The translations under genes were made by a program, and so were the position numbers. A stretch of 64,000 nt of DNA. It comes from Pedosphaera parvula Ellin514 (GTDB taxonomy: Bacteria > Verrucomicrobiota > Verrucomicrobiia > Limisphaerales > Pedosphaeraceae). The stretch covers positions 1 to 64,000 of the forward strand of contig NZ_ABOX02000003.1 of NCBI RefSeq assembly GCF_000172555.1, given 5' to 3'. The notes beneath the pieces are model-generated. The model ran no database searches and was not told where the DNA came from. It saw nothing but the letters and a program-made list of their open reading frames with translations. This document shows positions 1 to 64,000 of the stretch, piece after piece; positions within the stretch are counted from its first letter, which is position 1; the number at the start of each line of letters is the position of its first letter.

Positions 1-35
1 GGAGTTAACGGGAGCTATCGTGAGTTAACGGGAAC
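1..35 (+). repeat. 10-bp-period GGAGTTAACG repeat
   Basis: Three and a half head-to-tail copies of a decamer: GGAGTTAACG, GGAGCTATCG, TGAGTTAACG and a partial GGAAC. The period is exactly 10. It ends about 20 bases before the first possible ATG of hom and may continue to the left of the window. A second array of the same unit lies at 17838-17877 in the opposite orientation. Each unit holds GTTAAC, a palindrome. Function unknown. Confidence 0.6.
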
Positions 36-128
36 ATTTTTTATTTTTTAGCCATGGAGAACCGCCAAGCAAAATCAATCAAAAAGGGATTGTCGGGTAA
101 CGGGTTTCAAGGCAATCTCGCCGTCCTT

Positions 129-1445
129 ATGCAGCAGGTGAATATCGGCATCATTGGCGGCGGAACGGTCGGCGGCGGCGTATACAAAGGGCTCCAGGTG
201 AATGGGGCTTTGATGGCGTCGCGGCTGGGCGTGCAGTTGCGCGTAGCCAAGGTGGCGGTGCGGGATTTGAAGAAGGGTCGCGCAGTGAACATCCCCCCCG
301 CCCTGCTGACGACGGATTGGCAGAGTGTGATTGATGATCCGAGCATTCATTTGATCGGGGAATTCATCGGCGGCACCACGACGGCGCGGACGGTGGTGTT
401 GAATGCCTTCAAGAAGGGCAAGTCGGTCATCACGGCGAACAAGGCGTTACTCTCGGCGCATGGCGAGGAATTGTTTGCGGCGGCGGCGAAATATGGGACG
501 AATCTTTATTATGAGGCGAGCGTGGCGGGCGGGATTCCGATCATCAAGGTGTTGCGCGAGGGGTTGATTGGGAATCGGATTACGCGGATTTATGGAATCG
601 TGAACGGCACGTGCAATTACATCCTGAGCCGGATGAAGTTGGAAGGTGCGGATTTTGGAGAAGTATTGGCGGATGCGCAACGTTTGGGTTATGCGGAAGC
701 GGAGCCTTCGTTGGACATCGATGGCCATGATGCGGCGCATAAGACGGGGATTTTGGCATCGTTGGCGCACGGATTTTGGGTGAAGCCGAAGGATATTTAT
801 GTGGCAGGAATCACGGCGATTTCGAAGCTGGATATTCAGTTTGCCGGACAGCTTGGGTATACGATCAAGCTGCTGGGGATCGTGAAGAAATTTGAAAGCG
901 GCAAAGGCAAATCTGCAAAGATCCAGGTGAGCGTGTATCCGGCGTTGCTGCCGAATTCGCATGTGTTGGCGAGTGTGAATGGGGTTTTCAACGCGATCCT
1001 GGTGCGCGGTGATGTGGTGGGTGACACGCTTTATTACGGTCGCGGCGCGGGTCAGGATGCGACGGCGAGCGCGGCGTTGAGTGATTTTGCGGATGCGGCG
1101 CTGGATTTGAAATGCGGGACAAAGAGCCGGATTTTGCCGTTCACGCCGCATGAGCAGGATGGCGCGGTGTTGCCAATCAGCGAAGTGGTTTCGCGCTACT
1201 ACGTGCGGTTAAGCGTGATTGACAAGCCAGGGACTTTGGCAAGAATCACGGCCATTTTGGGCGAAGCGAACATTGGGATTTCGTCGGTTATCCAACCGGA
1301 AGGTCACGAGGGCAGCAGCGTGCCGTTGATTCTGATGATTCATGATGCGACCAACTCCAATGTGACAAAGGCTTTGGGCAAGATTGCAAAGTTAAGCGCG
1401 GTAAAGGCACCTCCGGTGATGATTCGCGTGGAGAGTTTTGAGTAA
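129..1445 (+). CDS. hom: Homoserine dehydrogenase
   Basis: This enzyme reduces aspartate semialdehyde to homoserine with NAD(P)H, the branch point towards threonine and methionine, in the cytoplasm. The N-terminal Rossmann motif is GIIGGGTVGGG at residues 7-17. The catalytic domain includes the VNGTCNYIL segment, and a C-terminal ACT domain (about residues 355-430, around RLSVIDKPGTLARI) should sense an amino acid such as threonine. The frame is open back to an ATG at 54, but the 25 extra residues precede the first beta strand of the dinucleotide fold and look unlike the family, so 129 is preferred. No clear Shine-Dalgarno is present at either start. At 438 residues the length is normal. It is followed by thrC and lysC on the same strand. 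Confidence 0.95.
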   Translation: MQQVNIGIIGGGTVGGGVYKGLQVNGALMASRLGVQLRVAKVAVRDLKKGRAVNIPPALLTTDWQSVIDDPSIHLIGEFIGGTTTARTVVLNAFKKGKSVITANKALLSAHGEELFAAAAKYGTNLYYEASVAGGIPIIKVLREGLIGNRITRIYGIVNGTCNYILSRMKLEGADFGEVLADAQRLGYAEAEPSLDIDGHDAAHKTGILASLAHGFWVKPKDIYVAGITAISKLDIQFAGQLGYTIKLLGIVKKFESGKGKSAKIQVSVYPALLPNSHVLASVNGVFNAILVRGDVVGDTLYYGRGAGQDATASAALSDFADAALDLKCGTKSRILPFTPHEQDGAVLPISEVVSRYYVRLSVIDKPGTLARITAILGEANIGISSVIQPEGHEGSSVPLILMIHDATNSNVTKALGKIAKLSAVKAPPVMIRVESFE

Positions 1446-1471
1446 ATGCCGAGGCAGCGTTAAAATTTAAA

Positions 1472-2565
1472 ATGAATTCGCAAGCAGCATTGAAAAGCGG
1501 TCCGATGGCATGGCACGGAGTGATCCACCGTTATGCCAAACACCTCCCTGTCTCCGCTACGACGCCGATTATTTCGCTCAACGAGGGCAACACGCCGTTG
1601 ATTCGCGTGGATAATTTCGTGAAGGCAATCGGCGGCGAGTTTGAATTGTATTTGAAGTACGAGGGATTGAACCCGACCTGTTCGTTCAAGGATCGCGGGA
1701 TGACGATGGCGGTTTCGAAGGCGGCGGAGCGGAAGGGCGCAAGTGGTGATTTGCGCGAGCACGGGAAATACTTCCGCCCCGGCGGCGGCTTATGCGGCGC
1801 GCGCTAAAATGAAGTGCGTGCTGTTGTTGCCACACGGGAACATTGCCTTGGGCAAGCTGGCACAGGCGTTGATGTATGGCGCAATTACGGTTTCAAGTGC
1901 AGGGGAATTTCGATGAAGCGTTGAGGATAGTGCGCGAGCTGGGCGAAACTGGAAAAGTGGAAGTGGTGAACAGCATCAATCCGGTTCGCATTGAAGGTCA
2001 AAAGACGGCGGCCTTTGAAATCTGTGATCAGTTGGGGCGCGCGCCAGATTTTCATTTTCTGCCAGTGGGCAATGCCGGGAACATCACAGCGTATTGGAAA
2101 GGCTACAAGGAGTATCATGCTGCAGGCACAAGTGACCGGCTGCCGAAGCTGTGTGGTTACCAGGCTGCCGGGGCCGCGCCGATAGTGGATGGCGCCCCAG
2201 TGGAAAAGCCGAACACCGTGGCGACGGCGATTCGCATTGGCAACCCTGCCAGTTGGCAAGGCGCGACGAATGCGATGAAGGAATCGGGCGGCCACATTGG
2301 CAAGGTGACTGACGAGGAAATTTTAAGCGCTTATAAATTAATTGCGCGCACCGATGGAGTTTTTGTTGAACCGGCATCAGCCGCTTCGCTCGCTGGCTTG
2401 ATCAAGCAGGTGAAGGCCGGGCAGATTCCATCAGGTAGTGTCGTCACCGCGACGATGACCGGGCATGGCTTGAAAGATCCTGACTGCGCAATCAAGACGG
2501 CGGGCTTTGAACCGTTCGTGGTGGAAGCGAAAAAAGAAGCAGTGATGAAAGTCATCGGCCTCTAA
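1472..2565 (+). pseudogene. thrC: Threonine synthase, reading frame broken twice
   Basis: PLP enzyme converting O-phosphohomoserine to threonine. The N-terminal part ends at a stop at 1805-1807 and carries the PLP lysine in NPTCSFKDRGM (K73). The middle part ([12 protein letters not shown], then a segment around [12 protein letters not shown]) is in a second frame, and the rest ([13 protein letters not shown] to the end at 2565) is in a third. Removing one G from the GGG at 1735-1737 and one T from the TTT at 1891-1893 restores a continuous 363-residue protein, the usual family length. There are no other lesions, and the residues around both breaks remain family-like. This points to sequencing error or a very recent break. 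It sits between hom and lysC, as expected for a threonine operon. One T is in the segment NPTC where most relatives have NPTG. Confidence 0.9.
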
Positions 2566-2583
2566 CAATTTCGAAGATTTAAC

Positions 2584-3801
2584 ATGGCTCTAATTGTCCA
2601 AAAATACGGTGGCACTTCGGTGGGAAATCCGGAGCGCATCAAGAACGTTGCGAGGCGTGTTGCCGGTTATCGCGCCAAAGGTGACCAGGTGGTCGTGGTG
2701 GTTTCTGCGATGAGCGGAGTCACTGACAATTTGATCAAGCTGGCCAACGAAATCATGCCACTCCCCACCGAACGGGAGATGGACATGCTGCTGGCGACTG
2801 GTGAACAAACCACCATCGCGCTGACAGCAATGGCCTTGCATGCGCTGGGCTTGCCAGCGGTTTCGCTCACAGGTGCACAGGCCGGGATTGTGACGGATGG
2901 AGTTCACACCAAGGCGAAGATTCAGAACATTACACCGAAGCAGGTCCATACACTTTTGGATGAAGGCAAGGTCGTGATTGTGGCGGGCTTTCAAGGGCAA
3001 ACTCAGGAAGGCCACATCACAACGCTTGGACGTGGCGGATCAGATTTGACTGCCATTGCTCTTGCAGCCGCGCTCAAAGCGGATTTGTGTCAGATTTATA
3101 CGGATGTGGATGGCGTTTATACTGCTGATCCGCGCATCGTGCCGAACGCCAAAAAACTGGAGGAGATTTCCTATGACGAAATGCTCGAACTGGCCAGCCT
3201 CGGGGCGAAGGTGATGCAGTCGCGTTCGGTTGAATTTGCAAAGAAATTTGGCGTCGTGTTTGAAGTTCGTTCCAGCCTGAACGAGAATCCAGGAACCATT
3301 GTGAAAGAAGAAACGAAGAATATGGAAGACGTCGTCATTCGCGGCGTCGCACTTGATAAAAACCAGGCCAAGGTGACCTTGGTTGCGGTGCCGGACAAAC
3401 CGGGAGTTGCCGCACACATTTTCAAAGCCATTGGCGAAGCAGCGATCAATGTGGATATGATCGTGCAGAACATCAGCCATGGCTCGGGCACTCCGGCGAC
3501 GGACCTCTCCTTCACGATTGATAAGCCCGACCTGCTCAAGGCACGCAAAGTGATCGATGGATTGAAAATGTCAGTCGGTTTTCGGGAAGCAATTGCTGAT
3601 GAAAAGATCGGCAAGCTTTCCATTGTTGGAGTGGGCATGCGTAGTCATTCGGGGGTGGCGGCGAAGATGTTTGAGACCCTCGCGAAGGAGGGAGTGAACA
3701 TCGACATGATCTCCACCAGCGAAATCAAAATTTCCGTGGTCATTGATCTGGCCAAGGGTGAACAGGCCACCCGGGCGCTGCATACTGCGTTTATTGGTTG
3801 A
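2584..3801 (+). CDS. lysC: Aspartate kinase
   Basis: Phosphorylates aspartate, the committed step towards lysine, threonine and methionine. The kinase motif KYGGTSVGN is at residues 7-15. The catalytic core (including TLGRGGSDLTAIALAAAL and YTDVDGVYTADPR) runs to about residue 245. Two C-terminal ACT domains follow (from VALVAVP-like DKPGVAAHIF and from KLSIVGVGMRSHSGVA), the usual site of lysine or threonine feedback. At 405 residues it has the typical length for the ACT-regulated monofunctional class. It starts 18 bases after thrC, consistent with a hom-thrC-lysC operon. Downstream lies the leader region of leuA. No lysine riboswitch was seen within the window. Confidence 0.96.
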   Translation: MALIVQKYGGTSVGNPERIKNVARRVAGYRAKGDQVVVVVSAMSGVTDNLIKLANEIMPLPTEREMDMLLATGEQTTIALTAMALHALGLPAVSLTGAQAGIVTDGVHTKAKIQNITPKQVHTLLDEGKVVIVAGFQGQTQEGHITTLGRGGSDLTAIALAAALKADLCQIYTDVDGVYTADPRIVPNAKKLEEISYDEMLELASLGAKVMQSRSVEFAKKFGVVFEVRSSLNENPGTIVKEETKNMEDVVIRGVALDKNQAKVTLVAVPDKPGVAAHIFKAIGEAAINVDMIVQNISHGSGTPATDLSFTIDKPDLLKARKVIDGLKMSVGFREAIADEKIGKLSIVGVGMRSHSGVAAKMFETLAKEGVNIDMISTSEIKISVVIDLAKGEQATRALHTAFIG

Positions 3802-3833
3802 CCCCAACCGGCGGAAGAGCTAATAGTAACCTT

Positions 3834-3908
3834 GTGAATTGCAATTTGAACAACCAACTGCTGCTAACAAATGCGCTGCTGCTGAGCAGCGTGGCGGTTG
3901 GGTTTTAG
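3834..3908 (+). CDS. Leucine-rich leader peptide of leuA
   Basis: A 24-codon frame starting at GTG 3834 and ending at TAG 3906-3908 encodes MNCNLNNQLLLTN followed by ALLLSSVAVGF. It has two runs of three leucine codons (CTG CTG CTA at 3858-3866 and CTG CTG CTG at 3876-3884) and two valine codons. A TTG at 3846 is an alternative start. A weak GGAAGAG lies about 15 bases upstream of the GTG. Position, codon content and the stop just before the attenuator hairpin fit a leuL-like control peptide. The assignment is inferred from arrangement rather than sequence similarity to enteric leuL. Confidence 0.75.
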   Translation: MNCNLNNQLLLTNALLLSSVAVGF

Positions 3909-3961
3909 TCTGTTCACGAGAATTTCGAGACCCCACTGCCAAAACGGCGGTGGGGTTTTTT
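3851..3961 (+). promoter_or_regulatory. Transcription attenuator of leuA
   Basis: Three mutually exclusive pairings can be drawn. Segment 1, AACCAAC at 3850-3856, pairs with segment 2, GTTGGGTT at 3897-3904, closing over a GCTGCT/AGCAGC hairpin. Segment 2 in the form GGCGGTTGGG (3893-3902) can instead pair 9 of 10 with segment 3, CCCCACTGCC (3931-3940). Segment 3 can pair with GGCGGTGGGG (3946-3955), followed by six T: an intrinsic terminator. Leucine codons lie over and just after segment 1, and the leader stop codon is just after segment 2. A ribosome stalled for leucine would free segment 2 and prevent termination; one reaching the stop would cover it and allow termination. Confidence 0.8.
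3931..3961 (+). terminator. Attenuator terminator before leuA
   Basis: Ten-base-pair stem CCCCACTGCC / GGCGGTGGGG (one G-U pair) with a five-base loop and a run of six T. It lies 63 bases before the leuA start and is the terminating hairpin of the leader described at 3851-3961. It may also end lysC transcription. Confidence 0.85.
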
Positions 3962-4023
3962 GTTTCCATATTTGCAACCCCATCTGCTGAAACTTTGCAA
4001 ATCTGGAAAAACTGAAAAAGCAT

Positions 4024-5598
4024 ATGAAAGATAAACGGATTATCATCTTCGACACGACGCTCCGCGATGGCGAGCAATGCCCCGGCGCCTCAATGAATTT
4101 ACGCGAAAAATTGGAAGTGGCCCGCCAACTCGCTCGTCTGAAGGTGGACGTGATCGAGGCTGGTTTTCCAGTTATCAGCGACGGCGACTTCGAAGCCGTT
4201 CATACCATCGCGAAGGAAATCAAAGGGCCCGTCATTTGCGGTTTGGCTCGTTGCGTTACGAAGGATATTGATGCCGCAGGTGCCGCATTGAAGCCCGCCG
4301 GCAAGAAGGGACGTATCCATGTCTTTTTGGCGACTTCCAAGATTCATCGCGAATTCAAGCTCGGCAAAGCGCAGGATGAAATCATTCGTCTCGCAGTGGA
4401 GGGCGTGAAGCGTGCCAAGTCTTACGTACAGGATGTGGAGTTTTCGCCCGAAGACGGTTCGCGCACGGAACCTGAATTTCTCGTCCAGGTTTGCAAGGCA
4501 GTAGTCGCTGCCGGTGCAACCACAGTTAATATTCCTGATACCGTTGGCTGGGCTGTGCCGGAACAATACGGCGCCTTGATCCAGCGTTTGCATGATGAAG
4601 TGCCGGAGTTCCGGAGTGGCAAGGCTATAATCAGCGTTCATTGCCACAATGATTTGGGCTTGGCGGTTGCCAACTCACTCGCTGCGGTGCGTGCCGGTGC
4701 GCGTCAGGTCGAATGCACGCTCAATGGCATCGGGGAGCGTGCCGGCAACGCTGCGCTCGAGGAAATTTCCATGGCCATCAAAACACGCAGCGATTTCTTC
4801 GGCGGAGTCACCTGTGGCGTGAATACGCGTGAAATCTTGAAGAGTTCCCGCCTGGTTTCACGCATGAGCGGTTTGGTCGTGCAACGCAGCAAGGCCATCG
4901 TTGGAGAAAATGCCTTCGCTCACTCGAGCGGCATTCATCAGGACGGCATTTTGAAGAAACGCGAGACTTACGAAATCATGGATCCCAAGGAGGTCGGTTG
5001 GGGCGGAACCGAATTGCCATTGACCAAACACAGTGGACGCGCAGCCGTTGCCTCCCGCTTGAAGCATCTTGGTTTCAAAATGAATGAAGCGGATGTGCAG
5101 GCGATTTTCGCCCGGTTTAAGGAAATTGGAGATAAGAAAAAGTTTGTTTACGACGACGATTTGGCCGCCCTCGTCGAAGGTCAGATTACAGAAGTGCCTG
5201 AAACCTGGTCCTTGGAATATCTCAACGTAACCAGCGGAAGCCAAACTGTTCCCACCGCCACCGTGCGGTTGAAAAGGGTCAGCAAAAAAGATAAAGGTGA
5301 ACCAGAGGTTCTTCAGGACGCGGGCATTGGTGATGGTCCGGTGGACGCAACCTTAAAGGCCATCGATCGACTCGCCAAAACTCGCGGACGCTTGATGGAC
5401 TATTCACTTCGGGCAGTGTCGCAAGGCAAGGATGCGCTCGGGGAAGTAACTGTCAAAGTGAACTTCGATGGTGGAGAACTTGTTACCGGCAAAGGTGCCA
5501 GCACAGACGTTATCGAAGCCAGCGCGCGAGCTTATCTGAACGCGGTGAATCGCTTTCTGAGTGAAGGATCCAAAGGCCAAAGGTCTTCGCAGCCTTGA
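4024..5598 (+). CDS. leuA: 2-isopropylmalate synthase
   Basis: Condenses acetyl-CoA with 2-oxoisovalerate, the first step of leucine synthesis. The DRE-TIM metallolyase core starts with IFDTTLRDGEQCPG (residues 8-21), contains the metal-binding SVHCHNDLG, and then LNGIGERAGNAALEE. The HSSGIHQDG stretch belongs to the linker, and the C-terminal regulatory (LeuA dimer) domain covers about residues 385-510 and should bind leucine. At 524 residues it is of normal length. Citramalate synthase is the closest alternative, but the leucine-codon leader immediately upstream supports LeuA. No strong Shine-Dalgarno is visible. A hairpin terminator follows. Confidence 0.93.
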   Translation: MKDKRIIIFDTTLRDGEQCPGASMNLREKLEVARQLARLKVDVIEAGFPVISDGDFEAVHTIAKEIKGPVICGLARCVTKDIDAAGAALKPAGKKGRIHVFLATSKIHREFKLGKAQDEIIRLAVEGVKRAKSYVQDVEFSPEDGSRTEPEFLVQVCKAVVAAGATTVNIPDTVGWAVPEQYGALIQRLHDEVPEFRSGKAIISVHCHNDLGLAVANSLAAVRAGARQVECTLNGIGERAGNAALEEISMAIKTRSDFFGGVTCGVNTREILKSSRLVSRMSGLVVQRSKAIVGENAFAHSSGIHQDGILKKRETYEIMDPKEVGWGGTELPLTKHSGRAAVASRLKHLGFKMNEADVQAIFARFKEIGDKKKFVYDDDLAALVEGQITEVPETWSLEYLNVTSGSQTVPTATVRLKRVSKKDKGEPEVLQDAGIGDGPVDATLKAIDRLAKTRGRLMDYSLRAVSQGKDALGEVTVKVNFDGGELVTGKGASTDVIEASARAYLNAVNRFLSEGSKGQRSSQP

Positions 5599-5610
5599 AG
5601 GCAAGTCGTC

Positions 5611-5635
5611 AGCGGGATCGCTCTTCGATCCCGCT
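5611..5635 (+). terminator. Hairpin after leuA
   Basis: Perfect ten-base-pair stem AGCGGGATCG / CGATCCCGCT with a five-base loop, 12 bases after the leuA stop. There is no strong T run after it, so termination may be partial or it may be a protective 3' hairpin. Confidence 0.6.
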
Positions 5636-5774
5636 GGAATTTAGAGCTTTCCCCTGCCCTTACAAGAGGTCTTTAGTTTCACTCGAAAAGTGTTCGTTCC
5701 TGGAAAGCGCATCACAACATTGCTGCTGAGGAAGTCTGTGACCGGAACAAATATATAACCCGAGTTCCCGATAC

Positions 5775-5891
5775 TTATGGCAATACCTGAACGCGGTAAA
5801 ATTTATTCGTCGCGTTATCTCCCGCACTGTCATAATAAAAACTCGACATGTCGCTGGCCTGGATGAAGGGGCTGATGATTGTTAAAGGCGA
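5775..5891 (-). pseudogene. Possible C-terminal remnant of a secreted protein
   Basis: The stretch from 5636 to 5996 has no intact gene. On the minus strand a short frame ends with SSFYYDSAGDNATNKFYRVQ and LP. Closing segments of this shape (aromatic-rich, ending FYRVxxLP) are common at the ends of long extracellular proteins in this group; the beta-helix protein here ends similarly with YYRVGVQ. It may be a leftover C-terminus of such a gene. Weak evidence, from composition and motif only. Confidence 0.25.
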
Positions 5892-5996
5892 CTGTGGGGT
5901 AAATATATGCATAACTACGAAAGTAATGAAATGGGTTGCCAAGGAAGTCAGCCCGTTGTTAGTATTCTGCAACTCAATTCACGATAGGTATTAACC

Positions 5997-6680
5997 ATGA
6001 ATCAATTGACCAGGACGGGGCTCGTTTGCGCTGTGGCCATGATCACCACACGGGGTGCCTCTGGGCAGACCTCCACGACGGTTACCAACACCTTCACCGT
6101 CAACAAGAGCATTCCCGATGGTTCAGCCAGCGGGCTGAGTGACACCCGGCACCTGGATTTGACCGGGCAAAACCTCTTTAAACTCACCGACCTGCAGGTT
6201 TCCCTGAATGTCTCCGGCGGTTACAATGGCGACTACTACGCCTACCTGGTCCACAACGGGGGCTTTGCCGTGCTGCTCAACCGGGCGGGCAAAACCAGCG
6301 TCAACAGCTTTGGTTACGCCGACCGCGGCTTGAACATCACCCTGAGTGATGGGGCGGCCCATGACCTTCACAACTACCAGGATTTTCAGAACCCCGCCGG
6401 GGGCGTCCTGACCGGCACGTGGGCGCCGGACGGGCGCAATTTTGATCCCAGCCTGGTATTGGACACCGATCCGCGCAGCGCTTTCCTGAGTTCCTTTGTG
6501 GATGGCGATCCCAGCGGGGACTGGACGTTGTTCCTGGCCGATGTGGATTTTGGGGACCAAGGCACCCTGGTCAGCTGGAGCCTGACCATGACGGCCGTGC
6601 CCGAACCCTCCACCTATGCGCTGCTGGGCCTGGGATTGGGGGGACTGGCGCTGGGGCGCAGGTGGCGGCGGAAGAGTTAA
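5997..6680 (+). CDS. PEP-CTERM protein with P/homoB-like domain
   Basis: Exported 227-residue protein. An N-terminal signal peptide (about residues 1-23, ending around ASG) is followed by a beta-sandwich domain with features of the proprotein convertase P domain: LTDLQVSLNVSGGYNGDYYAYLV near residues 60-85 and DPSGDWTLFLADVDFGDQGTL near 170-195. The C-terminus is a classic PEP-CTERM sorting tag: VPEPSTYALLGLG, a hydrophobic helix, then RRWRRKS. The tag directs processing by an exosortase at the inner membrane, often linked to exopolysaccharide or sheath formation. No exosortase gene lies in the window. The gene is GC-rich and pyrimidine-biased compared with its neighbours. Function beyond export is unknown. 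Confidence 0.85.
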   Translation: MNQLTRTGLVCAVAMITTRGASGQTSTTVTNTFTVNKSIPDGSASGLSDTRHLDLTGQNLFKLTDLQVSLNVSGGYNGDYYAYLVHNGGFAVLLNRAGKTSVNSFGYADRGLNITLSDGAAHDLHNYQDFQNPAGGVLTGTWAPDGRNFDPSLVLDTDPRSAFLSSFVDGDPSGDWTLFLADVDFGDQGTLVSWSLTMTAVPEPSTYALLGLGLGGLALGRRWRRKS

Positions 6681-6857
6681 ACCCTCAAAGGCGTTTGCAT
6701 TTTCCACCGGCAACAATGCAATTTCATCTTAACTTGTCGCAGTGTCGAACCTTCGCAGTCCTTCCAAACACGCTTGTCAGGCCCCACAAAATATGTTTTT
6801 CTTTCGATGACCGCATTTAAGAACACGTAGAATATAAAGGGGTGAACCCAGTTCAAA

Positions 6858-7541
6858 ATGGAAGAAACACGATATCAGAAGTGCGCCTGTGAAAACTGTG
6901 GCCAGACGATTCAGTACACACCTAATGAGGCCGGACAAATCATTAGGTGCCCTCGTTGCAATCAAGAAAGCCGACTTCCCGGGACGCCGAAAGAGTTGAA
7001 GGTTCTTGAACCTCGCCCGCTACCTCCGAAGGCTCTTAAAAAATGCCGCATATGCTACGCGGAAATTGATCCCGAAACCAATAAGTGCCCTGAATGCAGT
7101 GAGCGTCGTAAGCAACGGCGCATTAAGAATGTAATATTCCTGATAATCGTGGTTTTTGGACTTTGCATCCTTGGCGCTGTCGCCCGGACAGTTTGGCAAA
7201 AGCGCAACACTCCCCCGCCCCCACCTGCCGGACCTTTACTGCAACCGGAGGTCCGACTGCCTAAATCCATCAACGACCTTAAGATTGGTAACTTCTATAT
7301 CGAGCAAAAAAGAGGCAGCGATTTCAGGACAGCTGTCGGGACTGTTGAGAACGCATCTCTGAATGTACATTTTGGAATCAGAGTTGATTTAGACCTCCTC
7401 GATGCCCAAGGCACGAAAGTGGGGAGTCTTAACGACGTGGTCAAGGAACTGGGTTCCCATGAGAGTTGGCGATTCGTAGCACAGGTAAATGATACTAACG
7501 CAGTTACAGTAAAAGTGGTCAGTATTAAGGAAAATCAATAA
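6858..7541 (+). CDS. Zinc-ribbon, single-TM, FxLYD-like domain protein
   Basis: A 227-residue protein of unknown function. The N-terminal zinc ribbon has CxxC pairs CENC and CPRC (residues 11-36). A second small ribbon has CRIC and CPEC (about 63-80). A basic RKQRRIK stretch precedes one membrane segment (about 92-110), followed by a proline linker. The C-terminal beta-sandwich (about 140-225) contains a conserved pattern of a signal around IGNFYIEQKRGSDFRTAVGT, typical of FxLYD-type domains that describe modified or unmodified versions of a trait. The gene at 32051-32734 has the same architecture and exactly the same length, so the two are paralogues. Topology suggests zinc ribbons inside and the beta domain outside. 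Confidence 0.75.
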   Translation: MEETRYQKCACENCGQTIQYTPNEAGQIIRCPRCNQESRLPGTPKELKVLEPRPLPPKALKKCRICYAEIDPETNKCPECSERRKQRRIKNVIFLIIVVFGLCILGAVARTVWQKRNTPPPPPAGPLLQPEVRLPKSINDLKIGNFYIEQKRGSDFRTAVGTVENASLNVHFGIRVDLDLLDAQGTKVGSLNDVVKELGSHESWRFVAQVNDTNAVTVKVVSIKENQ

Positions 7542-7712
7542 CGGAGCGGCCAGCCTTGGATACTTAAGTTTTTCTTCTACTTACCTGACCGAGTGTAACC
7601 TTTGTAACCTTGGCGGTAATAGCCTTGTCTCTCAATATAGATATGGCATGGTTCATGATAGCAATCCATTGAATGATGCCACGGCTATGACAGTCTAAAA
7701 CGCTATACCGTT

Positions 7713-9134
7713 ATGATCGAACAAACTTGCCAGGATCACGAACATCGGCCTCAAGACTCAATTTTCACCCGGCGCCAGTTTTTGAATCGACTTGGAATGG
7801 GCTTTGGAGCTCTCAGCCTAACCAGCCTTGTAGGAATGGGTATACTGTCTCCACCTGACGCGATTGCAGATTCCTTTTCACCTTACTCGCCAAAAAGCCC
7901 GCCATTTCCTCCCAAAGCGAAGCGTGTCATTCACATCTTCGCCTCAGGTGCGCCGTCTCATCTTGATACCTGGGATCCCAAACCCGCTTTGCAGAAGCTG
8001 GATGAAAAGCCAATGCCTGATGACAAGAACGGCACGGTGTTTGCCTCCCCTTTCAAATTCAAGAAGATGGGCCAAAGTGGAACCGAGGTAAGTGAGGTCT
8101 TTCCCTTGCTTGGCCAACATGTCGATGACATGTGCATCGTCCGCTCGATGTATACGGACATTCCCGATCACATTGCCGCCAGCCTGATGATGAATACAGG
8201 TTCAGTGCGGTTGCCTAAACCGAGTGTCGGTTCGTGGGTAACCTATGGGCTGGGAAGCGAGAATCAGAATCTACCCGCCTTTATCGCACTTTCTCCCGGC
8301 GGAGTTTCTGCTCAAAATCTACGCTCTGCCTTCCTTCCAGGTGCTTATCAGGGCACGTCGGTGAACACTCAATACACATCCATCGACAAGCTGATTGAGA
8401 ATATCAAGAATAAGTACACCTCCCTGCCCGAACAGCGAAAGCAACTCGACCTGCTGCATCAACTCAACGAGGTGCACAGCCAGAATTTGAAAAAGGATGC
8501 GCAGCTGGAAGCTCGCTTGCAGGCATATGAACTGGCTTACCAGATGCAAATGGAAGCATCCGACGCCTTCGATATCAGCAAAGAACCCGCTGATGTACGC
8601 GCCATGTACGGCGATAATACGCAGACCGGCAGACAGATGCTGATAGCACGCCGGTTATTGGAAAAAGGGGTGCGTTTCGTGCAGGTCTGGCATGGCGGCT
8701 GGGATCATCACACCAACTTGGAAACCAACCTAGCGAAGAAGGCCGAAGAATGTGACAAGCCGCTGGCTGCACTACTTACAGATTTGAAGCAACGCGGAAT
8801 GCTGAAAGATACCCTGGTTGTCTGGGGTGGAGAATTCGGACGTTCACCTACCGCCGATGGCAACATTGCCGGAGGCACTCCAGGCCGCACCCATAACAAC
8901 AAAGCCTTCAGCATCTGGATGGCGGGGGGAGGTGTTAAAGGAGGAATGACTTATGGTGCTACTGATGAATTTGGCGCGCGAGCAGTCGAGAACAAGGTCC
9001 ATATTCATGACTTGCACGCCACCATGCTTAAGTTACTTGGCTTCGATCACGAGAAGCTCACTTATCGCTACAATGGACGCGACTTCCGCCTGACGGACGT
9101 TTTCGGAAATGTCGTAAAAGAAATAATAGCCTAG
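7713..9134 (+). CDS. DUF1501 family protein (pair A), Tat-exported
   Basis: A 473-residue protein of the DUF1501 family, which has a sulfatase/alkaline-phosphatase-like fold and is widespread in Planctomycetota and Verrucomicrobiota. A twin-arginine signal (TRRQFLNRLG, residues 19-28) precedes a hydrophobic stretch. Landmarks are GAPSHLDTWDPKP, WHGGWDHH, VVWGGEFGRSPT, IWMAGGGVKGG and the C-terminal DLHATMLKLLGFDHEKL. The putative metal ligands (D, H in DTWD, GWDHH, GEFGR) are kept. The PSD1 gene begins two bases after its stop, so the two form an operon. Such pairs are thought to act in periplasmic or cell-surface breakdown of complex polymers; the substrate is unknown. A paralogue lies at 16160-17574. 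Confidence 0.92.
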   Translation: MIEQTCQDHEHRPQDSIFTRRQFLNRLGMGFGALSLTSLVGMGILSPPDAIADSFSPYSPKSPPFPPKAKRVIHIFASGAPSHLDTWDPKPALQKLDEKPMPDDKNGTVFASPFKFKKMGQSGTEVSEVFPLLGQHVDDMCIVRSMYTDIPDHIAASLMMNTGSVRLPKPSVGSWVTYGLGSENQNLPAFIALSPGGVSAQNLRSAFLPGAYQGTSVNTQYTSIDKLIENIKNKYTSLPEQRKQLDLLHQLNEVHSQNLKKDAQLEARLQAYELAYQMQMEASDAFDISKEPADVRAMYGDNTQTGRQMLIARRLLEKGVRFVQVWHGGWDHHTNLETNLAKKAEECDKPLAALLTDLKQRGMLKDTLVVWGGEFGRSPTADGNIAGGTPGRTHNNKAFSIWMAGGGVKGGMTYGATDEFGARAVENKVHIHDLHATMLKLLGFDHEKLTYRYNGRDFRLTDVFGNVVKEIIA

Positions 9135-9136
9135 TT

Positions 9137-12100
9137 GTGTTTGGCAATCTGTTCAACCGGCCTATCTCCTTGAAAAATACCCAGTTCTCCTGGCTGGGCT
9201 CAGCGCTACTTGCCTTGAGTCTCTCTACCTTGTCGCACCTGCAGGCTGCCGAGCAAAAACTCACTGCTGAGCAAACTGAGTTTTTCGAAAAAAAAATCCG
9301 CCCAATTCTGACCGACAACTGTTATAAATGTCACAGCCACGACAGTGAAAAGGTAAAGGGGGGACTGCTATTAGATACGCGTGATGGCTTGCTCAAGGGC
9401 GGCGATACCGGTCCTGCCATTGTAGCCGGAGACCTTGAGAAAAGTCTGCTTATTAAGGCAGTTCGCTATAAAGATAAAGACTTGCAGATGCCGCCCAGCG
9501 ACCAGCAATTGGCAGCCAATCAAATTCAAGATCTGGAAACCTGGGTGAAAATGGGCGCTCCGGACCCACGCACGACGGTCGAGACGAGTCAACACAGTTA
9601 CAAGGTTGACTTTGATAAGGCCAAACAACATTGGTCCTTTCAACCTGTCAGGAAACCTTCGATTCCTGACGCGCAGGACTCCCAGAACTGGGCTCAAACC
9701 CCTATCGACAAGTTCGTGCTGGCAACTCTCTCAACCAAAAATCTTAGTCCATCACAGAAAGCGGATAAAGTTACGCTGCTGCGCCGGGCTACGTTTGATC
9801 TCATAGGGCTTCCCCCCACTCCGAAGGAAGTAGATGAATTTCTTGCGGACGATTCTTCGGATGCTTTCGCCAAGGTTGTCGACCGCCTGCTCGCCTCGCC
9901 CCACTATGGTGAACGTTGGGGGCGTTATTGGCTTGATCTGGCTCATTTCTCCGACACCCGTGGAACTCAAGGCAATAACCGTGATGAACGCTATCCTTAC
10001 GCTTACACCTATCGTGACTACGTGATCCGGGCATTCAACGAAGACCTTCCTTATGATCAATTCCTGATTCAACAAATCGCCGCTGACAAGTTGGATCTTG
10101 GCGAGGACAAACATGCCCTCGCAGCCATGGGTTTTCTTACCTCTGGCAATCGCTTTAATAACCAGATTAATGATATCATCGACGATCGCATCGACATCAT
10201 TGGCAAAAGCACGATGGCTCTAACAGTCACCTGCGCCCGCTGTCACGATCATAAATTCGACCCAATTCCGACAAAGGATTATTACGCGCTGCATGGTGTG
10301 TTTAACAGTTCAACCGAGCCGAAGGAGGAACCACTAATTGAAAAGCCCAGGAACAGTGCTGCCTATCAGGCATTTCAAACCGAATACACCGCGCGCAAAG
10401 CTGCAGCTCAGGAATTCCGTGATGAAATGGGCAAAAAGCTTAAAGCCGAAATGATTGGAAAATCAGGGTCGTATCTGCTGGCTCTCAACGAATATAAACG
10501 CAAGACCAATGATATTTCGCGCGCTGCCTTTCTCGAAAAACGTGGGCTAAACGCCCAACTCGGGGCGGCCTGGGAAAATAGTCTCAAGAACTGGGAAAAG
10601 AGGCACAACCCAATCTTCGCTCCGTGGATTGCCTTCGCGCAGTTGCAACCGGACGAATTCGCATCCAAAGCGAAGGACCTTTCAGCAATGTTTTATACGA
10701 ATAAGGAAAAGGGCAAACCGATCAATCCTTTGATTTCCCGCATGTTCTCAAGCGCTCCGACCTCACTCGGACAGGTTGCGGCCCGTTACAATTCCGTCTT
10801 CAACGATATTGAAGAACGCTGGCAGGAAGTGATGAGCGGCTATGAGGCCAGGAAAAAAAATTCTACCACACCTGCACCCGAACCCAAGGGGTTATCCGAC
10901 ACAGATCAGGAACAAGTGCGCCAGCTCATGTATGCCAACGGCTCCCCCATGCTGCTCGATGATCAACGTTTGAATGCATTCATCAACCGGGAAAACAAAC
11001 TTCGAAACAAACGGGATGAACTGGAAAAAGCCGTAACCGAACTGCTCGTTTCTCATCCAGGCTCCCCTGCCCGTGCTTCCGTCCTGGAGGATACAGAAAA
11101 ACCAAAGGACTCCGTCGTTTTTATCAAAGGAAATCCGGGCAATCGTGGTCCACAAGTTCAAAGGCATTTCCTTACGATTCTTTCCGGTGATGATTGTCCT
11201 CCCTTCCGCGATGGCAGCGGACGATTGGAACTGGCGAAAGACATAGCTAGTAGGAACAACCCCTTGACGGCTCGGGTAATGGTGAATCGCATTTGGCTGC
11301 ATCACTTTGGCGAGGGATTGGTGCGCACTCCGGATGATTTCGGCACCCGCGGTGATACGCCATCCCATCCAGAACTCCTCGATTATTTGGCTTCGTATTT
11401 CGTGGAAGAGGGATGGTCCATCAAAAAAATGCACCGTTTAATCATGCTTTCGAGTGTGTATCAACAAAGCAGCGATAACAGCCCGCGTTATGATGTGATT
11501 GATCCGGACAACCGATGGCTCTGGCGCCAAAACCGTCGCCGACTGGATTTCGAGTCCTTGCGCGATACCATCCTCGCCATTGGTGGCGATCTTGATCTGA
11601 CCATTGGCGGAAAATCCGTGAAGTTGGATGCGGAGCCATACTCACTTCGGCGCACGATCTATGGTTTTGTAGATCGAAAAAACGTGCCCAACATGTTTCA
11701 AGCCTTCGATTTCGCCAGTCCCGACCTCACCACTGGCAAGCGCGAAACCACAGTTGTTCCCCAACAAGCGTTGTTCATGATGAACAGTCCTCTGGTGATT
11801 GAACAGGCGCGCAACGTAATTCGACGCGTGGATGTAAAATCACAACCCGGCGCCGAAGCACGAGTCAAAACTCTTTATGAACTGATTTATCAGCGCGAAC
11901 CAACAGAAATCGAAACGAGACTCGCCATGGAATACCTGCGTTCCGACGCCACGACCGAATGGCAAACAAACGCCGCTGCCGCGTGGGCCTATGGATACGG
12001 TGAATATGATGCAAGTATGCACCGGACGAAGCTCTTTATTCCGATGACAACTTACGCTGGAAGATCGTGGCAACCTGACAGCAAAAATGCCGACGCCAGA

Positions 12101-12571
12101 TTGAAGGGAATGAACCTCACACCAGATGGTGGCATGCCCGGCAAACTTTTTGCCGTTATCCGCCGCTGGACCTGCCCCAGAGATGGATTCATTTCCATTG
12201 ATGGCATTCTCAATCACCCCGCCAAGGATGGCGATGGCGTACAGGGCCGAATTGTTTCCAGTCGCCTGGGCGAGATTGGAACCTTCGTTGCTTTCAAGAG
12301 CCAGGTGCCTGTCAGACTTCCCCGCTTAAACGTGAAGCGGGGAGATGTAATTGACTTTATAGTGGAATGCCGCGAGAACCCCAGGAATGATGCTTTTAAA
12401 TGGGCGCCAATCATCAAAATGGAACCCACAACGACCATGGCCAAGGACTGTGTCATGGAGTGGAATGCGGCAAAAAATTTTAGCGGTGACATGCAGGCGA
12501 AACATCTAGGCACCTGGGATAAATTTGCCCAGGTTCTGCTGGAAACCAATGAACTCACTTTCATAAATTGA
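9137..12571 (+). CDS. PSD1 / DUF1549 / DUF1553 cytochrome c-like protein (pair A)
   Basis: An 1144-residue exported protein. After a signal peptide (about residues 12-38) comes a planctomycete-type cytochrome c domain with [10 protein letters not shown] (CxxCH, haem ligand). DUF1549 follows (about 160-390) with [13 protein letters not shown] and a second Cxx[14 protein letters not shown] central charged and coiled region links to DUF1553 (about 690-950; [20 protein letters not shown]). Unlike its paralogue at 13708-16146 it then has an extra domain of about 130 residues (around 950-1090), beta-rich, reminiscent of a carbohydrate-binding or NPCBM-like fold. The tail ends [16 protein letters not shown]. 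The start is GTG at 9137, two bases after the DUF1501 stop. It probably binds haem c in the periplasm; the reaction is unknown. Confidence 0.92.
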
Positions 12572-12590
12572 TTGGCCATCGAAATTGGGG

Positions 12591-12700
12591 CGACTGCATG
12601 CCACCCTCTTGCATTTGCTCGGGATTGATCGCGAGCGTTTGAGCTATTGTTTTCCAGGCCGGGATTTTCATCCAACCTCTCTTGCTGGAGAGAAGGTCAC
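12591..12700 (+). pseudogene. Remnant of a third DUF1501 gene (C-terminus only)
   Basis: Just after the PSD1 gene, an open stretch reads [20 protein letters not shown] and then [19 protein letters not shown]. This aligns with the C-terminus of DUF1501 proteins, compare DLHATMLKLLGFDHEKLTYR in the gene at 7713. The remainder of the gene is absent: upstream sequence is the PSD1 stop. PSD1 followed by DUF1501 is the common order in this group, so a third DUF1501 gene was probably lost by deletion. The open frame runs on to 12770 without similarity. Confidence 0.75.
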
Positions 12701-12787
12701 CGATCCCAATCTAATTATTCCCAGCGCATGTAAAAGCCGGGCGTCCGCCAATTTCATCCAGCCGCTTTAAAGTTTCCATTTTTGTTG

Positions 12788-12793
12788 TATAAT
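12788..12793 (+). promoter_or_regulatory. Possible -10 box of the DUF883 gene
   Basis: A perfect TATAAT lies 45 bases before the start codon at 12838. The -35 region 17 bases upstream (CTTTAA) is weak. A ribosome site GAGGAAT lies eight bases before the ATG. Confidence 0.4.
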
Positions 12794-12837
12794 GGAGAAT
12801 GCAGTTGGAGGAATAAACCACTGTTGAGGAATCAAAT

Positions 12838-13146
12838 ATGGAAACCTATTTCAAGAACCTTACCCCTGAGGAAGGTACACCGGCAAAGCTTCTGCAAGAC
12901 TTGCGAGTTTTAAGGGAAGATACTGAGGAATTGTTTCGCGCTGCAGGGGGAAAAATGGCAGCCAAATCCAAGGAAAAATTCATTGCTGCCGTCGACCGAT
13001 TAAGGGAGAACTGCGCTCGCATCCAAGGGAAGGCTGTTGCTGGTGCCAAAACGACCAACCGCGCCATTCAGGACTACCCCTACTCCGCAGTCGGGCTGGC
13101 ACTTGGCCTCGGTTTGTTAGTGGGGGTACTTGCAACCCGAAAATAA
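12838..13146 (+). CDS. DUF883 (ElaB/YqjD-like) membrane-anchored protein
   Basis: A 102-residue protein with the layout of the ElaB/YqjD/DUF883 family: an amphipathic, probably coiled N-terminal half (residues 15-70, e.g. LLQDLRVLREDTEELFRAA) and a single C-terminal membrane segment with the glycine-rich pattern YSAVGLALGLGLLVGVLATR. Family members in enterobacteria anchor ribosomes to the inner membrane in stationary phase or stress; that role is family knowledge and is not shown here. The ATG at 12838 has a good GAGGAAT ribosome site. Confidence 0.85.
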   Translation: METYFKNLTPEEGTPAKLLQDLRVLREDTEELFRAAGGKMAAKSKEKFIAAVDRLRENCARIQGKAVAGAKTTNRAIQDYPYSAVGLALGLGLLVGVLATRK

Positions 13147-13292
13147 GTGACATGTTTAAAACGCACATCAAACTGGAAATCAACTACTTACATTCATATT
13201 TATCTGGCTATACCATAGTTTTTCAGGATGTAACCTGCGTCCGGTTCCCTGCGTCTCATCAGTTGCAGTCTGAACAAATTAAACTAAATCAT

Positions 13293-13574
13293 ATGAAGAA
13301 ATTCGTTTTATTAGCCCTCGGGCTTTTCTGTGCAGCCTCCGTCGCAGTTCATGCTGAAGACGCGAAGCCAAAGCATCACATGACGGATGAGCAGAAAGCG
13401 CTCATGAAGGAAATGGTCGCCAAGTACGACACCAACAAGGATGGCAAGCTCGACAAGGAAGAGCGCGCGAAGATGAGCCAGGAAGACAAGGACAAGCTCG
13501 ATAAGGCTGGCATCGGCAAACACAAGAAGGACAAGGACGGCGAAGAGAAGAAGACCGACTCTGCTGCCAAGTAA
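13293..13574 (+). CDS. Small secreted EF-hand protein
   Basis: A 93-residue protein with a clear signal peptide (MKKFVLLALGLFCAASVAVHA, cleaved after A21 or nearby). One canonical EF-hand calcium loop follows: DTNKDGKLDKEE (about residues 50-61). The rest is very rich in lysine and acidic residues (KDKLDKAGIGKHKKDKDGEEKK) and probably disordered. The frame is open upstream to 13152, but the ATG at 13293 begins the signal peptide and is preferred. A strong terminator follows. Likely a periplasmic calcium-binding protein; partner unknown. Confidence 0.8.
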   Translation: MKKFVLLALGLFCAASVAVHAEDAKPKHHMTDEQKALMKEMVAKYDTNKDGKLDKEERAKMSQEDKDKLDKAGIGKHKKDKDGEEKKTDSAAK

Positions 13575-13599
13575 AAGTTCTGCCTTTTCTCAAATCATA

Positions 13600-13634
13600 A
13601 AAGCTCCGTTGGAATCCAACGGAGCTTTCCTTTT
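13600..13634. terminator. Bidirectional intrinsic terminator
   Basis: Perfect 13-base-pair stem AAAGCTCCGTTGG / CCAACGGAGCTTT with a three-base loop and a T-rich tail (CCTTTTTC). It lies between the convergent EF-hand gene and PSD1 pair B gene, and serves the plus strand clearly and the minus strand possibly. Confidence 0.9.
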
Positions 13635-13707
13635 TCAACTGCTCGATCCAAAAAGTTGTTGTTGCAAATGCAGCTACTGAACCATCTGCGGGAAAGCAAA
13701 GCCGATT

Positions 13708-16146
13708 TCAGTTGATGAACATCGCTTCGTTAGCTTGCAATAAAGCATGAGCATATTTGGCCCATGAGCCAACAGGGCGCAGTTGGGAAGGTGGTATATT
13801 CGCCAGACTCATTGCGGGCCCGGTCTTCTTCTTCCCTCCCCCGCCTTTCTGCTTGCGCTGTTCCTTCACATCTTCACGCAAGGCAGCAACATCCGGTGTT
13901 TCCGCGGGAGGAGAATCATCGAGGAACCGCAAGCCCAATTTGATCTCGATGGCGCTCGGGTCGCGTTGATAAACAATATTGTAAAGCAGTTTGATGCGCT
14001 TCTCATCGTCCCGCAAATTCAGGAAATCTGGAAGGTTCACCACGTTCCGCGCCTGTTCCACCACGAGCGGACTGTTCATCATGAAGAGCGCCTGCTGTGG
14101 AACAATGGTCTCGTAACGTTTGCCCGTTTCAATGTCGGGGTTGGCAAAGTCAAACTGATTGTAAACTTCAGGCAAATTTCTCCGATCAACATAGCCATAA
14201 ACCGTTCGCCGCACAGAGTAAGGTGCCGCACCCAGATTTACTGGACGCCCTCCCATGGTCAAATCAAGCTTGCCTCCGATGTACAGCAGGGAGTCGCGAA
14301 CAGCCTCGAACTCGAGTCGGCGAATGTTCGCCCGCCATAGAAGGTGATTATTGGGATCCTTGATGGCATAACGTGGATTGTTATCGCTACTTTGCTGATA
14401 AACACTTGAGAGCATGATCAATCGATGAAGTTTCTTGATCGACCAGCCATCCTCCATGAACCGGACTGCCAGGTAATCCAGCAACTCAGGGTTGCTGGGC
14501 GGAGCGGATTGATTTCCGAAATCATCCGGAGTTGTCACAAAACCTTCGCCGAAATGATGTAGCCAAACGCGGTTCACCAGCACCCGGGCCGTCAATGGAT
14601 TGTTGGTGGTGATGATTGAAAAAGCGAGTTCCAGACGACCGCTGCCATTCTTGAAAACGGGTCGATTCGGGCCGCCAATAATTTCCAGGAACCTTCTCGG
14701 AACCAAATCTCCCTGATTTTCGGCCTCACCACGAATGAATACGTGCGAATCGCTGGGACGAGCCTTGTCCACCAGGGTCATGGCTCGCACGGGCGCGCCC
14801 GGATGCGTCATTTCCAACTGGGAGATTTCCCGCCTCAGTTGAATCTCCTCCTTTTTGACATCCTTGTTATTCTTCTTACCCTTCCCTTTTTTGCTGGCCT
14901 CAAGCCCCGCCAACTCCTGATTCAGTGTATTGTATTGTTTGGCGAAATCATTGTAGTCGGGCGTGAAATTTATTTTGCTTAACAATGGTTGCTGATCCTC
15001 AGAAGGTTCAACCGAACTCGCAAAAATTCCGTGCAATGAATAATAATCCTTCTGTGGAATGGGGTCGAACTTATGGTCATGACAACGGGCACAAGTTACA
15101 GTCAAGCCCAACGTACCCTTTGTGACTACATCGATTCGGTCGTTGATAATATCGTTGATATTACCGTTAAAACGTTCTCCTAACGTCAGGAATCCCAAGG
15201 CTGCGAGTGAACTCCGATTGGTTCCAAGATCCATTTTGTCAGCAGCAATTTGCTCCAGAACAAATCGGTTGTAGGGCTTGTCCTCGTTAAAAGAACGGAT
15301 TACGTAATCCCGGTACGTCCACGCATAAGGATAACGAAAATCCTCCTTGTTTACTTTTACATCGCCCTTCGTGTCCGAGTAACGCGCCACGTCCAGCCAG
15401 TAACGCCCCCAACGCTCACCGTATTGCGGCGAGGCGAGCAGTCTGTCAACGACCTTGGCAAATGCATCAGGTGAATTATCAGCCAGGAAAGTATCCACTT
15501 CCTTCAACGTGGGCGGTAACCCAATCAGGTCAAATGTCGCCCGCCGAATCAGCGTGCGCTTGTCCGCCACCGGCGATGGCTTCATCCCATTCTCCTCCAA
15601 TTTCGCGGCAATAAATGCATCAACCGGCGTCTTCACCCAATCCTTCCCGGTCACTTCCGGAACAGTGGATTTCTTCACTGCTTTGAATGACCAATGATTG
15701 CGATCAGATTCACCATAGGTCTTCGCCGCAACCGCCGTCAGCACGCGTGGGTCAGGTGCGCCCATTTTTACCCAGTTCACCAAATCGGCAATCTGCTCGT
15801 CCGAAAGTTTCTCGCCTTTTGGTGGCATCTGCAGATCAGGATCAGTATAGCGCACTGCTTTTATTAAAAGGCTCTTCTCGGGATCACCTGATACAATGGC
15901 CGGACCTGTGTCACCACCCTTTAATAAGGTGTCGCGATATTCAACAGACAGCCCACCCTTTAACTTGGTGCTCTCGTGGCTGTGACATTTGTAACAGTTG
16001 TTTGCAAAAATCGGGCGAATCTTGTTCTCGAAAAATTCGAGATCGGCCTTCGAAGATTCCGCTGCCGGCAGGAAAGTGCCAGTCAGACTGCAGCCCAACA
16101 CAACCACTGCAAACAAACTTTTCTTCATCGACTTTAAGATGGTCAT
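13708..16146 (-). CDS. PSD1 / DUF1549 / DUF1553 cytochrome c-like protein (pair B)
   Basis: An 812-residue paralogue of the protein at 9137-12571. The signal peptide is near MKKSLFAVVVLGCSLTGTF, with a cysteine after a hydrophobic run that could be a lipidation site. The cytochrome-like domain has [13 protein letters not shown]1549 has [13 protein letters not shown] and [11 protein letters not shown], and DUF1553 has [20 protein letters not shown]. It lacks the extra beta domain of the pair A protein and ends KYAHALLQANEAMFIN after a lysine/glycine-rich linker. In-frame ATGs exist at 16167, 16146 and 16128; 16146 is chosen because AGG lies seven bases before it. The gene starts 14 bases after the DUF1501 stop region, so the two are co-transcribed. 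Confidence 0.92.
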   Translation of the reverse strand: MTILKSMKKSLFAVVVLGCSLTGTFLPAAESSKADLEFFENKIRPIFANNCYKCHSHESTKLKGGLSVEYRDTLLKGGDTGPAIVSGDPEKSLLIKAVRYTDPDLQMPPKGEKLSDEQIADLVNWVKMGAPDPRVLTAVAAKTYGESDRNHWSFKAVKKSTVPEVTGKDWVKTPVDAFIAAKLEENGMKPSPVADKRTLIRRATFDLIGLPPTLKEVDTFLADNSPDAFAKVVDRLLASPQYGERWGRYWLDVARYSDTKGDVKVNKEDFRYPYAWTYRDYVIRSFNEDKPYNRFVLEQIAADKMDLGTNRSSLAALGFLTLGERFNGNINDIINDRIDVVTKGTLGLTVTCARCHDHKFDPIPQKDYYSLHGIFASSVEPSEDQQPLLSKINFTPDYNDFAKQYNTLNQELAGLEASKKGKGKKNNKDVKKEEIQLRREISQLEMTHPGAPVRAMTLVDKARPSDSHVFIRGEAENQGDLVPRRFLEIIGGPNRPVFKNGSGRLELAFSIITTNNPLTARVLVNRVWLHHFGEGFVTTPDDFGNQSAPPSNPELLDYLAVRFMEDGWSIKKLHRLIMLSSVYQQSSDNNPRYAIKDPNNHLLWRANIRRLEFEAVRDSLLYIGGKLDLTMGGRPVNLGAAPYSVRRTVYGYVDRRNLPEVYNQFDFANPDIETGKRYETIVPQQALFMMNSPLVVEQARNVVNLPDFLNLRDDEKRIKLLYNIVYQRDPSAIEIKLGLRFLDDSPPAETPDVAALREDVKEQRKQKGGGGKKKTGPAMSLANIPPSQLRPVGSWAKYAHALLQANEAMFIN

Positions 16147-16159
16147 GATAACCTGCAGT

Positions 16160-17574
16160 TCAAGCAATAACTCCCTTCACCGCATTCCCGGCGACATCCG
16201 TGAGTCGGAAATCCCGCCCGTTATATCGGTAGGTAAGCTTGGTATGATCGAACCCAAGCAAGGCGAGTATGGTTGCATGCAAATCGTGGATGTGCACTTT
16301 ATTCTCAACTGCGCGCGCGCCAAACTCATCCGTGGCACCGTAGATCGTTCCGCCCTTCACGCCGCCGCCAGCCATCCAGACGCTGAATGCCTTGCTGTTG
16401 TGATCGCGCCCCGGATTATCATTACCATTGCGATCACGCGTCGCTGTGCGTCCAAACTCACCACCCCAAATCACCAGCGTGCTGTCGAGCAATCCCCGTT
16501 GTTTCAAGTCAGCCATAAACGCTCCGAGCGGCTGATCGATCTGGTTTGCCTGCTCAGGCAACCGTTCCTCAATATTATTGTGATGATCCCAACCTCCAGC
16601 CCACACCTGCACGAACCTCACTCCTCGTTCCAACAACCGCCTCGCAATAAGCATCTGCCTGCCTTGCGTCGTATTGCCGTACGCTGCCTTGACCGACTCC
16701 GGCTCCTTGTGCCAGTCGAATGCGTCGCTCGCCGCCGACTGCATTTTGAACGCGATCTCGTAAGCCTGGATCCTCGCCTCCAACTGCGCATCTTTCTGCA
16801 AATTCTGACTGTGCAAATCATTCAACTGATGAATCAAATCCAATTGTCTCCTTTGTTCTTTAAGCGAGATGTATGGATTCTTAATGTTTTGAATCATCTC
16901 CTCCACCGTCGATGCCTGCGTATTCACACTCGTGCCTTGATAGACGCCCGGCAAAAACGCTGCCTGCCAATTCTGCGTTCCACCCGGCGGCAATCCACCG
17001 CCTGGACGCAATGAAATGAACCCCGGCATATTCTGATTCTCCGTCCCCAATCCATAAACCGTCCATGACCCCAGGCATGGCTTCGCCAATCGCAACGACC
17101 CGGTGTTCATCATCACGGTCGCCACTTCATGCGCCGGAATATCCGTATACATCGATCGAATGATCGCCATGTCATCCACATGCTCGCCGATCTTCGGAAA
17201 CACCTCGCTTACCTCAATCCCCGACCTCCCCTTTTTCTCGAACTTAAATGGCGAAGGCATCGCCACTCCTCCCATGCCCGGCAATGATTTGCCCGAATAC
17301 TGTGCCAGCGCGGGCTTCGGATCCCACGTGTCCACTTGCGACGGCGCACCCTGTGCAAAAATGTGCACCACGCGCTTGGCTTTCGCGGGCAATGGCGGAT
17401 TTCTCGGTTCCAACGGCGACCCCAGCACGTTCTCCGCCCGGGCATCCCTGAACATCTCCTGCCCCAGCAATCCCGCCAACCCCAGCGCGCCAAACCCCAT
17501 TCCAAATCGATTCAAAACTGCCGACGCGTAATCGCAAAATCCTCGGGCTTCGCTGTATGCTCGTTAATGTTCAT
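16160..17574 (-). CDS. DUF1501 family protein (pair B), frame broken in the Tat signal
   Basis: Paralogue of the gene at 7713. The intact frame runs from 17515, but its first residues (MNRFGMGFGALG) are the middle of a Tat signal. Upstream in another frame, an ATG at 17572-17574 begins MNINEHTAKPEDFAITRRQF. The join is at AAAA 17514-17517 (TTTT on the coding strand). The paralogue has TTTTT at the same place, and adding one T gives TRRQFLNRFGMGF and a 471-residue protein, against 473 in pair A. All later landmarks are intact (GAPSQVDTWDPKP, WAGGWDHH, IWGGEFGRTAT, DLHATILALLG). Without the base the product could not be exported by Tat. It precedes the PSD1 pair B gene in one operon. Confidence 0.9.
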
Positions 17575-17837
17575 AATCTCATTTCGCTCTAAATAGTTAA
17601 AATCGAAATCGCGCTTTATTCCTCAGACGTAATCCGGGCTCCCCGGGTTTCACCAAATCCAATTTCTTTTTCCGATCACACGTCATCTCACCACACCCAA
17701 GCGCAGGTTTCGAGCCAATTCTCAATCCTGGCGCACTCCGCATCCTCCGGAAGCGGCCAAACCCCAGATTTCCAACCAGCTTTTTCATATTTCTGAACCC
17801 GATACCAAATCCAAGCTCTTTAAAAAAATAATTATCC

Positions 17838-17877
17838 CGTTAACTGCCGTTAGCTCCAGTTAACTCGTGTTAACTCA
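17838..17877 (-). repeat. 10-bp-period GGAGTTAACG repeat, second array
   Basis: On the minus strand four consecutive decamers read TGAGTTAACA, CGAGTTAACT, GGAGCTAACG, GCAGTTAACG, then GGA. The unit and the 10-base period are those of the array at 1-35. It lies about 260 bases upstream of the DUF1501 pair B start codon, on the same strand. Confidence 0.65.
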
Positions 17878-17880
17878 GGC

Positions 17881-18534
17881 TACCACGCATGCGTATTAAA
17901 ATCTTTTCCTCCCCACCGTTCCTTAACGCCCGCCAATTTGCCGTCATATGTCGCCCGCCAACCGAGTCTATCCAGCAGGCAACCAGGTTCACAGCCGACT
18001 TCCTTAAATTCGAAGATTTCATCTCCCCCTTTCCTCTTTATATTCATAGTAACCACCATACACATGAATCATGGACATACGCTGTCCAACCGTACAACTA
18101 CGGACAAAAAAGTTTATTCCTCACAATCCCTTTCATGCGAGCCACTTACCTTTTCCACCCGTCGCCACCCTGAAAAAAGTTTAGGCTACACCCTCAGAAC
18201 GACGCATTAACTTCCAATCGCGCAGATGAACCGCGATTCCCTTCCCGCACCTGGGAAGCAGGTGATCCTCCGTCATGGGCTTGCCACACCCAAGTCCTCC
18301 GTCGCTTCTTCTGCCGGGTTCACCCATCAACATGTATGCCATTGGTCCGGAATTCATTTGCACCAAATCGGCACTGGACAATCTCGCCCTTCTTCCAGAG
18401 AATTCGAAACAGAATCTGGGAACCCACTTCAAGGTGAAGTGACGTCCTCACGGAGAGGTGAAACCACAGAAGCGCAAAATCATGCATGGGGCGGAGGGAG
18501 GCAACTTTTGCCAATCCCCTGCTCCTTCAATCCC
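17881..18534. other. Intergenic stretch without a supported gene
   Basis: About 650 bases (about 960 counting from 17575) hold only short frames of unusual composition on both strands, with no recognisable domain, ribosome site or pairing of start and stop. The decamer repeat at 17838-17877 is its only clear structure. It presumably contains promoters for the DUF1501 pair B operon (minus) and the beta-helix gene (plus). Confidence 0.5.
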
Positions 18535-21500
18535 ATGAAATCCTTTCAATCCATGAATCGACCTATCGCCACTTTCCTGCTCGCCAGCCTATTGCTGCTA
18601 TGCGCCACTCCGGGAGCTTGGGCCGAGACCAAGTACGTGAACGTCAACAACCCCACCCCATCCCCTCCCTACACGAGCTGGGCCACCGCCGCCACCACCA
18701 TTCAAGATGCAGTGGATGCGTCCGTGTCATATGACGATATCCTTGTGACTAACGGCGTGTACACCACCGGGGGGCGCGCCGGCAGCCGGGTTGCCGTGAC
18801 AGTGCCTTTGAACATCCGTAGCGTCAACGGCGCAGCCGTAACCATAATTAGGGGCTATCAAGCGCCCGCCACCAACGCTAGTGCCTCCTTGCGGTGCGTC
18901 TATTTGGCATACGGCTCCTATCTGACTGGTTTCACATTGACCAATGGCGTCACCACGGGCTCAGGCGGGGCCATCTTTTGTGAATCTTTTGCCATAACAG
19001 TATTCTCTTGCGTAATAGCTGGAAACTCGGCGGTGCAGTCTGGCGGAGGAGTTCAGAACGGCAACCTGAGGAATTGCACGCTGATCGGCAACTCGACGGG
19101 TGGTGATGGCGGCGCGGCTGGGAGTGCCACAATGTACAACTGCACATTGATTGGCAACTCTGCTGACTATGGCGGCGCGGCTTCGTCCTGCACGCTGAAC
19201 AATTGCACCCTGAGTGGCAACTCCGCGAATTACGGCGGCGGCGCTGTCTATTCCTCCCTCTACAACTGCACAGTGACTGGTAACTCAGCTTCCCATACGG
19301 GCGGCGGAATTGCCACTTTCGGTTACGCTAACAGCGCAAACAAGAACTGCATCATCTATTACAATAGCGCTCCGAATGGCCCGAATTTCGACTCGTCCTC
19401 CATTTTGAATAATTGTTGCACGACGCCTCTCCCTTTTAAAGGTTCCCACAATATCACAATGGAGCCGCAGCTCGCCAGCTTCTCACATATCAGCGCCAAC
19501 TCCCCCTGCCGCGGCGCGGGCGATTCCCCGCAAGGTGTCGATATCGATGGCCAGTCATGGCTTAGTCCCAATTCCATCGGCTGCGATGAATACATCAGCG
19601 GTTCGGTGACCGGTCTCCTGAGCGTGGCGATCAGCGTTTCCCAAACCAATGTGCCCGTCGGCCTTGGGATAAATCTAGGCTCGCTCATTTCCGGGCAGAC
19701 CGCCGGCTCCAGTTGGGACTTTGGTGATGGCACGGTCGTAAACAACCAGCCTTATGCCGTTCATAGTTGGACCACACCCGGGGATTATTCCGTGATCCTG
19801 CGCGCCTGGAATGAATCCTATCCCGCCGGCATCACGGCAACAGCCGCCGTGCATGTCGTGACGCAACCAATCCACTATGTGGCCTTGGGCAACAATTCTC
19901 CCAGCGCTCCTTATGATTCCTGGGCCACTGCAGCAACCAACATTCAGGACGCCGTGGATGCCGCTATACCAGGGGCGCTGATCTTGGTGAGCAACGGTGT
20001 CTACCAGACCGGCGGACGCGTCGTTTATGGCGCGATGACCAACCGCGTGGCGGTAACAAAGCCGTTGACTCTCCAGAGCGTCAATGGCCCGGGCGTAACC
20101 ACCATCATGGGCTATCAAGTCCCGGGAACTACCAATGGCAACGCAGCGGTGCGGTGCGCGTATTTGGCCAGCGGTGCGCTGCTGTCCGGATTTACTCTTT
20201 CCAACGGCGCCACGCGGAGTTTGGGTGATACTTTTTACGAGCAATCTGGTGGCGGTGTTTGGTGCCAATCAAGCAGCGCGGTGGTGTCCAACTGTGTCAT
20301 TGCTGCGAACTCAGCCAGGGCGTCCGGTGGTGGGACCGAGTCTGGCACGTTCAACAATTGCGTGTTGAACGGCAATTCGGCAGTCACCAATAGTGGCGGA
20401 GCTGACTTCGCCACTTTGAACAACTGCACGATGAGCAGCAACCGGGCTGGTAACGGCGGCGCAGCTGGCTTCAGTCTGCTGAACAACTGCACCCTAAACG
20501 GCAACTCGGCCACGAACGGCGGCGGGGCTTTCAATGCCTTGCTGAACAATTGTGCCGTTATTGGCAACTCAGCCACTTACTCTGGCGGTGGTGCTTTCGG
20601 TGCTATGCTAAACAATTGCACCTTGACCGGCAACTCAGCCGATAATGCGGGTGGGGCATTTGCTGCCACGCTAAACAACAGCATCGTTTATTATAACAAT
20701 GCAACGATGAGTCCGAATTTTGACCCAACCACCACCCTTAACTACTCGTGCACAACGCCGATGCCGATGGCAGGCACAGGCAATCTCACCAGCGAACCGC
20801 AACTCATCAATTCTTCGCACATCAGCGCAGGCTCCCCCTGTCGAGGTGCGGGCAGCGCCGTCTACAACCAAGGTCTCGATATCGATGGTGAACCCTGGCT
20901 CAATCCTCCCTCCATTGGCTGTGACGAATATCAAGGTGGTTTGGCTACCGGACTCTTGAGTGCGGACCTGACTCTTTCTTTCACCAACGTCTCGGTTGGT
21001 TTTGCAGTGAACCTCACAGCACTCGTTGGCGGCCATCCAACCGCTACAGTCTGGGACTTTGGCGATGGCGTCCTTGCAACCAACCAGCTCTATGCCGTCC
21101 ATGCCTGGGCTGCCCCCGGAGATTACTCCGTGGTGCTGCGGGTCTGGAACGATTCCTATCCGGATGGCGTGACTGCCACAGCCATCGTGCACGTGGTGGC
21201 ACAGCCCATTCATTATGTGGCCTTGACCAGCGGCGCTCCCACAATGCCCTATGACTCCTGGAACACGGCGGCAACCAACATCCAGGATGCGGTGGATGCC
21301 GCCTCAGTGCCGGGTGCACTGATCCTGGTGAGCAACGGTGTCTACCAGGCTGGAGGACGCGTGATCTATGGAGGAATGACGAACCGCATCTCCGTAACTA
21401 AACCATTGGCCCTTCTGAGCCTCAACGGCCCGGGCACGACCACCATCATGGGTTATCAAGTCCCCGGAACCACCAACGGCAATGCAGCAGTGCGGTGTGT

Positions 21501-24379
21501 CTATCTCTCCGGCGGGGCGGGACTATCAGGTTTTACCCTCACCAATGGTGCCACTCTAAGTGCGGGTGATGCACTTTATGAACGATCGGCTGGTGGCGTA
21601 TGGTGCGAGTCAGGCAGCACGGTGTCCAACTGCATAATTGTCGGCAACTCAGCCAACTTTTCCGGCGGTGGGAATTTCTCAGGCACGTTGAACAATTGCA
21701 CGGTCGGAAACAATTGGGTCGCAACTAATGGAGGCGGGGCATATTTAAGCATCCTCAATAATTGCACTGTCAGCGGCAACTACTCAGGCACCAATGGTGG
21801 CGCAGCTTGTTTTAGCTGGATGAACAATTGCATCGTGACCAACAACTCCGCTCGATACAACGGCGGCGGGACTTATTCCAGCTCACTGATCGGCTGCCTG
21901 GTGAGCAGCAACTCCGCCTTGGGCGGTGGCGGGGCCTACCGGGGCATGTTAAGCAATTGCACGATGAACGGTAACGTGGCTAACGGTGGCGGTGGGGCTT
22001 ATCAAGCCACGTTGAACAATTGTACCATTAGCGCCAACTCGGCCGGTGATGGCGCTGGGACTTACGGTTGCACGGTCTTCAACTCCACGCTCACCAGCAA
22101 CTCAGGCTATGATGGCGGCGGGGCTGAACAGGGCACCCTGTACAACTGCACATTGACAGGCAACTCAGCCACTTACGGCGGCGGAGCTTACCAGGCCACA
22201 TTGAACAACTGTACCATAAACGCCAACTCGGCCTCCACTTCCGGCGGTGGGGCTTATTACGGCACACTGAACAACTGCATGGTAGCCGGCAACTCCTCCG
22301 CTTCTACCGCGGGTGGAGTCACCCTTTGCACGCTGAACAACTGCACTGTCACCGGAAACTCAGCACTCTTTTCTGGAGCCGGAGCTGAACAAAGTACGCT
22401 CAATAATTGCATCGTCTATTATAATAATGCGCCAACAAATTCCAATTTTGAGGGAAGCGCACTAAATTATTCCTGCACGACCCCTCTGCCGAACAGCGGT
22501 GCCGGCAATATCTCGGCCGATCCTCAACTTGCCAGCGCCTCGCACATCAGCGTCAATTCCCCCTGCCGTGCTGCAGGCAGTTCTGCCCACACCCAGGGCG
22601 TCGATATCGATGGCCAGCCATGGCTTAATCCTCCATCCATTGGCTGTGATGAATACCAAAGTGGTTCGGTGACCGGACTCTTGAGCGCGGCCATTACTCT
22701 TCCTTACACAAATTGCTCGACAGGTTTTATCCTGAATTTGGGCGCGATTATTACCGGACAGGTCAGTGGCTCCAGTTGGGATTTTGGAGACGGCGTGATA
22801 GTGAGCAATCAGCCCTTTGTCTCCCATGCTTGGACGGCAGCGGGAGATTACTCGGTGGTGCTGCGGGCCTGGAATGAAACCTACCCTTCAGGCGTAACAG
22901 CAACGACTGTCGTTCACGTGATCGCGCATCCAACCTGCTATGTGGCCATTAACAGCATTACGCCCAGTGCGCCTTACAACTCTTGGTCCACGGCTGCTAA
23001 CAACATCCAGGATGCCGTGGATGCAGCCGCTCCAGGGGCCCTGATCCTGGTCAGTAACGGTATGTACCAAACAGGGGGACGTGTGGTCTATGGTGCCATG
23101 AGCAATCGGGTGGCGGTCACCAAACCATTGACCCTGCTTAGCGTCAATGGCCCAGGCGTGACTACCATCTCAGGATATAACACCTACGGTGATGCTGCCG
23201 TGCGATGCGTCTATCTGGCCAGCGGTGCAGTGTTGTCCGGTTTCACGTTGAGAAATGGCGGCACACGCGCCGCAGGTGATATTAACCAGGAGCAATCAGG
23301 CGCTGGGGTGTGGTGTCAATCGCTTGGCACAGTCGTGTCGAACTGCGTGATAACTGGTAACTCGGCTGCCAATTATGGCGGGGGAGCTTACCTTGGTGTG
23401 TTAAACAACTGCAGCCTCAGTGGCAACAACGCCAATTATGGCGGCGGCGCTTCCTCTGCCACATTGAACAACTGTATTGCCATGAACAACTCTGCGAGTT
23501 ACGGCGGTGGAATATCCTACGGAACCGTAAACAATTCCCTACTGGCTACGAACGGCGCCGTTGCGGGCGCTGGAGCTTATGGAGGTCTGTTGAACAATTG
23601 CCTAGTGAAGGGTAATAGAGCCTCAAACTCTGGCGGCGGCACATCGGGTGGCATCCTTGAATAACTGCACGGTAAGCAGCAATTCCGCCACTTACTACGA
23701 CGGCGGAAGCAGTGGTGGTACACTCAACAATTGCATCGTCTATTTTAATAACGCTCCGAGCGGTGCGAATTTTGGCTCCACTCCCACCTTCAATTACTGC
23801 TGCACAACACCTCAGCCTGCAAATGGCACAGGCAATTTCACCAGCGCTCCAGCGTTTGTGAACCCGGCCGTCGGTAACTTTCACCTCCAGTTTAATTCCC
23901 CCTGCATCAATTCCGGCGTCAATACCTTTGCTCCCGGCACGGTGGACTTCGACGGCAACCCTCGCATCCGCGGTGGCACCGTGGACATCGGGGCTTACGA
24001 ATTTCAATCCCCTACCTCCACCATCTCCTATGCCTGGCTTCAGAATTACGGCTTGCCAGCAGATGGTTCGGCGGATTTTGCGGATGCAGACCTCGACGGC
24101 ATGAACAACTGGCAGGAATGGCGCGCAGGCACCAACCCATACGATGCCGCTTCCCTGCTTAAACTGTCCACTCCCTCGCGCTCTGCAGGACAAGTTACTC
24201 TCACATGGACCAGCGTTGCCAACCGCAGCTACTTTGTGCAGCGAGCCACCGACCTAAACACGCCCACCTCTTTTTCAGTCATCCAAGCCAATATCCCGGG
24301 ATTGCCCGGCACCACCTCTTACACCGATGCCACCGCCCCTGCGTCCGGCCCTGTCTATTACCGCGTGGGTGTGCAGTAA
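18535..24379 (+). CDS. Giant secreted beta-helix / PKD repeat protein, one frameshift near the end
   Basis: Starting at ATG 18535, a signal peptide (SMNRPIATFLLASLLLLCAT, cleaved after AWA) leads into four large modules. Each begins with a segment like SWxTAAxxIQDAVDA (about 18670, 19915, 21255 and 22980), continues with many right-handed beta-helix rungs of the type LNNCTLTGNSA and, in modules 1-3, ends in a PKD domain with WDFGDG (about 19720, 21055 and 22780). The end has a DADLDGMNNWQEW thrombospondin-3/dockerin-like loop and a beta domain ending YYRVGVQ. The frame stops at 23662-23664; dropping the T at 23654 restores GGTLNNCTVSSNSA and gives 1947 residues ending at 24379. Probably a surface or matrix protein, perhaps polysaccharide-binding. 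The frame is open upstream to 18226, but that part has no signal peptide or similarity. Confidence 0.85.
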
Positions 24380-24525
24380 CCGGCAGAAACAGTCAATGAC
24401 CGGAAATGTCTCGCACGGCTTTTCAGAACTGGTTCGGTCAGGCCTTTCCTCCACCGGCTATCGATCATTCTGCCGCTTCGGCTTGATATATGTGCCCGGT
24501 TTCAATTGTAAAATCTTGCCTCAGG

Positions 24526-25194
24526 CTAGGCCAGATTCGTCGGCACAAATGGCCCGTACAGCCGATGCATTTGCTCCGTCGGAAAATACCGGCCAGGACA
24601 TGCCGTTCGCCCCGGATCAATCTCCCTGTGCACCGCAAAACGTATCTTCTTTCCCACAACTTCGGACCGCAAATAATCCATCAACTCTCGAAAAGCCATC
24701 AACTGGTTCCGTGTCGGCTTCGTCTCCTCAAAATTCCCAACCAGACAAATTCCGATACCCACCTCATTGATTTCCTCCCGATGCACATGTCCGCCCTGCA
24801 ACTGTTTCAACCACCTCGGCCCCATCTCAATCTCCCCATCTCCAGAATCAATTCCGTTGCCGATCACGAAATGATACGCCAGGCCGTTCTCCATGCCACG
24901 CTCCCGATGTGCCCGATCGTAAATGGCCGCATTCCCATTCTTGATCGCACTATGATGCCCGACAATCCACTGCCAACGCCCTTGTTCCACCGAAAGCTTC
25001 CTAGTCCGCTCACGAACATGTTTGGTAAAACGAACCGAATTGCCAGGCTTCCCTTTTGCGTAAAGGTCTCCTCTCGACGCGAACGCGAGGCCGGCCACGC
25101 CGAAAAATTTGAGAAAGCCACGCCTGGAAGTCAGGAGAGAAAAATGGTCGGCTAAAATGCCAGTTTGCACCCTGTCATTTTTCATATGGCGCAC
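24526..25194 (-). CDS. Tat-exported N-acetylmuramoyl-L-alanine amidase / PGRP-like
   Basis: A 222-residue zinc amidase-like protein. The N-terminal Tat signal is SRRGFLKFFGVAGLAFA (about residues 24-40). The amidase_2/PGRP fold follows: WQWIVGHHSAIKNGNA (first zinc histidine pair), LAYHFVIGNG, GIGICLVGNFEETKPT, and FAVHREIDPGRTACPGRYFP near the end, with the last zinc ligand in the H-R / TxCPG signature. It would cleave the lactyl-amide bond of peptidoglycan in the periplasm. A second ATG at 25185 is an equally possible start. It lies alone, convergent with the beta-helix gene. Confidence 0.85.
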   Translation of the reverse strand: MRHMKNDRVQTGILADHFSLLTSRRGFLKFFGVAGLAFASRGDLYAKGKPGNSVRFTKHVRERTRKLSVEQGRWQWIVGHHSAIKNGNAAIYDRAHRERGMENGLAYHFVIGNGIDSGDGEIEMGPRWLKQLQGGHVHREEINEVGIGICLVGNFEETKPTRNQLMAFRELMDYLRSEVVGKKIRFAVHREIDPGRTACPGRYFPTEQMHRLYGPFVPTNLA

Positions 25195-25318
25195 TCTGGC
25201 CGCGACAACTCACCTTGTCCAGAACATTTGCCATACACGGTCAGGCCGAATGGCTGTTTATTCATATGGACTCAGATGTTTGGTGCGCCCGACGTCACGC
25301 CCTCCAACTTTCTCCCGC

Positions 25319-26776
25319 TCACTTCCGGGCCACCGCCGTCCGTTCCAGCCATCCGCCTCCCAGCGCCTTATAGAGCGTAATGAAGTTGGAAAACCGGGCC
25401 AATCGTGACTGCAATAAACTCTGCTGCGCCGAGTATAAATCCTGTTGCGCGGTCAAAACGGTGAGATAACTATCCACGCCCTGCCGATACCGCCGATCCG
25501 CCAGCAAATAACGCTGCTGTTCCGCCTTTACCTGGGTTTCCTGCGCTTGAATTTGATCCTCCAACATCGCCCGCGCCGTCAAAGCATCCGCCACTTCACG
25601 AAACCCATTCTGAATCGACCTCTGGTACTGCGCCACCTCGATTCGCTTGGTGATTTTTGCCACGTCGAGTTCGGCCTTGTTTCTGCCGCCGGTGAAAATA
25701 GGCACCGTGATCTGCGGCGAAAAGCTCCAGGCGGCCGCCGGACCTTTAAAGAGATCAGTCAGTTGCAAACTCGCCCCACCCGCCGCGCCGGTCAGTGTCA
25801 CCCTCGGGAAAAATGCCGCCCTGGCTGCGCCAATATTCGCATTCGCTGCCCTGAGCTGATACTCCGCCTGCACAATATCCGGTCTGCGTTGCAGTAAATC
25901 AGATGGCAATCCCTCGGGCAAATCGTTCGCGAAATTTTGCGCGTCCAATGCCCTGCCCTCCGGCAGGTCTGCCGGAATAGGCTGTCCCACCAGCACTTCC
26001 AGCGTATTCACTGCCTGCGCCCTCAATCGCATATAGGCTGCCACATTCGCCTTCGCCGAGCCCACCTGTGCCTCCGCCGACCTCAAATCCAGTTCAGACG
26101 CCACACCCGCCTCAAAGCTGCGCCGGTTTAATTCGTAGGATGATTGCACCGCGTCCAGTGTCTGGCGGCTCACCACCAGTTGCTCGTCCAGTTCGCGCTC
26201 GGTAAGATATTGAATCGCCACCTGCGCCACCAACGAGATTTGGACGCTCTGTCTCGCTTCCTCCGTGGCAAAATACTGTTCCAACGCTTGCCGGCTCAAA
26301 CTCCGCACCCGTCCGAACAAATCCAGCTCGTATGCCGTTGTGCTCAGATTCGCAGTATACTGGCTCGCCGTAATCGCCCTGCCATTAAATGAAAACGCAG
26401 CCGGTGTACGGGCTCGCGTAAATCCGGCGCCAGCGTCGATGGTCGGAAATAATTCGGACCGTTGTATCCGGTACTGCGCCTGTGTCTGCTCCACATTCAA
26501 CGCTGCAATCCTTAAATCCAGGTTGTTCGTCAATGACAACTGTATCAGCTGTTGCAAACGCGGATCGCTGAAAAAATCCCGCCACCCAATGTCTGCCGTT
26601 GCCACTCCCTTTCCGGCCTTCGCGTCCAACCCGCTGGTGCTGGCCCCCTTGACATAGGCCGGACCGCTCGGCCAATTCGTCGAAACCGGCGCAGTTGGAC
26701 GTTCGTACTTCGGAATCATGGTACAACCCACTAATCCCATTGAAGCGGCTAAAACATACAAAACAGATTTACGCAT
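25319..26776 (-). CDS. RND efflux outer-membrane lipoprotein (NodT/OprM family)
   Basis: Outer-membrane channel of a tripartite drug exporter, 485 residues. The lipoprotein signal is [18 protein letters not shown] (lipobox LVGC). Two repeats of the OEP fold follow, with [19 protein letters not shown] and [20 protein letters not shown] as typical landmarks and a [22 protein letters not shown] helix near the end. The start at 26776 has a GGGGG ribosome site eight bases upstream and overlaps the end of the transporter gene by eight bases; the frame extends further upstream inside that gene but is not used. It is the last gene of the tetR-acrA-acrB-oprM type operon. Confidence 0.93.
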
Positions 26777-29700
26777 GAGAATTGCCCCCTTTACCACTGG
26801 ATGAGTCTGTCGTCGTGATCGCAATCGGTGCGACCACCGCCTTGCCAACATGCACCTTGCCCTTGAATATCCGTCGCACAACTACGAAGAACACCGGCAC
26901 CATGAAAATCGCCAGCACCGTCGCGGAAATCATACCGCCAGCCACCCCCGTCCCGATGGCGTGTTGGCTCGCTGATCCTGCCCCATGGCTCAAAGCCAGC
27001 GGCATCACCCCCAGCACGAACGCCAGGGAGGTCATCAAGATCGGACGCAATCGCAAATGAACCGCTTCCAATGTCGCCTGGATCAAGCCCATGCCCGCCG
27101 CCTGCAAATCCTTGGCATACTCAATAATCAGAATCGCGTTTTTCGTCGATAACCCGATGGTGGCCAGCAAGCCAACCTTGAAATAAACGTCATTCGGCAA
27201 TCCACGCATCGTTGCCGCCACCAACGCCCCCACAATTCCCAACGGCACGACGAGCAACACCGAGAATGGAATCGACCAACTCTCATACAATGCCGCGAGA
27301 CATAGGAATACAATCAGCAGCGACAAGGCATACAACGCCGGCGCTTGCGAACCGGATAGTCGTTCTTCGTACGACTGTCCCGTCCATTCATAGCCAATCC
27401 CCACCGGCAGTTGCTTCGCCATCTCCTCCATCGCCTTCATCGCTTCCCCGGAACTCTTCCCCGGTGCCGCCGTGCCGACGATTTCCATCGATGCCAATCC
27501 GTTATACCGCTCCAGTCGCGGTGACCCGTAAGTCCACTTCAAAGTCGCCAGCGCGGAAAGCGGCACCATCGTCCCGCTCCTGTTCCGCACGTACACCTTG
27601 TTGATATCCTCTGGTTGCATGCGATACGGCGCGTCCAACTGCACAATCACTTGCTGCACGCGATTCCCGTTCACGAAGTTGTTCACATAGAAGGAACCAA
27701 AATTGGCCTGTAACGTCGTATTGATGTCCGCCAATGAAACTCCCAACGCTCCGGCCTTGGCTTCGTCAATATCGATCTTCATCTGCGGCGTATCCTCCAA
27801 GCCCTGCGGACGCACTCCTGCGAGCAATGGATTCTTGGCCGCCATCTGCAACATCTGGTTGCGAGCCGCCATCAACGCTTCATGTCCCAACCCTGCCTTA
27901 TCCTGCAACTGGAAATCGAACCCGCTCGCATTTCCCAGTTCAGAAATCGGCGGTGGATTCAGCGGAAAGATGATCGCATCCTTCACCGCCATCAGCGATC
28001 CAAACGCCCGCCGCACCACGCCCGATGCCGAATGTTCCACTCCCACGCGCTGCCGCCAGTCTTTCAATCGCACAAACGCCAGGCCGTTGTTCTGGCCACG
28101 TCCGCTGAAACCAAACCCGGCCAGTGTGATGAGGCTGTCTGTCTCCGGCTGCTTGAGATAATAATCCTCAGTCTTCTTGAGCACCTCGAGTGTTCGTTCC
28201 TGCGTTGCTCCCACCGGCAACTGGATGCTCGTGAGGATATAACCCTGATCCTCTTCCGGCAGGAAGGACGAAGGCAGCTTCACATACAACATCGCCACCG
28301 CCACCAGGATCACTCCGTAAAGCAGCAGGTAAGCTGCCGCATGCCCCAGCATGCGCGCCACGATGCTCTGATATTTCCTACTGCTCGCCGCAAAGCCTCG
28401 GTTGAACCAGCCGAAAAATCCTTTCTTTTCATGATGATGCCCCTTCTCCACCGGCTTCAACAATGTGGCGCACAATGCCGGCGTCAACGACATTGCCAAA
28501 ATCACCGAGAACACCATCGATGCCACCAGCGAAAGTGAGAACTGACGATAAATCGCTCCCACCGAGCCACCAAAGAATGCCATCGGAATGAACACCGCCG
28601 TCAGCACCAACGTGATGCCAATCAACGCCCCGGTAATCTGACTCATCGCTTTCTTCGTGGCCTCCTGTGGCGAAAGTCCCTCTTCGCTCATGATGCGCTC
28701 CACGTTTTCCACCACGACAATCGCATCATCGACCAGCAAACCAATCGCCAGTACCATGCCGAACATCGTCAACACATTGATGGAGAATCCAAAAGCCGAC
28801 ATCGTGGCAAAGGTTCCCAACAACGCCACTGGCACTACAATCGTAGGAATCAACGTCGCCCGGATGTTTTGCAAAAACAGATACATCACCAAAAACACCA
28901 GCACGATGGCCTCCACGAGAGTCTTGATCACTTCTTCCACCGAGATGCGCACGAACGCCGAACTATCGTAGGGAAAATCGACCTGCACGCCTTGTGGAAA
29001 GAACTTCGCCAACTCCTTCACCTTTTCCCGCACTGCATCTGCTGTCGAAAGCGCGTTCGCCGTCGGCGTCAGTTTGATCGCCACCGCCGCCGATGGACGC
29101 CCATTCACGCGCGCCTGCGTCCCATAGTCTTGGCCTCCCAATGAAACTTTCGCCACATCCCGCAACAACACGCGCGATCCATCCGCATTCACGCGCAACT
29201 GAATCCTTCCAAATTCCTCCGCCGTCCTCAATGTGCTGCGTCCCTGCAACGTCACGTTGAGTTGCTGTCCCTCAATCGCCGGTCTGGATCCCAATTGACC
29301 AACCGGCACCTGTATGTTCTGCGCCTGGATGGCATTGATGACATCGCTCGCTCCCAGGTTGAAACTGTTCATCTTGTCCGGGTTCATCCAGATGCGCATG
29401 GCATACTGGCTGCCGAACAAATTCGCTTCGCCCACTCCGGTCACACGTCGGATCGGATCAAGCACATTCGCCGCGATGTAATTGCCCAACGCAATTTCAT
29501 CCATGCTCCCATCGCCGGTGGATAGCGTGAAAAACAGCAGGAAGTTGCGGGTCGCCTTCGCCACCGTGACACCTTGCTGCTGCACCGAAGCCGGCAGACT
29601 CGGTGTCGCCAATTGCAATTTGTTCTGCACCTGCACCTGCGCGATGTCCGGGTTCGTGCCGGGCTGAAAATAGAGTGTGATGGTCGACTGCCCTGCCGCT

Positions 29701-29948
29701 TCACTGGTCGACGACATATACAACAACCCATCAATGCCGTTCATCTGCTGCTCAATGACAGATGTAACCGTGTCCTGCAAAGTTTCAGCCGAAGCCCCCG
29801 CATAAATCGCCGTCACCGACACTGAAGGCGGGGCGATGTTCGGATATTGTGCGACCGGCAATTTGGTAATCGCCAACCCGCCCATCAACATGATCAGGAG
29901 CGAAACGACCCAGGCAAAAACCGGACGATCAATGAAAAATTTAGCCAT
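26769..29948 (-). CDS. RND multidrug efflux transporter (HAE1 / AcrB type)
   Basis: Proton-driven inner-membrane pump of 1059 residues. The start [20 protein letters not shown] is typical of HAE1 pumps. Two RND halves, each with one plus five membrane helices and a large periplasmic loop, can be followed. The proton relay aspartates are in [17 protein letters not shown] (helix 4) and the helix 10 lysine in [16 protein letters not shown]. The C-terminal helix region ends [20 protein letters not shown] and then [10 protein letters not shown]. Length and order match AcrB/MexB. It follows the adaptor gene by 14 bases. Substrates cannot be told from the sequence. Confidence 0.96.
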
Positions 29949-29962
29949 GATGAAAAGCTTCC

Positions 29963-31159
29963 TTAGTTGGCTTTGGGAGTCGTCTGCGCGCTCGCTTCCT
30001 GCTTTTCAGATTCAACAAAAGGAACGGTCTTAACCGTCGCGCCCGGACGCACCTTTTGCACTCCTTCGACAATCACGCGATCTCCCGCTTTCACTCCGCT
30101 GCTAACCACCCACTTATCACCCACTGCCGTCTCGGCTTGCACCAACCGGCTTTGCACTTTGTTATCCGCATCCACAACCAATACTGTCGCCGTTCCGTTC
30201 GGGCCACGTGCCACCCCTCGTTGTGGCACCGTCAGCGCTTCATTATTCACGGCCTGTTCCAATCGCGCCCGCGCAAACATCCCGGGCAGCAGCATCCGCT
30301 CAGCATTGGGAAATTCCGCGCGCAAGGTAATCATCCCCGTGGTCGGATCGACCGAAATATCAGAGAACATCAGCTTTCCCTCGTTTGCGTAGGTGGTGCC
30401 ATCTTCCAACAACAAGCTGATCTTCACTGCCTCTGGAGATACACTCTGCAAATTGCCTTTCTTCAGCGCCTGCCTCAACCGCAGCACGTCGGTGCTCGAC
30501 TGCGTAAAATCAAAATAAACCGGGTCCATCTGTTGAATCACGGCGAGTTCCGTCGCTTCGTTCTGCCCTACTAGCGCCCCTTCCGTTACCTTCGCCTTGC
30601 CGATCTTTCCGGAAATCGGCGCCGTAACTTTCGCGTAACCCAGGTTCAACGAGGCCGTCTCCAACGCCGCCTTCGCCGCCAGCACCTCCGCTCCGGCCTG
30701 CTCCGCCGTCGCGACAGCATCCACGTAATCTTGTTTGCTCACCGCATTGAACTCCACCAGGTTTTTGTAACGATCCGCCTTCGCCTGCGCCTGGGTCAGG
30801 TTGGCTTCCGCCTTCGCCACATTTGCCTTGGCACTGTCATAAATGGCATGCAGCGGTGCCGGATCGATCTCGAACAGCACGTCTCCCTCGTTCACATCGG
30901 CGCCTTCTTTGAAAAGTTGCTTGAGCAAAATACCGGCCACCCGCGCCCGCACCTGCGCCATCCGAACCGCATCAATTCGTCCCGGCAACTCCGTCGTCAC
31001 CGGCACCGCTTCGGACTTCACCGTCACCACCCCCACCTCCACCGGCGGCCCCTCGCCTTGCTTTTGACTTGCCGCCTCGTTGTGACTGCAACCGGTCATC
31101 GAGATCACGGCCAACAGGCAGAGACCAAGCGAACGAAATACTACTTTGGATGAATGCAT
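29963..31159 (-). CDS. RND efflux periplasmic adaptor (AcrA/MexA type)
   Basis: Membrane-fusion protein of 398 residues that joins the pump to the outer-membrane channel. The lipoprotein signal ends in ISMTGC. Lipoyl, helical hairpin ([20 protein letters not shown]) and beta-barrel segments follow: [20 protein letters not shown], then [15 protein letters not shown] and [12 protein letters not shown], all classic for the family. It starts three bases after the tetR stop and precedes the pump gene by 14 bases, so the whole set is one operon. Confidence 0.95.
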
Positions 31160-31162
31160 ATT

Positions 31163-31858
31163 TTAGGATTTTGAAGATGAAGATGGAAGATGCGCCCGAA
31201 CACCCGCAGCCGCGAAAGTGATAAGACGTTGAATCTGCTCCTCGATATCAACGCAATTTTTGACCCAATTCGGGGCAAGCTGATCCATGGTCAGAAGACA
31301 GTGATGCAACGCCCCCACGGTAAAATGCAGTCGCCAGAAAACATCATCTCCAGCCAGCGAGGGAACCGCGCGCTTCATGGCGGCATCAAAACGTTCCATC
31401 AATGGCTGAAATTGTTTCAGCATAAATTTTTCCAGATTTACATTCGGCTCAGCGAGACAGCGTCCCATCAATTTGCAAAAATTAAGCCCGCCTTGCTCAG
31501 GATTCTGCGCCTGTTCGAAAGCCGGCCTGATGAAACTGTCCAGCACCTCCTCAACCTTCAAAGGCTTCCTGCCTGTCGCTTTCTCCAAAACGTCCAGTTG
31601 CGCCAGTCGCGCCCGGTTCAAAGGCGTCAACCGTCGCTCAAACACCTCCGCAATCAAGGCTTCCTTGGTGCCAAAGTGATAATTGATCGCACCCAGGTTG
31701 ACTTCCGCCGCCTGCGTAATGTCGCGAACCGACACCGCTTCCAAGCCCTTCTCTGCGAAGAGCCGCTCGGCAGTGTCGAGCACCCGCTTACGGGTTTCTG
31801 AATGGGATTCGCTCCCACCACCGACGCTGGCATGCTTTAGCTGAATTCTGACATTCAT
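31163..31858 (-). CDS. TetR family repressor of the efflux operon
   Basis: A 231-residue regulator. The N-terminal helix-turn-helix is VSVRDITQAAEVNLGAINYH followed by FGTKEALIAEVF (about residues 42-75), giving the DNA-binding domain. The C-terminal ligand/dimer domain resembles those of the CecR/YbiH-like group. It is the first gene of the efflux operon, three bases before the adaptor gene, and its start codon lies inside a palindrome (31856-31869), which suggests autoregulation. The ligand is unknown. Confidence 0.92.
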   Translation of the reverse strand: MNVRIQLKHASVGGGSESHSETRKRVLDTAERLFAEKGLEAVSVRDITQAAEVNLGAINYHFGTKEALIAEVFERRLTPLNRARLAQLDVLEKATGRKPLKVEEVLDSFIRPAFEQAQNPEQGGLNFCKLMGRCLAEPNVNLEKFMLKQFQPLMERFDAAMKRAVPSLAGDDVFWRLHFTVGALHHCLLTMDQLAPNWVKNCVDIEEQIQRLITFAAAGVRAHLPSSSSKS

Positions 31859-31882
31859 ACGAACGTATGAAACATACGTATG
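31856..31882. promoter_or_regulatory. Double palindrome, probable TetR operator
   Basis: Two adjoining palindromes: CATACG-AA-CGTATG (31856-31869) and CATACGTATG (31873-31882), three bases apart. The half-site CATACG is thus present four times. The first overlaps the tetR start codon. Bound repressor would block transcription of the efflux operon and could also affect the plus-strand gene at 32051. Confidence 0.75.
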
Positions 31883-32050
31883 AAATATTTTGGGTCAATC
31901 TTTTTAATTCACCTGGTTATTTGCCCGCTCTGGGTGATTCTCCTCCTGAACAATTCTGCCTGCGCACGCGTCTTCTCAATCGTGATGTCGAATATTTTAT
32001 CCTTGTCCTCCTGCGCCTCTCCCCTTATGGGGTTTCAGCGATTTATAACC

Positions 32051-32734
32051 ATGAGTGACGCGAAGTATTTAAAAGGCTCCTGCCAACACTGCGATAACCA
32101 CATCGAATTCCCCGCTGAAGCCGCTGGTTCAGTCGTCGATTGTCCCCATTGCGGCAACCACGTCCGCCTGGTCGCGCCCGCCACTCCCATAACAAAATCC
32201 GACACGCCCGTTTCGCCCGACCTCGCCCCCCGTAAAAGTTCCCGGCTAATCGCTCTTTCTGGCATCCTCGGTGCACTAATCTTTTTGGTTGTCCTCGTGA
32301 TTGGCTGGTTTATGTGGAAGCACCGGCAAACCACCACCACCCCCGTCGCGCCTGCGGTCGTTGCCACCGGTTCAAACGAAGCCAGTTCAACTGCCACTGT
32401 CCCTGGCCCGGAAACCAATGCGATTTCAAATCCCACGGTCATCAATAAAAAAGCCAAATCCATTTCGGATCTCACCGTCGGCGAAATCAAACTCGAAAAA
32501 ACCAAGGGCAGCAGCCTCGTCTATGCCACCGGCACCCTCAAAAATGATTCCGACTACCAACGCTTCGGCGTTCGTCTTGAACTGGATATCCTCAATGCCA
32601 ACGGTAAAAACCTTGGCACCGCACAGGATTACATCACCGTCATAGAACCCCGCCACGACTGGCAATTCCGCGCCCTCGTAGTCGATTCCAAAGCCACCTC
32701 TGCAAAGGTCCACTCGATCAAGGAAGAGGAATAA
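32051..32734 (+). CDS. Zinc-ribbon, single-TM, FxLYD-like domain protein (paralogue)
   Basis: A 227-residue paralogue of the gene at 6858, with the same length. One zinc ribbon (CQHC and CPHC, residues 11-38) is present; the second ribbon of the other copy is missing. A membrane segment lies at about 68-92 (LIALSGILGALIFLVVLVIG), followed by a threonine/alanine linker, then the C-terminal beta domain (SISDLTVGEIKLEKTKGSSL onwards) with the same spacing as in the paralogue (KSISDLTVGE against KSINDLKIGN). The frame is open to 31880, but that extension has no match in the paralogue. Function unknown. Confidence 0.75.
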   Translation: MSDAKYLKGSCQHCDNHIEFPAEAAGSVVDCPHCGNHVRLVAPATPITKSDTPVSPDLAPRKSSRLIALSGILGALIFLVVLVIGWFMWKHRQTTTTPVAPAVVATGSNEASSTATVPGPETNAISNPTVINKKAKSISDLTVGEIKLEKTKGSSLVYATGTLKNDSDYQRFGVRLELDILNANGKNLGTAQDYITVIEPRHDWQFRALVVDSKATSAKVHSIKEEE

Positions 32735-32760
32735 TCGCGCCTCTCAGTTTAAAATGCACG

Positions 32761-32786
32761 CGCCGCCTTCAGTATGGAAGGCGGCG
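32761..32786 (+). terminator. Terminator after the zinc-ribbon gene
   Basis: Nine-base-pair stem CGCCGCCTT / AAGGCGGCG with an eight-base loop, 26 bases after the stop; only a short TTT follows. Confidence 0.6.
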
Positions 32787-32823
32787 TTTACGCAGATTCA
32801 CTTATGACAGGATTGCGAAGCTC

Positions 32824-33274
32824 TCAGTCCTCTTCTTCTTCATCATCTTCGTCCTCATGTTCATCTTCCTCTGCACCAATTGCGAGATGATCACCGCGCG
32901 CTCTTCAACTCGGCAACAGCTTTGGACACATGGGCGGGAGCATAGCCTTTTGTCTTCGCAATAATGCTGCCGAACCAGACCCAAAAGGCGCAGCACAGCA
33001 ACAGAATCGGCCAGCGGGTTAGTCGCGAAGCAATCATGAAGCACCAAAGCGTCACGAAGGTAATGAACACTTCAACGATCAGGAGATAAAAAATTTCTGG
33101 GATTGGATGATGAAGCAACTGCCACAGTTGCGTTTTATCGTAACCATGCCGGTTCAGAACCCATACCGACTGTATGCAGGCGGCAAGCAAGGAAACAAAG
33201 AGCGACATCGCTCCGACAGAAACAAGTTCCCTCCAGCATAAAGCTCTACGTCGACTCGATTGGCTGCCATCCAT
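32824..33274 (-). CDS. Small three-TM membrane protein, possibly with a frameshifted acidic tail
   Basis: The intact frame (33274 to 32891, 127 residues) has a basic N-terminus and three membrane segments at about residues 18-36, 58-80 and 85-106. No family is recognised. Directly after its stop, in a neighbouring frame, comes HLAIGAEEDEHEDEDD followed by EEEED and a stop at 32824. Removing one G of the coding-strand GG at about 32899-32900 joins the two and gives 149 residues with a strongly acidic tail, a sensible end for a small membrane protein. Either the gene ends at 32891, or one extra base hides the tail. Confidence 0.55.
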
Positions 33275-33332
33275 TTGCCATAAGACTGAGCTTTTGGCCC
33301 GGCGTTGTCAATCTGGCCATGACTCAGAATGA

Positions 33333-34340
33333 TTAGGAAATCTTCACCACTATCTTCCCGAAATGCGCTCCGGTTTCCATGTATTTCAGCGCTTGTGGTA
33401 ATTCCTCAAAACGAAACACCTTGTCCACCACGGGACGCAACTGGCTCTGTTCAATCGCCCGGTTCATCGCTTCAAACATCTCGCGTGACCCAACATAAAT
33501 GCCCTGCACCCGCACACTCTTCATCAAAATCGGAATGGGGTTTACCTCACCTCCGCCGGTCAACACGCCAATCAACGCAATATGTCCGCCCGCGCAAACT
33601 GCTCGCAACGATTTCGCCAATGTCCCCGCGCCGCCCACTTCCACTATATGGTCCACGCCCGTCTTGTGTGTAAGTCCCCGCGCTTTCTCCTCCCAATCCG
33701 GTGTCGTTTTATAGTTGATCAACTCGTCCGCACCCAACTTCTTCGCCCGTTCTAATTTGTCATCACTGCTCGAAGTAATAATCACCCGTGCGTTGTGCAA
33801 CTTCGCAAATTGTAACGCAAACAATGAGACCCCGCCTGTCCCCTGCAACAGCACGGTATCTCCTGCCTTCACCCGGCCCGAAACCATCACCGCATTCCAC
33901 GCCGTCACTGCTGCACACGGCAATGTCGCCGCTTCCTCATCGGTCAAATGCTTTGGCACCTGCACCAACCCATCCTCGTCAAACAGGACATACTCCGCAG
34001 CTACCCCATTAATTGCACCGCCTAAAGCCGAGTCCGCCACTTCGTCACTCACACCTCCGGCGAGCCAGCGCTGCATAAAAATTCCACACACCCGATCTCC
34101 CACCTTCACGCGCTTCGCTCCCGGCCCAACCTCCACCACCTCGCCAACCCCATCTGACAAGGGAACAAGTGGCATCTTCAGCTTGGGATTATAATGCCCC
34201 TTCACCATCATCAAATCGCGAAAGTTCAGCGAGACTGCCCGCATCTTCACCAATGCCTGTCCTGCCGCAGGTTTTGGCATGGGCCGTTCCGCCATTGCCA
34301 ACGATTCCAATCCAAATTTTTGAATCTCAAAAGCCTTCAT
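33333..34340 (-). CDS. Zinc-type alcohol dehydrogenase / quinone oxidoreductase-like MDR protein
   Basis: A 335-residue medium-chain dehydrogenase/reductase. The N-terminal GroES-like domain has MVKGHYNPKLKMPLVPLSDG and GVGEVVEVG; the Rossmann domain has the nucleotide motif GTGGVSLFALQFA and a region typical of NADPH binding. Catalytic-zinc cysteine and histidine ligands are not evident, so a zinc-independent quinone-reductase-like activity is likely. It stands alone between a convergent small gene and a divergent GNAT gene. Substrate unknown. Confidence 0.88.
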   Translation of the reverse strand: MKAFEIQKFGLESLAMAERPMPKPAAGQALVKMRAVSLNFRDLMMVKGHYNPKLKMPLVPLSDGVGEVVEVGPGAKRVKVGDRVCGIFMQRWLAGGVSDEVADSALGGAINGVAAEYVLFDEDGLVQVPKHLTDEEAATLPCAAVTAWNAVMVSGRVKAGDTVLLQGTGGVSLFALQFAKLHNARVIITSSSDDKLERAKKLGADELINYKTTPDWEEKARGLTHKTGVDHIVEVGGAGTLAKSLRAVCAGGHIALIGVLTGGGEVNPIPILMKSVRVQGIYVGSREMFEAMNRAIEQSQLRPVVDKVFRFEELPQALKYMETGAHFGKIVVKIS

Positions 34341-34499
34341 GGTTCCCTTTCTTCCAATGTGGTTGACTACTGCCGCCGGTAACTTTCAGCAGGAACAGAC
34401 AAACAGCAAATGAAAAGGAGTTCTCATGCAGACGGGATTCAACCGCGCCTGATTAATCGCTTCTCCAATATTTGTTCTCCTGCTATCTCTCTCACTGGC

Positions 34500-35213
34500 A
34501 TGTCACAGTACAAAAACCATCTCGATCAGCCAATCAGCTTTCCCCTGCCGAACTGGCAGGCGCCGCCATATCCTTTGCGCGAACCCATGCAAGGCCGCTT
34601 TTGCCGTTTGGAGCCACTTAATCCCGATCTTCACGGCCCTTCCCTCTTCGCGGCTTGCTCGCTTGACCTGGAAAACAGGATGTGGACCTATCTCCCTTAC
34701 GGTCCCTTCGAAACATTTGAGGCCTACCACAACTGGATGGTCGCCACTTACACGGGCAACGACCCGCTCTGTTTTACTATCATTGATCAAAAACTCCACC
34801 GCCCGGTCGGCATGGCCGCTTATCTCCGCATTACACCCGCCGCTGGTTCCATCGAAGTCGGTCACGTACAATTCTCTCCTCTTCTGCAACGCACTCCCGC
34901 CGCTACCGAGGCCATGTATCTCATGATGGAGCGTGCCTTCTCTCTCGGTTACCGTCGGTACGAATGGAAATGCGACACTCTCAATGCTCCGTCCCGCGCA
35001 GCCGCACAGCGTCTCGGTTTTCAATTCGAAGGCATCTTTCGCCAGGCCGTGGTCGTTAAGGGGCGCAACCGCGATACCGCCTGGTTCTCCATCATTGATT
35101 CCGAATGGCCCATCCTTCAGCAAGCCTTCACGCGTTGGCTTAATCCCGACAACTTCGACCAGCAGGGAAATCAAAAAAGCCGGTTGTCAGACTTTCAACA
35201 GGCTACAGGTTAA
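34500..35213 (+). CDS. GNAT family N-acetyltransferase
   Basis: A 237-residue acetyltransferase of the RimJ/RimL-like (Acetyltransf_3) type. Landmarks are GRFCRLEPLNPDLHGPSLF, PVGMAAYLRITPAAGSIEVG, and the acetyl-CoA region with EAMYLMMERAFSLGYRRYEW and NAPSRAAAQRLGFQFEGIFR. The frame is open to 34410, but ATG 34500 fits the family start. These enzymes often modify protein N-termini, amino acids or small amines; the substrate is unknown. It is preceded by a short gap with the divergent MDR gene. Confidence 0.85.
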   Translation: MSQYKNHLDQPISFPLPNWQAPPYPLREPMQGRFCRLEPLNPDLHGPSLFAACSLDLENRMWTYLPYGPFETFEAYHNWMVATYTGNDPLCFTIIDQKLHRPVGMAAYLRITPAAGSIEVGHVQFSPLLQRTPAATEAMYLMMERAFSLGYRRYEWKCDTLNAPSRAAAQRLGFQFEGIFRQAVVVKGRNRDTAWFSIIDSEWPILQQAFTRWLNPDNFDQQGNQKSRLSDFQQATG

Positions 35214-35312
35214 CTTGCTGTCCTGCCAATGACGCTCTGCATTGGAGAGGGACCCACCCCAGACCAGCGGCCCGGGCATTGCTTGCCTTACCGCTGCACT
35301 TTGGTCCCAAGC

Positions 35313-36316
35313 TCACAAAATCTTCATCGGCACAACTGTATAAAGTTCTTCTCGAGACCTTTTTCCCGTCTTGCCTTGTGAGTAAAAATGAAAAGTCTCG
35401 TCTATGCTTGAATCAATTTTCCAAGTTTGGCGTGTTCCGCTCCCATGATAAATTATCGTGCCGTCACCTTTGGTGATGACGGTCTCCACAAAATCACTTT
35501 GTAAAAAATTTTCCCATGAAAACGCGACCGACTTCCCATCCGCCGACTTCACAGCCTTGATCTCCAAAGGTGGTGCCAGTTCCAACTCGGAGATCTGCTC
35601 CGGATTCTCAGCCGCGCGGCCATAGCCTGAATCCTCTGTCCAACCCTGCTTGTAATGACTCGCGCCTGTCTTAAATGCTGTCGTGCATCCCAAATATTAT
35701 AATTCGTATTCACCTCCAGGATTTGTGCCAGTTTAATTGCGACCGCGATTGCACCCGCGTTTTGAGATGTATCGGCAGGCCGGTTTCCATGCGCTGGCAA
35801 AAAATCGAAAAACTCCAACCCCGGGCCATGCGTGCATTCGTTTTTGCCTTCTCCACCGCCAACCACGATCGCGGAAAATAAACGCGGAGGCGTATCTTTA
35901 TACGCACTTTTCTCTCCTGCCGACAATGCACTGGAATTGTGTGCGAGGACCACCGCGATGCCATTCACCACCGCTCTGTCCCATTCCTCCTTGAAGTCAT
36001 ACAAGCCGTTCGTTTCCGCGCGAGGCGCGAGCACTGTCATTAAGTTGTATCTCCTTTCAATCGCCTCCGAGACAATCGATTTGTAATCCGGCACTCCTTT
36101 CACCACCTCGACAGGAGGAGCATTTGTGATGGGCTTAATGCTCGGAATGCGCGACCTGAACTCCAGGTCGCATTTCCATCTCGGCATGGCTTCCCGAAAG
36201 GCTTTGTAACCTTGCCGCAGGAACAAATCATCGCGTGTCAGCGTTCCCACGATGAGACAGCTCAGGTCTGTGTGATTCGCCAGTCCCGTAACCCGCCGAC
36301 TGTTGAAAGTTTCCAT
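35313..36316 (-). pseudogene. Subtilase-like (S8) protein, catalytic part degenerate, frame broken once
   Basis: The C-terminal half of a peptidase S8 fold can be recognised: EWDRAVVNGIAVVLAHNSSA, then FSAIVVGGGEGKN, THGPGLEFFDFLPAHG, DTSQNAGAIAVAIKLAQIL and YNIWDARQHLRQ. The catalytic-Ser region reads DTSQ instead of GTSQ, and no Asp or His catalytic segment is visible upstream. The frame breaks at CC 35665-35666 on the plus strand; with one more base, HLRQ-GASHYKQGWTEDSGYGR aligns without gaps to the neighbouring paralogue and the protein is 334 residues. The last domain ends with a YTVVP segment. The gene is probably a decaying copy; the upstream neighbour is its closest relative. Confidence 0.5.
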
Positions 36317-36394
36317 TCTGGAAGTCTCTCCCGATTTATTTTTGGACCAGAACTTGAATTCTTCATCCCCTCCTTATCGCTGACCCAGGTAAAG

Positions 36395-37363
36395 TTAGTG
36401 CCGTGCTTCGTAGATAATTTGACCATTCTTGCGCGCGATTACCGTGGCCGCAAAATCGCTCTGCAAAAAATTCCTCCAGGTAAACTTCACCTTGCGATTA
36501 TCAGGCGATTTCGCCCCCCAAAATCCAACCGGCGCTCCCGGAAAAAGGTTCGTGACGACCGTGCTTTCATTCACCCGGCCAAAGCCTTCTGCCTCCGACC
36601 AACCCTGCGCAAAACGGCTGCCTGCCTGTCGCAAATGCTCACGGGCATCCCAAATGTTGTACTCCGAATGCGCATCCAAAATCCTGGCAAATTTCGCTGC
36701 CACGGCCTGGTTGGCCCAGCTTTCAGCCGCATCCTCAAACTGCCCGCCGGAAAATGACTTCGGCAAAGCATCGTAAAGTTCAAGGCTCTCCCCATGGCTG
36801 TAATAATTCACGGTGGTGCCCCCACCCACGGCCACAGCGGCTTTCAATCCTACAGGATCATTATACCTTACATGGGTGTTGTTATAATGCGGCGCAAACG
36901 GCATCATGCCGTTGTCCACTGCCGCCCCCCAAAAAGCCATTGATTGCCCCGCCGCCATGTTTTGCATCACAATCCTATAACCAAGCCGATGTGTTCCGAT
37001 ATACCTGAACAATTCTTCAAACGACGTGGTTTCCGGGTTCATCCCCAGTTTCTTCATCAAGTCCCACGATAGATCACACGTCCACCCTTTCCTGGGATCA
37101 TTCTTCAGGTTTCCCATCAGTTTAAGAAAATTATCCTTTGCTCCCTCCGGATGAGTCGGACCTCCATTAGGATCCTTCAAGGGCAGACCTCTTCCCAGAA
37201 CGAGTGCTTTCCTTGAACTATGAACTGCGTTTGTTGAGATGCCTTTTACAGAAGCAGCGACAATCCCGTTCACTGCAAACAACGATGCAATGACCAGCCA
37301 CAGTAGCTTGCCAAAGACCGCCCGGCAGCGGGTACTCGTTCGTTCTGCTCTGTTATTTTGCAT
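36395..37363 (-). CDS. Subtilase-like protein, degenerate and C-terminally truncated
   Basis: A 322-residue protein with an N-terminal hydrophobic segment (about residues 18-37) that may be a signal peptide. The second half resembles the end of an S8 peptidase: VAVGGGTTVNYYSHGESLEL, ESWANQAVAAKFARILDAHS, YNIWDAREHLRQAGSRFAQG. The Ser is kept (ESWA), but no Asp/His pair is apparent. It ends abruptly at IIYEARH; downstream in another frame GTNFTWVSDKEG continues the expected C-terminal domain, so the end is frame-shifted by two bases near 36400. It is a tandem paralogue of the gene at 35313-36316. Probably inactive. Confidence 0.5.
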   Translation of the reverse strand: MQNNRAERTSTRCRAVFGKLLWLVIASLFAVNGIVAASVKGISTNAVHSSRKALVLGRGLPLKDPNGGPTHPEGAKDNFLKLMGNLKNDPRKGWTCDLSWDLMKKLGMNPETTSFEELFRYIGTHRLGYRIVMQNMAAGQSMAFWGAAVDNGMMPFAPHYNNTHVRYNDPVGLKAAVAVGGGTTVNYYSHGESLELYDALPKSFSGGQFEDAAESWANQAVAAKFARILDAHSEYNIWDAREHLRQAGSRFAQGWSEAEGFGRVNESTVVTNLFPGAPVGFWGAKSPDNRKVKFTWRNFLQSDFAATVIARKNGQIIYEARH

Positions 37364-37375
37364 TAACTTGAAGTT

Positions 37376-37930
37376 CTAGATGGGCCAGACCTTCCCTTTT
37401 GGCCATTCAATTGGCATACCGTCATTACCCAGCATTTTCTGAAAATCACTCAAATGTTCATCGCTATTGCGAACTTCTCTCGGCATCCGGTGTTGCTTCA
37501 AACAAAATGCCACCAACATCCCTGCTGATTCCCCAATGTTCCATTCCACCGGGTGCGATCGATAGCAACCGTTTGTAATATGCGTTACTCCCAGGTTTTT
37601 GCAGGCTGGAAGAAGGTTCTCCATCCGTTGTGGAATGAGTGCACCCAATGGAATTTGGAAAGGCACCGTACTCAGGTAAACGCCGGCATCCCCGGAACTC
37701 GTAGCATGCACATCGATGCGGTAGCTTCCAATGCCCACCGAATCCTTGAAGGGTGCTGCGGTCACTTGCTCTCTATTCAACCCGGTTTCCAGCATTCGCG
37801 CAAGTGTTGCCACGTGTTGCTCCAGAATCGTAAATTCCGCCCGTATGCGACGGCTTTCGCGAATGTAGGGATACTTTGCCAATCCATCCTCTGTTCCCAC
37901 AATCTTCGACCTCAGCCGTAATCCCTTCCA
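37376..37930 (-). pseudogene. C-terminal fragment of an FAD-dependent oxidoreductase
   Basis: Only the C-terminal third of an FAD-dependent oxidoreductase of the xanthan-lyase-associated (FAD_oxidored) type is present. It begins at the junction with GLRLRSKIVGTEDGLAKYPY and continues with IRESRRIRAEFTILEQHVA, SVGIGSYRIDVHATSSGD, PFQIPLGALIPQRMENLLPA and CYRSHPVEWNIGESAG near the end. The FAD-binding N-terminus is missing. Upstream sequence belongs to a DUF5009 gene in another frame, so a deletion joined two genes. The open frame is translated only from an internal ATG and is unlikely to make a working enzyme. Confidence 0.8.
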
Positions 37931-38336
37931 GCCAGGCCGAACGGTTTGTACATAAAGTCCAAAAAATTCCCAATAGAAAGCCTCTTTCGAGAATGGAACA
38001 CGTGACTTTGGAGATGCCTTGCTCGGTCCCTTGCGTCAGAGCCAAAGGAAAAGCCGGACCAATTGAGTAAAGGAGGAATGGGAAGTCGAGATCGACCCGT
38101 GTGGTGACAGGCAGGGTTAAGTCCACCCCATGCGTTAGCGACGGCTCCTGTGCATGATACATCCGCGCTGGAAGGGAGTTTTGATCAAATGGAAGTTGCC
38201 CGGAGAGGACCATGGCCAGAATTGCAAACGCTCTGAGTGCCTCCAATGCATAGGTACGACCTTGGGAGGTGCGCTTCGGAGTGGTAATCTCGTTTGCAAC
38301 AACCGGTCGCGGTACTGATGGAACTAAGTCAGGCAT
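37931..38336 (-). pseudogene. N-terminal fragment of a DUF5009 / acyltransferase-like membrane protein
   Basis: The frame starts at 38336 and reads RTYALEALRAFAILAMVLSG, then VDLDFPFLLYSIGPAFPLAL and SILERGFLLGIFWTL, which resemble the first two membrane segments of DUF5009 (heparan-alpha-glucosaminide acetyltransferase-like) proteins. Similarity ends at RSAWLEG near 37930, where the FAD-oxidoreductase fragment takes over in another frame; the open frame continues meaninglessly to 37773. Several substitutions in conserved positions suggest real decay. The remaining membrane helices are absent. Confidence 0.65.
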
Positions 38337-38416
38337 TTTACAACCCGACTAGTTAGCCTTAATCACACGCGATGAATCAATCAGGAACCCGTGATTGCAA
38401 CTACACTTCACTTTTC

Positions 38417-38572
38417 TTAGAACGGGGGCGGCAATCCGCGATCATCCTTGTCAACCAAGGTCTTGCCTTCCTTCCTCACCCCTTCTCCTCCCGACCTCAT
38501 GATCCGGATGTAAAAAACCCAGATACCTATTATAACAGCCAGCAATACTGGAACGAACCAAAATACATCCAT
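38417..38572 (-). CDS. Small membrane protein (51 residues)
   Basis: A short gene with an AAAGGA ribosome site seven bases before its ATG at 38572. The product starts MDVFWFVPVLLAVIIGIWVF, a single membrane segment, followed by a soluble tail rich in charged residues (GGEGVRKEGKTLVDKDDRG). It ends LPPPF at TAA 38417. The ribosome site and the membrane-plus-tail layout support a real gene. Function unknown. It is similar in design, not in obvious sequence, to the 49-residue protein at 52845. Confidence 0.7.
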   Translation of the reverse strand: MDVFWFVPVLLAVIIGIWVFYIRIMRSGGEGVRKEGKTLVDKDDRGLPPPF

Positions 38573-38593
38573 AACATTTCCTTTCTTTTCGAC

Positions 38594-39766
38594 TTAGATT
38601 TTAAATTGCTCGGCATCTCTTTTCTTAAAATCCAATCCTAATCCTGGTTTCGCAAGATTGGGGTGCAAATCCCCCTTTACTGGTTCCGCTGCTCCTTCAA
38701 AGAGCAAATGTTCAATGCGTGCGTGATCATGAAAATATTCCACGTTTCGTGCCGGCACCAACGCACAGCAGGGATGGACATGCACGGACGACGCCGTGTG
38801 TGCTGAAAGTGGTCTGCCAAACGCCTCGCAGAGGGTACCAGCATGCATAAAACCTGTAATGCCTCCGCAACGCGTGGCGTCAGCCTGCTGCACGTCCACT
38901 GCCTCCGCACTCAACATTCTTAGAAAATACGTTTGATCATACCCATATTCTCCCGCTGCAATGTCCATTCCGAAAGGTGCATGCTCCCGCACAAAACACA
39001 GGCCCTCCAAATCGTCCGAAGAAACCGGCTCTTCGAACCAGCTTACGCGGCACTCCGCAAACTGCGAGGCCCGCGCCAATGCCCCTTTGGGATGGTAAGC
39101 GCCGTTCGCATCCACAAAAAGCCCGACTGTTTCTCCAATCGCTTTTCTCGCCTCCAGCACCCTGGACGGATCTTTCTCAGAATCTCGTCCAACTTTCATT
39201 TTTACGTAGCGCAATCCCTTCTTAGCCCAGTCTTGCAATTGCCTTCTTAATTGTTCATTCGAATAAGACGTAAATCCGCCACTTCCATAGGCCGGTATGA
39301 AACCACGGACTGCTCCCAACAATTTTACCAGTGGCACACCGAGCAGACGCGCTTTCAAATCCCATAGGGCAATATCGACCGCTGATATCGCCATCGACGC
39401 GATTCCTGGCCGTCCCAAATTTCGAATGGATCTCACCATGGATTCCCAGGCTCCCGGCACATCCATTGCATTTCGACCGATGACAACCTCAGTGAGCTTC
39501 TCTTGAATTAATACACCTGTGCTTTCGCTTGCATAACTGAAGCCCAGTCCCTTTGTCCTCCCCGCAAATGCCTCTACCAGAATCATCGTCGTGGATGTCC
39601 ACTCCATGGTGCCATCGGACTCGGGACCATCGGTGGGAATCTTATAGGCTGAAACCTGAAGCTTGCGGATGTTTGGAAAATCTTTGGAAGACGCCTTTTC
39701 AAACATTCTCTGTTCTGAATTGCGAGAAATCTTCACGAATGAGGAAAACAATCTGGTCGTTGTCAA
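38594..39766 (-). CDS. Mandelate racemase / muconate lactonizing (enolase superfamily) enzyme
   Basis: A 390-residue enolase-superfamily enzyme. The N-terminal capping domain (about 35-155) includes GLGFSYASESTGV. In the barrel, KMKVGRDSEKDPSR carries the KxK base region, LFVDANGAYHP the first metal Asp, SWFEEPVSSDD the metal Glu, and AAGEYGYDQTYF the third ligand. HTASSVHVHP near 325-335 fits the second-base His region of the mandelate racemase group. Family members dehydrate or racemise sugar acids; the substrate is not predictable. An internal ATG at 39706 (MFEKASSKDFPN) is an alternative start that drops 20 poorly conserved residues. Confidence 0.88.
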   Translation of the reverse strand: MTTTRLFSSFVKISRNSEQRMFEKASSKDFPNIRKLQVSAYKIPTDGPESDGTMEWTSTTMILVEAFAGRTKGLGFSYASESTGVLIQEKLTEVVIGRNAMDVPGAWESMVRSIRNLGRPGIASMAISAVDIALWDLKARLLGVPLVKLLGAVRGFIPAYGSGGFTSYSNEQLRRQLQDWAKKGLRYVKMKVGRDSEKDPSRVLEARKAIGETVGLFVDANGAYHPKGALARASQFAECRVSWFEEPVSSDDLEGLCFVREHAPFGMDIAAGEYGYDQTYFLRMLSAEAVDVQQADATRCGGITGFMHAGTLCEAFGRPLSAHTASSVHVHPCCALVPARNVEYFHDHARIEHLLFEGAAEPVKGDLHPNLAKPGLGLDFKKRDAEQFKI

Positions 39767-39837
39767 TTGACCTGTTTAAAAAATCCGTTACTCCGCTGGT
39801 TCGCTCCAGAGGGGTCTTCACCTCATGCGCGGCCACA

Positions 39838-40334
39838 TATACCGAATGCCGAAAGAAATTTCCGAATGGCAGGAGGGATTTTGGTTTAAGAGCCTGATTT
39901 TAAAATTAGGGAGGGTGCTGTTTTCGCGCAAAAGGCCGGATGGCAAGGCGCGACGAAGGAGAATATCCCTGGTGGATCTTCGACTGAGGAGCAACGCCGC
40001 CAGACGGCCTTTGGCGCGAAAACCCTCCGGGCGGCGGTGCTTTTGGCCGCAGCCTGCGTTGGCTCGGCCCTCCCGCTGGCGGGGATGCTCCGGCCTCGCC
40101 GACTTGGCCGCAGCCAAAATCCCCAACCGCAGCACCCTCCCTAATTTTAAATCAGGCTCCAAGGCAAGGCCGACAACGCCGCCTCAAATCAAAAGCACCC
40201 TGTACCCAATGACTAACGAAGTTCCTCGTCCCCAAGGCCATGGCTTTTTCAGTCTCCACTTTCATCCGGCTTATTGACTCCTTTCATTCCGGTTCTTTTC
40301 CCCATTCCGGAAATTAATTTTGGCATTCGGTATA
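39838..40334. repeat. Nested inverted-repeat island (outer arms)
   Basis: Outer arms 39838-39869 and 40302-40334 are reverse complements at about 28 of 33 positions, beginning with 13 identical bases (TATACCGAATGCC). They enclose the 271-base element at 39890-40160 and flanking AT-rich sequence. Copies of CCGAATG and CATTCCGG recur within the arms. No gene is found in the whole stretch between the enolase-superfamily gene and htrA; the right arm lies in the probable htrA promoter region. Confidence 0.75.
39890..40160. mobile_element. Cloverleaf-folding repeat element with 31-bp terminal arms
   Basis: Terminal arms 39890-39920 and 40130-40160 are inverted repeats, identical except for one T indel and the last base. 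Inside are two further hairpins: 39921-39938 with 40005-40022 (17 of 18 pairs, TTTTCGCGCAAAAGGCCG against CGGCCTTTGGCGCGAAAA), and 40041-40054 with 40106-40119. The three stems form a three-way junction. There is no coding capacity. This fits a non-autonomous miniature element (MITE or REP-like) or a structured RNA; the type given is provisional. Confidence 0.55.
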
Positions 40335-40442
40335 GGCCTGCTTCCTTACAAATTTGTAATATTCCGGAAAGATTCCTGTCAGCTTGTGGTGTAATTTTAA
40401 CAGCACGACACGGTAAATAATTTGAAACCGTAATCACAAAAT

Positions 40443-41996
40443 ATGAAACGCTCATTTCTCAAACTCTGCTCTAATCTTCGGGTGAGCCTGCTGGCCGGCG
40501 CACTCGTTGTGGCTGGCTCCAGTCTGGCCGTCAATCACCTGGTCATGGCCAATGACGCACCCAAGGTCACGACCGTGGCTCTCAACGTAAATGACACCCC
40601 CGTCCAGCGGGATGGCCGGTTTGGAACCAGCTTCGCGCCGGTAGTCAAAAAAGTTGCCCCCAGCGTGGTAAAGGTTGAAGTCACCAGCAAATCCAAAAAT
40701 ATGGATTTGCCGAACTCTCCCTACCCTGACGAAGATTTCCTCCGTCGCTTCTTTGGTGATCAATTCAACCCGCGCGGTGGCGCTGGTCCCAATCGTGGCG
40801 GTCGCACGATGCGCTCGCCAAAGCAGTATGGCTTGGGCTCCGGTGTCATCGTCAACAAGGACGGTTACATCCTGACCAATAACCACGTCGTTGAGGATGC
40901 GGATGAAATCAAGGTATCCCTGAATGACGGTCGTGAATTCACCGCCAAAGTCATTGGACGCGATCCGAAGACGGACATTGCGGTTATCAAAATCGATGCC
41001 AAGGATTTGCCTCCCATCACCATCGCGGACAGCGATAAGATTGAAGTGGGCGACATCTCCCTCGCCATTGGTAACCCGTTCGGCATTGGTCAAAGTGTCA
41101 CCATGGGTATCATAAGTGCCACGGGTCGTGGCAACGTGGGAGTCGACTACGAAGACTTCCTCCAAACCGATGCTGCCATTAATCCTGGCAACTCGGGTGG
41201 CGCGCTCGTCGATGCTGATGGCCGCCTGATCGGCATCAATACTGCCATCCTCAGCCGCAGCGGTGGATACCAGGGCGTCGGCTTTGCCGTCCCCATCAAT
41301 CTCGCCCGCAACGTCATGGAAAGCTTGATTAAAAACGGTCGCGTGGTTCGTGGGTTCCTCGGTGTTAGCATTCAGGATCTGAATCCCAGCCTCTCCAAAA
41401 CCTTCAAACTGCCTGATGAAAAAGGTGCGCTCGTCGGCGATGTCTCGCCTGATAGCCCTGCACTCAAAGCTGGCATCAAGAGCGGTGATGTAATTCTCAC
41501 CTTCAATAACAAACCAGTGAGCGACAGTCGTCACCTGAAACTGCAGGTCGCACAAACAACTCCAGGCTCGTCTGTTCCGGTGAAGGTCCTGCGCGAAGGC
41601 AAGGAGCAAACTCTCAAGGTTTTGCTGAAGGAGTTGCCAGGCTCGGAAAAAACCGAGAGAGCCGATAACGGCAATAGCAACGATAACGATGCCCTCCATG
41701 GGGTTGCCGTGGCTGATTTGGATAATCAGGCTCGCAATCAACTGGGCGTGCCCAAAAACCTCGAAGGAGCGGCAGTGAGTGATGTGGACCAGGATTCCGC
41801 CGCCTACGAAGCGGGATTACGCCCGGGCGATATCATCCAGGAAATCAATCGCCAACCCGTGCACAACGCGGATGAAGCGGTAAAACTTACTGAAAATCTT
41901 AAGGATAAAGCCATTTTGCTCAAGGTTTGGAGCAAACGCGGCGAAGCGAGTGGTAGTCGCTACGTCGTGGTGGATGAGAGCAAGTCGGGTAAATAA
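40443..41996 (+). CDS. htrA: HtrA/DegP-type periplasmic serine protease
   Basis: A 517-residue trypsin-like protease with an N-terminal signal or anchor (residues 12-36). The catalytic triad is H148 (TNNHVVED), D178 (PKTDIAVIKI) and S251 (NPGNSGGALVD). Two PDZ domains follow (about 285-385 and 415-510; RGFLGVSIQDLNPSLSK and AAVSDVDQDSAAYEAGLRPG). The glycine/arginine-rich loop near 110-123 is typical of Do-family loops. DegP/DegQ-like enzymes degrade or hold misfolded periplasmic proteins. It precedes a two-component system, which suggests shared envelope-stress control, although a terminator lies between. Confidence 0.94.
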   Translation: MKRSFLKLCSNLRVSLLAGALVVAGSSLAVNHLVMANDAPKVTTVALNVNDTPVQRDGRFGTSFAPVVKKVAPSVVKVEVTSKSKNMDLPNSPYPDEDFLRRFFGDQFNPRGGAGPNRGGRTMRSPKQYGLGSGVIVNKDGYILTNNHVVEDADEIKVSLNDGREFTAKVIGRDPKTDIAVIKIDAKDLPPITIADSDKIEVGDISLAIGNPFGIGQSVTMGIISATGRGNVGVDYEDFLQTDAAINPGNSGGALVDADGRLIGINTAILSRSGGYQGVGFAVPINLARNVMESLIKNGRVVRGFLGVSIQDLNPSLSKTFKLPDEKGALVGDVSPDSPALKAGIKSGDVILTFNNKPVSDSRHLKLQVAQTTPGSSVPVKVLREGKEQTLKVLLKELPGSEKTERADNGNSNDNDALHGVAVADLDNQARNQLGVPKNLEGAAVSDVDQDSAAYEAGLRPGDIIQEINRQPVHNADEAVKLTENLKDKAILLKVWSKRGEASGSRYVVVDESKSGK

Positions 41997-42010
41997 GGGT
42001 TCATGGTTCT

Positions 42011-42058
42011 CAGCCGCCCTCTTGACCTGGACACCAGGGGGGCGGCTGTTCTTTTTTG
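42011..42058 (+). terminator. Terminator after htrA
   Basis: Nine-base-pair stem CAGCCGCCC / GGGCGGCTG with a smaller CCTGG/CCAGG hairpin inside, followed by TTCTTTTTT. It lies 15 bases after the htrA stop. Confidence 0.85.
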
Positions 42059-42121
42059 CAACCAACCACGCTTTCAGCTATGTCTTTGCAAGTATTTGAA
42101 TTAAATTCTGCTGAACCTGAT

Positions 42122-42790
42122 ATGCGAATCCTCGTGGTCGAAGACGATGCCAAAATCGCTTCGTTTGTGGTCAATGGCCTCAAACAAAGCGGTTTCGCCG
42201 TGGACCGTTGTGCCGATGGCGAGGAAGGCCACACCTTCGCAGCCACCACCAAATACGATGCGGCGGTTGTGGATGTCATGCTTCCTAAGCTCGATGGACT
42301 CAGTCTGGTCCAGCGCCTGCGGAAGGAGGGAATTCGTATCCCGGTGATTTTCTTGAGCGCCAAGGCCTCGGTCGATGATCGTGTCAAAGGTCTTCAGGCC
42401 GGTGGAGATGATTATCTGACCAAGCCGTTCGCCTTCTCAGAACTTCATGCACGCATTCAAGCGCTGATCCGGCGAGCCAGCAATGCCACAGAACCGACGA
42501 GGCTCACCGTTGGCGATCTGGGCCTGGATCTCCTCACCCGTGAGGTCACTCGTGGCGGGGAAAAAATTGAACTTCAATCCCGTGAGTTTGCCCTGCTTGA
42601 ATACTTGATGCGTAACACCGGCCGTGCAGTTACGAAAACGATGATCCTGGAGCATATCTGGGACTATAGCTTTGACCCGCAAACAAATGTGGTCGATGTC
42701 CTCGTTTTTCGCCTGCGTAATAAGATCGATAAGGACAAGAAAATGCTGCACACCATTAGAGGAGTTGGTTATGTCCTCAAACCTGCTTAG
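42122..42790 (+). CDS. OmpR/PhoB-type response regulator
   Basis: A 222-residue regulator. The receiver domain starts [13 protein letters not shown] with acidic-pocket D8/D9 and the phospho-acceptor D51 in [14 protein letters not shown]101-region is [11 protein letters not shown] winged-helix DNA-binding domain (about 130-220) has [20 protein letters not shown] and [13 protein letters not shown]. The frame opens at 42056, but MRILVV is the family start. It overlaps the histidine kinase gene by 20 bases, so the two are translationally coupled. Such pairs often respond to envelope or metal stress. Confidence 0.94.
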
Positions 42791-44221
42791 CCGCCTCGGG
42801 CGCACTTTCAGTTTTCGCCTGAACATTTGGTACGCGTCGATCTTCACGATCAGCGCCTGTGCGCTCTTTGCATTTCTTTACTTTATGCTGTCGGTCGCCG
42901 TGGAGCGCAAAGATAAGGAAATCATCGAATCCCGGCTTAAGGAATACTCCGCAGTGTATCAAAGTGGTGGCCCGGCTGCTCTTCAACGCTGGATTTCCAG
43001 TTCGCAGGAATCCAAGCGCCAGAAATCCTTCTTCGTCCGGGTGGTCAATCCTCGTAACAGTGTGCTTTTTGCCACGGTGCCGCAGGATTGGGTTGAGTTC
43101 GACCCCAATGGACCGTCAGTTGGCGGCTACCGCAGCGGCACGGCTTGGATTCGTATTCCCAAGGATGAAGAGAAGGACTTTACTCTGGCTTACACCACTC
43201 TCTTTGACGGCTCCATGCTCCAGGTGGGTCGCAGCACGAACAATCGCTCCACCGTGCTCGAACCTTTTCGCCGCACATTCTTCGCTGTGATGACCCCCAT
43301 TGTGGTGCTGGGATTTCTGGGAGGAGCCTTCTTCGCCCATCGAGCCATGCAACCAATCCGACAGATTGTTGCCACGGCCCGTTCCATCATCAATACCGGC
43401 AAACTCGATGCCCGCGTTCCAGTCCGCCGTTCCGACGATGAATTGGATGAGCTGGCCCAACTGTTCAACCGCATGCTCGATAAAAATCAGGCTCTCATCC
43501 GGGGCATGCGCGAATCAATCGATAACGTCGCCCATGATCTCCGCACCCCCTTGACCCGGCTGCGTGGCACTGCTGAAGCCGCTCTCCGCTCGGGAGCCAG
43601 CGAAGCCGAAGCACATGAAGCCCTGGCTGATTGAGGGGGAAGTCCGATCGCGTCCTTATCATCCTCCAGACTCTCATGGATGTCGCCGAAGCCGAAGCCG
43701 TCACTGTAGAATTGCGACGTGAACAGGTCAATCTTTGCCCTCTGCTCGAGGAAGTGATCGACCTATACCAGTATGTCGCGGAGGAAAAAAAGATAACCAT
43801 CACAACTGAATTTCCAGAAATATGTGATGCCTTTGTCGATCCCATTCGCCTGCGCCAGGTTTTTGCCAACCTGCTCGATAACGCCATCAAATACACGGCA
43901 GAGGGTGGTTCGGTTCAGATCAAAGCCGTTCATGAAGGTCCCAACATCGTGGTGCGCATCCGTGATACCGGCATGGGTATTGCCCCGGAGGAACAGGAAA
44001 AAATCTGGGATCGCTTATATCGGGGCGACAAAAGCCGTTCGCAGCGCGGTCTGGGGCTGGGCCTGAGTCTCGTTCGAGCCATTATCCATGCTCATCAAGG
44101 CCGGGTCGCGGTCGAAAGCCAGCCAGACCAAGGCTCCGAATTCTCTCTTTTTATTCCCGTGAACCCGTCTTCCCCGGCTGGGCAACTTCGCACTATTGCT
44201 GCAGCACAACTTGCAAAGTAA
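42771..44221 (+). pseudogene. Sensor histidine kinase, frame broken once
   Basis: The kinase starts at ATG 42771 with a GGAG ribosome site. It has a first membrane helix (about residues 16-36), a periplasmic sensor region (about 37-168), a second helix (about 169-190), a HAMP domain and the H-box [13 protein letters not shown] stop at 43632-43634 ends the frame just after the dimerisation helices; the ATPase domain continues in the next frame (NLLDNAIKYT, DTGMGIAPEEQ, GLGLGLSLVRAI). One added base near 43632-43635 (for example giving DC before RGKSDRV) restores 483 residues. All motifs are intact, so the break is a single indel. Two separate products would form a kinase without an ATP site and an ATPase domain alone. 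Confidence 0.9.
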
Positions 44222-44355
44222 TTTGAATGGCTTCAATATAAGACTTGTCTCATTTGAGTGGCTGGCAGGTTCCAGCCCGTCCAGGATTAAGCACTGCCAT
44301 TGTTTTCCACTCCCTCCGGGTGATTGATTCTCCGTGGCAACATGCATTTTATAAT

Positions 44356-47109
44356 ATGATAAAGAAAACGATTATTTTTTCACTGCTCGCAGCCTGCTTG
44401 GCACTCTGCCTGCCTTCCAGCCGCGCCGTCGAGTCCGTCGTGGACAGCAAGGTGGAAATTCCCTTCAAAAAGTTTGTCCTCAAAAACGGCCTCACAGTCA
44501 TTGTTCATGAGGACCATAAGGCTCCCATCGTGGCCGTGAACGTCTGGTATCACGTGGGCTCCAAAAACGAAAAAACCGGCAAAACCGGTTTTGCTCACCT
44601 GTTCGAACATTTGATGTTTAATGGCAGCGAGCACTTCAATGACGATTACTTCCAGGCCATGGAGCGCATCGGCGCCACGGATATGAACGGCACCACCAGC
44701 GAAGATCGGACAGATTATTTCCAGAACGTTCCCAAAAATGCTTTGGACACCGCCCTCTGGATGGAATCCGACCGCATGGGTCACCTCGTCGGCGTGATTG
44801 ACAAACCCCGCCTGGATGAGCAACGCGGCGTCGTGCAAAATGAAAAGCGCCAGAATGAAAACCAGCCTTACGGCGTCACTGAGGAATTGCTCGTAAAAGG
44901 CACCGCACCTGCCGGCCATCCTTATTCATGGACCGTCATCGGGTCGATGGATGATCTCAATGCCGCTTCACTCGATGATGTGAAGACCTGGTTCAAAACC
45001 TATTATGGCGCAGCCAATGCCGTTCTCGTACTTGCCGGCGATATCGATGCCGAGACTGCCCTTAAGAAAGCGGAACAATACTTTGGCGATATCCCGGCGG
45101 GTCCGCCCGTGGCCAAGTTTGAAAAATGGGTCCCAAAAATGGGCGGCACTCGCCGTCAAGTTGTCAGCGACCGCGTGCCACAAGCCCGCATTTACAAGGT
45201 ATGGAATATTCCCGGCTACGGCGAAGCCGACACCACCTATCTCGATCTGGCCAGCGACGTGCTTGCTTCAGGCAAAACTTCGCGTCTGTATAAGCGGCTC
45301 GTTTACGACGACCAGCTTTGCACCGATGTCTCCGTGTCCGTCGATCCGCGAGAAATCTGCGGCCAGTTCGGAATCATCGCCACTGCCAAACCAGGTGGCG
45401 ATTTAAGGCAAATCGAAAAGGCCATTGATGAAGAAGTGGCCCGTTTCCTCGCCAAGGGTCCGACTGAAAAGGAACTCACCCGCGTGAAGGCCGCCAACAT
45501 CGCTGCTTTCATTCGTGGCGCGGAACGCATCGGCGGGTTTGGCGGCAAGTCCGACCTTCTGGCCATGAACCAGACTTATCGTGGCACCCCGGATTTTTAC
45601 AAGACCATCAATAATTATGTTCGCAACGCCACCGCCCATGATGTCCAGGATGCTGCCAAACGCTGGCTGACCGACGATGTCTACATTCTCGATGTCTATC
45701 CGTATCCCAAGCATGATACGGCGAGTTCCGGCGCGGACCGCACCAAGCTGCCCACCCCGGGCGCACCGCCGGAAATCAAGTTCCCCGCCTTCCAGCGCAC
45801 GAAACTTTCGAACGGCTTGAACATCATTTTAGCCGAACGCCATTCCACTCCCTTGGTGAGCTTTAACATGCTCGTGGATGCGGGGTCGGCAGCGGACCAA
45901 TTCGCCACGCCCGGCACGGCGCGCCTGGCCATGGATATGTTGGATGAAGGCACTACCAAACGCACAGCCCTCGATATCAGTGAAGAATTATCCACACTCG
46001 GCGCCAACCTCAGTTCCGGCTCTGATCTCGATACCTCAACCGTTCATCTTTCCACGCTCAAGTCCACCCTGGATCGTGCGTTGGACATCTACTCCGATGT
46101 GATCCTGAACCCTGCTTTTCCCGAAGCCGATTTCAAACGCCTGCAGAAGCAGCGGATTGCGGGCATTCAACGTGAAAAGACCGAGCCAACCAGCATGGCC
46201 CTGCGCGTCTTCCCTGGCCTGCTCTACGGCAAGAGTCATGCCTATGCAAACCCAATGACCGGTTCCGGCACCGAGGAGACCGTGGCCAAATTGACCACTG
46301 CCGACATGCACAAATTCTACAACACCTGGTTCAAGCCGAACAATGCAACCCTCATCGTGGTGGGCGACACCACCTTGAACGAAATCGTTCCAAAGCTGGA
46401 GAAACAGTTTGGAACCTGGAAAAGTGCCTCTGTGCCAAAGAAGAACCTCGGAAATGTGGAGCAACAAAAGAAATCCGTCGTTTATCTGATTGATCGCCCC
46501 GGCTCCATTCAATCCGTCATTTTTGCCGGACATGTGGCTCCGCCGAAGAATAACCCCGATGAAATTTCCATCGAAACCATGAACAACATCCTTGGCGGCG
46601 CCTTCACCTCCCGCGTCAATATGAACCTGCGCGAGGATAAACACTGGGCATATGGCGCGCACACGTTCATGTCTGCGGCCCGCGGCCAGCGGCCATTCAT
46701 TGCTTACGCTCCCGTGCAATCAGACAAGACCAGCGAATCGATGGTTGAGATGGAAAAGGAACTGCGCGGCATTCTGGGCAAGCGTCCGATCACCGCCGAG
46801 GAACTGGAAAAAGCCCAGAAATATCTCACCCTCAAACTGCCCGGTTCCTGGGAAACCAACGACCGGGTCGCCGGATCGATTGGCGAAATTGTGCGGTTCG
46901 GGTTGCCTGAAGATTACTTCAAAACCTACCCTGACAATGTGCGCGCACTCAATCTTGATCAGGTCGCCAAGGCTGCACAGGAAGTCGTGCATCCCGACCA
47001 ACTCGTCTGGGTTGTCGTGGGCGACCGTTCAAAGGTTGAACCTGAAATCCGCAGTTTGGGCTGGGGTGACATTCAGCTGATGGATGCGGATGGCAATCCC
47101 ATCAAATAA
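44356..47109 (+). CDS. M16 family zinc metallopeptidase
   Basis: A 917-residue insulinase/pitrilysin-like peptidase. After a signal peptide (residues 1-23), the first half holds the zinc motif H81-xx-E84-H85 (AHLFEHLMFNG) and the downstream Glu region (RLDEQRGVVQNEK). A second M16 pair of domains begins near residue 480 (KLSNGLNIILAERHSTPLVS) and lacks the HxxEH motif, as usual in the non-catalytic half of fused M16 proteins. It likely degrades peptides in the periplasm or at the surface. The ATG at 44356 is chosen because the signal peptide begins there; the frame opens at 44245. A hairpin follows the stop. Confidence 0.92.
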   Translation: MIKKTIIFSLLAACLALCLPSSRAVESVVDSKVEIPFKKFVLKNGLTVIVHEDHKAPIVAVNVWYHVGSKNEKTGKTGFAHLFEHLMFNGSEHFNDDYFQAMERIGATDMNGTTSEDRTDYFQNVPKNALDTALWMESDRMGHLVGVIDKPRLDEQRGVVQNEKRQNENQPYGVTEELLVKGTAPAGHPYSWTVIGSMDDLNAASLDDVKTWFKTYYGAANAVLVLAGDIDAETALKKAEQYFGDIPAGPPVAKFEKWVPKMGGTRRQVVSDRVPQARIYKVWNIPGYGEADTTYLDLASDVLASGKTSRLYKRLVYDDQLCTDVSVSVDPREICGQFGIIATAKPGGDLRQIEKAIDEEVARFLAKGPTEKELTRVKAANIAAFIRGAERIGGFGGKSDLLAMNQTYRGTPDFYKTINNYVRNATAHDVQDAAKRWLTDDVYILDVYPYPKHDTASSGADRTKLPTPGAPPEIKFPAFQRTKLSNGLNIILAERHSTPLVSFNMLVDAGSAADQFATPGTARLAMDMLDEGTTKRTALDISEELSTLGANLSSGSDLDTSTVHLSTLKSTLDRALDIYSDVILNPAFPEADFKRLQKQRIAGIQREKTEPTSMALRVFPGLLYGKSHAYANPMTGSGTEETVAKLTTADMHKFYNTWFKPNNATLIVVGDTTLNEIVPKLEKQFGTWKSASVPKKNLGNVEQQKKSVVYLIDRPGSIQSVIFAGHVAPPKNNPDEISIETMNNILGGAFTSRVNMNLREDKHWAYGAHTFMSAARGQRPFIAYAPVQSDKTSESMVEMEKELRGILGKRPITAEELEKAQKYLTLKLPGSWETNDRVAGSIGEIVRFGLPEDYFKTYPDNVRALNLDQVAKAAQEVVHPDQLVWVVVGDRSKVEPEIRSLGWGDIQLMDADGNPIK

Positions 47110-47122
47110 CGTCTCATGGCGG

Positions 47123-47159
47123 GCCTGCCAGGAAGGATGCAAATCATCCCCTGGCAGGC
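47123..47159 (+). terminator. Hairpin after the M16 peptidase gene
   Basis: Ten-base-pair stem GCCTGCCAGG / CCTGGCAGGC capped by GGATG/CATCC, 14 bases after the stop. No T run follows, so it is a weak candidate for intrinsic termination; it may act as a 3' stabiliser. Confidence 0.55.
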
Positions 47160-47198
47160 TCGATATCCCGCAATGCGTGCCAAACCAGTTGTCCGAAA

Positions 47199-47744
47199 TC
47201 ACCGAATGCTGTCAAACCGGCTTTTATCCGCATTCATGACCACATAATGCCGGTCAGGGCCGCTGGTGATGTCAGTAGTGAGAACAGCAACATTGTGACT
47301 TGTGCCTTTAACCCGGTCTGCTTTGTCAATGATGGCATATGTCTCATTTCCGCCTTGTTGAGCAACCACCACATCCTTGATTTTGCCCAGCTTCTGGCCT
47401 TGCTGGTTCTCTACTTTTTTCCCAATAAGGTCGCTGGATTTGACGCTTTTGGATCTGATCCCAACTCGATCCGGGGGAGGGTTTTGATGGGACCAAGACG
47501 TGCTGGACATGGATTCGGTAGTTTGGCCCGAGCTCATTCCGGTGGCGCCGGCACTGGTCCCCACTGTATAGGAACTATTGTCATTGTAAGCGTAAGACCC
47601 GGCCTCGGGGGCGGGATTGTCGTAATGGTGGTGTTTCGATGGATCCTGCTGATACATGCTTACGTTATCGGCACGCAGATGATTCGGTGCGGCAAGGCAC
47701 AGTGCCGATATGGCCATGGTTGCAATGATGGTATGCGATTTCAT
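47199..47744 (-). CDS. Exported PRC-barrel domain protein
   Basis: A 181-residue protein. A signal peptide (MKSHTIIATMAISALCLAAP, to about residue 25) precedes a low-complexity Ser/Gly/Thr/Tyr/His region (about 30-95). The PRC-barrel domain follows: SSDLIGKKVENQQGQKLGKI and then KDVVVAQQGGNETYAII. The PRC fold is a beta-barrel found in ribosome-maturation, photosynthetic and stress-related proteins. It resembles the protein at 48496-49125 in domain order (signal peptide, disordered stretch, PRC barrel) and is transcribed in the same direction, with one plus-strand gene between. Confidence 0.82.
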   Translation of the reverse strand: MKSHTIIATMAISALCLAAPNHLRADNVSMYQQDPSKHHHYDNPAPEAGSYAYNDNSSYTVGTSAGATGMSSGQTTESMSSTSWSHQNPPPDRVGIRSKSVKSSDLIGKKVENQQGQKLGKIKDVVVAQQGGNETYAIIDKADRVKGTSHNVAVLTTDITSGPDRHYVVMNADKSRFDSIR

Positions 47745-47875
47745 AGTACTCCTTTTTTAAGAATTTATAATTGCCTCTTCGCAGACAAACTCTGTCGGCA
47801 ATGCAGGTCAATTTCCTAATAGAAACTAACACATCCTGAACCGCACAAATCAAAAAACATTTTCTTATTCGTAAA

Positions 47876-48409
47876 ATGACACAAATCAGAGACTTACTTC
47901 ATCGGCGTCTTGCCAGTCTGGTTATCCTGGCCATAATCCTCCCTTTTCTGGCGCACCCGCTTCACGCAGTCACGTTCCAGGAGCTTCAAGCCGATAAAAA
48001 CCTGACCCCGGAAAGCCTCATGCGCCGCCTCGCGCACTTTAAATTCCGCCTTACCGCCGACCTCCAGCCCCGGGATCAATTCCTCGCTTCAGAAACGGGT
48101 GATTGTGATGACTTTGCGACCCTTGCGGCTGATGTTCTGAAGGCAAAAGGTTTTACTACCCAGTTGATTGCCGTTCACATGGAGAAGCAATTCCATGTGG
48201 TCTGCTATGTCAAGGAAGTGAACGCCTATCTGGATTACAATAACCGAAAAAAACCATCTCCTCTCGTATCCACGGATGGATCCCTGGATGACATCGCCGA
48301 TAAGGTCGCCCACTCATTTCGAACCCCGTGGAGCACTGTGGCTGAGTTCATTTATAATGCAGGCGTTCGGAGAGTCATCGCTCTTGATTTTTGCCAGCGA
48401 AATGGCTGA
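47876..48409 (+). CDS. Transglutaminase-like cysteine peptidase-fold protein
   Basis: A 177-residue exported protein. A signal peptide (about residues 12-31) precedes a papain/transglutaminase-like fold. The putative triad is Cys in SETGDCDDFATLAADVLKAK, His in KQFHVVCYVKEV and Asp in AYLDYNNRKKP, with the order and spacing of transglutaminase-like proteins. It lies between the two PRC-barrel genes on the opposite strand. It could be a peptidase or a cross-linking enzyme acting on the envelope; the substrate is unknown. Confidence 0.75.
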   Translation: MTQIRDLLHRRLASLVILAIILPFLAHPLHAVTFQELQADKNLTPESLMRRLAHFKFRLTADLQPRDQFLASETGDCDDFATLAADVLKAKGFTTQLIAVHMEKQFHVVCYVKEVNAYLDYNNRKKPSPLVSTDGSLDDIADKVAHSFRTPWSTVAEFIYNAGVRRVIALDFCQRNG

Positions 48410-48495
48410 GCATGCGCATCGTTTCTTCTGCCCTTACGAGTCCGCCATCTGGATGGTTCAGGACCCATTACTACCATGGCAGGCTGGCTGCCAGC

Positions 48496-49125
48496 TTAAA
48501 GGTATCTCTGAGGATGGTTCGCATCTGGCTTCAAACCATGGCCACTTTCAGGATTTGTATCTCGCTCCTCATCCTGTCCCTGGTTTGGATGCTGTGGTGA
48601 AACGGGGACCGGAACAATGATGATATGCTCTGGCATTTGCGGCTCTGCTCCATAAATCGGATTGCTTACCGATGGCAGATTTTCCATCGCGAATCCATGC
48701 GCGTTTTGGAACCTTTCCTTGTCCACATTTAATGTCAGTGAATTCTTATCCGCCGAAGGCGTGAACGCCATCATTGGAACAGCGACATTGGCATCCTGCT
48801 TTTGATCATGATCCGCCTTTTCCAAAACGATGTAGGCTACCCGAGCATTATCAACATTGAAAACAACGTCCCGAATGGTGCCCAGGTTTTCGTTCTTTTG
48901 ATTCTTCACTTTCATCCCAATGAGATGACTTGCGCGATCAATTGAAGCCGGACTTTCCTTTTCACTTTGATCAGCTTTGGGGGAACCCGGTGCCGGCTGC
49001 CCCGGAATGATTGCTTCGGGCGCTTCACTGCTGCTTTTGCCATTGGTATTGCCGGAAGATTGTCCTGGAACGCCAAGGCAAAACACAGCCGCTGCTCCAC
49101 CTAAAATTAAAGCTTTTGATTTCAT
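48496..49125 (-). CDS. Exported PRC-barrel domain protein (paralogue)
   Basis: A 209-residue protein. The signal peptide is MKSKALILGGAAAVFCLGVP, cleaved near residue 22; a disordered Pro/Gly/Ser/Glu stretch follows (to about 75). The PRC-barrel is SHLIGMKVKNQKNENLGTIR and DVVFNVDNARVAYIVLEKAD. The C-terminus is a Pro/Gln/Glu-rich tail. ATG 49125 is preferred because AGGAGC lies six bases upstream; an earlier ATG at 49140 is less likely. It is a paralogue of the protein at 47199-47744. Confidence 0.82.
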   Translation of the reverse strand: MKSKALILGGAAAVFCLGVPGQSSGNTNGKSSSEAPEAIIPGQPAPGSPKADQSEKESPASIDRASHLIGMKVKNQKNENLGTIRDVVFNVDNARVAYIVLEKADHDQKQDANVAVPMMAFTPSADKNSLTLNVDKERFQNAHGFAMENLPSVSNPIYGAEPQMPEHIIIVPVPVSPQHPNQGQDEERDTNPESGHGLKPDANHPQRYL

Positions 49126-49731
49126 ACTGCTCCTTTGCATTTTTTGTTAAACCGTCACGTCACTGCAAATCGGTGACAGATGCAGTCTCTGTTCTCAATA
49201 ACGCACCCATGTCAGACTATTTCAAAAGAAAACGCCATATCTTTGAAAATAGTTTCAGTGTCCGCTGTATCCGGGTTGAGAATACATCTGCATTGCATCG
49301 TTGTGGATGTTTCCCATCAATGCCGGAGCACATTACCCCATTTGCAATGTGAGCCTCTGCGAGAGAGATTTTCTTCGGAAGAGGAACACCGGCGGATTGA
49401 AGTTTTTGCCGCTTCCTTCAAAACTTTCTGTTGGTTCAGCGAGGGCGAAAGTCCTCGGGAAGGCACCCTGAATCCAGCGGTCGCCGGCAGGGGGAATCAG
49501 ATCGGCAGGGACTTTTGGTGCAAAGGTCCTTTGTCAAAGGTCGAAGGAGAGCGGCGTCAGACCTTGAACGATCATTTCCTGCCTCTTCCAATTCTTTTCT
49601 CCTCCGCTTAACTCCACCATCATTACTGATTCGCTCAACCTCCCTGTTCAATCCCACGGCTTGGGGGCTTCTCCCCAATACCTGCGCCTCTTTCCGCGAA
49701 CTATGTTTGGTTGGTTGAGGCTGATATTTTC
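49126..49731. other. Intergenic stretch without a supported gene
   Basis: About 600 bases hold several overlapping short frames of unusual composition, none with a domain or a ribosome site. A stretch at 49519-49545 repeats AAAGGTC twice (GCAAAGGTCCTTTGTCAAAGG). Nothing else is recognised. Confidence 0.4.
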
Positions 49732-49797
49732 TTGAGATCCAAAATCATTCTTAAGTTTATAGTTTCCTCTTCATAACAATTAATTCCGGAGGACATC
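49732..49797 (+). promoter_or_regulatory. Candidate promoter and ribosome site of the POX operon
   Basis: TTGAGA (49732-49737) and TTTATA (49756-49761) are separated by 18 bases, a plausible sigma-70 promoter. A strong ribosome site GGAGGA (49788-49793) lies four bases before the ATG at 49798. Confidence 0.4.
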
Positions 49798-51618
49798 ATG
49801 GCAGAAACAGTCGGCGACTTCATGATAAAACGATTTTCCGAGTGGGGAGTGAAGCGCATCTATGGATACCCAGGCGACGGCATCAACGGACTCATGAACG
49901 CTTTGGAAAAGTCAAAAAAAACCATGAGCTTTGTTCAAACGCGCCACGAGGAGATGGCCGCTTTCATGGCGTGTGCTCATGCCAAATTTACAGGGGAAGT
50001 GGGCGTCTGCTGTGCCACTTCCGGCCCGGGAGCCGTTCATCTGCTTAACGGCCTTTATGACGCGAAAATGGATCATCAACCGGTGGTCGCCATCGTTGGC
50101 CAGCAATCCCGCGCCTCACTCGGTGGCGACTATCAACAGGAAGTCGATCTGGTCTCACTCTTTAAAGATGTGGCGCATGAATACATTCATATGGCCACAG
50201 TTCCTTCTCAAATGCGGCATTTGGTGGACCGTGCAGTTAGAATTGCCCTCGCAGAAAGGACCGTGACCTGCATCATAGTTCCCAACGATCTCCAGGAACT
50301 GGACGCTGAACCAGTGCCGCCACATAAACACGGAACCATTCATTCCGGGATAGGCTACAGCTCTCCACGCATCGTACCATTGCATTCCGATCTCAGGAAG
50401 GCGGCCGATGTCCTCAACTCCGGCAAACGCATTGCCATGTTGGTTGGGGCTGGTTGCCTGCGGGCCTCGCAAGAGGTCATGGAAGTTGCCGATATCCTCG
50501 GCGCTGGCGTGGCCAAAGCGCTGCTTGGCAAAGCAGTCCTTCCTGATGATCTTCCCTATGTGACCGGCTCCATCGGTCTGCTCGGGACCAAGCCAAGCTG
50601 GGATATGATGATGGAATGCGATACTCTGCTCATGGTCGGCAGCAACTTCCCCTACCCCGAATTTCTGCCCAAGGAAGGAGCAGCACGTGGGATTCAAATT
50701 GACATCGATGGCCGGGTGCTAAGCATCCGGTACCCGATGGAGCTAAATCTGGTGGGAGACAGCGCCGAAACTTTGCGGGCGCTCATCCCACTGCTGGAAC
50801 GGAAGCAGGATCGCTCCTGGCGACAAAAAATAGAAAAGAATGTTGCCGACTGGTGGCAGGTGGTTGAGGCGCGGGCAATGGTTGCCGCCAATCCCATCAA
50901 TCCACAAAAGGTTTTTTGGGAACTTTCGCCTCGCCTGCCTGACAACTGCATTTTAAGCGCGGATTCCGGAACCACGGCCAGTTGGTATGCCCGCGACTTG
51001 AAGTTTCGTCCGGGCATGATGGGTTCTCTTTCCGGGACACTGGCCACGATGGGGCCCGCCGTTCCCTATGCCATCGCGGCAAAATTCGCATTCCCCGACC
51101 GCGTGGCCATCGCCCTGGCCGGTGATGGAGCCATGCAGATGAATGGCATTAACGAGCTGATAACGATTTCCAAATACTGGAAGGAATGGAGCAATCCTCA
51201 ATTGATCGTGCTCGTATTGAACAATCGCGATCTAAACATGGTTACCTGGGAGCAGAGGATCATGCTGGGCATGCCCAAGTTCAATGCCTCGCAGGACATT
51301 CCAGATTTTCCCTATGCCGAATATGCCGCCATGCTCGGATTGAAAGGAATTAACGTGGCTGATCCCGACAAAATCGACGCGGCATGGGATGAAGCCCTGG
51401 CTGCGAAATGCCCCGTGGTGATTGAAGCACATACCGACCCTGAAGTTCCGCCCATGCCTCCACACATTACTTTCGAACAGGCGGTGAATTTTGCGAAATC
51501 GATCCTAAAGGGTGACTCGCGGTCCGGATCAATGATCACGCGGTCATATAAGGAAATGGTCGAGGGTTGGATTCCTCACCCTGCGCACCATGAAGAACAT
51601 GAAGTGAGGAGCAAATGA
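49798..51618 (+). CDS. Thiamine-diphosphate-dependent oxidase/decarboxylase, PoxB-like
   Basis: A 606-residue enzyme of the pyruvate oxidase / acetolactate synthase fold. The N-terminal ThDP pyrimidine-binding domain has GYPGDGINGLMNALEKS and the Glu in RHEEMAAFMACAHAK. The central FAD/transhydrogenase-like domain runs to about 350, and the C-terminal PP domain has the ThDP motif LAGDGAMQMNG about 26 residues before VLNN. It is closest to PoxB-like oxidases that decarboxylate pyruvate, probably to acetate, passing electrons to quinone; a specific substrate cannot be assigned. A DUF2231 membrane gene starts 10 bases after it, so they share a transcript. Confidence 0.85.
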   Translation: MAETVGDFMIKRFSEWGVKRIYGYPGDGINGLMNALEKSKKTMSFVQTRHEEMAAFMACAHAKFTGEVGVCCATSGPGAVHLLNGLYDAKMDHQPVVAIVGQQSRASLGGDYQQEVDLVSLFKDVAHEYIHMATVPSQMRHLVDRAVRIALAERTVTCIIVPNDLQELDAEPVPPHKHGTIHSGIGYSSPRIVPLHSDLRKAADVLNSGKRIAMLVGAGCLRASQEVMEVADILGAGVAKALLGKAVLPDDLPYVTGSIGLLGTKPSWDMMMECDTLLMVGSNFPYPEFLPKEGAARGIQIDIDGRVLSIRYPMELNLVGDSAETLRALIPLLERKQDRSWRQKIEKNVADWWQVVEARAMVAANPINPQKVFWELSPRLPDNCILSADSGTTASWYARDLKFRPGMMGSLSGTLATMGPAVPYAIAAKFAFPDRVAIALAGDGAMQMNGINELITISKYWKEWSNPQLIVLVLNNRDLNMVTWEQRIMLGMPKFNASQDIPDFPYAEYAAMLGLKGINVADPDKIDAAWDEALAAKCPVVIEAHTDPEVPPMPPHITFEQAVNFAKSILKGDSRSGSMITRSYKEMVEGWIPHPAHHEEHEVRSK

Positions 51619-51628
51619 AAGGCAATTT

Positions 51629-52090
51629 ATGGAAACTACAGCAAGCATTAAAAAACACCCCATCCACGTTATGCTCATCGCATTTCCGATTGGACTTTGG
51701 GGCTTTTCACTTATTTGTGATTTGATCTACTTCTTCCATTGGAGTGGCAACGAATGGGAAACCGTCGCCTACTTCACCATGGCGGGCGGCATTATCACGG
51801 CATTGATAGCTGCCATTCCCGGGTTCCTTGACCTCCTATCCATCACCGAACCCAAGCTACGCCGCATCGGTCTCACGCATATGACTATCAATCTCGTTAT
51901 TGTTGCCTTGTATGTGGTGAACTTTTTCATTCGCCGGAACAGTTCCATGGATATCAAAATTCCCCTCATTTTATCCATTGTGGGAATTCTACTGCTCTCA
52001 ATTTCCGGCTGGCTCGGCGGTGAACTCGTGCATGTTTATCGGGTGAGTGTTGCGGAAGGCTCCCCCACCAAGCTGCCACGGCAGCCCTGA
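51629..52090 (+). CDS. DUF2231 membrane protein
   Basis: A 153-residue integral membrane protein with four predicted helices (about 13-35, 47-67, 85-104 and 114-135). It starts with HPIHVMLIAFPIGLWGFSLI, the DUF2231 signature with the conserved HP-H pattern. Members of this family often lie near redox enzymes and may be haem- or quinone-linked, although this is not proven. It follows the POX-like gene by 10 bases. Confidence 0.85.
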   Translation: METTASIKKHPIHVMLIAFPIGLWGFSLICDLIYFFHWSGNEWETVAYFTMAGGIITALIAAIPGFLDLLSITEPKLRRIGLTHMTINLVIVALYVVNFFIRRNSSMDIKIPLILSIVGILLLSISGWLGGELVHVYRVSVAEGSPTKLPRQP

Positions 52091-52169
52091 ATCCAGCTGG
52101 CCCTTTATTATAGGAATGATTTTGCCGCCAGCTGTTGACAATACCGGCACATAAGTTGAAAGGACACAA

Positions 52170-52766
52170 ATGAATCATGATTTGAATGGAAAAAAAGTAG
52201 CCATCCTCATCGAGAATGGTTTTGAACAGGTTGAAATGACGGCGCCGCGCGAGGCCCTGGACGCAGCGGGGGCTGAGACCGATATTATTTCCCCACAGGA
52301 AAAGAAAGTTAAAGGTTGGGAACATACAAAATGGGGAAGAAGCTTCAAGGTGGACGTCCCGTTGGCCGAAGCCAATGCTGATGATTATGACGCCTTGCTG
52401 CTTCCTGGCGGAGTCATGAATCCGGACAAGCTGCGCATGAATCAACAAGCCGTGGAGTTCGTAAAAAACTTTGTGAATGCCGGCAAGCCGATCGCTGCGA
52501 TATGCCACGGCCCCTGGACTCTCATTGAAACCGGCATGGTCAGAGGCCGGCGAATGACTTCGTATCCTTCAGTTCAGACTGACCTCAAAAACGCTGGTGC
52601 AGAATGGGTCGACGAAGAAGTGGTGGTCGACAACGGTTTGATTACCAGCCGGCAACCTTCAGACATCCCTGCTTTCAACAATAAAATCATCGAAGAATTC
52701 GGCGAGGGCACACACAGGAACAAGGAGGAATCTGCACATGCCATGGCTGGCTCGGACGCCCATTAA
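52170..52766 (+). CDS. DJ-1/PfpI family protein
   Basis: A 198-residue protein of the DJ-1/ThiJ/PfpI superfamily. The nucleophile C112 and H113 lie in AAICHGPWTLIE, the usual nucleophile-elbow pattern. A glutamate near residue 15 (AILIENGFEQVE) fits the conserved acidic residue. YDALLLPGGVMNPDKLR is also typical. Members act as deglycase/chaperone or protease-like proteins in carbonyl and oxidative stress; the exact reaction is debated. A 15-base-pair hairpin follows. It is part of the stress cluster with the POX-like, DUF2231 and SodC genes. Confidence 0.88.
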   Translation: MNHDLNGKKVAILIENGFEQVEMTAPREALDAAGAETDIISPQEKKVKGWEHTKWGRSFKVDVPLAEANADDYDALLLPGGVMNPDKLRMNQQAVEFVKNFVNAGKPIAAICHGPWTLIETGMVRGRRMTSYPSVQTDLKNAGAEWVDEEVVVDNGLITSRQPSDIPAFNNKIIEEFGEGTHRNKEESAHAMAGSDAH

Positions 52767-52789
52767 TAATCTAATTTAAACATGAAACG

Positions 52790-52824
52790 AACTCTCAAGC
52801 TCATGGTTAATGAGCTTGGGAGTT
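52790..52824. terminator. Bidirectional hairpin after pfpI
   Basis: Fifteen-base-pair stem AACTCTCAAGCTCAT / ATGAGCTTGGGAGTT with one G-U or mismatched pair and a five-base loop, 23 bases after the stop. TTTC follows. Confidence 0.75.
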
Positions 52825-52844
52825 TCTAGTGAGGAAAAAATCAT

Positions 52845-52994
52845 ATGGGATGGGCATGGATTCTTTGGGCGGTTATTGTCGCCGCAATTTTTGTAACCCT
52901 GCTTATTCAGGGCAGCAGGAGTCGGAGCGGCCGCAATCCAGGTGGAGATCAGCCTTCGGATGCCGGAAGAAATGATGATTACAGAGAGCCATAG
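52845..52994 (+). CDS. Small membrane protein (49 residues)
   Basis: A short gene with GAGGA nine bases before its ATG at 52845. It encodes MGWAWILWAVIVAAIFVTLL, a single membrane helix, then IQGSRSRSGRNPGGDQPSDA and GRNDDYREP, a soluble basic-to-acidic tail, with TAG at 52992. It lies between the pfpI terminator and the GlcD/GlcF-like gene. Ribosome site and composition support it; function is unknown. Confidence 0.65.
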   Translation: MGWAWILWAVIVAAIFVTLLIQGSRSRSGRNPGGDQPSDAGRNDDYREP

Positions 52995-53106
52995 GAACGT
53001 CAGGTCAACCCGGATTAACGCCACCCCACACTTGTAGATGGCAGATGATTTTAGTGGCTCCAAATCGCTTTAAAAGCAACATCGAGGAGTCACGACACGG
53101 AGGCAG

Positions 53107-56100
53107 ATGCGAGGAGAACAAAAATTGAAAGACGAACCGCCGATGAGTTTTACCAACCAATCAAAGGAACCAGCGAAAGTTATTTCCCAGCCCAGTCCTG
53201 CATCCTATGTCGATGCTGAAAAACTGGCTCGCCGTCTCAAAAGGAACCTCAAGGGTGAAGTGCGCTTTGACGACGGCAGTCGGGCACTTTACGCAACGGA
53301 CGGCTCGAATTACCGCCAGGTACCCATCGGAGTTGTGCTCCCAAAGGACAAGGAGGATGTGGTCGCAACCGTGGCAGAATGCCGGCGCATGGGTGCTCCA
53401 CTGTTATCGCGCGGAGGCGGCACCAGCCTCGCCGGCCAATGTTGCAATGTGGCTGTCGTCATGGACTTTTCCAAATACATGCACGATGTGTTGGAGATTG
53501 ATACCGTCCGCAAGTTGGGACGCGTTCAACCGGGATGTGTGCTCGACACCTTGCGGAACGACGCGACGAAGTTGGGGCTTAACTTTGGCCCTGACCCAGC
53601 CACGCACAATCATTGCACGCTTGGCGGCATGCTGGGAAATAATTCCTGCGGCACACACTCTCTGCTCTGTCGGGATGAAGGTCTGGGTTTGCGCACCTCT
53701 GACAATACACATGAGCTGGAGATTTTGACTTATGATGGCTTGCGCATGCGCGTCGGTGAAACCTCTCCCGAACAAATTGAACGTTTCATTCGCGAAGGCG
53801 GGCGTCAGGCAGAAATCTACGCGCAACTAAAGGGTTTGCGCGACAAGTATGCCAATCTCATTCGCGCTCGTTTTCCCAAGCTTCCCCGGCGCGTGTCGGG
53901 TTATAACCTGGACGAGTTGCTGCCTGAGAATGGCTTTAATCTGGCCCGCGCTCTGGTGGGAACCGAAAGCACGTGTGTCACCATTCTCGAAGCCAGCCTT
54001 CGACTGGTCAGTAATCCGGGGGCTCGTTCGCTTCTGGTGCTGGGTTATAAGGACGTTTTCTCCGCTGCCGATCATCTGATGGAAATTCTTGAGTTCAAAC
54101 CCGCCGCACTTGAGGGTATGGATGATCTTCTGTTCCAATGGGTCCAACAAAAAGGAGACAAGAATGCGGATATAAAGCTGCTGCCGCAGGGAGGCGGCTG
54201 GCTCATGGTCGAGTTCGGCGGCGACTCGAAAAAAGACTCCGATGAACAGGCCCGCCGTTGTGCGGAAATGCTGAAAAAGCAAAAAGATGCCCCGAACATC
54301 AAGCTATACGACAATCCGGAACAGGAGGAGATGATTTGGAAGGTGCGTGAAGGCGGACTGGGCTCCACTGCCTGGGTCCCTGGGCATAGGGATACCTGGG
54401 AGGGCTTCGAGGATTCTGCAGTGCCTCCGCACAATGTCCCCGCTTATCTGCGCGATTTCAAAAAACTCCTGGACAGTTATGATTATGACACCTCGCTCTA
54501 CGGCCACTTTGGTCAGGGTTGCATCCATTGCCGGATTCCATTCGATCTCTATACCGCCGAAGGGATTCGTAAATTTGAATCCTTCCTCGAAAAAGGCTGC
54601 GAGTTGGTGATGAAATATGGCGGCGTCATGTCCGGCGAGCATGGAGATGGTCAATCGCGTGGCCAATTTCTGCCCAAAATGTTTGGCGAGGAATTGATGG
54701 AGGCATTCCGCGAGTTCAAGCGCATCTGGGACCCGGAATGGAAAATGAATCCGGGCAAAGTGATTGATGCCTACAAGGTCACAGAAAACCTGCGCCTGGG
54801 CACCGATTATGATCCCCCCAATCCCACCACCTACTTTCAATATCCAGCTGACAGGCACACTTTCTCCCGGGCCGCACTGCGTTGCGTCGGCATAGGAGAA
54901 TGTCGGCGTCACTCTGACCAGGTGATGTGTCCCAGCTATCAGGTTACCATGGAAGAGAAGCATTCCACTCGCGGACGCGCCCGCCTGCTTTGGGAAATGC
55001 TGAACGGCGGATTGCTCAAGAAGGGCTGGAAGAATGAGGCGGTGAAGGAAGCTCTTGACCTGTGTCTCGCGTGCAAAGGCTGCAAGCATGATTGCCCGGT
55101 CAATGTGGACATGGCCACATATAAAGCTGAATTCCTGTCACACTATTATAAGCATAAGCTCCGCCCTCGTCATGCGTACGCTTTTGGCTTCATCCATGTT
55201 TGGACCCGTCTTGGAAGCATCATGCCGGGAATTCCAAACTTCATTACTCATGCCCCGGTTCTGGGCAAAATTGCGAAATGGATTGTGGGCATGCAGCAGA
55301 CTCGTGAAGTGCCCGCCATGGCAAGGGAGTCTTTCAAAGCCTGGTTTAAAAATCGCCCGCTCAAAAATTTGGACCGCCCACCTGTCGTCCTTTGGCCTGA
55401 CACTTTCAATAATTATTATCACCCTGATGTCGCCAAGGCGGCTGTAGAGGTACTGGAAGATGCAGGCTTCCGTGTGCAGGTTCCTACGAACGATATGTGC
55501 TGTGGCCGCCCACTCTACGATTATGGATTTCTCGATAAGGCTAAAAAGTGGCTGCAGGACATCCTGGAAATAATGCGCGTGGATATTCGTAACGGCATCC
55601 CATTTATCGTCCTTGAACCCAGTTGCTGCGCTGTATTCCGCGACGAATTAGCCAATCTCTTTCCCAATGATGAGGACGCCAAAAAACTTCACCAGCAAAC
55701 CTTTGTGTTAAGCGAGTTTTTAGTGCATCATGCTCCAGGTTATCCCCACAAACAAATCACCAGCCGGGCGATAGTGCATGCTCATTGCCATCATCGATCC
55801 GTTATTGGTTTCAGGGAGGAAGAGACGCTGCTTAAAAGAGTGGGTCTGGATTTCCAAATCCCGGAACCAGGTTGCTGCGGCATGGCGGGAGCATTTGGAT
55901 TTGAGCGGGGTGACCACTACGATGTTTCCATCAAATGTGGGGAAAGAAGCCTTCTTCCCGCGGTGAGGCATTCCTCTGAAGACACGCTGATCATCGCTGA
56001 TGGCTTCAGTTGCCACGAACAAATTGTCCAACGTTCCAATCGCAAACCGCTTCACATTGCCCAGGTCCTGCAGATGGCGATTCACGAAGGTGAAATTAAA

Positions 56101-56265
56101 CCTGTGGAACCCGCTCAATCGATGGCCTTGGTCAAGATTCCACCCTCTGACGGCCAACACGAAGAGAAGGAGCATGGTTATCTCCACAATCGCGTTAAAC
56201 AGTGGACCTCCAGTGTTGAAGAATGGCTTGGGAAGCACAAGAAGCCAAAAGATGACCGCCATTAA
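53107..56265 (+). CDS. FAD- and Fe-S-binding oxidoreductase, GlcD/GlcF-like fusion
   Basis: A 1052-residue fusion. The FAD-binding PCMH domain (about 50-230) has LLSRGGGTSLAGQCCNVAVV and CTLGGMLGNNSCGTHSL; an FAD-oxidase C-terminal domain follows to about 545. The second half is GlcF-like: ferredoxin-type cysteines CVGIGECR and CLACKGCKHDCPVNVDM (about 595-670), then two CCG domains (DMCCGRPLYDYG, LEPSCCAVFRDE, AHCHHRSVIGF, EPGCCGMAGAFGFE). Such fusions oxidise D-2-hydroxy acids (lactate or glycolate) and pass electrons to the respiratory chain; the substrate is inferred from family. A GGAGG lies three bases before the ATG at 53107; an alternative start is 53143. Confidence 0.92.
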   Translation: MRGEQKLKDEPPMSFTNQSKEPAKVISQPSPASYVDAEKLARRLKRNLKGEVRFDDGSRALYATDGSNYRQVPIGVVLPKDKEDVVATVAECRRMGAPLLSRGGGTSLAGQCCNVAVVMDFSKYMHDVLEIDTVRKLGRVQPGCVLDTLRNDATKLGLNFGPDPATHNHCTLGGMLGNNSCGTHSLLCRDEGLGLRTSDNTHELEILTYDGLRMRVGETSPEQIERFIREGGRQAEIYAQLKGLRDKYANLIRARFPKLPRRVSGYNLDELLPENGFNLARALVGTESTCVTILEASLRLVSNPGARSLLVLGYKDVFSAADHLMEILEFKPAALEGMDDLLFQWVQQKGDKNADIKLLPQGGGWLMVEFGGDSKKDSDEQARRCAEMLKKQKDAPNIKLYDNPEQEEMIWKVREGGLGSTAWVPGHRDTWEGFEDSAVPPHNVPAYLRDFKKLLDSYDYDTSLYGHFGQGCIHCRIPFDLYTAEGIRKFESFLEKGCELVMKYGGVMSGEHGDGQSRGQFLPKMFGEELMEAFREFKRIWDPEWKMNPGKVIDAYKVTENLRLGTDYDPPNPTTYFQYPADRHTFSRAALRCVGIGECRRHSDQVMCPSYQVTMEEKHSTRGRARLLWEMLNGGLLKKGWKNEAVKEALDLCLACKGCKHDCPVNVDMATYKAEFLSHYYKHKLRPRHAYAFGFIHVWTRLGSIMPGIPNFITHAPVLGKIAKWIVGMQQTREVPAMARESFKAWFKNRPLKNLDRPPVVLWPDTFNNYYHPDVAKAAVEVLEDAGFRVQVPTNDMCCGRPLYDYGFLDKAKKWLQDILEIMRVDIRNGIPFIVLEPSCCAVFRDELANLFPNDEDAKKLHQQTFVLSEFLVHHAPGYPHKQITSRAIVHAHCHHRSVIGFREEETLLKRVGLDFQIPEPGCCGMAGAFGFERGDHYDVSIKCGERSLLPAVRHSSEDTLIIADGFSCHEQIVQRSNRKPLHIAQVLQMAIHEGEIKPVEPAQSMALVKIPPSDGQHEEKEHGYLHNRVKQWTSSVEEWLGKHKKPKDDRH

Positions 56266-56356
56266 TTCGTCTGCCGTATGGGGTCTATGTCCACTAGGCA
56301 TAAACCGATAAGCAACCCATCCTCGTATCTATCGGGTATTCTCAAATCGGTGGATT

Positions 56357-56794
56357 ATGAAATCAAAACTACTTTTGGATGAGGGCGAGAAGGTCTATGT
56401 GGTAGTTTTGGAGACGGGAGAGGAAGTAGTTTCTCTCCTGATGGAATTCGCACTCGAAAAGCAACTCACCGCCAGTCAGATAACCGGCATAGGTGCCCTG
56501 CGCGAGGTAACCTTGGGCCATTTTAACCTCGAAAAGCGCGATTACAAACGCATTCCGCTCAAGGAACAGGTCGAGGTCCTTTCCCTGGTCGGAAACATTG
56601 CCACGGATAAAAACCAACCAAGAATCCATGCTCACATTGTTGTGGGAAGGTCTGACGGTTCCGCGTTTGGCGGTCATCTCATCGAGGCATATGTCCGCCC
56701 TACTCTGGAAGTCATCATCCAGGAAACCCCGGAACATCTCTGGCGCAAAACGGACCCCGCAACCGGTCTGGCCTTGATCGATTTGGACCGATGA
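56357..56794 (+). CDS. PPC (DUF296) domain protein
   Basis: A 145-residue single-domain protein of the plants-and-prokaryotes-conserved (PPC, DUF296) family. Landmarks are SLLMEFALEKQLTASQITGI, GALREVTLGHFN, PRIHAHIVVGRSDGSAFGGH and LIEAYVRPTLEVII. The conserved histidines in IHAHIVVG and GGHLIEA suit metal binding. In plants these domains are fused to AT-hooks; the bacterial form is of unknown role. It overlaps the SodC gene by four bases (ATGA), so the two are co-translated. Confidence 0.88.
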   Translation: MKSKLLLDEGEKVYVVVLETGEEVVSLLMEFALEKQLTASQITGIGALREVTLGHFNLEKRDYKRIPLKEQVEVLSLVGNIATDKNQPRIHAHIVVGRSDGSAFGGHLIEAYVRPTLEVIIQETPEHLWRKTDPATGLALIDLDR

Positions 56795-57441
56795 ATTCCC
56801 AAGCATTCAACCCCTTGGCTCGCCAGGCAGTAAAAATGCTCCTGCTGATGATAAAATCCATGAAACCAGCCTTGCTTATATGTTCGGTGAGCTGTTGTGT
56901 TCTAATTCTCACACAACCGGGTTGCGCCTCCAGATCTGCCAGCGCCGGAGCCCCCGGCTCAAATATCTTCGGAGACCAGGGCCAGCAGGATCAATCAGAA
57001 CCGAAGGCAATCGCGTACCTTAATGCAACGGCAGGCCATAAGGCCAATGGAACGGTCACTTTCACCGCTGTTCCCGGCGGAGTTCGCATTATTGCTGGAA
57101 TCATGGGACTGGCCCCCGGTATCCATGCCTTTCATATTCACGAAAATGGAGACTGTTCCGCACCTGACGCCTCCAGTGCTGGTGGACACTTTAATCCTGC
57201 GGGCAAACCCCACGGTGGTCCAGAATCAGTGGACCGTCACTTGGGCGATCTCGGCAACATTGCCGCTGATGCCGATGGCGAGGCCCATCTGGACTTCATC
57301 GATTCCCAGATCTCCCTTACCGGCACCAACTCAATCATAAACCGCTCACTCGTGGTTCACGAAGGTGCCGATGACTATGTCTCTCAACCGGCTGGAAACT
57401 CAGGAGCTCGTGTTGCCTGTGGAGTTATCCAGAAGCAATAG
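56791..57441 (+). CDS. sodC: Cu-Zn superoxide dismutase (lipoprotein-like)
   Basis: Converts superoxide to peroxide in the envelope. Copper/zinc ligands are in HAFHIHENGDC, AGGHFNPAGKPHGG and RHLGDLGN, with a last His in SLVVHEGADDY; the structural disulfide Cys pair is in GDC and RVACGVI. A signal with lipobox-like TQPGC near residue 45 suggests a lipoprotein. Counting from ATG 56791 the length is 216; later in-frame ATGs at 56836, 56848 and 56860 are possible, the last beginning a cleaner signal sequence (MKPALLICSVSCC). The 56791 start gives an ATGA overlap with the PPC gene. Convergent with the AraC regulator. Confidence 0.9.
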   Translation: MNSQAFNPLARQAVKMLLLMIKSMKPALLICSVSCCVLILTQPGCASRSASAGAPGSNIFGDQGQQDQSEPKAIAYLNATAGHKANGTVTFTAVPGGVRIIAGIMGLAPGIHAFHIHENGDCSAPDASSAGGHFNPAGKPHGGPESVDRHLGDLGNIAADADGEAHLDFIDSQISLTGTNSIINRSLVVHEGADDYVSQPAGNSGARVACGVIQKQ

Positions 57442-57515
57442 CCGCAGTTCTGTCAGCCTTCGACAGGGTCAGCAAAAAATTTTACGACTCTTGCCTGGCA
57501 AGCTGATCGTCCGGT

Positions 57516-58334
57516 TCAATTTGCGGTGGTGGCTTTCCGCCATGTCCGCGGTGTGAGGTTGGTCTGTTTGCGAAACCAGCGTGAGAAATAGTTTGGATCA
57601 CTGAATCCCAGCGCCTCGGACACATCACTGACTGAACCCGGTTGCTGCAACAGCTTCTGCGCCCTCTGCAACAGGTTTTTGGATCTCAACTGACCCAGGG
57701 TTAGTCCACTTTGTCGTTTCAACAGGCGGTTCAGATAGTCGTGCTGATATCCTGCTCGTCGCGCCAAACTGTTCAGCGTGACATTGGCGTAATCCGGAGT
57801 ATTCAACAGCGTGTTTACTTTGCGCGTGATGGGAGATGATATCGCTCTGGCAGGTATTCCAAAACCAGACGCCTCCAGAAGCAGGTTCATCAATTTTAGA
57901 ATTTCAACGCTGAGTTGCAACGATCTCTCCTTGGCCTGTTCCCGCTGCAAGTGCGAGATCATGCTGATGATCTGTCGCCCCTCCCTCAGTGTGGCGGAAG
58001 GCAGCAGCACTACGCTGCAGTTGCGCGCCGCTGCTCCCTCCCAGTCAAAATCCAATGCGAGACAAATCGGCCGCCTATCTGACTCACGATGAAAGGCATG
58101 TTCCACATTCGGAGGCAGAAAGACCAGGTTGCCAGCAACTATTTTCGAGGATTGCCTTTTAATTTGCTGGGTTCCCTGCCCGCTCAGGTAAAGAAGAAAT
58201 TGCGAAAACCGATGCTTGTGACACTGCACGTCCGTCGTCTCCGGCAGGTGCTTGTGCAACGCGAACTGCCGAATATGAAAGCCGGGCACACGAATATGCA
58301 ATTTTTGCAAAACTAATGGCTGATACAGTTTCAT
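57516..58334 (-). CDS. AraC family regulator
   Basis: A 272-residue regulator. The N-terminal half is cupin-like (QCHKHRFSQFLLYLSGQGTQ, with histidines that suit metal or ligand binding). The C-terminal double helix-turn-helix (about 175-270) has LNSLARRAGYQHDYLNRLLK and VSDVSEALGFSDPNYFSRWF. It is divergent from the SDR-GH88-OYE operon, with a 30-base inverted repeat between them, so it probably controls that operon in response to a sugar or sugar acid. Confidence 0.92.
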   Translation of the reverse strand: MKLYQPLVLQKLHIRVPGFHIRQFALHKHLPETTDVQCHKHRFSQFLLYLSGQGTQQIKRQSSKIVAGNLVFLPPNVEHAFHRESDRRPICLALDFDWEGAAARNCSVVLLPSATLREGRQIISMISHLQREQAKERSLQLSVEILKLMNLLLEASGFGIPARAISSPITRKVNTLLNTPDYANVTLNSLARRAGYQHDYLNRLLKRQSGLTLGQLRSKNLLQRAQKLLQQPGSVSDVSEALGFSDPNYFSRWFRKQTNLTPRTWRKATTAN

Positions 58335-58359
58335 CGCATTTCAAAATGGTCGGGTTAAT

Positions 58360-58389
58360 TAGCACAAACATAAAGTCGATTTTGTGCTA
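58360..58389. promoter_or_regulatory. Inverted repeat in the AraC/SDR divergent region
   Basis: Perfect nine-base arms TAGCACAAA (58360-58368) and TTTGTGCTA (58381-58389), 12 bases apart. It lies 26 bases before the araC-type start and 55 bases before the SDR start. GGTTAATT repeats on both sides. Likely operator of the AraC regulator. Confidence 0.6.
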
Positions 58390-58444
58390 CTTTGCAAGGA
58401 TTTAGTCCTCACCAGTATTCCCAAACTTTGGTTAATTTTGAATT

Positions 58445-59236
58445 ATGAACTCTCGTCCGGTGGTCCTGGTCACTGGTTCCAGTCGCGGGTTGGGCCGTGG
58501 CATCGCAATTTGTTGCGCCCGCGCAGGCCTTGATGTTGCCATTCATTACGCCAGCAATGAAGCCGCCGCGCAGGAAACCAGCCAGCTTTGCCAATCCGTT
58601 GCACTCAATAACACACAGCAGTTCCTGCCCTTCCAGGCAAATATTGGAATGGCAATTGATCGCATTCGGCTCTTCGAGCAATTACTCGCCCGCTTCGGCC
58701 GGCTGGATGCCCTGGTAAACAATGCCGGCATGGCTCCGCGCGTGCGTGCTGACATCACGGAAACAGGCGAAGAAAGTTATGATGAGGTAATGAATGTAAA
58801 CCTGAAAGGACCTTACTTTCTCTCTCAGCTGGCTGCGCGCCATTGGTTGAAGCACCCGGATAAAAGCCTTCTGCCTGGCGGATACAAGTTGCTCTTCATC
58901 ACTTCCATCTCCGCTGATACCGCCTCCATTAATCGAGGTGAGTATTGCCTGTCCAAAGCTGGCCTCGCCATGGCTGTGCAATTGTGGGCAACTCGCCTCG
59001 CCAATGAAGGAGTGCAGGTGTTTGAAATCCGCCCCGGTATCATGGAAACCGATATGACCTCCGGCGTAAAAGACAAATATAATAAGCTCATTGCCGAAGG
59101 CCTTGTCCCACAGAAGCGCTGGGGCACGCCTGAAGACGTCGGCCTCGCGGTCGAATCCATCCTTAATGGAGCTTTTCCCTTCTCCACGGGCCAGGTGATT
59201 TCAGTCGATGGCGGTTTTCATCTCAAACGACTTTAA
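58445..59236 (+). CDS. Short-chain dehydrogenase/reductase
   Basis: A 263-residue SDR. The Rossmann motif is TGSSRGLGRG (residues 10-19), NNAG is present (LVNNAGMAP), and the catalytic tetrad region is SISADTASINRGEYCLSKAG with Ser, Tyr and Lys. The C-terminus is a typical SDGGFHL-like VDGGFHLKRL. It is 3-oxoacyl-reductase-like in sequence, but its operon position suggests a sugar or uronate substrate (a KduD-like role is possible). It starts after a divergent operator and is followed by the GH88 gene after six bases. Confidence 0.88.
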   Translation: MNSRPVVLVTGSSRGLGRGIAICCARAGLDVAIHYASNEAAAQETSQLCQSVALNNTQQFLPFQANIGMAIDRIRLFEQLLARFGRLDALVNNAGMAPRVRADITETGEESYDEVMNVNLKGPYFLSQLAARHWLKHPDKSLLPGGYKLLFITSISADTASINRGEYCLSKAGLAMAVQLWATRLANEGVQVFEIRPGIMETDMTSGVKDKYNKLIAEGLVPQKRWGTPEDVGLAVESILNGAFPFSTGQVISVDGGFHLKRL

Positions 59237-59242
59237 AACGAT

Positions 59243-60622
59243 ATGTTGAACATTGATTCTTCACTCACGACAAAGAAACTGCTGCCAGCAGTGCAAAATG
59301 TCTTCGAACTGTCCGCGAAAAAGATTTCCCTCCTTGAAAAGCGTTGGCGGTCAGGCTCCGGTGCGCCCGTATTTACAGTAAAAGGCAAGTATACAGCCCG
59401 TGGTTGGACTGAGTGGACTCAAGGCTTCCAGTTTGGTTCCGCCATTTTGCAGTTCGATGCCACCGGCGATAAAGCCTTCCTCGAACAAGGTCGCAATGCC
59501 ACCGTCGAGCAGATGGCCTCTCATATCAGTCACGTTGGCGTTCACGACCATGGCTTTAATAATGTCAGCACCTACGGAAATTTGCTCCGCCTGATGTTGG
59601 AAGGCCGCACTCCCGCCAACGAGTGGGAACGAAACTTTTACGAACTGGCCCTCAAACTTTCCGGTGCCATCCAAGCCGCCCGCTGGACTCAAATCTCGCC
59701 CGAACTTGGTTACGTTTATTCGTTCAATGGACCGCATTCCCTTTTCAGCGATACCATCCGCTCGATGCGTGCATTGGCACTGGGCCATCAATTTGGCCAT
59801 AGCCTCATGGGTGAACGGGATCAACCCATTTCGCTCCTGCGCCGTTTGCTTCAACATTGCGAAGCCACCGCTCGTTTTAATGTCTATTTCGGCGCAGGCC
59901 GTGATGCCTATGATGTAAGCGGACGCGTGGTGCACGAATCCGTTTTCAACCTCAATGATGGCAGTTACCGCTGCCCGAGCACTCAACAAGGTTATTCTCC
60001 CTTCTCCACCTGGACACGCGGACAGGCCTGGGTACTGTGTGGTTATCCCGAACAACTCGAATTCCTGCAGCATCGTTCCGACAAGGAATTCAACGAGTTT
60101 GGCGGCAAGGCAAAAGTGATCCAACGCTTTGAACAAGTCGCAACCGCCGTCGCAGACTTCTGGCTCACCCAAACGCCCACTGACGGAATCCCTTACTGGG
60201 ATACCGGGGCACCTGGCCTCAGCCATCTCAAGGATCACCTCAACAAACCTGCTGACCCTTATAATTCTTACGAACCAGTTGATAGTTCCGCGGCGGCGAT
60301 CGCGGCTCAAGGTTTGATCCGACTTGGCAATTACCTGCGTTCCAAAGGAGATAAGAAGACTGGCAATCGTTATTACCAGGCTGGACTCACCATTGCTCAA
60401 CACCTCTTCACTGAACCTTATCTTTCCAAGGACGCCCGCCACGAGGGCTTGCTTCTCCACTCAGTGTATCATCGTCCAAATGGCTGGGACTACGTGCCAC
60501 CAGGCGCCAAAGTGCCTTGCGGAGAATCCTCCATGTGGGGCGACTACCATGCTCGCGAACTGGCTCTCATGCTCCTCCGCGATGCCACCCATCAACCCTA
60601 CTACACTTTTTTCAAAGTTTAA
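59243..60622 (+). CDS. Glycoside hydrolase family 88-like unsaturated glucuronyl hydrolase
   Basis: A 459-residue protein with the (alpha/alpha)6 barrel sequence pattern of GH88. Landmarks are FSTWTRGQAWVLCGYPEQ, DSSAAAIAAQGLIRLGNYLR and PCGESSMWGDYHARELALML. GH88 enzymes release unsaturated uronates from lyase-cut oligosaccharides (glycosaminoglycans, ulvan or pectic material), producing 5-keto-4-deoxyuronate. No signal peptide is present, so it acts in the cytoplasm. It lies six bases after the SDR gene and six before the OYE-like gene. Some relatives act on other sugars, so the substrate is inferred. Confidence 0.82.
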   Translation: MLNIDSSLTTKKLLPAVQNVFELSAKKISLLEKRWRSGSGAPVFTVKGKYTARGWTEWTQGFQFGSAILQFDATGDKAFLEQGRNATVEQMASHISHVGVHDHGFNNVSTYGNLLRLMLEGRTPANEWERNFYELALKLSGAIQAARWTQISPELGYVYSFNGPHSLFSDTIRSMRALALGHQFGHSLMGERDQPISLLRRLLQHCEATARFNVYFGAGRDAYDVSGRVVHESVFNLNDGSYRCPSTQQGYSPFSTWTRGQAWVLCGYPEQLEFLQHRSDKEFNEFGGKAKVIQRFEQVATAVADFWLTQTPTDGIPYWDTGAPGLSHLKDHLNKPADPYNSYEPVDSSAAAIAAQGLIRLGNYLRSKGDKKTGNRYYQAGLTIAQHLFTEPYLSKDARHEGLLLHSVYHRPNGWDYVPPGAKVPCGESSMWGDYHARELALMLLRDATHQPYYTFFKV

Positions 60623-60628
60623 CCGGCC

Positions 60629-62107
60629 ATGACACCGCCAAAAATCGTCCGCATTCCAGCCCTGAAGACCGTCGAGACTTTTGAAGAGCATGTTCGAAAC
60701 CTTGGCATTGATCTGCAATTCGAAAAGACCATCGCTACTGGTAAGGACTCTGCACTCACTCAGCCAATCAGTTTCAACGGATGCACCATCGGCAATCGTT
60801 GGGCGATTCATCCGATGGAGGGCTGGGATGGCACCACCACAGGCGGCATCACAGAACCCATGGTCCGACGATGGCAGCGGTTCGGCGAGAGCGGTGCCAA
60901 GCTCATTTGGGGCGGCGAAGCCATGGCTGTTCGCGCCGACGGTCGCGCCAACCCAAACCAGCTGATCATAAATGAAGAAAACAAGACTGGCATTGCACAG
61001 CTCCGTCAAATTCTGGTGAAGGCGCATCAGGAGAAATATGGTCGCACGGACGATTTAATCATCGGCTTTCAACTCACGCACTCCGGTCGTTTCTGTCGTC
61101 CATCGGATAAGAAAAAACTGGAACCGCGCATCGCCTTTCGCCATCCCATCCTCGATAAAAAATTCGGTATTAACAGCGATGAACCAATCCTGACTGATGA
61201 TGATTTGAAACGGTTGGTGGAAGCATACATCAAAGCGGCCAAAATTGCCGCAGAGGTCGGCGCTGATTTCGTTGATATCAAACACTGCCACGGCTATCTG
61301 CTGCACGAATTCCTGGGAGCCCATACCCGTCCCGGCCCTTATGGTGGCTCCTTGGAAAATCGAACACGCCTGCTCCGTGAAATCGTTGACGGAATTCGCG
61401 CTGTTGCGCCCAAGCTTGAAATCGGTGTGCGCCTCAGCGCTTTCGACTGGGTCCCTTTCAAGCCCAACCCCGAGCTTGCTGAACCCGGCAAACTCGGCCC
61501 TGGCATGCCCGATGATTTCTCACAATACCTCCCATACAAATATGGCTTTGGCATCAACCAAAATAACCCAGTTGAAGCCGACCTCAGTGAAACCGTGCAG
61601 TTCTTGAAAATCATCGAAGGTCTGGGCATCAAACTGATTAACTTGTCCGCTGGCAGTCCCTACTACAATCCTCATATTCAACGGCCCGCCATCTACCCTC
61701 CTTCAGATGGCTACCAACCGCCTGAGGACCCGCTGGTAGGCGTCGCGCGTCAAATCAACGTAGTGAAACAATTGAAGGCTCAATTTCCGCATTTAATTAT
61801 GGTCGGCACTGGTTACTCCTACCTTCAGGAATATCTGCCTCACGTGGCCGGGCATTACGTCCGCAACAAACATGTGGACATCGTTGGCATTGGCCGCATG
61901 GTACTCTCTTATCCTGACCTGCTTGCCGATGCCACCAACAAAGGGAAAGTGGAGACACGCTTTGTTTGCCGCACCTTCAGTGACTGCACCACCGCCCCAC
62001 GTAATGGATTGCGCTCCGGTTGTTATCCCCTGGACGATTATTACAAATCTTTTGAAGACGCGCCGAAGCTCAAAGAAGTCAAAAAAGCCACTGGCGCAAG
62101 CAGGTAA
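60629..62107 (+). CDS. NADH:flavin oxidoreductase (Old Yellow Enzyme family)
   Basis: A 492-residue flavin oxidoreductase, a TIM barrel of the OYE family. Typical segments are RWAIHPMEGWDGTTTGGITE, FQLTHSGRFCRP, VDIKHCHGYLLHEFLGAHTR, PGPYGGSLENRTRLLREIV and ELGVRLSAFDW-like EIGVRLSAFDWVPF, ending with IVGIGRMVLSYPDL. HxxN-type substrate contact is represented by KHCHGYLL. It is larger than simple OYE, with extended loops, but lacks the Fe-S and FAD/NAD domains of 2,4-dienoyl-CoA reductases. Its stop directly abuts that of the eda gene on the other strand. Its substrate in this sugar operon is unknown. Confidence 0.88.
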   Translation: MTPPKIVRIPALKTVETFEEHVRNLGIDLQFEKTIATGKDSALTQPISFNGCTIGNRWAIHPMEGWDGTTTGGITEPMVRRWQRFGESGAKLIWGGEAMAVRADGRANPNQLIINEENKTGIAQLRQILVKAHQEKYGRTDDLIIGFQLTHSGRFCRPSDKKKLEPRIAFRHPILDKKFGINSDEPILTDDDLKRLVEAYIKAAKIAAEVGADFVDIKHCHGYLLHEFLGAHTRPGPYGGSLENRTRLLREIVDGIRAVAPKLEIGVRLSAFDWVPFKPNPELAEPGKLGPGMPDDFSQYLPYKYGFGINQNNPVEADLSETVQFLKIIEGLGIKLINLSAGSPYYNPHIQRPAIYPPSDGYQPPEDPLVGVARQINVVKQLKAQFPHLIMVGTGYSYLQEYLPHVAGHYVRNKHVDIVGIGRMVLSYPDLLADATNKGKVETRFVCRTFSDCTTAPRNGLRSGCYPLDDYYKSFEDAPKLKEVKKATGASR

Positions 62108-62758
62108 TCAATCTTTCCTGAAGGCTTGCACGGCTTTTACAAACTCAGTGGCACGGCGGGTTAATTCAGACCAGTCCGAGTCCTGCAGGATTTGTGCACT
62201 GACAAGAGACGATCCCACTCCCAATGCCATACAACCGGCTTTCAGAAAGTCAGTCACATTGTTCACATCCACACCACCCGTGGGCACAATCTTCAGGTGC
62301 GGCAGCGGTGCTCGCAGAGCTTTGATATAATTTGGCCCCAGACCATCCGCGGGAAAAATCTTGATGTAATCTGAACCCGCTTCATAAGCGAGTTGCGCTT
62401 CCGTGGGGGTATAAGCACCCAGCATAACCGGCCGGTCTGCAGCCCTTGCTTCCCTGGCAATCTCCGGTCGCATGATCGGACTCACCACGAATTCCGCACC
62501 AGCTTTAATTGCCTGTCTGCAGGTCTGTGCGTCCAGGACAGTCCCCACACCAATTAAGGCTCTCGAACCAAACGCCTGCGAAGCCTCGCGGATTGCCTGG
62601 ATGGCATTCGGTGTGGTCATGGTGACTTCCACTGCAATCACTCCCCCTGCAATCAAAGCTTCTGTCAGAGGAATTATCTGGTCATCACTCGTGGCACGGA
62701 CGACAGCAATAATCCCTGGATTGAGGAGCAGGGAAACAATTTCAGTTTTTGAACGCAT
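62108..62758 (-). CDS. eda: 2-dehydro-3-deoxy-aldonate aldolase, KDPG aldolase (Eda) family
   Basis: A 216-residue class I aldolase. The Schiff-base Lys is K133 in DYIKIFPADGLGP and the catalytic Glu is E44 in AVEVTMTTPN. The position that in E. coli Eda is the phosphate-binding Arg (R49 in EVTLRTE) is Thr here (EVTMTTP), so a non-phosphorylated substrate is possible. It starts 23 bases after the dehydratase stop and would be co-transcribed. It would split 2-keto-3-deoxy acids to pyruvate and an aldehyde. The symbol rests on family membership only. Confidence 0.85.
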   Translation of the reverse strand: MRSKTEIVSLLLNPGIIAVVRATSDDQIIPLTEALIAGGVIAVEVTMTTPNAIQAIREASQAFGSRALIGVGTVLDAQTCRQAIKAGAEFVVSPIMRPEIAREARAADRPVMLGAYTPTEAQLAYEAGSDYIKIFPADGLGPNYIKALRAPLPHLKIVPTGGVDVNNVTDFLKAGCMALGVGSSLVSAQILQDSDWSELTRRATEFVKAVQAFRKD

Positions 62759-62781
62759 ATAATTCCTCTTCTAAATAATTT

Positions 62782-64000
62782 CTAGAATTTATTTACTTCA
62801 TTCCCGGTGTGCTTTCCCAAAGCGCGTTGCCCCGCTTGCAAAGTTTCAACGATACGCTCCACGTCGTAAACACAGCCAGCCCACGTCCCTCCGCCAGCCA
62901 TCTGCAGCGCGGCCCAAAGCCGGGTATCATCCGGCAAAGCGGGATTGGCTGCCAGGTCCTTGCGCGACGACCGCTTTGACAACACGATCGCTCCTTCTTC
63001 GGGAGTAAAACGCTTTAATCCCTCTCCCACAAGGTTGACGCTTCCCTGCATGTTGTTCCGATCGATTTCAATGCGAATGACATCTCCCTCACACAGCTTG
63101 CCAATTGGACCGCCCGCCAGGCCTTCCGGCCCCACGTGACCAATGCATGCGCCTGTGGACACGCCCGAAAAACGCGCATCCGTAATCAATGCCACGTGCT
63201 TTCCAAACGGTAAATGTTTCAACGCACTGGTCACCTGGTACGTCTCCTCCATGCCCGTGCCCATTGGCCCGATCCCAACCAGGACCATAATGTCTCCGGC
63301 CTGAATGCGGTTTTGCTTGATGGCTGCCATCGCATCCTTCTCGTTCACGAAAATGCGCGCCGGCCCCTCCTTACGATAAACTCCATCGGCATCCACAACT
63401 GAAGGATCAATCGCCGCACTCTTTACAACCGAACCTTCCGGAGCAAGATTCCCTCGCGGGAAAGTCAACGTGCTGGTCATGCCACAAGCTTTGGCCATTT
63501 CGGGAGACATGATGACCTCATCAGGTTCAACTCCATCTGCCCCCTTCAAAATCTCGCGGAACTGTTGCCGCCTCTCTGACTTCTCCCACCAGTTCAGAAC
63601 GTCATCCAAAGTCCTGCCAGCAACCGTTAGCACCTTGGTTTCCAGCAAGCCCAGTCGGCGCAAATGGAGCATGACTTCCGGCACACCTCCGGCTAGAAAA
63701 ACTCGCACAGTCGGATGATGCACTGGACCATTCGGCAAGACGCTCACCAATCGTGGCACACGCCGATTGACTTCAATCCAATCCTCCACAGTCGGAATTC
63801 TCAAACCAGCTGCATGCGCAATCGCCGGGATGTGTAATAACAAATTAGTTGAGCCTCCAAAGGCGGCATGCACCACCATCGCATTCCGAATGCTGGCATC
63901 GGTAAGAATGTGGGCCATGGTCTTCCTGCCCGCTTCCAGCTCGCACAGCGCGCGCGCCGAACGGGTCGCCATATCGAGCCAGACAGGCTGCCCCGATGGA
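62782..64000 (-). CDS. Dehydratase of the IlvD/Edd family, YjhG/YagF-like (partial)
   Basis: The frame is open to the window edge, so the N-terminus is missing; the 406 residues seen are the C-terminal part of an Fe-S dehydratase of the IlvD/Edd superfamily. Landmarks are [20 protein letters not shown] (residues near [15 protein letters not shown] upstream), [20 protein letters not shown] and [20 protein letters not shown]. The pattern fits YjhG/YagF-type D-xylonate dehydratases better than IlvD itself. Followed by eda, it should give 2-keto-3-deoxy sugar acids from aldonates. The cluster of Fe-S Cys residues lies outside the window. Confidence 0.88.

Follow-up and report, generated by a model that had tools for sequence, protein, structure and literature searches.

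A predicted leader-peptide attenuator of leuA, apparently leaderless, in Verrucomicrobiota

In the window (the whole 64-kb stretch of DNA that was analysed), a short leucine-rich reading frame and a hairpin followed by six T lie between lysC and leuA. The question raised by this locus is whether the two act together as a leader-peptide attenuator of leuA, as the original prediction held, or whether the hairpin serves another purpose and the frame is there by coincidence.

The leuA locus, its leader frame and its promoter

The genes on the + strand are, in order, hom, thrC (with a broken frame), lysC and, after a gap of 222 nt in which the whole element sits, leuA (Table 1). The product of the window leuA scored 702 bits against TIGR00973 (cut-off 599), and this NCBIfam assignment ruled out cimA as the identity of the gene. 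The region upstream of the citramalate synthase paralogue of the same genome (G000:C40) was without a leader. The thrC gene (1472-2565) is split over three frames, with two frameshifts near 1735 and 1870, so that either the gene is broken or the assembly contains errors here. Elsewhere in the window, a CyVA-1 RNA (RF02965) was detected at 49499-49574, with a score of 59.1 bits.

The leader frame starts with GTG, comprises 24 codons, ends with TAG at 3906-3908 and encodes the peptide VNCNLNNQLLLTNALLLSSVAVGF. Its leucine codons are located at 3846, 3858-3866 and 3876-3884, and the 24 codons with two runs of three leucines that had been predicted could be read directly. The terminator formed by segments 3 and 4 ends 62 nt upstream of leuA. 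Folding of the window RNA gave a z-score of -5.9, and none of 200 shuffled sequences folded as well. When both strands of the 64-kb window were scanned for a promoter, a short frame and a terminator in combination, no second site was found besides the leuA leader. The element is not considered to be due to chance, because of this fold, its being the sole site in the scan, and the covariance-model matches in 57 of 58 genomes described below.

Table 1. Features of the lysC-leuA region, in window positions
Feature	Position	Strand	Basis
lysC, aspartate kinase, upstream neighbour	2584..3801	+	presumably transcribed separately from leuA
-35 box TTGACC of the leader's own putative promoter; overlaps the lysC stop codon	3798..3803	+	consensus, relatives
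Putative -10 element (TAATAG at spacer 17 or AATAGT at spacer 18)	3821..3827	+	T in 75% and A in 70% of 100 leaders, at +23/+24 relative to TTGAC
Leader peptide frame, GTG start at the predicted transcription start; MNCNLNNQLLLTNALLLSSVAVGF	3834..3908	+	sequence and relatives
Segment 1 (CCAACTGCT), holds the first leucine codons of the first run; pairs with 3893-3901	3854..3862	+	fold, weak covariation
Inner hairpin over the second leucine run, 3873-3880 with 3885-3892	3873..3892	+	fold and covariation
Segment 2 (GGCGGTTGGGTT), encodes the conserved ..AVGF peptide end	3893..3904	+	alignment and covariation
Segment 3 (GACCCCACTGCC)	3929..3940	+	covariation
Segment 4 (GGCGGTGGGG, 3946-3955) and T6 tail; predicted intrinsic terminator with segment 3	3946..3961	+	covariation
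leuA, 2-isopropylmalate synthase (TIGR00973 type)	4024..5598	+	profile match

Of 118 leuA leaders, 103 had an exact TTGAC at a distance of 80-150 nt upstream of their stop codon. It was followed at 34-40 nt by an in-frame start codon in 100 of the 118 (ATG in 52, GTG in 47, TTG in one), the commonest spacing being 36 nt. At neighbouring distances from TTGAC, start codons occurred per position at about one sixth of this rate. The same spacing was observed in 15 of 18 scored leaders of the second leuA type and in 21 of 22 ilvB leaders, both of which are described below. The T and A preference at +23/+24 in the 100 leaders aligned on TTGAC corresponds to a 17-nt spacer; in the window itself, the -10 hexamer is a poor one in both of its registers.

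The leader start codon is located about 7 nt downstream of the -10 box, the distance at which transcription normally starts, and hence the leader mRNA appears to be leaderless, as judged from the promoter consensus and this spacing. The same attenuator might instead carry a short 5' untranslated region and rely on initiation independent of a Shine-Dalgarno site. The range of the TTGAC-to-start spacing (34 to 40 nt) would agree with such an arrangement, as would the fact that initiation on transcripts reading through from lysC would be internal. However, with the most frequent spacing, 36 nt, the start codon coincides with the expected +1, and inspection by eye revealed no Shine-Dalgarno site upstream of the leader start; a short untranslated region was thus considered rather unlikely, and the leaderless reading is retained here.

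Leader RNA structure and geometry among relatives

Relatives of leuA were gathered from the genome collection, across the order and the phylum, and 78 leaders were aligned (alignment A1), in which covariation was scored against 500 shuffles and slid controls. The terminator 3:4 was paired in 96.9% of cells with double changes in 8 of 12 pairs, the antiterminator 2:3 in 82.6% of cells with double changes in 7 of 12 pairs, and the inner hairpin in 84.1% of cells with double changes in 6 of 7 pairs. For each of these three stems, none of the 500 shuffles reached the observed covariation score, and the score was above that of every slid control. One central pair of 2:3 (column 84 with 124) was unpaired in 73 of the 78 leaders. 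The outer 1:2 stem, which encloses the inner hairpin, was paired in 75.8% of cells; because 20 of 500 shuffles were at or above its score, it was graded as the weak part of the structure. Pairing energies were better for the leaders' own segments than for swapped ones (2:3, p=4e-5; 3:4, p=5e-11; 1:2, p=4e-5, all calculated with kinship ignored). The predicted antiterminator and terminator are mutually exclusive, and both are conserved by covariation.

These results are concordant with most of the original prediction, which had given segments 2, 3 and 4, their pairings 2:3 and 3:4 and the T6 tail as they are found here. The predicted pairing of segment 1 with segment 2 is weakly supported, and the position of segment 1 was corrected from 3850-3856 to 3854-3862, about 4 nt downstream. 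The proposed three-state RNA was borne out in its exclusive 2:3 and 3:4 states, but had overlooked the inner hairpin. The alignment of the leuA upstream regions of relatives also displayed the conserved leucine-rich frame and the covarying stems that had been expected there, the 1:2 stem only weakly so.

Most upstream regions of type-1 leuA, the type found in the window, encode within the order a leader with the pattern V/M-N-x-x-L-N-x-R-L-L-L-x-x-A-L-L-L-x-x-A-V-G-F followed by a stop codon, mostly 15-25 nt upstream of a terminator of the CCCCACTGCC type. A run of three leucines was present in 60 of the 78 aligned leaders and the leucine content was 29%, values that do not constitute an independent test of enrichment, as the A1 leaders were picked partly on leucine content; the leaders of the second leuA type provide a cleaner test. 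The leucine runs differ in position and codons among leaders, and the frame, the runs, the stop position and the start codon are kept despite the sequence variation. The stop codon starts 2 nt after segment 2 in all 78 leaders, and in 73 of them the distance from the start of the last leucine codon to segment 2 is 11 or 14 nt. The leucine codons and the stop are therefore placed as had been anticipated for ribosome stalling, a geometry which fits a model in which a terminating ribosome would cover segment 2 and a stalled one would not. It is this comparison of relatives that establishes the predicted leader frame, its leucine codons, the exclusive pairing of 2:3 and 3:4, the fixed spacing and the promoter position.

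Distribution of the element and leaders of ilvB

A covariance model (R1) was trained on the type-1 leuA leaders only (78 relatives) and run on 58 genomes of the order. Matches with E <= 4e-8 were obtained in 57 of the 58 genomes, the exception being G037; the E-value for the window, which was among the training sequences, was 1.2e-34. Match positions and leuA positions were compared by hand. In the 57 genomes, the matched element preceded leuA wherever the gene was present on the contig: it was upstream of type-1 leuA in 27 genomes, upstream of a different leuA in 29, and at a contig end in one (G029:C57, 118 nt from the end). In one of the 29 (G033), the type-2 leuA after the leader is cut by an assembly gap; an apparent location of this leader (G033:C104) before a sigma factor gene was rejected, as the leader precedes the start of the gap-cut leuA.

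One example of the second leuA type, L110, proved to encode a TIGR00970/PRK03739 2-isopropylmalate synthase with 29.6% identity to the window LeuA. R1 found leaders before type-2 leuA in genomes outside its training set, with E-values down to 3e-33, and these leaders (L263-L282) are of the same kind as that of the window, for example VNGNLNARLLLLNALLLSGAAVGF in L268. Both leuA types are present in G001, which belongs to the same genus as the window, each with its own leader (L083 and L276). In family f1, lysC is directly upstream of the leader and type-1 leuA in G000 and G001, and upstream of the leader and type-2 leuA in G005 (lysC end with 82% identity over 87 residues) and G002 (65% identity over the last 23 lysC residues). 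Because both leuA types follow lysC in this family, the simplest reading would be that the enzyme gene was swapped in place, and that lysC and the attenuator stayed.

Twenty further leuA loci of the phylum outside the order (L174-L177 and L207-L231, in part) had the frame, terminator and promoter, with less similar sequence. In the same scan, neither leader nor terminator was seen before the leuA genes of Akkermansia-like members of the same class (a large part of L178-L202). The predicted attenuator is thus a conserved feature of an order of Verrucomicrobiota and, in part, of lineages outside that order.

A valine-rich frame was present upstream of ilvB in all 22 relatives examined (L283-L304), for example MIIVRQIVVVVALVVVAGAAAGYCRM in L293. 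It was located 11-22 nt upstream of a terminator of the type CCCACGGCTGG..GGTCGTGGG, and its start codon was 34-40 nt after TTGAC in 21 of the 22, so that the ilvB leader is also predicted to be leaderless. An ilvB search of the window's genome gave no strong match, nor did the leuC model TIGR00170 in these genomes. No such leader element was found upstream of hisD (17 loci) or trpE (17 loci) in the same genomes.

The extensive conserved RNA structure, including the inner hairpin, might also indicate a switch that senses a metabolite or tRNA (a riboswitch or T-box), or an attenuator bound by a protein, with the short frame being incidental. Rfam searches at the gathering threshold and at E<10 gave nothing above chance-level matches at the leuA leader site, with no T-box, riboswitch or described leader family among them. 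The retention of frame, leucine runs, stop and start codon in leaders of varying sequence, and the common design of the ilvB leaders with valine codons, also argue against such a switch, which was judged very unlikely. The recurrent C-terminal A-V-G-[FHVC] and N-terminal L-N patterns of the leaders might suggest that the nascent peptide arrests the ribosome in response to leucine itself, instead of stalling being limited by codons. The conserved C-terminus is, however, encoded by segment 2 and is accounted for by the pairing of that segment with segment 3, the leucine runs vary in position and codons, and the ilvB leaders follow the same design with valine instead of leucine; nascent-chain arrest in place of codon-limited stalling was accordingly judged very unlikely as well. 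That the hairpin is a mere terminator of the lysC operon beside a coincidental leucine-rich frame was rejected as hardly credible. In the window, lysC does lie on the same strand, and its end at 3801 is 127 nt from the hairpin, but lysC was detected upstream in few loci only (G000, G001, G002, G005 and one more), whereas 57 of 58 genomes retain the element, upstream of leuA in every case in which the contig includes that gene. In addition, the hairpin is separated from lysC by a promoter, and 2:3 covaries as well as 3:4.

Proposed mechanism and relation to known attenuators

The element is very probably a ribosome-mediated transcription attenuator of leuA, with its own sigma-70-type promoter, a leaderless leader and stalling dependent on Leu-tRNA. 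From the arrangement of the sequence we infer a transcription start at the start codon, translation of the leader, ribosome stalling and a response to leucine, as follows. The promoter at 3798-3827 would drive the leader and leuA, with RNA polymerase starting no more than one or two bases away from the leader start codon and the ribosome loading on the 5' end. With ample Leu-tRNA, the ribosome would reach the stop codon at 3906 and cover segment 2, and transcription would end near 3961 at the 3:4 hairpin. If charged Leu-tRNA is scarce, the ribosome would stall on the leucine codons at 3858-3866 or 3876-3884 and so cover segment 1 or the inner hairpin; pairing of segment 2 with segment 3 would then allow transcription of leuA. 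Without translation, 1:2 and the inner hairpin would form, and 3:4 would again terminate.

Attenuation by leader peptides is an established mechanism, as in the proteobacterial leu leaders. The proteobacterial leader (leuL; Rfam Leu_leader, RF00512) likewise has a leader with leucine codons, segments 1-4 and an exclusive antiterminator and terminator, and it controls leuA. The element described here differs from it in the lack of a covariance-model match, the promoter directly before the leader, the absence of a visible Shine-Dalgarno site, the extra hairpin over the second leucine run, and the phylum. The 5' end of the attenuator RNA coincides with the leader start codon in the trpL of Sinorhizobium meliloti as well (PMC7298713), a tryptophan leader of Alphaproteobacteria in which leaderlessness is established, whereas it is predicted here. 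The ilvBNC attenuator of Corynebacterium glutamicum (PMC11857589) is similar by design, being a branched-chain amino acid leader for which a leaderless mRNA and control by three hairpins are discussed, and differs in belonging to Actinobacteria and preceding ilvB, not leuA. The actinobacterial LEU element (PMC1262725) shares a frame with leucine codons upstream of leuA, but forms a pseudoknot in which the base stem pairs the leucine codons with the leuA Shine-Dalgarno site, without a 2:3/3:4 terminator switch. In Firmicutes, the attenuator peptide of the Staphylococcus aureus branched-chain operon is reported to be leucine-rich and to repress branched-chain biosynthesis (PMC5794164).

According to a survey from 2010, which itself added Firmicutes, leader-peptide attenuation had until then been demonstrated in Proteobacteria and Actinobacteria only (PMC2965389). 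The original prediction knew of no described case in this phylum; none was found in Verrucomicrobiota in the open-access papers searched either, which does not prove priority. The attenuator reading is well supported; its mechanism is classical, and the family and the phylum are new as far as searched. A conserved case in Verrucomicrobiota, with more than 100 comparable examples, would widen the range of leader-peptide attenuation. Verrucomicrobiota probably possess their own family of branched-chain attenuators (leucine before leuA, valine before ilvB), either evolved there or anciently inherited and all of them leaderless, in which the leu switch outlived an exchange between two leuA families that are about 30% identical; independent use of leader-peptide attenuation in the phylum is plausible. 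If the leaders are indeed leaderless, ribosome loading at the 5' end may recur as a means of coupling polymerase and first ribosome. An exchange of leuA types under a common switch would point to the control element, and not the enzyme, as the part of the locus that remained stable.

Similar frames were also observed outside the phylum. In a Phycisphaeraceae genome (Planctomycetota), MNELLLSLELLLTPAC and a terminator are located upstream of leuA (L016), possibly as an attenuator in a sister phylum. Leucine-rich frames located 16-31 nt before a terminator-like hairpin were present upstream of several leuA genes in Bacteroidota (L021, L027, L028, L034, L038, L043, L056, L057, L062 and L071).
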